A stretch of DNA of 35,715 nucleotides. Source: Ichthyobacteriaceae bacterium. Its GTDB lineage: Bacteria > Bacteroidota > Bacteroidia > Flavobacteriales > JADGDT01. The DNA is taken from positions 50,506 to 86,220 of the forward strand of contig JADGDT010000001.1 in NCBI GenBank assembly GCA_016744755.1, written 5' to 3'. Below, piece by piece: positions 1 to 35,715 of the stretch. Positions within the stretch are counted from its first letter, which is position 1. Every line of letters begins with the position of its first letter. A program made the position numbers and the translations under genes. The notes under the pieces are model-generated. The model searched no databases. It was not told the DNA's origin and worked only from the letters and a program-made list of their open reading frames with translations.

Positions 1-446
1 CTTGGTAAAACATGTGTTCCCCCAGCATCAGGGATAAGCCCTATTTTAGAAAAAATCTGGATAAATTGTGCAGATTCACTGGCAATAACTATATCGCAAG
101 CAAGTGCAATATTGGCGCCAGCACCTGCTGCTACGCCATTAACCGAAGCAACCACAGGTTTGTTTAATTCTCGTATTTTTGTAACTATTGGGTTGAAATT
201 ATCTGAAAGAATTTTTGATAAATCTGGCCCATTTGGATCAATTAATTCAGCAATATCCTGTCCGGTGCTAAATGCTTTCCCTTCGCCAGTAATTAGTACA
301 GATCGAATGGAATTATCTTCTCTTGCAAGATCAAGTGTTTCTTGCAATTCTTTCGCTAATAAGGTATTGAAAGAGTTGAATACTTTAGGTCTATTGATGG
401 TTATTTTAAGTACACCTTCAATAGTTTCGTTATTTAAAAAATTCAT
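1..446 (-). CDS. Enoyl-CoA hydratase/isomerase family protein (PaaG-like), 3' end outside window
   Basis: This is a crotonase-fold enzyme acting on acyl-CoA thioesters, as in beta-oxidation or phenylacetate breakdown. About 148 residues are visible from the ATG at 444-446, and the C-terminus lies beyond base 1. The family's CoA-binding and oxyanion segments are readable: an N-terminal ITINRP motif (residues 15-20), a GKAFSTGQD loop (about 55-63), VNGVAAGAGANIALACD (about 103-119), and a GLIPDAGGTHVLP segment near the cut end that resembles the PaaG branch (2,3-dehydroadipyl-CoA hydratase or epoxyphenylacetyl-CoA isomerase). No other paa genes are visible, so the exact substrate is open. The superfamily is clear from sequence; the PaaG assignment is inference. 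Confidence 0.85.
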   Translation of the reverse strand, partial: MNFLNNETIEGVLKITINRPKVFNSFNTLLAKELQETLDLAREDNSIRSVLITGEGKAFSTGQDIAELIDPNGPDLSKILSDNFNPIVTKIRELNKPVVASVNGVAAGAGANIALACDIVIASESAQFIQIFSKIGLIPDAGGTHVLP

Positions 447-513
447 ATAGAGTTATGTTGATTAAGGTTATTCAAATATATAAAATTAGCTCTTAGCATA
501 AATATATTAACAT

Positions 514-1161
514 CTACACAAATAAGTAAATAGAAATAAAATGAGTAATACTCCCAATGAGAACAAATATGTGGAAGATGGCATGATTATAATTTATTTT
601 TTTTACACTATAAAGAACCGCTCCTATAGTGTACGAAATTCCACCAACCAACAACCAAATTAGTCCTTCCGAAGACAAATTATTTATCAGAGGTTTTGCT
701 GCAAAAATCATTAACCATCCCATAAGAACGTACATAATAGTAGAAAAAATTTTGAATTTACCTATGAAAAATAGCTTCAATGTAACTCCAATAATTGCAA
801 GACTCCATATAATACCAAAAACTATCCAACCAATGTTACCCGATAAAGTAATTAATGCAAATGGTGTATAAGTACCCGCAATAAGTACGTATATTGATGC
901 GTGGTCGAACACGTTGAGTTTGTTTCTAATATTCTCTGTTTTAGAATTGTGATATATTGTTGATGCCGAATAAAGAATGATTAGACTTAGTCCATAAACA
1001 ATATAACTGAATAGTTGCATAGCATCGCCACTGCCAACATTATATTTGATAATTAATAATACAAAAGCAATTACACTTAGAATTATTCCTATACCATGAG
1101 AAATAATATTTATTTTCTCTTCGAGAGGTGGGTAAAAAACAGTTTTGCTAGGTTTACTCAT
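514..1161 (-). CDS. Hemolysin III / PAQR family seven-helix membrane protein
   Basis: This 215-residue integral membrane protein has about seven hydrophobic helices and the conserved polar residues of the HlyIII/PAQR superfamily: His22 in NIISHG, Ser66 and His71 in SASTIYH, Asp86-His87 in the DHASIYVLIAGTYTPF signature, and His193, His197 and His207 in the last helices (HAIFH and ITHF). In PAQR proteins the His set binds zinc inside the membrane. Bacterial members (YqfA/TrhA) have been tied to membrane lipid or fluidity homeostasis, and true haemolysis is doubtful. The start lies one base from the ung stop, so the two are probably co-transcribed. Family is certain; physiological role is not. 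Confidence 0.9.
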   Translation of the reverse strand: MSKPSKTVFYPPLEEKINIISHGIGIILSVIAFVLLIIKYNVGSGDAMQLFSYIVYGLSLIILYSASTIYHNSKTENIRNKLNVFDHASIYVLIAGTYTPFALITLSGNIGWIVFGIIWSLAIIGVTLKLFFIGKFKIFSTIMYVLMGWLMIFAAKPLINNLSSEGLIWLLVGGISYTIGAVLYSVKKINYNHAIFHIFVLIGSITHFISIYLFV

Positions 1162-1162
1162 A

Positions 1163-1825
1163 TCACCAAGTTATTTCTTTTTTGTTGTTTGAATTTAAAT
1201 ACTCGTTTATCTGCTTGAAATGATTATTCCCCAAAAAACCTCTATGAGCTGAAAAAGGTGAAGGATGTGCAGATTGAAGAATAAAATGTTTATCGGAATC
1301 AATTAGCAATTTTTTTTTCTGAGCAAAGGCACCCCATAGTACAAATACAATATCTTTTTTAGTTTCTGAAATTAAGCTTATTACTGAATCGGTAAAGACC
1401 TCCCATCCTTTGCCTTGGTGTGATCCTGGTTGTTTTTCCAATACAGTAAGTGTAGCATTAATCATAAGTACTCCTTGCTCTGCCCAATGGGTAAGATCAC
1501 CAGACCAAGGGCAATAATCAGGATATTCGTTTATTAATTCTTTGAAAATATTCCTTAGTGATGGAGGAATCTTTACTCCTTGATTTACAGAGAAGGAAAG
1601 ACCATTTGCTTGCCCATAACCGTGATATGGATCTTGTCCTATAATTACAACTTTTAGATTATTTATATCACAATAATTTAAGGCTGAAAAAATTTCGTCA
1701 GATGGAGGGTAAACTTTTTTAGTTTTATACTCTTTGCCAATAAAAGCCCTGAGGTTTGAAAAATACTCCTTGTTAAATTCTTCTTTTAAGAATTTGCTCC
1801 ATGGCTCAGATATTTTTAGTTGCAT
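1163..1825 (-). CDS. ung: Uracil-DNA glycosylase, family 1
   Basis: This enzyme excises uracil from DNA as the first step of base excision repair. The 220-residue protein has every family 1 signature: GQDPYHG at 63-69 with catalytic Asp65, the substrate-contacting MINATLTV segment (121-128), QPGSHQGKGWE (132-142), the VLWGAFAQ strand (162-169), and the HPSPFSAHRGF leucine-loop region (187-197) with catalytic His187. Length matches the family. The start is an ATG at 1823-1825. It ends one base before the hemolysin III gene, which suggests one transcript, but the two functions are unrelated. Confidence 0.97.
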   Translation of the reverse strand: MQLKISEPWSKFLKEEFNKEYFSNLRAFIGKEYKTKKVYPPSDEIFSALNYCDINNLKVVIIGQDPYHGYGQANGLSFSVNQGVKIPPSLRNIFKELINEYPDYCPWSGDLTHWAEQGVLMINATLTVLEKQPGSHQGKGWEVFTDSVISLISETKKDIVFVLWGAFAQKKKLLIDSDKHFILQSAHPSPFSAHRGFLGNNHFKQINEYLNSNNKKEITW

Positions 1826-1866
1826 ATATTTAGTGAATTTTGTAGTAAAAAAAGAAGTAAATATAT

Positions 1867-2049
1867 CTATTGATTACCTAAATCTTTATGGTCATCCCAC
1901 ACGGTAACAAACCAAAAAACAATAGACGCTATAAGGCCAGAAATCAATAATTTTATAAATAAAGAATCAGAATCATTAGAGCCTAATAGTTTAGTTGAAA
2001 TATACATTGATGCTACAAATACGATGAAAAAAATTACAATTCTCTTCAT
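1867..2049 (-). CDS. Small two-helix membrane protein, unknown function
   Basis: This 60-residue ORF begins at an ATG. It has two hydrophobic segments, about residues 4-20 and 32-49, separated by a short polar loop with acidic residues. It ends in a charged tail (DDHKDLGNQ). I recognise no family. It lies on the same strand as ung, 41 bases upstream of it. A real gene is plausible because the hydrophobic pattern is clean and the space is otherwise empty, but no homologue can be checked here. Confidence 0.5.
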   Translation of the reverse strand: MKRIVIFFIVFVASMYISTKLLGSNDSDSLFIKLLISGLIASIVFWFVTVWDDHKDLGNQ

Positions 2050-2173
2050 TTAATTAAATATTTAGATAGAAATAGCTAATTGAATAATCCAATTAAAAAC
2101 AATTGGTTGCGAGTTGCATAAATGTAGTAATTTTTGATCTATAGATGGTCAATTGTTTATTGAAAATATAAAT

Positions 2174-2608
2174 TTATTCTAAAATCATATGGGTGTGCGG
2201 TATGCCATCTTCTAAGTACTCTTCTCCTATATTTTTGAATCCGAGCGATTTATAAAATGAATTTAGATAGGTTTGAGCACCTATTTTTATGGAGGTATTT
2301 TTATATTCCTTTTTCAAGAACGTAATGGCTTCTGTCATTATTAAGCGACCTAATTTCTTACTTCTGTGTTTTTTGTCTACAACAACTCTTCCTATAGATG
2401 GGAGCTTGTATGTAGTGTTAGGAGGGAGTATTCTTAGGTAAGCAGCAAGAGTGTTTTGTGAATAATAAAGAAGATGCCACGATTTCTGATCGTGATTATC
2501 TGCATCTAAGTAAAAACATTCTTGTTCTACAACAAATACTTTTTCGCGTAAATTAATTATCTTATATAGCTCTGTAGTATCTAGTTCTTCAAATGATTTT
2601 ATTACCAT
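2174..2608 (-). CDS. ElaA-type GNAT N-acetyltransferase
   Basis: This 144-residue acetyltransferase carries the ElaA hallmark near its N-terminus: LREKVFVVEQECFYLDADNHD, about residues 20-40. The acetyl-CoA-binding region follows, with IGRVVVDKKHRSKKLGRLIM (about 72-91) holding the R/Q-x-x-G/K-x-G/A-like turn, and a C-terminal FYKSLGFKNIGEEYLEDGIPH segment typical of GNAT strands 5-6. The substrate of ElaA proteins is not established. Its start lies three bases downstream of the stop of the histidine-kinase-like gene, so it is probably read from the same mRNA. Confidence 0.85.
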   Translation of the reverse strand: MVIKSFEELDTTELYKIINLREKVFVVEQECFYLDADNHDQKSWHLLYYSQNTLAAYLRILPPNTTYKLPSIGRVVVDKKHRSKKLGRLIMTEAITFLKKEYKNTSIKIGAQTYLNSFYKSLGFKNIGEEYLEDGIPHTHMILE

Positions 2609-2611
2609 GAT

Positions 2612-4801
2612 TTATATGGCAGTATTAGGAAAATTCATTATAAATTTAATTCCTTCACCACTATTAGAACTCTCCCAATGAATGTTTCCACCCATTTTAT
2701 TTACCATCTTTTTTGTAACATAAAGATTTATAAACATTCTATCAATTTGATAAATCCCTGAATCAGCATTTGTAGAAAGATCATTATTAAAAACCCTTTT
2801 ATTTATGTTGAAGTTAGATGAGCACATTTCAATAATTTTATCACTATCGCTTTGAAGAAGTTTCACAATAATTTCTCCTTTACTAGCGTAATCAACAACC
2901 GTTTTCAGTAGATGATCAAAAGCATTAGAAATAAGCTCCATATCATGATTAAAAGTCATTGGACTATCACTCTCAACATTGATTTCTAAATCTCTAGCAT
3001 GAGCAAGAGTTCTGTAATTATCAACAACTTCTATAATAAGTTCATCAAATTCAAACTCTTCATTTACTAATGTCTTCTTTTTTTCTTCTAGCGAATATAA
3101 TTCTGTTATAGACTTAATAATAGCGTTAAGCCTATAAGTACTCGATGTTATTAATTCTAACTGTTCGTAAAGTACATCGTTCTCCTCATTTTCACCTTTC
3201 AATATTTTCACTAAATTTTGTATTTCAGAAATAGGTGTTTTTAGAGATTCGCTAATATTTTTAAGTAAATCAGATTTTATTCTGCTTACGTCTTCTTCAT
3301 TTTTCTTAGAATTGGCTAGTAATTTATTTGTCTTTTTTAGTTCTTTTGTTCGTTCCTGTACAAGTTCTTCAAGAGTTTCGTTTAATCGTCTATTTGAGTA
3401 ATAGAGATAAAATAATAGACTTAAAACTATTAGTACAAGAATAATAATAAGCATCAAATAATTAGATGTGGTTTTATTTCTATCTCTTTCTAATTCTGCT
3501 TTTTGCTTTTCTTGAGACAATAATTCTAGCTCAATTTCTTTTTTATTAATAGCATACTTATCCTCTATATCTGATGCTATCTTTGATTTTTTAATACTAA
3601 ATATAGAATCTCGTGTGTCAGAATAATAGATAAAATTACTATAAGCGTCCTTGTATTTCTTCTCTAAATAATTTAATTCAGCTAAATATTGAAAATTCTT
3701 CAATGTAATATCTAAATACCCGTATTTTTGACTAATACTCTGAGATTTATTTAAATATTCTCTACTCTGTTTGTTATCCCCCGTCTTGTAGTATGCAATA
3801 CCCAGATTGTTGTAGGTTTTAGATAAATCAAAAATAGATCCAGTTTCTAAAAATATATTTTGTGCTAAATTTGTATATACAAATACTTTATCAAACTTAT
3901 TTTGCTTTATATATATATATATATAGTTGTTATATACTCTTCCAAGACCTAGTAGAATATCTTTATCATTAAAAATTACTTCTGCTTGTTTTAATACTAT
4001 CAAAGCAGAGTCGAGCTTATTTAAATCAAAATATAAGTTAGAAAACAGAAGGTAATTATTTGCAAGCTCTGTCTTGTTTTCTAATTTCTCACTAAGTTTT
4101 TTAGATAGGTTAAGATACTTTCTAGCTTTGTTAATTTCCCCAATTTCAATGTAGACCTGAGCAATATGATTTTGCAAATCAGATATTTTACCATATTCGT
4201 TTGAACTCTCAAGGATTTCTAAACTTTTAAAAAAGAATTTTAATGATTTTATATAATTATTTAGAAGTAAGTGAACATTGCCTAAGTTAAAATATGTAAT
4301 AGATAAAGATAGTTCTTCTGATTTCAGTGTTTTCTTTAAGTATAAACTTCTCTCTAAAAACAGTAAGGATTTACTGTAATCATTAGGCCATCGCAAATAA
4401 TACATTCCCAAATTATTGGTAATTTTAGCAAGACCAATACTATCGTTAGAAAGTGTATAATATTCGTATGAGGTATTGTAACTTTCTTTAGTCTGATTAC
4501 CTTTACCTAAATAGGTATATATATTTCCTAAATTCCTGTAACTATCTCCTAGGTTGCTGTTAAGTTCATTTTGCAATCCAATAGATATAGCTTTTTTTAA
4601 ACATAAGAATGAAAAAGTGGTATCTGTTTTCGAAAACTTTCTTGCAGTTTCGTTAAGATAGTTAACTTTGTCTTGTGGGGTTTTATATTTTGACAATGCA
4701 ATATTCAGGCTATCGCTATCTATTTCAGCGTAACTTGAGTTGATGATAAATGGGCCTACAATAATTAATATTGTAGTTAGTATTTTATTGGTTAGTGACA
4801 A
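2612..4801 (-). CDS. TPR-repeat sensor with degenerate histidine kinase domain (pseudokinase)
   Basis: The 729-residue protein starts at TTG (4799-4801); an in-frame stop lies four codons upstream and no ATG occurs before the TPR region. Residues 1-25 form a signal peptide, about 40-400 are TPR units (repeated YxNLGxxY patterns), 448-468 a membrane helix, and 470-505 a coiled coil. Residues 506-729 align with a HisKA-HATPase module: the C-terminal KKMVNKMGGNIHWESSNSGEGIKF pattern is kinase-like. The phospho-acceptor His is replaced by Glu518 in the H-box (NISESLKTPI, where NISHELRTPL is usual). The N-box Asn is missing in LLKTVVDYA (631-639), and no DxGxG motif is seen. This suggests a non-catalytic sensor or partner of another kinase. 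No response regulator is adjacent. Confidence 0.85.
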   Translation of the reverse strand: MSLTNKILTTILIIVGPFIINSSYAEIDSDSLNIALSKYKTPQDKVNYLNETARKFSKTDTTFSFLCLKKAISIGLQNELNSNLGDSYRNLGNIYTYLGKGNQTKESYNTSYEYYTLSNDSIGLAKITNNLGMYYLRWPNDYSKSLLFLERSLYLKKTLKSEELSLSITYFNLGNVHLLLNNYIKSLKFFFKSLEILESSNEYGKISDLQNHIAQVYIEIGEINKARKYLNLSKKLSEKLENKTELANNYLLFSNLYFDLNKLDSALIVLKQAEVIFNDKDILLGLGRVYNNYIYIYIKQNKFDKVFVYTNLAQNIFLETGSIFDLSKTYNNLGIAYYKTGDNKQSREYLNKSQSISQKYGYLDITLKNFQYLAELNYLEKKYKDAYSNFIYYSDTRDSIFSIKKSKIASDIEDKYAINKKEIELELLSQEKQKAELERDRNKTTSNYLMLIIILVLIVLSLLFYLYYSNRRLNETLEELVQERTKELKKTNKLLANSKKNEEDVSRIKSDLLKNISESLKTPISEIQNLVKILKGENEENDVLYEQLELITSSTYRLNAIIKSITELYSLEEKKKTLVNEEFEFDELIIEVVDNYRTLAHARDLEINVESDSPMTFNHDMELISNAFDHLLKTVVDYASKGEIIVKLLQSDSDKIIEMCSSNFNINKRVFNNDLSTNADSGIYQIDRMFINLYVTKKMVNKMGGNIHWESSNSGEGIKFIMNFPNTAI
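3908..3925. repeat. (TA)9 dinucleotide tract inside the pseudokinase gene
   Basis: Nine uninterrupted TA units lie within the TPR coding region, where they encode the alternating Tyr-Ile stretch at about residues 293-298. A change of one unit would shift the reading frame. Confidence 0.95.
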
Positions 4802-4870
4802 ATAAGTTAATTATGTTGTTATCATAAATAAAACTAGCATAAATGTAGTGTTTTTAAATAGTACTAAAGG

Positions 4871-5434
4871 ATGATTATAGACGAAAATGAAAACCCTTGG
4901 AAAATTGACGGTAGCACTAGTATTTACAGTAATTCATGGATACAAGTAACTGAGTTTAATGTAAGAAACCCTAACAATGGTATAGGAATTTACGGTAGGG
5001 TGCACTTCAATAATATAGCTATAGGCATATTGGTTTTAGACAAAAACTACAATACTTGGCTCGTTGGACAATACAGATTTCCTATTGATAAATACTCGTG
5101 GGAGATACCTGAAGGAGGGGGAGATTTAGAGGTTAGCCCTGTTGAATCGGCAAAACGAGAACTAAAAGAAGAAACAGGAATAGTTGCTAAAAATTGGACT
5201 ACTTTGCTGGAAATGGATCTTAGCAATTCTGTTTCCGATGAAAGAAGTATTTCTTTTGTAGCAAGAGATTTGACGTTCGAAGAATCAGAGCCAGAAGAAA
5301 CAGAACAGTTACAAATAAAAAAAGTTCCTTTCGATGACGTTTATAAAATGGTTATGAATGGAGAAATTAGAGATAGTATAACTGTATCTTCAATATTGAA
5401 AGCAAAAATATTAATTGATAATGGTGAATTATGA
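4871..5434 (+). CDS. Nudix hydrolase, ADP-ribose pyrophosphatase-like
   Basis: This 187-residue Nudix protein probably hydrolyses a nucleoside diphosphate sugar such as ADP-ribose. The Nudix box runs from Gly82 to Ile104: it begins PEGGG and ends RELKEETGI with the metal-binding REXXEE core at residues 96-101. The Glu normally found seven residues before RE is Val88 here, and a Glu sits one place earlier, so the box is slightly off consensus. The upstream GQYRFPIDKYSWEIPEGGG segment resembles ADP-ribose pyrophosphatases. The stop codon overlaps the start of the next gene (ATGA, four bases), which indicates translational coupling with the metallo-hydrolase. Confidence 0.88.
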   Translation: MIIDENENPWKIDGSTSIYSNSWIQVTEFNVRNPNNGIGIYGRVHFNNIAIGILVLDKNYNTWLVGQYRFPIDKYSWEIPEGGGDLEVSPVESAKRELKEETGIVAKNWTTLLEMDLSNSVSDERSISFVARDLTFEESEPEETEQLQIKKVPFDDVYKMVMNGEIRDSITVSSILKAKILIDNGEL

Positions 5435-6294
5435 AATTATATCCAATAGAAACAGGTAATTTTAGGTTAGATGGCGGAGCAATGTTTGGAGTAGTACCTA
5501 GAGTATTATGGCAAAAAACAAATCCTGCCGATGAGAATAACCAAATAGAAATGGCTATGCGTTGTTTACTAGTAGAAACTAATGGTAAACTTATTCTTAT
5601 AGATACAGGTTTGGGAGATAAGCAATCAGATAAATTCTTTTCGCACTACAATCTTTATGGAGATGATACATTAATGAAATCACTGCTCAAATATGGCTTT
5701 ACAAAAGAAGATATCACTGATATTTTTCTAACACATTTACATTTCGATCATGTTGGTGGTGCTGTAGAATGGAATAGCGATAAAACAAAACTTCAGCCTA
5801 CTTTCCCTAATGCTAAATACTGGACAAATGCCGACCATTGGGAGTGGGCTACAAAACCTAATCCTAGAGAGAAAGCATCTTTCCTAAAAGAAAATATTTT
5901 ACCCCTTCAAGAAAGTGGTCAATTACATTTTATCGATTTCAAAGGAGAAAAGATGTTAACAAATACTGAATTTGGATTTGATATACTTAGAGTAGATGGT
6001 CATACCAACGGACAAATGTTACCTGTAATTAACTATAAAGGAAAAACTGTTGTTTACATGGCCGATTTTCTTCCTACATCGGGTCATGTACCATTGCCTT
6101 ATGTTATGGGTTACGATACAAGACCTTTAATTACAATTACCGAAAAAGAAGAATTCCTGAAAATAGCAGCCGATAACAATTATTATCTTTTTTTAGAACA
6201 CGATGCTTACTACGATATGTGTACTGTATCTAATACCATAAAAGGAGTAAGATTAAATGAAACTCTTAAGTTTGAAGATGTTTTTGGAGAATAA
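5431..6294 (+). CDS. Metallo-beta-lactamase-fold hydrolase
   Basis: This 287-residue MBL-fold hydrolase has a full dinuclear metal site: His102, His104, Asp106 and His107 in THLHFDH, His191 in VDGHTNG, Asp212 in YMADFLP and His257 in FLEHDAY. An N-terminal IDTGLGD segment (58-64) is also typical. There is no signal peptide, so it should be cytoplasmic. The substrate cannot be told; overall build resembles the lactonase/YtnP-like quorum-quenching and general MBL group. It overlaps the Nudix gene by four bases. Its stop lies two bases from the stop of the convergent protease gene, with no hairpin between them. Confidence 0.9.
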   Translation: MKLYPIETGNFRLDGGAMFGVVPRVLWQKTNPADENNQIEMAMRCLLVETNGKLILIDTGLGDKQSDKFFSHYNLYGDDTLMKSLLKYGFTKEDITDIFLTHLHFDHVGGAVEWNSDKTKLQPTFPNAKYWTNADHWEWATKPNPREKASFLKENILPLQESGQLHFIDFKGEKMLTNTEFGFDILRVDGHTNGQMLPVINYKGKTVVYMADFLPTSGHVPLPYVMGYDTRPLITITEKEEFLKIAADNNYYLFLEHDAYYDMCTVSNTIKGVRLNETLKFEDVFGE

Positions 6295-6296
6295 CT

Positions 6297-7934
6297 CTAA
6301 TTTACGAAAAGAAGTTTAGTGGTAGTAATTTTGCCATTGTAGTTTGTTCTAGAAAAGTATACTCCACTTGGCAAATTGGTTTTGTACGTAGTTGTATTAG
6401 GGTTTTTTATTGTTTTAATAACTTGTCCGTTTATATTGTAAATATTCACTTCCTCCAATAATAAGGGGTCTATATTTCCAAAATTAATTATTCCATCAAG
6501 TATAGGGTTTGGTGATATCGTTAATTCATCTTCAAACTCTAGTTCTTTAGCACCATTTTTATCATACCCTAATATCGACGTTGTGTTAGTATAACTAGGA
6601 TCTAGCCAATATTTTATCTGAGATGTGTTTTCAGCTCTATACTCCCAGCTGTAAGATATTTTACCATAAAAGTCACTACTTGTAGTTGAGCTACAACTAC
6701 TCCCTCCGCCAGTAAGTATTCCTATAATCTGCCCTTTATAGTTTAGAATTGACGACCCTGAAGAGCCAGCTTCTGTAACCCCAGATTCCCAAAATACTTT
6801 CCAATGTGTGTCAGTTGCGACTTTGTCATCGTATTCCGATGAGGTTAGTGCCTCGTTGTAAGTGTTTATCTTTTTAATGTCTCCCGAAGGGTGATGATAG
6901 CTGTAGCCATTGGTAGAGCCGACATCTCTGTTATCCCAACCTGCCCAAAATGGGTTGTATTCATCTGGAATTTTAGTGTTTAATTCAAGTAAACAAAAAT
7001 CGCTATCGGCATCGCCAGCAGTACCAGAGTTAGCTTTGTAGCTTGCTCCTTGCAAATATTGTGTTGCTAGAATTCCTTCGCTTATTGGATTATCGCAATC
7101 TGGAGAATCGTAATTAAAATAGAATACCCAGTTTTCTAAATCTTGTGTTGATGCTCCTTCGTATTCTCCATTAACCATGTAGTTGTAACAGTGGTCGGCA
7201 GTAATCATGTAAGGAGTATCGTCTTGATTGGTATTTCCAATTATTGTTCCAGTACACCAACCTAACCATGTTTTTCCATTTACTGTTTTCACCGTTCTAA
7301 TTCGTACCACAGATCTTTTTTCTGGTTGAAAATCCTCATCAGTATTACAGTTCGCGTTAATCTCGCAATCTCCTGATGTGCCAAAACCATACTCAGAATT
7401 GATATTTTTATAAGCGTAGTTAAGAGTGATATTCTCTGAAATATTCTTTGTTGTGTCATTAACTTCAGGGTTAAATTCCACAGAAATATTATTGCCCATA
7501 AAGAATTCACTAGAAAAAGTATCAGAATATTTAATGTTAGTTTTAGAGATGTTGTGGATGTTTTCATTCTCATTAAAAACATACAATTTATCACCAGTGG
7601 TTAGATTTGTTTTGTTAAAATCTAAAGACAAAGATTTTGCATCTTTAGCTGTAATCTTAAGAACCCATATCCATTCTCCTAAATCGTTAACTACCCATTT
7701 TCCTTTTTCTAAAAGGTTTAAATCGGAAATAGCCACAGCAAAAGTGTAGTTGTAAAGTTCTATTATATCTTCATTTTTACTCGATTGATATAGTGGGTTG
7801 TTAATTTTTACAACATTTACTTCTTCCAATATTCTATTGTTCATAAAAGAGCTTGGAGTATTCTGAGCTGTAGAAAAACTTGCAAATAGTAATAAGATAA
7901 ATACTAGAACGTTATTGATGTATGATTTGTTCAT
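6297..7934 (-). CDS. Secreted trypsin-like serine protease (lysyl endopeptidase-like) with T9SS sorting domain
   Basis: This is a 545-residue extracellular protease. Residues 1-23 are a Sec signal peptide ending in STAQ. A propeptide-like region runs to about 185. The chymotrypsin-fold domain follows with a complete triad: His248 in ITADHCY, Asp312 in DSDFCLLEL and Ser392 in EAGSSGSS. The segments PFWAGWDNRD, HHPSGDIKKI and GVTEAGSSGS closely resemble Achromobacter-type lysyl endopeptidase, so cleavage after Lys is a reasonable inference. Residues about 470-545 form a type A T9SS sorting domain (LTISPNP, VNIYNINGQV, LPSGVYF), pointing to export by the type IX system. It stands alone on the minus strand. 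Confidence 0.93.
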   Translation of the reverse strand: MNKSYINNVLVFILLLFASFSTAQNTPSSFMNNRILEEVNVVKINNPLYQSSKNEDIIELYNYTFAVAISDLNLLEKGKWVVNDLGEWIWVLKITAKDAKSLSLDFNKTNLTTGDKLYVFNENENIHNISKTNIKYSDTFSSEFFMGNNISVEFNPEVNDTTKNISENITLNYAYKNINSEYGFGTSGDCEINANCNTDEDFQPEKRSVVRIRTVKTVNGKTWLGWCTGTIIGNTNQDDTPYMITADHCYNYMVNGEYEGASTQDLENWVFYFNYDSPDCDNPISEGILATQYLQGASYKANSGTAGDADSDFCLLELNTKIPDEYNPFWAGWDNRDVGSTNGYSYHHPSGDIKKINTYNEALTSSEYDDKVATDTHWKVFWESGVTEAGSSGSSILNYKGQIIGILTGGGSSCSSTTSSDFYGKISYSWEYRAENTSQIKYWLDPSYTNTTSILGYDKNGAKELEFEDELTISPNPILDGIINFGNIDPLLLEEVNIYNINGQVIKTIKNPNTTTYKTNLPSGVYFSRTNYNGKITTTKLLFVN

Positions 7935-8078
7935 TCTTGGATTTTTGTCAATACAAGATACATCTTTATTTTAATAAATTATTGATGATTATATTTATAA
8001 ATTAGTATGCAGAATTATAATGGCATTATTTTTGAACCCAAATAAGTAATTAAACTATAAACCTTTAATTTAAATATT

Positions 8079-8579
8079 ATGAAAAACACATTTTTATTTA
8101 TTGTATTAATTTTTTCTTCAGCAATCTTCAACACACTTTCTGCTCAGGAAAGTATTGGGATTAATTATTCTTCAGTTTCAACTGATACTCCTCCTCCTTT
8201 GTACATTGTTGATGGGAAAGAAATGGATAGTTTCGGACTAAATGATATGAAACCAGACGACATTGAAAGTATGTCAGTTTTTAAGGGCGATGATGCTATA
8301 AACAAATATGGAGCTAAAGGTAAGAATGGGGTAATAGAAATTATCACGAAAAATACGTCTGTAAAAGAGGCAACAAAATCAGAAATAAAGTTAAACAGTA
8401 ATGATATAGTTCCTCAACCTCTTTACATATTAGATGGTGTAGAAATTTCTTTATCTGATTTAAAAAAAATTGATAAAGACACGATAGAAAAAATGGTAGT
8501 TATAAAAGATGAAAAGGCCGTAGAGAAGTACGGAGATAAAGGTAAGGATGGAGTAGTAGAAATACATTCGAAAAAATAG
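8079..8579 (+). CDS. Secreted protein made of two TonB-plug-like repeats
   Basis: This 166-residue protein has a signal peptide (residues 1-22, ending in LSAQ) followed by two copies of a roughly 55-residue unit. Each has the form PLYIVDGKE or PLYILDGVE, then D-x-IE-x-M, then YG-x-KGK-x-GV-x-EI. This pattern is that of the plug region of SusC-type TonB-dependent receptors (LYVVDGVP, INPNDIESIEVLKDASA, YGSRGANGVI). There is no beta-barrel. Similar units also occur at the C-terminus of some Bacteroidota BlaR1/M56 peptidases, but no peptidase domain is present. The role is unknown; a small periplasmic adaptor is a guess. A strong terminator follows. Confidence 0.8.
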   Translation: MKNTFLFIVLIFSSAIFNTLSAQESIGINYSSVSTDTPPPLYIVDGKEMDSFGLNDMKPDDIESMSVFKGDDAINKYGAKGKNGVIEIITKNTSVKEATKSEIKLNSNDIVPQPLYILDGVEISLSDLKKIDKDTIEKMVVIKDEKAVEKYGDKGKDGVVEIHSKK

Positions 8580-8609
8580 ATATACAATAAATTATTAGTT
8601 TTTAATTCT

Positions 8610-8643
8610 ATATCAGGTTGTAATTACAACCTGATATTTTTTT
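8610..8643 (+). terminator. Intrinsic terminator after the plug-repeat gene
   Basis: A perfect 12-bp stem (8610-8621 with 8626-8637) with an AATT loop is followed directly by a T run to 8643. It closes the upstream transcript before kbl. Confidence 0.92.
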
Positions 8644-8675
8644 GCCATAACTTACATTAATAAATTATAGCTTAT

Positions 8676-8683
8676 TATATTTG
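8676..8683 (+). promoter_or_regulatory. Candidate -7 box for kbl
   Basis: TATATTTG matches the Bacteroidota sigma-A -7 consensus TAnnTTTG and lies 37 bases before the kbl start, just after a terminator. I do not see a good TTTG -33 box at the usual spacing, so this is tentative. Confidence 0.4.
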
Positions 8684-8719
8684 CCAAACATGTAATTAAA
8701 TAAACAAACAACAAACTAT

Positions 8720-9916
8720 ATGTACGGCAAACTAAAACAACACCTTCAAGATGAGTTAGTAGCTATTGACGAAGCTGGATTATACAAACGCGAAAGAATA
8801 ATCACCACTCCTCAGGGAGCAGAAATTAAAGTTAGTACAGGAGAAAGTGTACTAAATTTTTGTGCAAATAATTACTTGGGATTATCTTCTCATCCCGAAG
8901 TTATTCAAGCTGCAAAAGATGCTCTTGATTCTCACGGTTACGGAATGTCATCAGTGCGATTTATTTGCGGAACACAAGACATTCACAAAAATCTAGAGGA
9001 CAAAATTTCTAAGTTTTTAGGAATGGAAGACACAATTCTTTACGCTGCTGCTTTTGATGCAAACGGTGGAGTTTTTGAACCTCTTTTTGGTAAAGAAGAT
9101 GCAATAATCTCTGACAGTTTAAATCACGCATCAATTATTGATGGAGTTAGGTTGACAAAATCTGCCCGTTACCGCTATGCAAACAACGACATGGCTGATT
9201 TGGAAGCACAGTTGATAAAAGCAAATGAAGTTGGTCACCCTCACAAAATTATTGTTACGGATGGAGTTTTCTCTATGGACGGAGTAGTGGCTTCGCTAGA
9301 CAAAATTTGTGACCTTGCCGATAAGTACGATGCACTAGTTATGGTTGACGATTCGCATGCATCAGGATTTATTGGAAAAACAGGTAGAGGTACTCACGAA
9401 CACAGAGGCGTTATGGATAGAGTAGATATTATTACGTCTACTTTAGGAAAAGGACTTGGTGGTGCCATGGGTGGATTTACTTCAGGTAAAAAAGAGATTA
9501 TCGACATGTTGCGTCAGCGATCTCGACCTTATTTATTTTCAAATTCTCTTGCACCTTCAATAGTTGGAGCAGCTACAAAAGTTATCGATCTACTTTCCGA
9601 ATCTACTGAGCTTAGAGATAAGTTGATGACTAACACAGAGCGTTTCAAAAAAGGAATGTTTGCAGCAGGTTTCGATATTGTTAAAGGTGATTCTCCAATT
9701 GTACCTGTTATGTTGTACGATGCAAAATTGTCTCAACAAATGGCTGATAAATTGCTAGAGGAAGGAATTTATGTAATAGGATTTTTCTTCCCTGTAGTAC
9801 CTAAAGATAAGGCTAGAATTAGAGTTCAAATTTCGGCAGGTCATACAATAGAGCATATCGATAAGGCCGTTACCGCATTTATTAAGGTTGGTAAAGAGCT
9901 TAAGATTATTGACTAG
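8720..9916 (+). CDS. kbl: Glycine C-acetyltransferase (2-amino-3-ketobutyrate CoA ligase)
   Basis: This PLP enzyme of the alpha-oxoamine synthase family splits 2-amino-3-ketobutyrate with CoA to glycine and acetyl-CoA, the second step of threonine breakdown through threonine dehydrogenase. The 398 residues show the family motifs: [14 protein letters not shown] (46-59), [11 protein letters not shown] (80-90), Asp210 and His213 in [22 protein letters not shown], and the PLP Schiff-base Lys244 in [14 protein letters not shown]. Length and N-terminus match Kbl rather than BioF or HemA. No threonine dehydrogenase gene is nearby. A GNAT gene follows after three bases, probably co-transcribed. Confidence 0.95.
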
Positions 9917-9919
9917 AAT

Positions 9920-10342
9920 ATGCAAAATATTATTATTTCTGAAATTAAAGCTGAAGACACTTGGGATATTAGACACAGAGTTATGTGGCCAGATATGCCT
10001 TTTAACTTTGTGAAATTGGATAAAGATTCAGAAGGAATACATTTTGGTCTTTTTATGGATGATAAACTTATTTCTATTGTATCACTTTTTGTTAAAAACA
10101 ATCAAGCTCAATTCAGGAAATTTGCAACTGAGATTACAGAACAAGGAAAAGGTTATGGAACAAAACTTTTAACTTTTTTGATTAATGAGGCAGAAAGCAT
10201 GAACGTAGACAAGATTTGGTGTAATGCCAGAATAGATAAAACAAAGTATTACGAAAAATTTGGGCTCCTTAAAACTGAAAAAATATATACTAAAGGAGAA
10301 ATTGATTTTGTGATTATTGAGAATGATCTAAAAGTGAAATAA
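9920..10342 (+). CDS. GNAT family N-acetyltransferase
   Basis: This 140-residue GNAT protein has an acetyl-CoA-binding region in FATEITEQGKGYGTKLLTFLINEAE (about 64-88), where the Q-G-K-G-Y-G turn holds the pyrophosphate. A later KIWCNARIDKTKYYEKFGL segment (about 97-115) has the strand and helix typical of the fold's end. The N-terminal DTWDIRHRVMWPDMPFNFVKLDKD is not diagnostic. The substrate is unknown. It starts three bases after the kbl stop, so it is read with kbl, and a stem-loop follows. Confidence 0.85.
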   Translation: MQNIIISEIKAEDTWDIRHRVMWPDMPFNFVKLDKDSEGIHFGLFMDDKLISIVSLFVKNNQAQFRKFATEITEQGKGYGTKLLTFLINEAESMNVDKIWCNARIDKTKYYEKFGLLKTEKIYTKGEIDFVIIENDLKVK

Positions 10343-10348
10343 TATTTT

Positions 10349-10378
10349 AAGCCTTCAAAATTTACTTTTTGGAGGCTT
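10349..10378 (+). terminator. Terminator-like hairpin after kbl-GNAT
   Basis: A 12-bp stem with one wobble pair (10349-10360 with 10367-10378) and a six-base loop follows the GNAT stop by six bases. The U tract is weak (CTTC), so termination efficiency is uncertain. Confidence 0.6.
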
Positions 10379-10446
10379 CTTCAATTAAAAAAAATATTTT
10401 CATTGTAAGAACTTACCTTTAACTTCGTCTATTAAAATAAAAAATT

Positions 10447-11364
10447 ATGATGAGGAATATTTTTATAACATTAGTTTTACTTTTACAGACTTTGAATTTA
10501 ATATCACAAAACACAGATATGAAACTTAACGAACTTAGTAAACCAGAAATAAATATAATTATAAATAAGGGCACAGAAGCTCCTTTTACAGGAGAATATA
10601 ACGACTTTGATGAAGAAGGTGTTTATACTTGTAAACAGTGTGATGCCGAACTTTACAATTCGTCTTCAAAATTTGATGGACATTGCGGATGGCCAAGTTT
10701 CGATGATGAAATTGAAGGAGCAGTAAAACGCATTACTGATGCCGATGGACGCAGAACAGAGATTGTTTGTGCAAACTGTGGGGGGCATCTTGGACATGTT
10801 TTTTTAAATGAAGGTTATACAGATAAAAATACTAGACACTGTGTAAATTCTATTTCAATGAAATTTATTGCCGATAAAAATAATGAAGAGAAAGCTCTTT
10901 TTGCCTCTGGTTGCTTCTGGGGAACAGAATATTGGATGGAGAAACAAGAAGGAGTTATTTCGGCAGTTTCTGGTTATACGGGAGGCACTGTTGACAATCC
11001 AACTTATGGGCAAGTTTCTACTGGTACAACAGGTCATGCCGAAGTTGTAGAGGTTACTTTCAATCCTTCAAAAATTAGCTATGACGATTTAGTTAAGCTT
11101 TTCTTCGAAACTCACGATCCTACACAGGAAGATGGTCAAGGACCAGATATTGGAACTCAATATCGCTCGGCTATATTTTACACAAACGAGGAGCAGAAAA
11201 AGGTAGCAGAAAAGTACAGAAAAATACTTATGGATAAAGGGTACTATGTAGTTACCGAAATTACTAAAGCTACAAAATTCTACTCAGCAGAATCTTATCA
11301 CCAAGATTATTACGACAACAAAGGCACTACACCCTACTGTCATTTTTATAAGGCTAAGTTTTAA
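10447..11364 (+). CDS. msrBA: Exported bifunctional methionine sulfoxide reductase B/A
   Basis: This fusion repairs both epimers of methionine sulfoxide. Residues 1-20 are a signal peptide, so it works outside the cytoplasm. Residues about 28-142 are MsrB: zinc ligands Cys62 and Cys65 (CKQC) and Cys108 and Cys111 (CANC), CGWPSF at 80-85, and catalytic Cys132 in RHCVNSISMKF. Residues about 148-300 are MsrA: catalytic Cys156 in GCFWGTEY, the GHAEVVEV and THDPTQ-like segments, and a C-terminal YHQDYY. The order B then A is the reverse of the PilB-type A-B arrangement. A second ATG three bases downstream is an equally good start. No electron donor gene is adjacent. Confidence 0.94.
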   Translation: MMRNIFITLVLLLQTLNLISQNTDMKLNELSKPEINIIINKGTEAPFTGEYNDFDEEGVYTCKQCDAELYNSSSKFDGHCGWPSFDDEIEGAVKRITDADGRRTEIVCANCGGHLGHVFLNEGYTDKNTRHCVNSISMKFIADKNNEEKALFASGCFWGTEYWMEKQEGVISAVSGYTGGTVDNPTYGQVSTGTTGHAEVVEVTFNPSKISYDDLVKLFFETHDPTQEDGQGPDIGTQYRSAIFYTNEEQKKVAEKYRKILMDKGYYVVTEITKATKFYSAESYHQDYYDNKGTTPYCHFYKAKF

Positions 11365-11375
11365 TAAAATTATCT

Positions 11376-11436
11376 CTCGCAGATTTCGCAAATATTCTCA
11401 GATTTTATCTGCGGAAATCAGCGCAATCTGCGGGCA
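11376..11436. repeat. Palindromic CGCAGATT-type repeat between msrBA and the MutS-like gene
   Basis: The outer arms CGCAGATT (11379-11386) and AATCTGCG (11424-11431) pair, and an inner CAGAT-TTT-ATCTG hairpin lies at 11399-11411. It sits between two converging genes and could serve as a bidirectional terminator. From memory it resembles a repeat scattered in other Bacteroidota genomes, but I cannot search here. Confidence 0.7.
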
Positions 11437-11442
11437 AAAAAA

Positions 11443-13230
11443 TTACAGTACCAGTCCCAATTCTTTCAACACTATCTCGGCATTAACTTTTGTGTTAATT
11501 CCTTGCTTTAGCTTGTAATCGTAAACAAGTTCTTTCTTAGTATCAACAATAAAATCGAAAGAGAAGTTTCTAATTTCTTTTTTGAAGTTGTTCTCCATTT
11601 CCCCCAAATGTACATCGTGAGTTGCAATTATTCCACTAGATTTTAATTCTAGTAAACGTTTTACAACTGCAACAGAACCTTTAAATTTCGAATGTGAGTT
11701 TGTTCCTCTAAGTATCTCGTCGAGTATAAAAAATGTTGGTACTTCCGATGTTTCTATAGAATCAAGAATAGATTTCAATTTAATTATTTCGGCTTTAAAA
11801 GTTGATATTTTATCTTTTACCGAATCGGTTATGTGTAGGTAAGTAAGAACTTGCGAAGGTGTAAAAATAAACTTATCGGCAAACACAACCGAACCTGTTC
11901 TTGCAAGTATCATGTTAATTGCCACAGATCTTAAAAAAGTACTTTTGCCCGACATATTCGGTCCAGTAATAATATCTAATCTAGACGTTCCTTCAAAATC
12001 ATAATCATTTGCTACAACCTCATCATTATTAATTAATGGATGATACATTCCCGTAGCTACAATTTCAAATTCCTTATCAGATATTGTTGGGAAATTTATC
12101 TTCGGATTATTAAACTTCAAAATTGCCAAGCTATTAAGCACTTCAAATTCTCCAATTATATTTAGATGTTTTTCTATATCAATATTACTTTGTTTCCAGA
12201 TGTCCAACCTCTTTAGAATTCTTAAATCCCAAAGAAAAAATATGTTTAAAACAAAGCCAATTACCATATTCAACCTGAAATCAAAAAACTCAATAAGCTT
12301 TTTTAATTTTAATATCTGTAGAGAAAACTGCTCATTTTCTCCTATTAATTTTATTAAATATTCCGATTCCCATTTCTCGTTTTCCAACAGAGCTAACGAC
12401 TTATAGAAAGCAGATAAAGCTTTCCCGTTCTCCGAAACCATTTGATGTAAAACATTAACGTTTTTGAAATATATAAAGCCTATGCTTGCATTAATTACAA
12501 ACATCAACATAAAAATAATAAAACTGAATTTAGAGAAGAAAAATAGTGATGCTAAATACAAAATTAACATTGCTATATTCTGATAAAATATAAAATTAAA
12601 CAGTCCTTTTTTTTCAGAGATAAAAGATTCTTCTCCAACAAAATCCATCAACCTTTTGTAGTTGTTATTATTATCAATATCAAATAATTCTTTTTGAAAT
12701 TCTTGTCGCCATTGTAAGTTTTTAGATATTTCATCAACTGATTTTTGTCTCTCAACAATAACCTCAGCATGCTTGAAAATCATAAAATAATCTCTAAGTA
12801 TTTTGTTCCCAAAATAGGTTGCCGTTCTATTTATGAAATGGAATACTGAGCTTTCTCCAAAAAGGTCTAAATCATTTGATATTTCGGCATGCTCTAGGGC
12901 AAAATCCTTACCCTTGTCATACAAGTTTTCCTTTTGGTTAATTACCAAAATTTCATTTTCATTTATTCTTTTCAACTTCTGTTTAGCGTCTATCGTTGCC
13001 GAAACTCTAAGATGTTGAGTAACTGCAATACCCAAAAACACGATAAATGAAATAGCTAGACCTATTAAATACGACAACTCTAATTTATCGGAAAGTGCGG
13101 TTATTGTTGCAAAACCTCCAAGTACAGTTGCAATTCTAATGTAAGACCAAAGATTTGATTTTTTCTTCAGAGATGCCAATTCTAGATCTAAATTGTATAT
13201 ATTTTTTTGATATTGTTTTTCTGCTGTCAT
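11443..13230 (-). CDS. Membrane-anchored MutS-like ATPase
   Basis: This 595-residue protein has the MutS C-terminal ATPase: Walker A GPNMSGKST (423-431), a STFKAEI segment, Walker B FFILDE (500-505) followed by ILRGTN, and the ATHD switch (about 536-539). It lacks the MutS mismatch-binding N-terminal domain. Instead there are hydrophobic segments at about 32-47, 53-71, 213-232, 235-256 and 319-337, so the ATPase appears tethered to the membrane. A role in standard mismatch repair is therefore unlikely; function is unknown. A TTG lies eight codons upstream, but I chose the ATG at 13228-13230. The thioesterase gene diverges from it across 44 bases. Confidence 0.85.
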   Translation of the reverse strand: MTAEKQYQKNIYNLDLELASLKKKSNLWSYIRIATVLGGFATITALSDKLELSYLIGLAISFIVFLGIAVTQHLRVSATIDAKQKLKRINENEILVINQKENLYDKGKDFALEHAEISNDLDLFGESSVFHFINRTATYFGNKILRDYFMIFKHAEVIVERQKSVDEISKNLQWRQEFQKELFDIDNNNNYKRLMDFVGEESFISEKKGLFNFIFYQNIAMLILYLASLFFFSKFSFIIFMLMFVINASIGFIYFKNVNVLHQMVSENGKALSAFYKSLALLENEKWESEYLIKLIGENEQFSLQILKLKKLIEFFDFRLNMVIGFVLNIFFLWDLRILKRLDIWKQSNIDIEKHLNIIGEFEVLNSLAILKFNNPKINFPTISDKEFEIVATGMYHPLINNDEVVANDYDFEGTSRLDIITGPNMSGKSTFLRSVAINMILARTGSVVFADKFIFTPSQVLTYLHITDSVKDKISTFKAEIIKLKSILDSIETSEVPTFFILDEILRGTNSHSKFKGSVAVVKRLLELKSSGIIATHDVHLGEMENNFKKEIRNFSFDFIVDTKKELVYDYKLKQGINTKVNAEIVLKELGLVL

Positions 13231-13274
13231 ATTTTGTAAAACTATATATTGCAACTGTAAAATATGTTAAAATT

Positions 13275-13670
13275 ATGAAAAAGATTTCTTCGGAATATGT
13301 AGTTGGTGTAGGCGATATAAATTACGGCGGACACATGGGTAACGATAAAGCACTAACTGTTTTTAGTGATGCTAGAATTAACTTTCTGAAACATTTTGGA
13401 TTATCTGAACTAAACGTTGGTAACGGACTAGGAATAGTTGTAGCAGAATCGAATGTGAAATACAAGAAAGAAGTTTTTATGCACCACGTCTTAAAAACAG
13501 AAGTTTGGGTGTCGGAAGTTGATGGACTTAAATGGACAATATCTTACGAAACTAAAAGAGTACAAGACAATGCTGTTGTTTTTACAGGAACAACTTTAAT
13601 GCTCTGCTTCGATTATGAGAAGAGAAAAGTAAGTAAAATACCCGAGGAGTTTTTAAATATGGTTTCATAG
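13275..13670 (+). CDS. Acyl-CoA thioesterase, 4HBT hotdog family
   Basis: This 131-residue hotdog-fold protein probably hydrolyses an acyl-CoA thioester. The motif VGDINYGGHMGNDKALTVFSDAR (about 12-34) matches the 4HBT active-site loop and long helix, with Asp13 and His19 at conserved places. The later VAESNVKYKKEVFMHHVLKTEVWV segment gives the following beta strands. The ATG at 13275 gives the usual family length; an upstream in-frame extension would run back into the divergent gene and is rejected. It shares a 44-base promoter gap with the MutS-like gene. Confidence 0.85.
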   Translation: MKKISSEYVVGVGDINYGGHMGNDKALTVFSDARINFLKHFGLSELNVGNGLGIVVAESNVKYKKEVFMHHVLKTEVWVSEVDGLKWTISYETKRVQDNAVVFTGTTLMLCFDYEKRKVSKIPEEFLNMVS

Positions 13671-13886
13671 GGATTGTATCGATTTTATTATATCATTTAG
13701 GTTCGAGGATCTACTAGTGTTTAATATTTTACTAATTATGCTTTACGTCATCCTGAGATATAAATATTTAAACAAAAATATCAATGGGCTAATGATGTCT
13801 GGTAGCTGAGTGCAGCCTAAGCCATAAGCAAAAAATAACACTACTACTCCTTTACACTTCGTTAAGTATGACAAAACAGCGATATA

Positions 13887-14471
13887 TTATTTTTTGCCCA
13901 AATACTTATCTTTCTCCTCTTCGGTATTAATGTTAATTAAAGCTTTTTCGTCGGGAATAGAAATAACTTTTGCTTTGTGATTTTTCAAAATCATTCTCAT
14001 AGATAGTTTATTCTCATCTATCAACTTATATATAATTTCTGATGCTTGATTTTCCCAAATGGCAAATAGAGGTTCTACAAATTCATCTTCATTTTTATAA
14101 CAAGTAGCTATAGAATTAACATCTCTATTTTCTATAAGATTCGTGATATGAGAAACTTCTACTTCTGGCATGTCGGTTGCAATAATTAAAATTGATTTGT
14201 TAGGATAAGTTTTAAATAACGAGTATAACCCGCCTAAAGGTCCTAAGTCTTCAACTATATCTTTTACGTAAATGTAATTGCTTTCGTTAGGAACTGCAAA
14301 ATCGAAGGGAACAGAAATAACAACTTCAGAAAAAATAGTTTTAAGCATGTCGGCCATGTAATATCTATGGGCTTTGGCTTTGTATTGAATTAAACCTTTA
14401 TCCTTACCCATACGCTTACTTCGTCCCCCAGCCATTACTACTGCAACAATATCAGAATTTGTTTTTTCCAT
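13887..14471 (-). CDS. mobA: MobA-like molybdenum cofactor guanylyltransferase
   Basis: This 194-residue nucleotidyltransferase begins with the GTP-binding signature VVMAGGRSKRMGKDKGLI at residues 11-28, the MobA form of LAGGxSxRMGxDK. A DLGPLGGLYS segment (about 75-84) and ATDMPEVE (about 99-106), the metal-binding Asp region, follow. MobA links GMP to molybdopterin. No other molybdenum cofactor genes are visible, so a related MobA-like transferase with another substrate is possible. It converges with the thioesterase gene. Confidence 0.82.
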   Translation of the reverse strand: MEKTNSDIVAVVMAGGRSKRMGKDKGLIQYKAKAHRYYMADMLKTIFSEVVISVPFDFAVPNESNYIYVKDIVEDLGPLGGLYSLFKTYPNKSILIIATDMPEVEVSHITNLIENRDVNSIATCYKNEDEFVEPLFAIWENQASEIIYKLIDENKLSMRMILKNHKAKVISIPDEKALININTEEEKDKYLGKK

Positions 14472-14534
14472 GCAACAAATATATTTAATTATTGGCTACA
14501 TTTGATATTCTTATAAAAATCAATTTCATAAAGA

Positions 14535-15059
14535 ATGATTCATATTCAATATTTTAAAACAGCCTTTGGAGAGTTAGTTATTGGTTCTTTCGAAAACAAA
14601 TTGTGTTTGTGCGATTGGAAATATAGAAAGATGAGAACATCTATAGATAACAGAATAAAAAAAGAGTTAAACACTGAATTTATTGAAAAAGGTTCTGAAG
14701 TAATTGAAGACTGCAAGACTCAACTTGATGAATATTTCTCGGGCATAAGAGAGAAATTTGATTTACCATTGCTAATGGCAGGTACTGATTTTCAAAAGAT
14801 TGTTTGGGAGGCTTTAATAAAAGTTCCTTATTCCGAAACATCATCTTACCTAGACCTATCTAAAAATATAGGAGATGTTAAAGCTATAAGAGCTGTTGCA
14901 ACGGCTAATGGCGCAAATGCTATTGCAATCATAGTTCCATGCCACAGAATTATTGGTTCCGATGGAAGTATGGTTGGATATGCTGGAGGGTTGAGCACAA
15001 AGAAAAAACTTCTAGAGCTTGAAGGCGCAATTAATAAAAATCAACTTAGTCTTTTTTAA
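14535..15059 (+). CDS. ogt: Methylated-DNA-protein-cysteine methyltransferase
   Basis: This is a suicide repair protein that moves alkyl groups from O6-alkylguanine to its own cysteine. The 174 residues include acceptor Cys136 in the IVPCHRII motif (133-140), the Arg119 finger in KAIRAVATANGANAI, and the winged-helix DNA-binding segment TDFQKIVWEALIKVPYSETSSY (84-105). The N-terminal half is the RNase H-like Ogt domain; there is no AraC domain, so it is Ogt rather than Ada. It diverges from mobA across 63 bases. Confidence 0.95.
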   Translation: MIHIQYFKTAFGELVIGSFENKLCLCDWKYRKMRTSIDNRIKKELNTEFIEKGSEVIEDCKTQLDEYFSGIREKFDLPLLMAGTDFQKIVWEALIKVPYSETSSYLDLSKNIGDVKAIRAVATANGANAIAIIVPCHRIIGSDGSMVGYAGGLSTKKKLLELEGAINKNQLSLF

Positions 15060-15130
15060 AAATTTTCTTATCAATAAGGTAAATTGCTAATAACAATATA
15101 TATTTACATCTTAATTATAAAAACCAACAA

Positions 15131-16051
15131 ATGAGTTTATTGGTAGTAGGAACAGTAGCGTTTGATACTGTACACACACCTTTTGGTACAGCTGAAAGAA
15201 TTTTGGGAGGAGCAGCTACATACGCTTCATTATCGGCTTCATATTTTGGAGTACAATCTAGGATAGTTTCTGTTGTAGGAGGCGATTTTCCTCAAAAACA
15301 CATAGACCTATTAAAAGATAGGAATGTAGATTTAGAAGGATTGCAGATAATCCAAAATGAGAAATCATTTTTTTGGGAAGGTAAATATCACAACGATATG
15401 AATACCCGAGATACTTTAGTAACCGAGGTAAATGCTCTAGAAAAATTTGAAGCAACCGTGCCAGATTCATATAAAGAGAGTGAATATTTACTACTAGGAA
15501 ATCTTCACCCTGGCATTCAGGATTCAGTTTTAGAGCAAATGAATAAACGTCCTAAACTTGTGGTAATGGATACCATGAATTTTTGGATGGATATAGCTTT
15601 AGATGAATTGTTGGCAACTATAAAAAAAGTAGATGTACTATCTATAAACGATGAGGAAGCTCGTCAACTTTCGGGAGAGTACTCTTTGGTGAAAGCTGCT
15701 AAGACAATTTTGGCTATGGGGCCTAAGTTTTTGATAATTAAAAAAGGAGAACACGGTGCATTGTTATTTAACGATGAAGATGTATTCTTTGCCCCTGCCC
15801 TACCATTAGAAGACGTATTTGATCCAACAGGAGCAGGAGATACCTTTGCAGGAGGATTCCTAGGTTATATCTCTAAGACAGATGATATTTCTTTCGAGAA
15901 TATGAAACGTGCCGTAATTTACGGTTCTGCCATGGCTTCGTTTACAGTTGAAAAATTTGGAACAGACAAACTTATTGGATTAAGTGATGAGGAAGTTTCA
16001 GAAAGACTTCAACGATTCTTGAATTTAACTAGATTTGATATTCAGTTATAA
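15131..16051 (+). CDS. PfkB family carbohydrate or nucleoside kinase
   Basis: This 306-residue ribokinase-fold kinase has an N-terminal GGAATYASLSASYFG motif (26-40) and the C-terminal PfkB signature DPTGAGDTFAGGFLGY (231-246) with catalytic base Asp237. An ATP-loop-like IKKGEHGA precedes it. The phosphate acceptor cannot be told from sequence: ribose, adenosine and other sugars are possible. The restriction endonuclease gene starts 15 bases downstream on the same strand, so the two may share a transcript, although a functional link is doubtful. Confidence 0.9.
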   Translation: MSLLVVGTVAFDTVHTPFGTAERILGGAATYASLSASYFGVQSRIVSVVGGDFPQKHIDLLKDRNVDLEGLQIIQNEKSFFWEGKYHNDMNTRDTLVTEVNALEKFEATVPDSYKESEYLLLGNLHPGIQDSVLEQMNKRPKLVVMDTMNFWMDIALDELLATIKKVDVLSINDEEARQLSGEYSLVKAAKTILAMGPKFLIIKKGEHGALLFNDEDVFFAPALPLEDVFDPTGAGDTFAGGFLGYISKTDDISFENMKRAVIYGSAMASFTVEKFGTDKLIGLSDEEVSERLQRFLNLTRFDIQL

Positions 16052-16066
16052 TATATTTTACCTGCC

Positions 16067-16777
16067 ATGGAAGAGATACTATTATTAGAAATAGTTGCTA
16101 AATATTTTGAAGATAAAATATTTGAAAACCATAAGATTAACTCTTTCAAAGTACATTCTAAACTGAAGTCATACAATGTTAACCCAATATTAGTTAAATA
16201 TCTTTCTAAAATACTTGTAGGAGAATTTTCTCCTATTGGAGTTGCAAAAGCATTGTATTACCCCAGAATATTAGGCACTTCTATAAACACATCCTTTGGT
16301 ACAAGAATACAAAATATGTTTGTAGAGTTAAACTTAGCAGAAGGTTCTTTAATAAAAGGAATGGATATAGAGTTCATAGATAAAATAGATGGTAGAAAAA
16401 AATGGTGCCAATTAAAATCTGGACCAAATACTATTAACTCTGAGGACGTAAATCCATTACTTAAGAAATTTTCTACGGTTACAAACTTGGCTAGGACAAA
16501 TTCTATAAATTTGAATAACTCAGACTTAATTTTAGGAGTTCTTTATGGCGAAGAATCTCAGTTGAGCCAACATTACAGAAAGATTGATGAGCAATTTCCT
16601 GTAATTATTGGCAAAGAGTTTTGGCATAGAATTACAGGCTATCCAAATTTTTATTCAAAACTAGTGTCTAACCTAGATGAAATGATTTTTAGTTTAGACA
16701 CAGAAGAATTTTTCAAGAAGAGCTACATGGCTTTATCTAAGGAAATTGAAAGCTCTGATTTATTTACTTTCGAATAA
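16067..16777 (+). CDS. Putative type II restriction endonuclease
   Basis: I identify this 236-residue protein as the restriction partner mainly by its convergent pairing with a cytosine-5 methyltransferase. Residues 97-125 support this: GMDIEFID, then WCQLKSGPNTIN, giving an Asp100-x14-Gln115-x-Lys117 arrangement that fits a PD-(D/E)XK nuclease site with Gln in place of Glu. The YYPRILGTSINTSFGTRIQ segment (64-82) is reminiscent of PmeII-type enzymes, from memory only. Recognition sequence is unknown. Its last 55 bases overlap the end of the methyltransferase gene on the other strand. Confidence 0.75.
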   Translation: MEEILLLEIVAKYFEDKIFENHKINSFKVHSKLKSYNVNPILVKYLSKILVGEFSPIGVAKALYYPRILGTSINTSFGTRIQNMFVELNLAEGSLIKGMDIEFIDKIDGRKKWCQLKSGPNTINSEDVNPLLKKFSTVTNLARTNSINLNNSDLILGVLYGEESQLSQHYRKIDEQFPVIIGKEFWHRITGYPNFYSKLVSNLDEMIFSLDTEEFFKKSYMALSKEIESSDLFTFE

Positions 16778-18009
16778 TAATTATTCAGGAAATCAACAAT
16801 AGAATACCCTATTTCTTCTCCCAAGTTACAGGGTACAGCATTACCTATTTGTTTGTATTGCTGAGATACAGATCCCATAAACTTCCATTCATCTGGAAAT
16901 GTTTGTATTCTAGCATATTCTCTAACTGTAAACGGACGAGTTTCATCTGGATGACACCTTTCTGTTTGTTTTTGAGCAGGACTACAGGTAAGTGTTAAAC
17001 TTGGTTCGTCCCAACCTATTCTTCTTGCCATTCCTGTTTTACCTCCTCCAAGAAAAAAGCTTTTGCCCATATAAGATTTTTGTAAATCTAAAGGTAAATC
17101 TCTCCAGTAACCTTTTGGCGGAATTAAATCTAATATCTCTTTTTTGTGAACTGGGTATTCTGTCCCTCTTGATTTTGGAACATCACAATCAAATAAATCT
17201 CCTTTTTTTAGAGCATCTTCCAGATTGTATATTTTATCATGAGGTTTTGGATATTTGTACTCAATATCAATATCTTTCCTTACCCCAACTAAAATAAGTC
17301 GCTCTCTTTTTTGAGGGACTTTATAATTAATGGCTTTCAATACTTTTATTGGGACTACATTATATCCAATTTCATCTAAAATTGAAATCATTCCTTCTAA
17401 GGTCTTTCCTTTTTCGTGAGATAATAAACCTTTTACGTTCTCGCCAATACAAATAAGTGGGTTCACCTCTTTTACAACTCTAGCAAATTCGTAAAACAAA
17501 GTTCCTCTTGCATCTTGTAAACCCAATCTTTTTCCAGCATAACTAAACGACTGACACGGGAATCCTCCTGTTACAACTTCAACATTGTTTTTATATTCCA
17601 AAAAATCAAAAGATTTAATATCTCCTTCTAAAACATTCCAATTTGGTCTGTTTTCTCTAAGTGTTTGACATGCCCATTTATCAATTTCATTTAGTGCTGT
17701 ACACTTTATCCCTGCCTTTTCCATTCCTATTGCTAGTCCTCCAGCACCTGCAAATAATTCTAAAACTTTATATTCGTTATTAGGAAGGACAAAATTATTT
17801 ACAATATCTTCGGTGTTATTACCTGAAATAAAATCAGAAAATAAACTTAGTTGTTCTTTCTTATAAATGCGATAATTGCTGATAGGTTCTCTAACCGCAC
17901 ATAGCTTTCCTTCTCTATCCCACCTTCTTAAAGTTTCTTTGCTTTTTCCTAATATTTCTGATACTTCGGAAATAGAATAATAATCTTTCATAACCATATT
18001 GCACAACAT
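16723..18009 (-). CDS. DNA (cytosine-5) methyltransferase with N-terminal MerR-like HTH
   Basis: This 428-residue enzyme protects host DNA from the adjacent endonuclease. Residues about 10-55 are a MerR/excisionase-type helix-turn-helix (YSISEVSEILGKSKETLRRW, then REGKL and YRIYKKEQL). From 80 on it is a C5 methyltransferase: motif I FAGAGG (86-91), the Asn-Glu-Ile-Asp SAM contact (107-110), motif IV GGFPCQSFS with catalytic Cys152, motif VI ENV (190-192), motif VIII QKRER (233-237), and C-terminal motifs IX-X (REYARIQTFPDEW, QIGNAVP). The HTH could bind its own promoter and regulate the system. ATGs at 17997 and 17991 are alternative starts. Confidence 0.93.
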   Translation of the reverse strand: MLCNMVMKDYYSISEVSEILGKSKETLRRWDREGKLCAVREPISNYRIYKKEQLSLFSDFISGNNTEDIVNNFVLPNNEYKVLELFAGAGGLAIGMEKAGIKCTALNEIDKWACQTLRENRPNWNVLEGDIKSFDFLEYKNNVEVVTGGFPCQSFSYAGKRLGLQDARGTLFYEFARVVKEVNPLICIGENVKGLLSHEKGKTLEGMISILDEIGYNVVPIKVLKAINYKVPQKRERLILVGVRKDIDIEYKYPKPHDKIYNLEDALKKGDLFDCDVPKSRGTEYPVHKKEILDLIPPKGYWRDLPLDLQKSYMGKSFFLGGGKTGMARRIGWDEPSLTLTCSPAQKQTERCHPDETRPFTVREYARIQTFPDEWKFMGSVSQQYKQIGNAVPCNLGEEIGYSIVDFLNNYYSKVNKSELSISLDKAM

Positions 18010-18379
18010 TAAACAATGGTTACAAATTTATATAAAAATGATGATAAAAAACAACAGGCATTAAATTATTTGCAAATTCATTTTCTGAACAAGTAAAAGG
18101 ATAAACACTTGTAAATAATCTACCTCTAAATATTGATAGGAGGAATATTTTAGTCTTGGATATTTCGTATAACTTACAATTTATTTTTATCAAAACTTAG
18201 AAAGGATATTATTAACACTAAGAGTATTGATGATGGCAACATTTGATATGCCTATTTTAGTTGCGCTAACTACTCTTTCAATATTTTTAATTATATTTTT
18301 CGACTATACTCTTCATAATAAACTTAGAATTAGACATTAGATAAAAACAAGCGAAAGATTTTAGTGTAAATAATAGTTA
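18010..18379. other. 370-base gap between the methyltransferase and DUF456 genes
   Basis: The stretch is AT-rich and holds no RNA gene or strong hairpin that I can see. It includes the methyltransferase promoter side and one possible 36-codon plus-strand ORF (listed separately). Confidence 0.6.
18230..18340 (+). CDS. Possible single-helix small membrane protein (36 aa)
   Basis: Two adjacent ATGs open a 36-codon frame ending in TAG at 18338-18340. It encodes one hydrophobic helix (about residues 8-24, with ILVALTTLSIFLIIFF) and a basic tail (HNKLRIRH), the layout of many small inner-membrane proteins. There is no family I recognise, no visible promoter and no neighbour context, so it may be chance. 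Confidence 0.3.
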   Translation: MMATFDMPILVALTTLSIFLIIFFDYTLHNKLRIRH

Positions 18380-18865
18380 TTAAAATCTCTGAATAACATC
18401 AAGTACAAAATACCATGTTAAAGTAAGAGATACTCCTAGCTTTAATCCCGTACCTAAAATAAAACCAATAAACGAACCAAATGCTGATTTTAATGCTTTA
18501 GAAGTATCATGTGCATCGTGTATAAGTTCTGCTGCAAGAGCACCTAAAAAAGGGCCGACTATAATTCCGAAAGGAGGAAAAAATAAGCCAATTACTAAAC
18601 CTACCATCGAACCTCTAATTCCCATTTTTGTGCCTCCAAATTTCTTAGTCCCCCAAATTGGTATAAAATAATCTAAAGCCGTAACAATGATTGCAATAAC
18701 TAGCCACCACCACAAAAAAGAACTACTAATAGAATTGTTGTCTGTGAAATAAAGAAGCAAAATTCCCAACCAACTTAGTGGTGGGCCAGGCACAACAGGA
18801 ACAAAGCAACCAATAATGCCAACTATAATTATTATCGATCCTAAAATAATGAGTAGTATATCCAT
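18380..18865 (-). CDS. DUF456 family membrane protein
   Basis: This 161-residue protein has about four glycine-rich hydrophobic segments. The opening LGSIIIIVGIIGCFVPVVPGPPLSWLGILLLYFT and the central FGGTKMGIRGSMVGLVIGLFFPPFGIIVGPFLGALAAEL are the DUF456 hallmark, the latter with GxxxG packing motifs. Function of the family is not known. The end of the cyclophilin gene on the same strand lies 19 bases upstream, so the two are probably co-transcribed. Confidence 0.88.
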   Translation of the reverse strand: MDILLIILGSIIIIVGIIGCFVPVVPGPPLSWLGILLLYFTDNNSISSSFLWWWLVIAIIVTALDYFIPIWGTKKFGGTKMGIRGSMVGLVIGLFFPPFGIIVGPFLGALAAELIHDAHDTSKALKSAFGSFIGFILGTGLKLGVSLTLTWYFVLDVIQRF

Positions 18866-18884
18866 AAATCAAATTTACAAGAAA

Positions 18885-19457
18885 TTAATTAATTCTAGTG
18901 ATTGAAATAATGCTAATTGACTTAACTAGAGATTGTTTTTTGTTCTCTTTATTCTGAATTTTTAAAACAACATCCATCCCTTTAGTAACTTGTCCGAAGG
19001 CAGCAAATCCCTGTCCATCTGGATTTCTTTTACCTTTGAAATCTAGTTCGGGCTGATTGCCAATACAAATGAAAAAACTACACGTAGCAGAATTAGGAGT
19101 ATCGCGAGCCATAGAAATAGTTCCGTTTTTGTGCAGTAGTCCAGTCTTTTCTGTATTTTCAATTTCTATAGGATCGAAGCATTTTTCATCGGCTACATTT
19201 CCACCTTGTATTACTTCAATTCTAATATTTCTTTCTGCCTCGTTTTGAGATGTACATACTCTGAAAAAACTTGAGTTACTATACAAGTCAGCATCAATAT
19301 ATTTCAAAAAATTAGCTACTGTATTTGGTGCTTTTTCTGGGTAAAGGTCTAGTATAATTTCACCTTCAGATGTTTTAATATTACACTTAACTATTTTTTG
19401 AGAAAATAGTTGAATTGAGAAAGTTAATGCAAGTGAAATTAGTAGTATGTTTTTCAT
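18885..19457 (-). CDS. Secreted cyclophilin-type peptidyl-prolyl isomerase
   Basis: This 190-residue isomerase helps prolyl bonds switch during folding outside the cytoplasm. I place the start at the ATG at 19455-19457, which opens a signal peptide ending LFSQ; the longer frame upstream has no such feature. The mature part has the small bacterial cyclophilin plan: TSEGEIILDLYPEKAPNTVANFLKYID, an active-site Arg in SSFFRV, VIQGGN, GTISMARDTPNSATCSFFICIGN, and a final GFAAFGQVTKGMDVVLKIQ. An insert of about ten residues separates FFRV from VIQGG. DUF456 follows. Confidence 0.9.
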   Translation of the reverse strand: MKNILLISLALTFSIQLFSQKIVKCNIKTSEGEIILDLYPEKAPNTVANFLKYIDADLYSNSSFFRVCTSQNEAERNIRIEVIQGGNVADEKCFDPIEIENTEKTGLLHKNGTISMARDTPNSATCSFFICIGNQPELDFKGKRNPDGQGFAAFGQVTKGMDVVLKIQNKENKKQSLVKSISIISITRIN

Positions 19458-19522
19458 AATTACAATATAAGGCTTTGTTAACAAAGCTATAATTATATAC
19501 TTAAACCTATGGTTTTTAACCA

Positions 19523-19560
19523 AAAAAAGAGTCACCTCCAGAACTGAATGACTCTTTTTC
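19523..19560. terminator. Intrinsic terminator of the GATase-like lipoprotein operon
   Basis: An 11-bp stem (19524-19534 with 19549-19559) with runs of A and T at its feet can end transcription in either direction. It lies 39 bases past the stop of the minus-strand lipoprotein gene. Confidence 0.85.
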
Positions 19561-19598
19561 CATTAACTAAAATCAGCCAAATACTTGGCTAATATCAT

Positions 19599-20759
19599 TT
19601 AGAAAGTACCTAGAAACTCCATTGCTTCTTTTAATACTTTCTTTGCTTCTTTATTTTCTTCTACTTCATACGCTGATTTTACATCAACATAAGCATCGGT
19701 ATATTCTCTGTCCATTAATGTCTTAGCAGCGTGGATACGAGTTTCAGGATTAGAATCTCTTAGCAGACCTATTGTCCATCTCACAGCTGGTCTCGATCTT
19801 ATTTCGTGAAGTTTATCTAACGCTTCAATTTGCTCGCTAGAATTGTCACTAAATAAATTCCACCAAGTACGCTTTTCATATTTTCTCATTTCAGAATCGT
19901 ACAAAATTGCTTTTGTATTTATTTCTGGCCTAACCCATTTAGCAGGATAAGAAACAAGCTCAGCATTAGCAGCCCAACGCGCCATACGTGGTATCATCCA
20001 ACGTACACCAGGAGTAGATTCAGGATGACCTGCAACTGCAAATAGCCTTCCTTTGCCAGGAGTGTCGTTGTAGATAAAAACTTTGCCAGGAGTTACATTT
20101 TCAGGAGCTCCTTTGTTAGGATGTATATCCGTTACGTATTGTCCTAATTCAATAAAATTAGATTCTGTTGGAACAGCTTCCATAACAGGTCCATCGTAGT
20201 ATTGTGCAAACTGTGCTTTACCTTTAAATTCAGGGAAAATTTTATTTCCTTCAGCATTAAGTTTAAATTCAACTAAACCTTTTCCTCTAGCGTAGTGAGC
20301 TCTATCAATAACTTTTACACTACCAAGCTGAAGACTAGGATAACCAGGGGTAGAACTCAAAAGGAAAGATCCAGCACAGATGCCAACCACACCTTTACCA
20401 TCTTCTAAAATAAATTTTCTAACTTTTTCCTTTCCCAATTTACCTAGGTTGTTTAGTTCTTTACTACCACTACCACCAGGGAAAATAATTACATCAATTT
20501 CAGAAAGTTTTCCTTGTTGAATATCGGATGCACTAATCTCTAACGGCTCAATGCCAGTGTCTATTTTAAGTGCTTCAATAGTTTCGATAACACTAACTGA
20601 ACCAGCTCCATCTCCATTGAAAACAGCAACTTTAACTTTTGAATTAGCCTCTGTTTTCTCTGTATTGTTATTTACAACAGTGTTACTACACGATGTAAGT
20701 GATGTAACAGACATTACCAATACAGCAACAAATACACTTAATTTTTTTAATAATTCCAT
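19599..20759 (-). CDS. Lipoprotein with BPL_N / class I glutamine-amidotransferase-like domain and HEAT-like C-terminus
   Basis: This 386-residue protein has a lipoprotein signal (LTSC, lipid-modified Cys24). Residues about 42-260 are a GATase1-like domain of the BPL_N type: KVAVFNGDGAG, DVIIFPGGSGSK (89-100), and a nucleophile elbow GICAGSFL with Cys128. GHPESTPGVRWM supplies the expected His region. Residues about 305-386 are helical with HEAT-like repeats (RWTIGLLRDSNPETRIHAAKTLMD). The substrate is unknown. It is the second gene of a two-gene unit after the Ntn-hydrolase gene, both products exported, so they may act on the same envelope compound. Confidence 0.85.
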   Translation of the reverse strand: MELLKKLSVFVAVLVMSVTSLTSCSNTVVNNNTEKTEANSKVKVAVFNGDGAGSVSVIETIEALKIDTGIEPLEISASDIQQGKLSEIDVIIFPGGSGSKELNNLGKLGKEKVRKFILEDGKGVVGICAGSFLLSSTPGYPSLQLGSVKVIDRAHYARGKGLVEFKLNAEGNKIFPEFKGKAQFAQYYDGPVMEAVPTESNFIELGQYVTDIHPNKGAPENVTPGKVFIYNDTPGKGRLFAVAGHPESTPGVRWMIPRMARWAANAELVSYPAKWVRPEINTKAILYDSEMRKYEKRTWWNLFSDNSSEQIEALDKLHEIRSRPAVRWTIGLLRDSNPETRIHAAKTLMDREYTDAYVDVKSAYEVEENKEAKKVLKEAMEFLGTF

Positions 20760-20781
20760 TTGTAAAATTGTTTTGGTTTTA

Positions 20782-22092
20782 TTAATTAATCCCTTTCATT
20801 GATTTCTTCTCAGCGTGAATTAATTCAAGCTTATGTAAGTTTTCAGAGCTTAGATCAATATCAAAGTTTTCTTTGTAAGTATCAATAACCAATTCATCAA
20901 TCCACTTGTAGAATTTCTTAACTTCTTTTGGATTTACTTCGCCATTTGTTGCCCATTTTTCTTGAAGAACATATGCTTTAGAATAAATTTCGTCCTCTTT
21001 TTTGTTAATGATCTGAGTTATTCCACTGCCATCTTTATTAACAATAGCATTTACATTGAAATATCTTGAAGCAAATTTTCCCCATCTCTTATTTAAAATT
21101 TTCTCTTTTTTAAGTTTTAGAGCAGCATAACAAACAGGGGAGTCTTTGATGTCTTCGTTGTATTTTACCACGTAAGGTAAGTCGACGTTAGTCATAAATG
21201 TAGGAACCATTACAGATGCTAGAGGGAACCCAACGTTAGACCACATTGTAGATAAATTCGGATTTTCTCCTTTTTTCACGCCTTGTACAACTACCGATGA
21301 TGCTGAACCTGTACGTGGGATATAATCTTGTAATATTTCGTATTGTGGAGAATCCTCAGGAAGCTCGCCATAAATTTTGTACAAATCTCTTTTTGTAAGT
21401 GAGTTGTAAAGACCTTTAGTTATTTCCTGTTCAATATCTTTTGGAGTTAATCCAACTGTAGATTGTTTCTGATAAAAAACATCGTTAACAGCGTTGTATC
21501 TTATGTAACCACTACTTTCTTTTCCAAGATCGCCAGTAAAAGAATAGTTTGCTCTAATTAAATATCCGAAAGGTGCAACTCTAGGGTCGTTAGCATCGAA
21601 CTTAACAAAGCCATCATTTCCAATTTCGTAGAATGCAGCACCACCATAAGCATCAATTACACCAAAGTTAGCTTCCAAACCAGTAGGTTTTTCAATGCTA
21701 TTAAGATATGCTTCAAAATCTTCAATAGAACTACAAGTTGCAAGTGCATCTTTCATTGCTCTTCCTTCGTATCCGCTTAGTTTATCGTCGCTGTGAAGGT
21801 TCAGATTATAAGATGCAGAATTCATAATTGCAAATCCTGTACTATTCATTCCTATCCAAATACTTTTCCCAGATCTATCTTTAGAATTTACTAATCCTAA
21901 GTAAGGATATTTAGCATCATCAAAATACATTAGTACATTGTTTACAGCCCAAGTATCTCTATTTTTCCAAAGCATTGGTTTCCCATCTTTAGTGTACTTC
22001 CCCGAAATTACTGCTGTAGTACATGCTTTAGTTTCTTGTGGGAATATTGCAATAACCAATAGAAGAGAGGCTATACTTAATATTTTTCTCAT
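20782..22092 (-). CDS. Secreted Ntn-hydrolase, C45/C69-like
   Basis: This 436-residue exported protein begins with a signal peptide (residues 1-23, ending TKA) followed at once by Cys24-Thr-Thr. In Ntn hydrolases such a Cys becomes the N-terminal nucleophile after processing. CTTAVISGKYTKDGKPMLWKNRDT (24-47) matches the start of C45 acyltransferases (penicillin acyltransferase-like) and of C69 dipeptidases, and GMNSTGFAIMNSASYNLN fits the following strands. Substrates in this superfamily are amides such as N-acyl amino acids or peptides. The GATase-like lipoprotein gene starts 22 bases downstream. Confidence 0.82.
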   Translation of the reverse strand: MRKILSIASLLLVIAIFPQETKACTTAVISGKYTKDGKPMLWKNRDTWAVNNVLMYFDDAKYPYLGLVNSKDRSGKSIWIGMNSTGFAIMNSASYNLNLHSDDKLSGYEGRAMKDALATCSSIEDFEAYLNSIEKPTGLEANFGVIDAYGGAAFYEIGNDGFVKFDANDPRVAPFGYLIRANYSFTGDLGKESSGYIRYNAVNDVFYQKQSTVGLTPKDIEQEITKGLYNSLTKRDLYKIYGELPEDSPQYEILQDYIPRTGSASSVVVQGVKKGENPNLSTMWSNVGFPLASVMVPTFMTNVDLPYVVKYNEDIKDSPVCYAALKLKKEKILNKRWGKFASRYFNVNAIVNKDGSGITQIINKKEDEIYSKAYVLQEKWATNGEVNPKEVKKFYKWIDELVIDTYKENFDIDLSSENLHKLELIHAEKKSMKGIN

Positions 22093-22129
22093 AATTATTA
22101 TTTTTGGTTTAGTATCTATAAATCAAACC

Positions 22130-22165
22130 AGAATTCAATTTGGTAAATTTGACAAACTGAATTCT
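22130..22165. promoter_or_regulatory. Inverted repeat upstream of the Ntn-hydrolase operon
   Basis: Two 13-base arms (22130-22142 and 22153-22165) built on AGAATTCA are complementary except at one position, with a 10-base spacer. The element lies 38 bases upstream of the operon's ATG. It may be an operator or a hairpin in the leader. Confidence 0.5.
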
Positions 22166-22363
22166 AATTTTAATTATGGTTTCTATTTATATAGATGCAT
22201 TTTTTGGTTTTTGTACTATTACTTTTATAGATTATTTTCATAAAATTGATCAGTTGTCAACTAATTTTACATTTTTAAGGATAAATGGAACGATAGTTGC
22301 AACATTTTGTATTTTACACGTCTTAATTAATAGGAAAAGTATTAATAATAAAATATTTAATAG

Positions 22364-22852
22364 ATGAAGAGTTTTATCCTAACAATAAGTTTAGCCTTAT
22401 TTTCAACAATTGCATTTTCTCAAAATAGTGTTTCCGAATTAATTCAGAAATATAAAGGTAATGATGATGTAAACATCGTAACAATAAGCGGTAGTATACT
22501 AAAGATGGGAAGTAGTTTTGTTGATGAAGAGGATGCTGATTCCAAAGCAGTAGTGAAAGTTATAGATCAAGTTGATGAGATGATTATCGTCAACACTAGT
22601 TCTGTATCAAAGGGAAGAGAAATCAGGAAATTTGCCGATAAACAAGTAGATAAAGGTAATTTTGAAGAAATGATGATGGTTGATTCTGAAGGTGAAGAAA
22701 TCACGTTTTACGGAAGAGTAAGGAATAAGGTAATTACAGAGTTGTTTATTATTGTTGGCGAAAAATCAGACAAAACAGTTTTAATTTCAATGTCGGGTAA
22801 AATAGATCCAAAATCGGTAGCACAGCTTCTACAAAAAACAGGGATGAATTAA
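22364..22852 (+). CDS. DUF4252 domain secreted protein
   Basis: This 162-residue protein has a signal peptide (residues 1-19, ending in FSQ). The mature part fits DUF4252, a small exported family found mainly in Bacteroidota: an early VSELIQKYKGNDDVNIVTISGSILKMG segment, a central helix-strand part with FADKQVDKGNFEEMMMVDSEGEEITFYGR, and a closing ISMSGKIDPKSVAQLLQ strand-helix. Function is unknown; some relatives are predicted lipoproteins, but no lipobox is present here. A strong terminator follows. Confidence 0.85.
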   Translation: MKSFILTISLALFSTIAFSQNSVSELIQKYKGNDDVNIVTISGSILKMGSSFVDEEDADSKAVVKVIDQVDEMIIVNTSSVSKGREIRKFADKQVDKGNFEEMMMVDSEGEEITFYGRVRNKVITELFIIVGEKSDKTVLISMSGKIDPKSVAQLLQKTGMN

Positions 22853-22870
22853 GTTTTAAAATCCAAACAA

Positions 22871-22917
22871 AAAAATCAGCTAAAAAGCATTGACAAAATG
22901 CTTTTTAGCTGATTTTT
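22871..22917. terminator. Bidirectional intrinsic terminator
   Basis: A perfect 20-bp stem (22871-22890 with 22898-22917) with a seven-base loop has A and T runs at its feet. It separates the converging DUF4252 and small secreted protein genes and can serve both. Confidence 0.95.
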
Positions 22918-22936
22918 CTTAGGGTAAAAAGATGCT

Positions 22937-23329
22937 TTATCCTAAAATATCTTTATTTATAAGGGTTATCACAAAATTAGTTTCCACATTAAAAATAGAA
23001 ACAACACCTTCAGAAACTGAGAAAATAATATCATCTCCTGATGAGTTTTTACACTTGTATCTACTTATGTCTAAGTTATGAACTTTTTCGTTTCCAATAT
23101 GTTTAACACTAGTAAGTAAAACAATTTCCTCACTATTCTTAATCTCTATTGTGCTATTGCTAATTGTTACTTTTGAAATGTCTTGCTCTGTAGATATATT
23201 CATTAGATTTCCACTAACAACTGTACCAATTTCTACTTGGTTAAAAGAAACTGTTTCTTCTATTCCTTGAGAAAAACCCAATGAATTGAATCCTAAAATT
23301 ATACTGATTGAGAGAATTATATTTTTCAT
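22937..23329 (-). CDS. Small secreted protein, unknown function
   Basis: This 130-residue ORF has a clear signal peptide (residues 1-20, ending in GFSQ). The mature 110 residues are rich in alternating hydrophobic and polar residues (IEIKNSEEIVLLTSVKHI, DIIFSVSEGVVSIFNVETNFVITLIN), suggesting a beta-sandwich. I recognise no family. It converges on the DUF4252 gene across a shared terminator; no operon partner is evident. Confidence 0.7.
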   Translation of the reverse strand: MKNIILSISIILGFNSLGFSQGIEETVSFNQVEIGTVVSGNLMNISTEQDISKVTISNSTIEIKNSEEIVLLTSVKHIGNEKVHNLDISRYKCKNSSGDDIIFSVSEGVVSIFNVETNFVITLINKDILG

Positions 23330-23455
23330 ATTCCTAAAGTTTTAGATTGAATTGTATTTCAAATAAAACAATAGATACAGACGTTGGCACTAATTATTGA
23401 TGAACGATACTAATGAATGGTAAGCAATAGCTTTAAGGAGTTAAAATTGATTTTA

Positions 23456-25006
23456 TTATTTTCTAATACTCTGGAATTTCTCTCTAATAACTTGCTCAAC
23501 AGTAATTCCTTCTATTCTACTTTCCAACCACGAAATTATGTCTAAATACAAGAAAGGTCGCTTGTCGTAAGGATGATTTCTAATCACTTTTAATTTAACA
23601 AGTAATTTTTCGAACTCAATTTTCATATCTCTTTTAGTCATGCCAGGTGTAGATCTTAAAAATTGTAGAATTTCTTTATGCACTTCTCCCATATCTTTTG
23701 TTTTGGCAAGATAGCGATACACTGATTTTATTTGATATTCCAAAAGATCATCATTGCCAAGCTCAAAATGAGAAATTAGCATCAACATCCTACTATAAAC
23801 ATGTATATCTTCGCGAAGTTTCTGATCGCCAAACGACATAATTTTATTCAAGAAACGTATAGCATCCTTGTTTCTTCCTGCCCCAAATAAGAGAGATGCA
23901 AATTTATAATAAAAAACAAGAATTCTATAAGGGTCGAGTCTGTCTGCAAAATATGTCATTCTTTCTTCCCAATAAGGAATCATATCAATCCCCTTTGTGA
24001 ACTCACCTGTCATGAAGAAATTATTTATTCTATTCCCTTCCAAATACAAAAAAGATAGCAACTCAGAATTCTCGTTAAGATTACCCTTTCTCTTTTCATT
24101 AAAATCCTCCATTTTTGTTAGGGCATCCAAAAACCTAGGGTGATGTTCTGCTCCCACGTGGTGTAAAGCATTTAATAAATTATGAAGTCCTTTCAAGTAC
24201 ATGTCAGGATCAATATCTATCATATTTGGACTTTGCTCAAATAAATAGACCCATTTTTGAGCATACTTAAAGCACATTTTAAAATCTTGTACTATTAAGT
24301 AATACCAAACATGAGATTGATACAGATATAGTCGACTGAAAAAATCAAGATTTTCAAAATTAAAAATTGGTAGATTTTTAGTAAAGAAATCGTGCATTCT
24401 TTCATAATCCGATTCGCTTTTCACAAAACCCTCTTTAAGGTACTTGTCATACAAAATCAGTGCAAAGTTAGATAATTGATTAGACGACGAAATCTCTCTC
24501 ACTAACTCACACGACTCTGAACTTAAATTTTCAGCCCTAGTACCTATACTTCTAGTTATATACCTCGATTCAATCTCCTTCTCAAATTCTACAACTTCTA
24601 GATGTAGTGTAGTGAAATACAATTTTTTTGCTAATACTTTTGTTTTGTCAAGTATTTTCAGGCTTTGCATGTAGAGACCTTTGTTGTAGAGCAAACGTGC
24701 ATAATCAATATTTTCTCTAACTTGTATATCCGAATTATCTTTGTTGAGGTTTCTTAAACTAGAAAGCAATACCTTATATAAATGTGCTTTCTGATTACTT
24801 AGTTGACCTTTAGAAATACTAGGAACTTTTTTTAAAATTAGTTCCTCATTGTAGTCCTTAAGTTTATCCATGGCATCAAACAATTGTACAAATTTCAAGT
24901 CGCCACTTGTGTGTCTATGCTTAGCATAAAGCCTGAAGTTTCTCTTCTCGGCCTTAGTAAGGGTTTTTATTAATTGAAATGTACCGTCTTTTTTAGAGTT
25001 AGCCAT
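23456..25006 (-). CDS. Unrecognised all-helical protein, about 516 aa
   Basis: I do not recognise this protein. It starts at the ATG at 25004-25006, giving a clean MANSKKDG N-terminus. The first 45 residues include LIKTLTKAEKRNFRLYAKH, a lysine-rich amphipathic helix. The rest is almost all predicted helix, with tandem-helix stretches that look TPR-like (YARLLYNKGLYMQSLKILDKTKVLAKKL; YYKFASLLFGAGRNKDAIRFLNKIM). There is no signal peptide or membrane segment, so it should be cytoplasmic. It diverges from leuA across 181 bases. A conserved Bacteroidota protein of unknown role is my best guess. Confidence 0.75.
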   Translation of the reverse strand: MANSKKDGTFQLIKTLTKAEKRNFRLYAKHRHTSGDLKFVQLFDAMDKLKDYNEELILKKVPSISKGQLSNQKAHLYKVLLSSLRNLNKDNSDIQVRENIDYARLLYNKGLYMQSLKILDKTKVLAKKLYFTTLHLEVVEFEKEIESRYITRSIGTRAENLSSESCELVREISSSNQLSNFALILYDKYLKEGFVKSESDYERMHDFFTKNLPIFNFENLDFFSRLYLYQSHVWYYLIVQDFKMCFKYAQKWVYLFEQSPNMIDIDPDMYLKGLHNLLNALHHVGAEHHPRFLDALTKMEDFNEKRKGNLNENSELLSFLYLEGNRINNFFMTGEFTKGIDMIPYWEERMTYFADRLDPYRILVFYYKFASLLFGAGRNKDAIRFLNKIMSFGDQKLREDIHVYSRMLMLISHFELGNDDLLEYQIKSVYRYLAKTKDMGEVHKEILQFLRSTPGMTKRDMKIEFEKLLVKLKVIRNHPYDKRPFLYLDIISWLESRIEGITVEQVIREKFQSIRK

Positions 25007-25187
25007 CGTAATGTAATTTATCGTAAAAGTAAACAAATAAAGGCTTTAGACAATGTTTTGTTCACTTTGGAAATCGTAATACTTGTGAAATGTGTTTTAG
25101 AATAGTCTCTAAAAAGCTCGTGATTTGTATTACAAAGGAATCAAAAAGTCTGTATTTATACAGCAAAAATAATAAAATCAGCATAAT

Positions 25188-26357
25188 ATGTCAGGTGATA
25201 AAATTTATATTTTCGATACAACATTAAGGGACGGAGAACAGGTCCCTGGAAGTAAGTTGAATACACGTCAGAAAATGGAAATTGCTGTAGCTCTAGAGGA
25301 TTTGGGAGTTGATGTAATTGAAGCTGGTTTCCCCGTTTCTAGTCCAGGTGACTTTGAAGCTGTAATGGAAGTATCAAAAGCAGTTAAAAACACTACAGTT
25401 TGTGGATTAACACGAGCAGTAGAAAACGATATAGAAGTAGCAGGGAGAGCTTTGAAATATGCACCTGTTGGTAGAATACACACAGGTATTGGAACTTCTC
25501 CACAACATATTTATAATAAATTAAAAACTACTCCAGAAGAAATTATCCGCAGAGGTACTGCCGCTGTTAAGTTGGCAAGAAACCTTGTAAGTGATGTTGA
25601 GTTTTATTGCGAAGATGCAGGTAGAACAGACAATGAGTTTTTGGCAAAAGTAGTACAGGAAGTTATTAAATCAGGAGCTACTGTAGTTAATATTCCTGAC
25701 ACAACAGGTTATTGCTTACCAGAGGAGTATGGTGAAAAGATTAAATACTTAATGAATAATGTTGATGGAATAGAGAATGTAACAATCTCTACTCACTGTC
25801 ACAATGATTTAGGTTTAGCTACTGCAAATTCACTCGCAGGTATACAAAATGGGGCACGCCAGATAGAGTGTACTATCAACGGTATTGGAGAGAGAGCAGG
25901 AAACACAGCTTTAGAAGAAGTAGTAATGGCAATCAAACAACAGAATTTGTTGGATTTCCATACCTCTATAAATTCAGTAATGCTTAATCCAATAAGTCAA
26001 TTGGTATCCGAAAGAATGAACATGGTTGTACAACCAAACAAAGCAATAGTTGGGGCTAATGCTTTTGCTCACTCATCGGGAATTCACCAAGATGGAGTAT
26101 TGAAAAATAGAGAGACTTACGAGATTATTGATCCTGCATCAGTAGGAGCAGGTGAATCTGCATTTATTCTTACTGCACGTAGTGGTAGAGCAGCGTTGAA
26201 TTATAGAGCTAAGAAAATTGGTTTCGATTTAGATTTAGATGAGCTAAACAATGCCTATCACATTTTTCTAGAAGTTGCAGATACTATGAAAGAAGTAAAT
26301 GGTGAGGAACTAGAAAAAATTTGCACAAGTATTTATAAAAAGGCTAGAGCAATATAG
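25188..26357 (+). CDS. leuA: 2-Isopropylmalate synthase, short form lacking the regulatory domain
   Basis: LeuA condenses 2-ketoisovalerate with acetyl-CoA to start the leucine branch. The 389 residues hold the HMG-CoA lyase-like TIM barrel: [12 protein letters not shown] (10-21), the [11 protein letters not shown] segment, the [13 protein letters not shown] metal-binding motif and the [17 protein letters not shown] region. HSSGIHQDG near residue 300 belongs to the subdomain after the barrel. The protein stops where the C-terminal leucine-binding dimer domain of typical 500-residue LeuA would begin, so feedback inhibition at that site is not expected. Homocitrate or citramalate synthase are alternatives, but leuB next door favours LeuA. 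Confidence 0.88.
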
Positions 26358-26403
26358 TATTTAGCAATAAGTACTAGAATATAAAAATCTTATGTTGGTT
26401 AGT

Positions 26404-26457
26404 GGATTTAGGCCGTCATCATATTATCGTAGATAATAGACGGCCAATCCCTTTTTA
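26404..26457 (+). terminator. Terminator-like hairpin between leuA and leuB
   Basis: Stems GGATT/AATCC (26404-26408 with 26446-26450) and GGCCGTC/GACGGCC (26411-26417 with 26439-26445), plus an inner ATTATC/GATAAT, are followed by CTTTTT. It should limit read-through from leuA into leuB. Confidence 0.8.
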
Positions 26458-26461
26458 TTAT

Positions 26462-26522
26462 GTTGAACTAATTAATTGTTTAACATTAAAAAATCAACAA
26501 TTACAAAATTAAACAGTTCAAC
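26462..26522. repeat. Inverted repeat in the leuB upstream region
   Basis: GTTGAACT (26462-26469) and AGTTCAAC (26515-26522) pair perfectly, with partial extension inward. The right arm ends 14 bases before the leuB ATG, so a folded leader could affect leuB translation. Confidence 0.5.
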
Positions 26523-26535
26523 GATAAAACAAACA

Positions 26536-27606
26536 ATGAATTTCAATATCACAGTTTTACCAGGAGATGGCATAGGGCCAGAAGTAATAGAGCAAGGAGT
26601 TAAAGTATTAGGTTCTATTGAAAATAAGTACGGACACAAGTTTAATTACGATTACAAACTTATGGGTGCTGTAGCAATTGAATCTACAGGTAATCCTTTG
26701 CCAGACGAAACTATAGAGTCTTGCTTAGCTTCTGATGCTGTAATGCTTGGTGCAATTGGCGATCCAAAATACGATAACGACCCTACTGCTAAAGTAAGAC
26801 CAGAGCAAGGGCTTCTTAAACTGCGTAAGAGTTTAGGTTTGTTTGCAAACATTCGTCCTGTAACTCTTTATCCTGAATTAGAAGAACTTTCTCCTTTGAA
26901 AAAAGAGAGATTAGAAGGGGTTGATTTTGTTGTTTATCGCGAACTTACTGGAGGTCTTTATTTTGGTGATAAAGGTAGAAACGAGGCAGGAGATGTTGCC
27001 TTTGACAACTGTGAGTATTCTGTAGAAGAAATTATTAGAGTATCTAAACTAGCTTTTGAAACAGCTATGGTTAGAGAGAAAAAATTAACTCTTGTTGATA
27101 AAGCAAACGTTTTGGAAACCTCTCGTTTGTGGAGAGAAACTGTACAAGAATTAAGTAAAAATTACCCTAAAGTTAATGTTGAGTACATGTTTGTTGATAA
27201 TGCAGCAATGCAAATTATCGTAAACCCAGCTCAGTTTGACGTAGTTGTTACTGAAAATTTATTCGGAGATATTATTACCGATGAAGCTTCTGTTCTCTCA
27301 GGATCTTTAGGTTTATTACCATCTGCATCAGTAGGAAATAAAGTTGCGATGTTCGAACCTATTCACGGATCGTACCCACAAGCAGCAGGAAAAGATATTG
27401 CTAATCCTATTGCTACAATCATGTCTGTAGCTATGATGCTAGATCATTTGAAATTATACGACGAAGCAAAAGATATTAGAGATGCAGTTTCTGCTTCTTT
27501 CGATGCAAAAATTATGAGTAGCGATTTAACAAAGGATAATCCATCAGGCACAATAGCTATTGGTGATTTTGTTGCAGCACAAATTACAGAGCAAGTAGTT
27601 GCGTAA
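26536..27606 (+). CDS. leuB: 3-Isopropylmalate dehydrogenase
   Basis: LeuB oxidises and decarboxylates 3-isopropylmalate in leucine synthesis. The start is the ATG at 26536, which gives the canonical N-terminus NITVLPGDGIGPEV; the longer frame upstream runs into the leader repeat. Of 356 residues, RPEQGLLKLRKSLGLFANIRPV (substrate Arg residues), the VDFVVYRELTGGLYFG segment, DKANVLETSRLWR and a metal-binding NLFGDIITDEAS are all present, and GSYPQAAGKDIANPIA marks the NAD site. leuC and leuD, normally beside it, are absent from the window. Confidence 0.96.
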   Translation: MNFNITVLPGDGIGPEVIEQGVKVLGSIENKYGHKFNYDYKLMGAVAIESTGNPLPDETIESCLASDAVMLGAIGDPKYDNDPTAKVRPEQGLLKLRKSLGLFANIRPVTLYPELEELSPLKKERLEGVDFVVYRELTGGLYFGDKGRNEAGDVAFDNCEYSVEEIIRVSKLAFETAMVREKKLTLVDKANVLETSRLWRETVQELSKNYPKVNVEYMFVDNAAMQIIVNPAQFDVVVTENLFGDIITDEASVLSGSLGLLPSASVGNKVAMFEPIHGSYPQAAGKDIANPIATIMSVAMMLDHLKLYDEAKDIRDAVSASFDAKIMSSDLTKDNPSGTIAIGDFVAAQITEQVVA

Positions 27607-27609
27607 AGT

Positions 27610-27769
27610 GTTTATCGCTTCGCTGTTTATTAATGCCTTTGGCATTGGGTTGTAATGCTTCGCATATACTGTTTAGTTTAGCATCTTGCAAACATCAAGT
27701 TTAAACAATAAATGCGTAGCATTGTATAAACCTAAAGCGTAGCTTTCAATAAACAGCGAAGCAATAAAC
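27610..27769. repeat. Nested palindrome mosaic, leuB-tatD gap
   Basis: A 22-base inverted repeat (27610-27631 with 27748-27769, one mismatch) encloses several small palindromes: at 27632-27646 (AATGCCTTTGGCATT), 27654-27665, 27711-27723 (AATGCGTAGCATT) and 27734-27746 (AAAGCGTAGCTTT). Most are followed by an ATAAAC-like spacer. The 22 bases at 27734-27755 recur exactly at 31492-31513 in the ilvN-ilvC gap. Confidence 0.9.
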
Positions 27770-27804
27770 AAATTTCATTACTTTTGCGACAAACTAAGAA
27801 AGTA

Positions 27805-28572
27805 ATGATTCTAACAGATACACATACTCACCTCTATTCAGAGCAGTTTGACGAAGATAGAGATGAGGTAATAAAAAGAGCTATTGATGCAGGAATAAGC
27901 AGATTGTTTATGCCAGCGATAGATAGCGAATATACTGAGGCAATGTTAAAAGTAGAGTCTCAGTATCATGATAATTGTTTTGCCATGATGGGATTACACC
28001 CTACATCGGTTAAGGATAATTGGGAAGAAGAATTGAAACATGTTGAAGATTGGCTTAACAAAAGAGATTTTGTAGCTATAGGAGAGATAGGAATCGATTT
28101 GTATTGGGATAAGACTTTCTTGGAACAGCAACAATTTGTTTTTCGTAAACAAATACATTGGGCTAAAGAAAGGGGATTGCCAATAATAATACATGCAAGA
28201 GATTCTTTCGATGAGATATTTGAAATACTGGAAGAAGAAAAAGGCGAAAAGTTAAGAGGTATTTTTCATTGCTTTACAGGAACGTTGGAACAAGCCAAGC
28301 AAGCAATTTCGTATAACATGAAATTAGGTATTGGAGGAGTTGCAACCTTCAAAAATGGTAAGATTGATAAGTTTTTAAATGAGGTAGATTTAAAAAATAT
28401 TGTTCTAGAAACTGACTCTCCTTACCTAGCTCCAACACCTTTAAGAGGTAAACGAAATGAAAGTAGTTACCTATTAAAAGTTGCAGAGAGGCTATCTGAT
28501 ATCTACGAGGTTTCTGTAGAAGAGATTGCAGAGATTACAACTGCTAATTCAAAGGAAGTTTTTGGGGTATAG
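27805..28572 (+). CDS. tatD: TatD family metal-dependent hydrolase
   Basis: This 255-residue amidohydrolase-fold enzyme is probably a 3'-5' DNase or D-aminoacyl-tRNA deacylase, as known for TatD proteins. The ATG at 27805 is chosen over an upstream TTG because it opens the family N-terminus ILTDTHTHLYSEQFDEDRDEV with the metal-binding HTH (DTHTHL). Other motifs are MMGLHPTSV, AIGEIGIDLYWD with the bridging Glu, IIHARDSFDE, GIFHCFTGTLEQA and ETDSPYLAPTPLRGKRNES. It is set between leuB and ilvB without functional connection to the pathway. Confidence 0.94.
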   Translation: MILTDTHTHLYSEQFDEDRDEVIKRAIDAGISRLFMPAIDSEYTEAMLKVESQYHDNCFAMMGLHPTSVKDNWEEELKHVEDWLNKRDFVAIGEIGIDLYWDKTFLEQQQFVFRKQIHWAKERGLPIIIHARDSFDEIFEILEEEKGEKLRGIFHCFTGTLEQAKQAISYNMKLGIGGVATFKNGKIDKFLNEVDLKNIVLETDSPYLAPTPLRGKRNESSYLLKVAERLSDIYEVSVEEIAEITTANSKEVFGV

Positions 28573-28792
28573 AAATTATAATCTGTCAACAGTTTTAATA
28601 AAAAACTATCATTTTATTGAAAATAGAAAGCAAAGTATAACAACCCTAAAGTATTTATCGGAAAACGATTTAAAGTTTATATATTTACACTTGTAAAGTT
28701 GTTAAAGTGATAGCATCATATTGGAGGAGTCCAATAAGGTGCGAAAAACTAAAAAGCCGTTCGAAAGAGCGGCTTTTTCAAAAACAAAAATT
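28573..28792. other. tatD-ilvB gap, first part: promoter region and upstream hairpins
   Basis: No gene is seen here. TATATTTA at 28680-28687 is close to the TAnnTTTG -7 box and could start the ilv leader transcript. Two hairpins follow and are described separately. The remainder of the gap holds the attenuator. Confidence 0.5.
28720..28778 (+). terminator. Two hairpins ahead of the ilv leader ORF; the second terminator-like
   Basis: ATTGGA/TCCAAT (28720-28725 with 28730-28735) forms a small stem. A 12-bp stem with a GAAA tetraloop (28751-28762 with 28767-28778, one wobble) starts with AAAAAGCC and ends with GGCTTTTT. It may end the tatD transcript, or belong to the leader RNA since its foot lies 14 bases before the leader ATG. 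Confidence 0.7.
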
Positions 28793-28855
28793 ATGAAATC
28801 AATTAATACTATTACTAATGTCATTATTCTTCTTCTGAAATACCAGATGAGGTAG
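28793..28855 (+). CDS. ilvL: ilv leader peptide with regulatory Val-Ile-Ile-Leu-Leu-Leu codons
   Basis: A 20-codon ORF runs from ATG 28793 to TAG 28853-28855. Its translation includes INTITNVIILLL, with the branched-chain residues at codons 4, 7 and 10-15: Ile, Ile, Val, Ile, Ile, Leu, Leu, Leu. All eight are amino acids made by the downstream pathway. This composition, the length, the position ahead of a terminator, and the placement of the stop codon inside the antiterminator strand are the marks of an attenuation leader. Scarcity of charged Ile, Val or Leu tRNA would stall the ribosome on codons 10-15. The gene name is by analogy with enterobacterial ilvL and does not imply homology. Confidence 0.82.
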   Translation: MKSINTITNVIILLLKYQMR

Positions 28856-28916
28856 ATTGTGTATAACTAATAGTTAACTAAAATCCTTTCTCATCAGTGT
28901 GAAAGGATTTTTTTTT
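28832..28916 (+). promoter_or_regulatory. Transcription attenuator of ilvBNC
   Basis: Four segments can form rival pairs. Segment 1, TCTG (28834-28837) in the Leu codons, pairs with CAGA (28844-28847). Segment 2, GATGAG (28846-28851) plus GATT (28855-28858), pairs with segment 3, CTCATC (28890-28895) plus AATC (28882-28885), forming an antiterminator. Segment 3 with 4 is the terminator: a 10-bp stem, 28881-28890 with 28901-28910, then Ts to 28916. A ribosome stalled on the Ile/Leu codons blocks segment 1, frees segment 2 and allows read-through. A ribosome reaching the stop codon (28853) covers segment 2 and termination follows. Confidence 0.8.
28881..28916 (+). terminator. Terminator arm of the ilv attenuator
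   Basis: A perfect 10-bp stem AAATCCTTTC/GAAAGGATTT with a 10-base loop is followed by a T run (nine Ts at 28908-28916). It lies 81 bases upstream of ilvB. Confidence 0.92.
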
Positions 28917-28997
28917 GGAATAAAATATTTTGATTGTTAATGAACATAATCTATTAATAGTCAAAAAAAACAATAATAATTTAAACAAAATCTTACA

Positions 28998-30734
28998 ATG
29001 GAAGCGGTAAGTAAACAAAAGGAGGAGTCTATCAAATCCGAGACAACAACAATGAGTGGTTCAGATGCCATTATTCAGTCGTTGATTGACGAGGGAGTTG
29101 ACTACATATTTGGTTACCCAGGGGGTGCTAATATGCCTATGTACGATTCTCTACACCAAATGGGAGAAGATAAAATCAAACATATTCTTGCACGTCACGA
29201 GCAAGGAGCAATACACTCAGCTCAAGGTTATGCGCGTAGTTCAGGAAAAACTGGTGTCGTCTTTGCTACTTCCGGTCCTGGTGCTACAAACATTATTACA
29301 GGAATTGCAGATGCTTATTTAGATTCAACACCTTTGGTTTGTATTACGGGTCAAGTTAATGCTTCATTATTGGGATCTGATGCTTTTCAGGAAACAGATA
29401 TTACAGGTGTAACTTCTCCTGTTACTAAATGGAATTATCAGCTAACAAAAGAAGATGAGATTTTAGAAATTCTTGCTAAGGCATTTTATATTGCAGGTAG
29501 TGGTCGTCCTGGTCCTGTTCTTATTGATATATCTAAGGATATTCAGTTTAAAGATGTCGAGTACGCTTTCGAGAAATGTAGCTATGTAAAGAGTTATATT
29601 GCTTTACCTGAACCAGAAACAGAGGAAATTAAGGAAGCTGCCAAAGCAATAAACAACGCTAAAAAACCTATGATTATTTATGGGCAAGGTGTTATTTTGA
29701 GTGGAGCAGAAAAAGAGCTTAAAGAGTTAGTTGAAAAAGCAGATATTCCTGCGGCAAATACTCTTTTGGGTATTTCTGCTTTAGAAACTGATCATCCTAA
29801 TGCTGTAGGTATGGTAGGTATGCATGGTAATTATGCTCCCAACTTAAAGACAAATGAATGTGATGTACTTATTGCTATAGGTATGCGTTTCGACGATAGA
29901 ATTACTGGCGATTTGAACCAGTACGCTAAGCAAGCCAACATTATTCATTTTGATATTGATAAATCGGAATTTCATAAAAATATAAAAGCTAACATTGCTG
30001 TACTTGGCGATGCTAAAGAAACTCTTAGAGCAACACTAAAATTAATAGAAAAGAACAATCACGAATCTTGGAAACAAGAATTTGCAGATTTAGAAGCTAT
30101 AGAAAAGAAAGAAATTTGGGATGAAATTTTACATCCAACTGAAGGCGATATTACTATGGCAGAGGTTGTGAGAAAAGTTTCGGAATTAACAAATAACGAA
30201 GCAATTGTTGTAACTGATGTAGGTCAGCACCAAATGTTTGCTTGCCGTTACAGTAAATTTAAGAATACTAAATCATTTATTTCTTCTGGAGGACTAGGTA
30301 CAATGGGTTTTGGATTGCCAGCAGCAATAGGAGCAAAACTTGGAGCGCCCGAAAAAACTGTTGTTAGTTTCTCTGGCGATGGAGGTTTCCAAATGACTAT
30401 GCAAGAGCTAGGAATTATTATGGAATATGGAATTAATGTGAAAGTAATAATTCTTAATAATGGTTTCTTAGGAATGGTACGTCAATGGCAAGATTTATTC
30501 TTCGATAAGCGTTATGCTTCAACCCCTATGCAAAGTCCTGATTTCGGAAAAATAACAGAGGCTTACGGTATAGAGTACAAAAAAGTAACTGAACGTAGTA
30601 ATCTAGTAGATACCTTAAAAGAAATGCTAGATCACGATGGTTCTTTCGTACTTGAAGTTAAGGTAAAAGAAGAATTAAATGTGTTCCCGATGATACCAGG
30701 TGGAGCACCAGTAACTGATGTAAGATTAAAATAG
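28998..30734 (+). CDS. ilvB: Acetolactate synthase, large catalytic subunit
   Basis: IlvB uses thiamine diphosphate and FAD to join two pyruvates, or pyruvate and 2-ketobutyrate. The 578 residues have the three ThDP-enzyme domains: catalytic Glu68 in ARHEQGA with GYPGGANMPMYD before it, the central FAD region with MHGNYA and RFDDRITG (about 275-304), and the ThDP-binding motif from GDGGFQMTMQ to ILNN (460-488). The first 18 residues are a polar extension; Met19 is a possible alternative start. It is the first structural gene after the attenuator and is followed by ilvN. Confidence 0.96.
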   Translation: MEAVSKQKEESIKSETTTMSGSDAIIQSLIDEGVDYIFGYPGGANMPMYDSLHQMGEDKIKHILARHEQGAIHSAQGYARSSGKTGVVFATSGPGATNIITGIADAYLDSTPLVCITGQVNASLLGSDAFQETDITGVTSPVTKWNYQLTKEDEILEILAKAFYIAGSGRPGPVLIDISKDIQFKDVEYAFEKCSYVKSYIALPEPETEEIKEAAKAINNAKKPMIIYGQGVILSGAEKELKELVEKADIPAANTLLGISALETDHPNAVGMVGMHGNYAPNLKTNECDVLIAIGMRFDDRITGDLNQYAKQANIIHFDIDKSEFHKNIKANIAVLGDAKETLRATLKLIEKNNHESWKQEFADLEAIEKKEIWDEILHPTEGDITMAEVVRKVSELTNNEAIVVTDVGQHQMFACRYSKFKNTKSFISSGGLGTMGFGLPAAIGAKLGAPEKTVVSFSGDGGFQMTMQELGIIMEYGINVKVIILNNGFLGMVRQWQDLFFDKRYASTPMQSPDFGKITEAYGIEYKKVTERSNLVDTLKEMLDHDGSFVLEVKVKEELNVFPMIPGGAPVTDVRLK

Positions 30735-30795
30735 CCTTTAGCTATTGGCCATTAGCCCTTAGCTAAAAGCCAAAAGCCAAAAGCCAAAAGCTTTT
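30734..30795. repeat. Left 31-nt inverted repeat and AAAAGCC tandem repeat before ilvN
   Basis: Bases 30734-30764 are the reverse complement of 31540-31570 at 28 of 31 positions. They are followed by AAAAGCC three times and AAAAGC once (30765-30791), ending in the palindrome AAAAGCTTTT four bases before the ilvN ATG, in its ribosome-binding region. Confidence 0.92.
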
Positions 30796-30799
30796 AAAA

Positions 30800-31351
30800 A
30801 TGGAACAAGAAAAAGAATATACCCTATTTGTTTATTCCGAAAATCACATCGGAATATTGGGAAGGATAACAAATACTTTTACTCAAAGACACTTAAATAT
30901 CGAGAGTCTTACAGTATCAGAATCAGAAGTTAGTGGGGTATTTCGTTTTACGATTGTAACAATCAGTAGTCCTTCAATTATAAAATTGATTTCTAAAAGA
31001 ATAGAACGTCAGATTGATGTAATAAAATCTGGTTTTTTCTGTAGCGAAGATATTGTACACCAAGAAGTAGCTATGTACAAACTTTCTACCGAAGTACTTA
31101 TTGATGGGTTATCTATTGAAAAGATAATGCGTAAACACAATGCAAGTATTCTTGCTGTAGAGAAAGAATATTTTGTAATAGAAAAAACAGGACACAAAAG
31201 CGAAACACAAGCCTTGTTCGAAGAACTTAGAATTTTTGGTGTTTTCGAATTTGTACGTTCTGGTAGAATTGCAATTTCTAAACCAATGATATCTTTTCAA
31301 GATGCATTGAAAGAGGTAGCTGAAGGAGCTAAGAAGCAGAAAATATCTTAG
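30800..31351 (+). CDS. ilvN: Acetolactate synthase, small regulatory subunit
   Basis: The small subunit activates IlvB and normally confers valine feedback inhibition. The 183 residues begin with an ACT domain (TLFVYSENHIGILGRITNTFTQRHLNIESLTVSES, about 8-42, then VFRFTIVT). The middle VDIVHQEVAMYKLS-like part (IVHQEVAMYKL, 84-94) and the C-terminal domain (about 98-175) with VIEKTGHKSETQALFEELRIFGVFEFVRSGRIAISK fit full-length IlvH-type subunits. It follows ilvB after 65 bases that contain repeats, and precedes ilvC after a longer repeat array. Confidence 0.94.
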   Translation: MEQEKEYTLFVYSENHIGILGRITNTFTQRHLNIESLTVSESEVSGVFRFTIVTISSPSIIKLISKRIERQIDVIKSGFFCSEDIVHQEVAMYKLSTEVLIDGLSIEKIMRKHNASILAVEKEYFVIEKTGHKSETQALFEELRIFGVFEFVRSGRIAISKPMISFQDALKEVAEGAKKQKIS

Positions 31352-31363
31352 AGAAAAAGGTGA

Positions 31364-31571
31364 TTGTTGTTTTTTGCTTCGCTCAAAACAACGGTGATTA
31401 TCAAAAGCTTTGCTTTTGATGGGTTATGCAAAGTTTAAACTTTGCAGGTTAAAAGACTAAACAAAAAATTGCAAAGCAATTTATTAAACAGAAAGCGTAG
31501 CTTTCAATAAACAAGTGGCGATAGCCACATAAACAAATCAGCTAAAGGCTAAAGGCCAATAGCTAAAAGCA
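31364..31571. repeat. Palindrome array and right 31-nt inverted repeat, ilvN-ilvC gap
   Basis: Successive self-complementary units lie at 31400-31420, 31427-31446 (a perfect 20-bp palindrome), 31466-31482, 31491-31505 (GAAAGCGTAGCTTTC) and 31515-31528 (GTGGC-GATA-GCCAC). The last three are each followed by ATTAAACA, AATAAACA or ATAAACA. The array ends with the 31-base segment (31540-31570) that mirrors the one before ilvN. The left part also carries a TTGCTTCGCTC element. Confidence 0.9.
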
Positions 31572-31581
31572 AATTTTTATA

Positions 31582-33063
31582 ATGGCAAATTATTTTAACA
31601 CACTTCCGTTACGCGATCAATTAAAACAATTGGGAACTTGTGATTTCATGGACAATTCGGAATTCGCAAATGGTGTAGAGAAGCTTAAAGGTAAAAAAAT
31701 AGTAATTGTAGGCTGTGGTGCTCAAGGGTTAAACCAAGGTCTTAACATGCGCGATTCTGGATTAGATATTTCTTACACTTTGCGTGCAGGCGCTATCAAA
31801 GAAAAGCGTCAGTCTTACTTAAATGCAACTGAGAATAATTTTGCAGTAAGTACTTACGAAGAAATGATTCCTAGTGCTGATTTGGTAATCAATCTTACTC
31901 CAGACAAGCAACACACAAATGTTGTAACTGCAGTTATGCCATTGATGAAAAAAGGAGCTACACTTTCTTATTCTCACGGTTTTAACATCGTAGAAGAAGG
32001 AATGCAAGTTCGTAAAGATATCACAGTAATTATGGTTGCTCCAAAATCGCCAGGTTCCGAGGTTCGTGAGGAGTACAAACGTGGTTTTGGTGTACCAACC
32101 CTAATTGCTGTTCATCCTGAGAATGACCCTCAAGGAGATGGTTTCGAAATTGCTAAAGCTTACTGTGTAGCAACTGGTGGACATACTGCCGGAGTTATTG
32201 CTTCATCTTTTGTAGCTGAAGTTAAGTCGGATCTTATGGGCGAGCAAACAATACTTTGTGGTTTATTACAAACTGGTGCAATCCTTTCTTTCGACAAAAT
32301 GGTTGAAAAAGGAATTGAGGCTGGTTATGCATCAAAATTAATTCAGTACGGATGGGAAACTGTTACCGAAGCTCTTAAACATGGTGGTATCACTAACATG
32401 ATGGATAGACTTTCTAACCCTGCTAAAATTGAAGCTTTCAATATTTCGGAAGAATTAAAAGTAATTATGCGTCCGCTTTTCAACAAGCATATGGATGATA
32501 TTATTTCTGGAGAATTCTCGAAAGTAATGATGGAAGATTGGGCTAACGACGATAAAAACCTTCTTGGATGGAGAGCTGCTACAGAAAACACAGCATTTGA
32601 AAAACAAGAAAATACAGCACAAGAGATTTCAGAACAAGAGTATTTCGATAATGGAGTTCTTTTAGTTGCTTTTGTAAAAGCAGGTGTTGAGTTAGCATTC
32701 GAAGCTATGGTTGAAGCTGGTATCAAACCAGAATCTGCATACTACGAGTCGTTACACGAAACTCCATTAATTGCAAATACAATAGCACGTAAGAAACTTT
32801 ACGAAATGAACCGTATTATTTCTGATACTGCTGAGTACGGAACATACCTGTTCGATCATGCTGCACAACCATTATTGGCCAATTTCATGAAAGGAGTTGA
32901 GCTTAACATAATCGGTAAGAAATACGAATCTGCTGATAACGGAGTTGATAACCAAGAACTAATCGCTGTAAACAAAGCAATACGTTCTCACGGAGTAGAG
33001 CAAATTGGAGAAGTTCTTCGTGGCGCAATGACGAATATGAAAAAAGTTGCTACTGAAGCATAA
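31582..33063 (+). CDS. ilvC: Ketol-acid reductoisomerase, class II
   Basis: IlvC isomerises and reduces acetolactate or acetohydroxybutyrate with NADPH and Mg2+. At 493 residues it is the long class II form as in E. coli. The Rossmann motif [11 protein letters not shown] lies at 43-53, and the NADPH-selecting loop [12 protein letters not shown] has Arg68, Arg76 and Ser78 as in E. coli, so NADPH use is expected. [18 protein letters not shown] marks the acid-binding region, and the C-terminal all-helical knotted domain is duplicated as usual ([12 protein letters not shown] and later [16 protein letters not shown]). A strong terminator follows. Confidence 0.96.
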
Positions 33064-33071
33064 ATTTCATA

Positions 33072-33104
33072 AGCGTCGGCGTTGCTCAAAGCGACACTGA
33101 CGCT
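33072..33104 (+). repeat. Hairpin directly after ilvC
   Basis: Two 15-base arms (33072-33086 and 33090-33104), both ending in AGCGTC/GACGCT, pair imperfectly around a three-base loop. It begins eight bases past the ilvC stop. Confidence 0.7.
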
Positions 33105-33123
33105 AGAAAAAATAAAATGTTTT

Positions 33124-33175
33124 GTCACCCTCTCACTATCACCACAACCGTGATTAGTGAGAGGGTGACTTTTTT
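33124..33175 (+). terminator. Intrinsic terminator of the ilvBNC unit
   Basis: A stem of about 19 bp with one bulge (33124-33142 with 33150-33169; outer 15 bp perfect) is followed by six Ts to 33175. Confidence 0.95.
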
Positions 33176-33194
33176 CCGCTTAAAAGTTTTATTT

Positions 33195-33265
33195 GGGCGG
33201 TCGAGCGGGCTTTCCGCCTATATCTTTTGCGAAAAGCAAAAGGATGCCGGCTCTATCCCTACCGC
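33195..33265. repeat. Intergenic palindromic element, GGGCGG...CCGCC...ATCCCTACCGC type
   Basis: GGCGG (33196-33200) pairs with CCGCC (33214-33218), and CTTTTGC pairs with GCAAAAG around GAAAA (about 33223-33242), ending in TATCCCTACCGC. The order of blocks resembles an element I recall from many Bacteroidota intergenic regions; no search was possible. Confidence 0.65.
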
Positions 33266-33337
33266 AGTTGGATAAATAGAAAAATAGAATCTTTTTTTGA
33301 TTCTAATTTTTCTATTTTCAAGACAACTGCAAGGGGA
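33256..33337. repeat. Long stem-loop preceding the tandem repeats
   Basis: TCCC (33256-33259), GCAGTTG (33264-33270) and an 18-base arm (33274-33291) pair with GGGA (33334-33337), CAACTGC (33324-33330) and 33299-33317 respectively, giving a stem of about 29 bp around a T-rich loop. Confidence 0.8.
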
Positions 33338-33541
33338 AGTGAAACAATCCCTACCGCTTTTCAAACAGTCATCCGCTCGCTATCACCGTTGTGAAGATAG
33401 CGAGCGGATGACTAGAATTTTTCTTTTCATTTTAGTATTTTCAAGACAGTTGCAAGGGGATGTGAAACAATCCCTACCACTTTTCAAACAGTCACCCGCT
33501 CGCTATCACCGTTGTGAGGATAGCAAGCGGATGACTAGAAT
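33314..33541. repeat. Two 105-base direct repeats with a 123-base period, each with a large hairpin
   Basis: Copies at 33314-33418 and 33437-33541 agree at 98 of 105 positions by hand alignment. Copy 1 carries a perfect 18-bp stem (33367-33384 with 33396-33413) around an 11-base loop. Copy 2 has two mismatches in the same stem. The period is a multiple of three, which leaves an 88-codon frame open across both, but I regard it as non-coding. Confidence 0.92.
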
Positions 33542-33559
33542 ACATATATATGACACGGC

Positions 33560-33590
33560 TTAAGTAGTTTACCCTAAAAAAACTACTTAA
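33560..33590. repeat. Perfect 11-bp hairpin upstream of the surface protein
   Basis: TTAAGTAGTTT (33560-33570) pairs with AAACTACTTAA (33580-33590) around a nine-base loop, 70 bases before the TTG start. It could be a terminator fragment or leader hairpin. Confidence 0.7.
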
Positions 33591-33659
33591 TACTTGTGGG
33601 TATAAGGACTTATTTTATCTTATGTGTACATAATACACTAACAGCAAAAAAATCTTAAT

Positions 33660-35715
33660 TTGATAAAAAAATCATTACTCTTTGCTTTGGCAATATTGCT
33701 AGCAGGCACTACCCATGCCCAATACACACTTACCGACGACGATGTTGTTGTAGAAGGTGGAGTATTAAAAGAATACACAAATTCAACAGAGAAAAACATA
33801 ATTATCCCCCAAACTTTAGATGGGCAAACTGTAACTGTTCTTGGAGAAGCTGTTTTCTATTCAAAATATATGACAGGTGTTGTAATTCCTAATACCGTAA
33901 CATCTATCGAGTATAGGGCTTTTAATCAAAATAAATTAACAAGTGTTATTATTCCAACTTCAGTTACAAACATTGGTAAAACTGCATTTAAGGGCAACAA
34001 ACTTACAAGCATCACTTTACATAACACTGTTACTTCAATAGGAGAAGCAGCATTTAATGGAAATTCAATTGTTACAATAAATGGAGAAGCATTTGATGGT
34101 ATTTTCTATAAGAGGAACATGGATGGCTCGGAAGATAATAGCACTATTGTTTCTTATGGAGGATCTTCAAGAACACTTAACTTTATACCAAGTTATGTTA
34201 CAACTATTGGGAATAAGGCTTTTGAATCTTGTAGTCTTACAAGTGTTATCATACCCAATACTGTTACATCACTAGGAGAATATGCATTTGGATATAATAA
34301 TATTACAATTGCAACTTTATCTAATTCAATTACTGTTTTACCTACTGGAATTTTTACTAGTAATAAATTATTAAGTATTTCTATTCCAAGTAGCGTTACT
34401 GAAATTGGCTATCATGCTTTTTACCGTAATCAATTGTCAAGTATTACATTTCCTAACTCAGTAACTACTATAGGAACTTACTCATTTGCATACAATAATT
34501 TTACTAGCTTAACTTTTCCTAATTCGGTTACTGAAATTAAGTCATTTGCATTTATGTCAAATAAGTTAACAAGTGTTACGCTACCAAATGCAATAACAAG
34601 AATAACACAATACTCCTTTGCATATAATGAATTAACGAATATAAATATACCTGCCTCCGTTACTTATATCGAAAGAAGTTCATTACGTAATAATAAATTA
34701 ATTAGTGTTGTTATACCTAATTCTGTTACCGGAATTGGAGATGAAGCGTTTGTAAATAATAAAATTACTAGTCTTGATATGCCTAGTTCAGTCACTAATT
34801 TAGGAGAAGCTGTATTTAATGGCAATAGTATTAACTTGATTAATGGTGAATCATCAGATGGAATTGTTTTTGGAAGAAATTCTGATGGATCAGATGATTT
34901 AACTAAGATTGTGGCTTACGGTGGAGTTGCTAAAGTCATTGATTTTATTCCAACTTCAGTTAAAATCATTGATGATAAAGCATTTTATGATAATGAATTT
35001 CGTATGGATATAACCAGCGTAACTCTACCAAACTCAATAACTACTATTGGACGTAGTGCTTTTAGCTACAATAAACTTACTAGTATTATTATTCCTACGT
35101 CAGTTACTGAAATTGATTATGGGGCATTTGTAAATAATGAACTTACAGGTTTTATATTGCCTGCGGCTGAAAAATCGGGTTATTTATTTGAAAACTGGAA
35201 TGGAGATATTGCAGCAAATACCGAAATAACAGGGCTTTGGGCAAAATATACTGCAAATTTCAGTAAGATATATATCGACCAAACTATTGAATTCGAAGCA
35301 CTAAGTAATGCTACTTATGGAGGAGATAACATTGAATTAACAGCAACTTCAAGCAGTAGACTAGACGTATCTTATTCTTCTAGCAATACTCAAATTGCAA
35401 GTATAGTTAATGGTGAAATTGTAATTAAAAAAGCTGGCACTTGTAATATAACGGCTAGTCAATCTGGAAATGGAACATACAACCCTGCTGAAGATGTAGT
35501 ACGATCATTTGTTGTAAATAAAAAAGGAATAAGCGTAACAGCCAATGCAGGTCAAACAAAAGTTTACGGCGATGCCGAACCAATTTTAACTTATATTGCC
35601 GATGCACTTGTGGGAGGTGATATTTTTACTGGAGAATTAGGTAGAGAAGAAGGTGAAGAAGTAGGTTTCTATGAAATTATGATTGGTAATTTAAGTGCTG
35701 GTAATAATTATAATT
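33660..35715 (+). CDS. BspA-like leucine-rich-repeat surface protein with MBG domain, 3' end outside window
   Basis: I start this at TTG 33660-33662, since no in-frame ATG precedes the signal peptide (IKKSLLFALAILLAGTTHAQ); about 685 residues are visible. Residues about 60-490 hold some 16 LRR_5 repeats of 22 residues (LTSVIIPNTVTSIGEYAF type) with two matching inserts (NGEAFDGIFYKRN and NGESSDGIVFGRN). Then come an InlB-type repeat (GYLFENWNG), an Ig-like segment (IEFEALSNATYGGDNIELTATSSS region) and an MBG domain (SVTANAGQTKVYGDAEP). Such proteins bind host or extracellular ligands and are usually exported by T9SS; a sorting domain would lie beyond the edge. Confidence 0.88.
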   Translation, partial: MIKKSLLFALAILLAGTTHAQYTLTDDDVVVEGGVLKEYTNSTEKNIIIPQTLDGQTVTVLGEAVFYSKYMTGVVIPNTVTSIEYRAFNQNKLTSVIIPTSVTNIGKTAFKGNKLTSITLHNTVTSIGEAAFNGNSIVTINGEAFDGIFYKRNMDGSEDNSTIVSYGGSSRTLNFIPSYVTTIGNKAFESCSLTSVIIPNTVTSLGEYAFGYNNITIATLSNSITVLPTGIFTSNKLLSISIPSSVTEIGYHAFYRNQLSSITFPNSVTTIGTYSFAYNNFTSLTFPNSVTEIKSFAFMSNKLTSVTLPNAITRITQYSFAYNELTNINIPASVTYIERSSLRNNKLISVVIPNSVTGIGDEAFVNNKITSLDMPSSVTNLGEAVFNGNSINLINGESSDGIVFGRNSDGSDDLTKIVAYGGVAKVIDFIPTSVKIIDDKAFYDNEFRMDITSVTLPNSITTIGRSAFSYNKLTSIIIPTSVTEIDYGAFVNNELTGFILPAAEKSGYLFENWNGDIAANTEITGLWAKYTANFSKIYIDQTIEFEALSNATYGGDNIELTATSSSRLDVSYSSSNTQIASIVNGEIVIKKAGTCNITASQSGNGTYNPAEDVVRSFVVNKKGISVTANAGQTKVYGDAEPILTYIADALVGGDIFTGELGREEGEEVGFYEIMIGNLSAGNNYN

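Follow-up and report, generated by a model that had tools for sequence, protein, structure and literature searches.

A Predicted Leader-Peptide Attenuator in Front of ilvBNC

The region upstream of ilvB in the analyzed window (the whole stretch of 35,715 nt) very probably contains a ribosome-mediated (leader-peptide) transcription attenuator of the ilv/his/leu type. The anatomy of this leader, its conservation, the coevolution of its 2:3 pairing at the class level and its folding states in silico were observed. The best named matches of the genome belonged to the Flavobacteriaceae (Bacteroidota), and the family sample comprised three genomes. The operon was located on the forward strand and comprised ilvB for the large subunit of acetolactate synthase (28998-30734; NCBIfam TIGR00118, 723 bits), ilvN for the small subunit (30800-31351; NCBIfam TIGR00119, above cut-off) and ilvC for ketol-acid reductoisomerase (31582-33063; NCBIfam NF003557, 914 bits). 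Upstream, leuA, leuB and a tatD-like gene were arranged on the same strand, and both the leader open reading frame (ORF) and the terminator lay in the intergenic stretch that separates ilvB from the tatD-like gene. No leader and terminator were seen upstream of leuA, and no leader upstream of ilvD in the family of the window, where ilvD was located on a separate contig.

Downstream of ilvC, an ORF composed of a repeated unit (FSRQLQGxVKQSLPLFKQSxARYHRCEDSxRMTRI) was found at 33297-33563, and it resembled repetitive intergenic DNA that happens to form an open frame. The 5' part of a large secreted-looking protein with leucine-rich repeats, named BspA-like by sequence appearance only, occupied 33660-35714 and ran past the end of the window.

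Anatomy of the Leader

The leader ORF (MKSINTITNVIILLLKYQMR, 28793-28855, forward strand) started with ATG at 28793 and ended with TAG at 28853-28855. The first-pass annotation had described it as a 20-codon ORF with the run Val-Ile-Ile-Leu-Leu-Leu and with its stop codon inside a segment able to pair downstream, and direct reading of the sequence confirmed this. The control codons (GTC ATT ATT CTT CTT CTG) occupied 28820-28837. No Shine-Dalgarno sequence was found ahead of the ORF, which is normal in the Bacteroidota (PMC6847099). Region 1 (28829-28837) was followed by region 2 (28844-28858), which included the stop codon and was an alternative partner to regions 1 and 3 on the evidence of folding, of a congeneric genome and of a partner-swap test. 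A small hairpin was present in the spacer between regions 2 and 3 (28861-28878). Region 3 (28880-28895) consisted of the 5' arm of the terminator and the edge of its loop, and duplex statistics and folding identified it as the antiterminator partner. The intrinsic terminator (3:4, 28880-28916) was made up of AAAATCCTTTC-TCATCAGTGT-GAAAGGATTTT (28880-28911), which formed an 11-bp stem, and of a T-run that ended at 28916. It was detected by folding and by a custom scan, and it was missed by a generic terminator scan because its loop is long.

The segment 28846-28858 of region 2 was complementary to the terminator arm and loop at 28882-28895. The coordinates previously given for the matching segments, GATGAG (28846-28851) and GATT (28855-28858) on one side and CTCATC (28890-28895) and AATC (28882-28885) on the other, were all correct. 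The antiterminator covered both arm and loop as proposed; however, folding engaged six bases of the arm (28882-28885 and 28889-28890) instead of the four that had been claimed. Similarly, the pairing of TCTG (28834-28837) with CAGA (28844-28847) was present where it had been placed, but it was only part of the 1:2 helix, in which CUUC (28829-28832) also paired with GAGG (28849-28852) upon folding (-7.7 kcal/mol). The statistics of the window alone were modest. The fold z-score of 28780-28930 was -2.3, and the 2:3 complementarity compared with dinucleotide shuffles (p = 0.065) was only suggestive.

Conservation in a Congener

A second genome of the same genus (G002), whose ilvB was 78% identical, carried MLRFDIISNVIILLRET in the same position as the leader of the window. 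The stretch GTCATTATTCTTCTT, which holds the VIILL codons, was identical in the two genomes, and GATGAGG-AGAT of region 2, the spacer hairpin ACTAATAGT and the terminator were conserved as well. The start of the ORF had diverged in G002, and its stop codon (TGA) was shifted yet still lay within region 2. The cores of regions 2 and 3 were identical in both congeners, and therefore covariation of the 2:3 pairing was visible only at the class level. Another match to the leader within the genome of the window (G000:C57:17484-17528) was located beside a cytochrome-oxidase-like gene, lacked the combination of leader and terminator, and was taken as chance.

Survey of ilv Loci in the Bacteroidia

The survey comprised the ilv upstream DNA of 134 Bacteroidia loci (426 kb), taken from named Flavobacteriales and from further genomes of the order and class. 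The rule required an ATG-initiated ORF 10-40 codons long and holding five or more Ile, Leu or Val within seven residues, with its end between 8 nt inside and 75 nt ahead of a terminator. Such pairs of leader ORF and terminator were found 93 times on the sense strand versus four times on the reverse strand; one of the 93 sites (L036) looked spurious and was excluded from later tests. Positive loci numbered two of two in the family of the window, 65 of 105 in other Flavobacteriales and 14 of 27 among Bacteroidia outside that order, counts that come from phylogenetically non-independent loci and from collections which may share a few genomes. The leaders were rich in Ile and Val, which together made up 42% of their residues, and they were placed like the leader of the window. 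The distance from stop codon to terminator was 19-47 nt (median 25.5), and region 2 surrounded the stop codon at all 93 sites. The expectation that homologous upstream regions would retain a short ORF with Ile/Val/Leu codons was thus borne out both in the congener and in the wider survey, and the strand asymmetry lifts the predicted attenuator of the window above chance.

Two units of leader and terminator in series were observed ahead of the ilv operon in 11 loci (L039, L045, L046, L051, L071, L081, L120, L121, L131, L154, and L170). The second leader of L131 was a near-exact repeat of the first (IIIISIIIRSFE), which suggests a recent tandem duplication. In the leaders, 52% of the Val codons were GTC, whereas the share in ilvB at these loci was 9%. 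GTC was the most common leader Val codon in each sequence class, and GTCATT/C was found in frame in 59 of the 93 leaders. This enrichment may reflect either the choice of a sensitive control codon or a constraint on the RNA. The theory of control-codon sensitivity has been treated elsewhere (PMC1183508). Upstream of ilvD in two reduced genomes of about 0.6 Mb from the same order (L122 and L123), no leader attenuator was found.

Coevolution of the 2:3 Pairing

For each site, the best duplex between the surroundings of the stop codon and the 5' arm plus loop of the terminator was determined. Complementarity exceeded that of shuffled sequences with p < 0.05 at 61 of 93 sites and with p < 0.01 at 25. 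The combined p over sites was 1.8e-54, a value which overstates the significance because the sites share descent. In the swap test, the partner of each site was compared with the partners of other sites in 5000 permutations. Cognate duplexes averaged -12.9 kcal/mol versus -8.7 kcal/mol for non-cognate ones (z = -14.6), and none of the permutations was as good. By sequence class, z was -7.8 in class C, to which the window belongs, -5.4 in class A and -2.1 in class B, whose sequence is near-invariant. The covariation that had been named as a check on the pairing was therefore present at the class level and within the class of the window. Individually, the cognate duplex of the window was among the top 12% of swaps; that of G002 was not better than swapped duplexes (rank 0.42). 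The partner pairs included GATGAGG/CTCATC in the window, TGATACAG/CTGTATCA in many Flavobacteriaceae, and GGAAG/CTTCC, TGTGAGA/TCTCACA and GGTGAGGCAC/GTGCCTCA elsewhere.

The modest statistics of the window alone (z = -2.3; p = 0.065) would agree with a random short ORF in AT-rich intergenic DNA that happened to lie next to a terminator belonging to some transcript from upstream. The leader homolog in G002, the asymmetry of 93 versus four sites between strands and the swap test refuted this explanation, and we consider chance scarcely credible.

Folding States and Proposed Mechanism

The leader was folded under a ribosome mask, with an assumed footprint extending to P-site +15 and with the polymerase placed before region 4 was complete. 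When the A-site was at Ile11, Ile12, Leu13 or Leu14, the probability of the 2:3 hairpin was 1.00, and at Leu15 it was 0.75. With the ribosome at the stop codon, which masked region 2, it dropped to 0. Without a ribosome, the 2:3 and 1:2 hairpins had probabilities of 0.47 and 0.51, respectively, and the protector 1:2 overlapped the control codons. The mask folding thus reproduced the 1:2, 2:3 and 3:4 logic of enterobacterial attenuators, which had been proposed from the letters of the sequence. Once region 4 was complete, the probability of 3:4 was about 0.99, stalled states included, and the isolated energies of 2:3 and 3:4 were similar (-12.5 and -12.1 kcal/mol). Since 3:4 wins thermodynamically at that point, the switch must be kinetic.

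We therefore envisage the attenuator as follows. When charged Ile, Leu and Val tRNAs are plentiful, the ribosome would reach the stop codon at 28853 and mask region 2, the 3:4 terminator would form, and transcription would end near 28916. When the tRNA for Ile or Leu (possibly Val) is uncharged, the ribosome would stall on codons 11-14 and mask region 1. The nascent region 3 would then pair with region 2, the terminator would be delayed, and the polymerase would enter ilvBNC. For such a kinetic switch, the 2:3 hairpin would have to persist while the polymerase passes over the T-run. In the absence of translation, 1:2 and 2:3 would compete, and termination would be the likely default. Translation of the ORF, coupling of the ribosome to the polymerase, and a response to branched-chain amino-acid starvation are presumed here.

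A real terminator with fixed read-through, either unregulated or regulated without the ribosome, would account for the dominance of the complete 3:4 hairpin at equilibrium in all ribosome states. The leader might be only loosely sensed if coupling is weak in this phylum; no coupling data were found in the literature for the Bacteroidota, and no measurement of transcription-translation coupling for the Bacteroidia. However, fixed read-through leaves unexplained the conserved clusters of Ile/Val/Leu codons, a region 2 that encloses the stop codon at every one of the 93 sites, and the coevolution of the 2:3 pairing, and we regard it as unlikely. The mRNAs of Bacteroidia lack Shine-Dalgarno sites, and attenuation in this class bears on how transcription and translation are coupled: attenuators that work would require ribosomes to stay near the polymerase, on these leaders if not more widely.

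A Structured Element Upstream of the Leader

A second RNA element with a terminator of its own, which the first-pass annotation had missed, was found downstream of the apparent promoter and ahead of the leader ORF (28690-28778, forward strand; fold z = -7.6). It ended in the terminator hairpin T1 (28751-28778), and its homolog in G002 (L005:3433-3545, reverse strand) had a fold z of -4.9. The 28-nt 5' block (28690-28717) was identical in G002, and P1 (GCAUC/GGUGC) was invariant in the two genomes; the hairpins differed yet remained paired. In the family of the window, the ATG of the leader followed 13-22 nt past the element. The promoter-like sequence TATATTTA near 28682 was the only one noticed, and T1 sits between it and the leader. 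The interval that separates T1 from the leader is too short to hold a promoter, so the ilv transcript would have to pass through T1, either from a start near 28690 or by read-through from leuAB-tatD. The core of the element was absent from 294 other genomes of the class when up to two mismatches were allowed, and in a search over the order, the matches beyond the genus were limited to short pieces of terminators or promoters. The segment 28690-28750 was also considered as a degenerate first leader peptide; it contained no ATG, its frame was not conserved in G002, and this idea was rejected.

The element is a candidate sRNA or a candidate first switch. Here, two roles were weighed for it. The first is that the element and T1 provide the main control of ilv, in the manner of an sRNA or riboswitch, and that the leader peptide is secondary. 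The fold z-score, the compensatory changes in G002 and a location past the promoter-like site but ahead of the leader speak for this role. However, the element was confined to the family of the window whereas leader and terminator were class-wide, and control by the element and attenuation at the leader are not mutually exclusive; we judge it very improbable that the element is the main control. The other is that two unlike ilv regulators act in series, a structured RNA with a covarying hairpin and T1 followed by the ribosome-sensing attenuator. The first module would then act like a riboswitch, or it would be an sRNA that termination sets free, with some read-through into ilv. We put this forward tentatively, as a possibility less likely than its opposite. 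In some related genomes, the first position was occupied by a second Ile/Val leader-peptide attenuator. If two regulators do act in the window, this family would have exchanged that first module for a sensor of another kind.

A T-box or another described riboswitch class was considered for the ilvBNC leader itself, which is a terminator-bearing leader of an amino-acid operon. No Rfam family reached its gathering score in the window, and a relaxed search of 28570-29000 returned GibS, BTnc231, PyrR, rnk_leader and Phe_leader, all far below their cut-offs. Such an origin is exceedingly improbable.

A Similar Leader Upstream of hisG

Upstream of hisG in the genome of the window (L188:1328-1450), a His4 leader peptide (MLISRHHHHFYNLPQVS) was followed by a terminator. 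G002 carried the homologous MFFNHHHHFTTLLK with a terminator (L186, reverse strand). From its sequence, the hisG leader with its terminator is probably a his-operon attenuator, and therefore attenuation of this kind seems to serve more than one operon in this lineage.

Comparison with Known Attenuators

The enterobacterial ilvGMEDA, ivbL-ilvBN, leu and his operons are controlled by leader-peptide attenuators. The ilvBNC leader resembles them in its control codons, in a stop codon placed at region 2, in the mutually exclusive 1:2, 2:3 and 3:4 hairpins, and in a terminator before the first structural gene. It differs in having no Shine-Dalgarno sequence, in its shorter, AU-rich helices, and in a region 2 that pairs partly with the terminator loop. 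There is no sequence homology between them, and the likeness lies in layout and predicted folds. Candidate attenuators have reportedly been described in the Bacteroidetes/Chlorobi before. The conserved codons, the coevolving antiterminators and the tandem copies provide comparative evidence for widespread branched-chain amino-acid attenuation in the Bacteroidia.

In Flavobacterium psychrophilum, which belongs to the same order, leader-peptide attenuation at amino-acid operons was inferred from transcriptome mapping that gave "strong clues" (PMC9723704). There, too, leader peptides accompany structured 5' transcribed regions at amino-acid biosynthesis operons. An attenuator of this kind in this phylum was only in part a surprise; the case is less exceptional than claimed, as flavobacterial attenuation was already known as an inference and the window is a further example. 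The main text of that study contains no ilv family, 2:3 covariation, tandem copies or range (PMC9723704). The Bacteroid-trp motif (Rfam RF01692; PMC2864571) is likewise a candidate cis-regulatory RNA of the Bacteroidetes; it is linked to trp by name and not to ilv, and it had no match in the window.

The ilvBNC attenuator of Corynebacterium (PMC11857589, PMC10272879) concerns the same operon, and there a leader ORF and hairpins likewise precede ilvB. It belongs to another phylum and has another sequence, and it is supported by mutational experiments, whereas sequence and folding support that of the window. The tandem attenuators of Salmonella mgtCBR (PMC3641672) serve another operon and respond to a signal other than branched-chain amino acids, but they consist of two short ORFs and attenuators in series, as do the 11 tandem ilv loci of the Bacteroidia.
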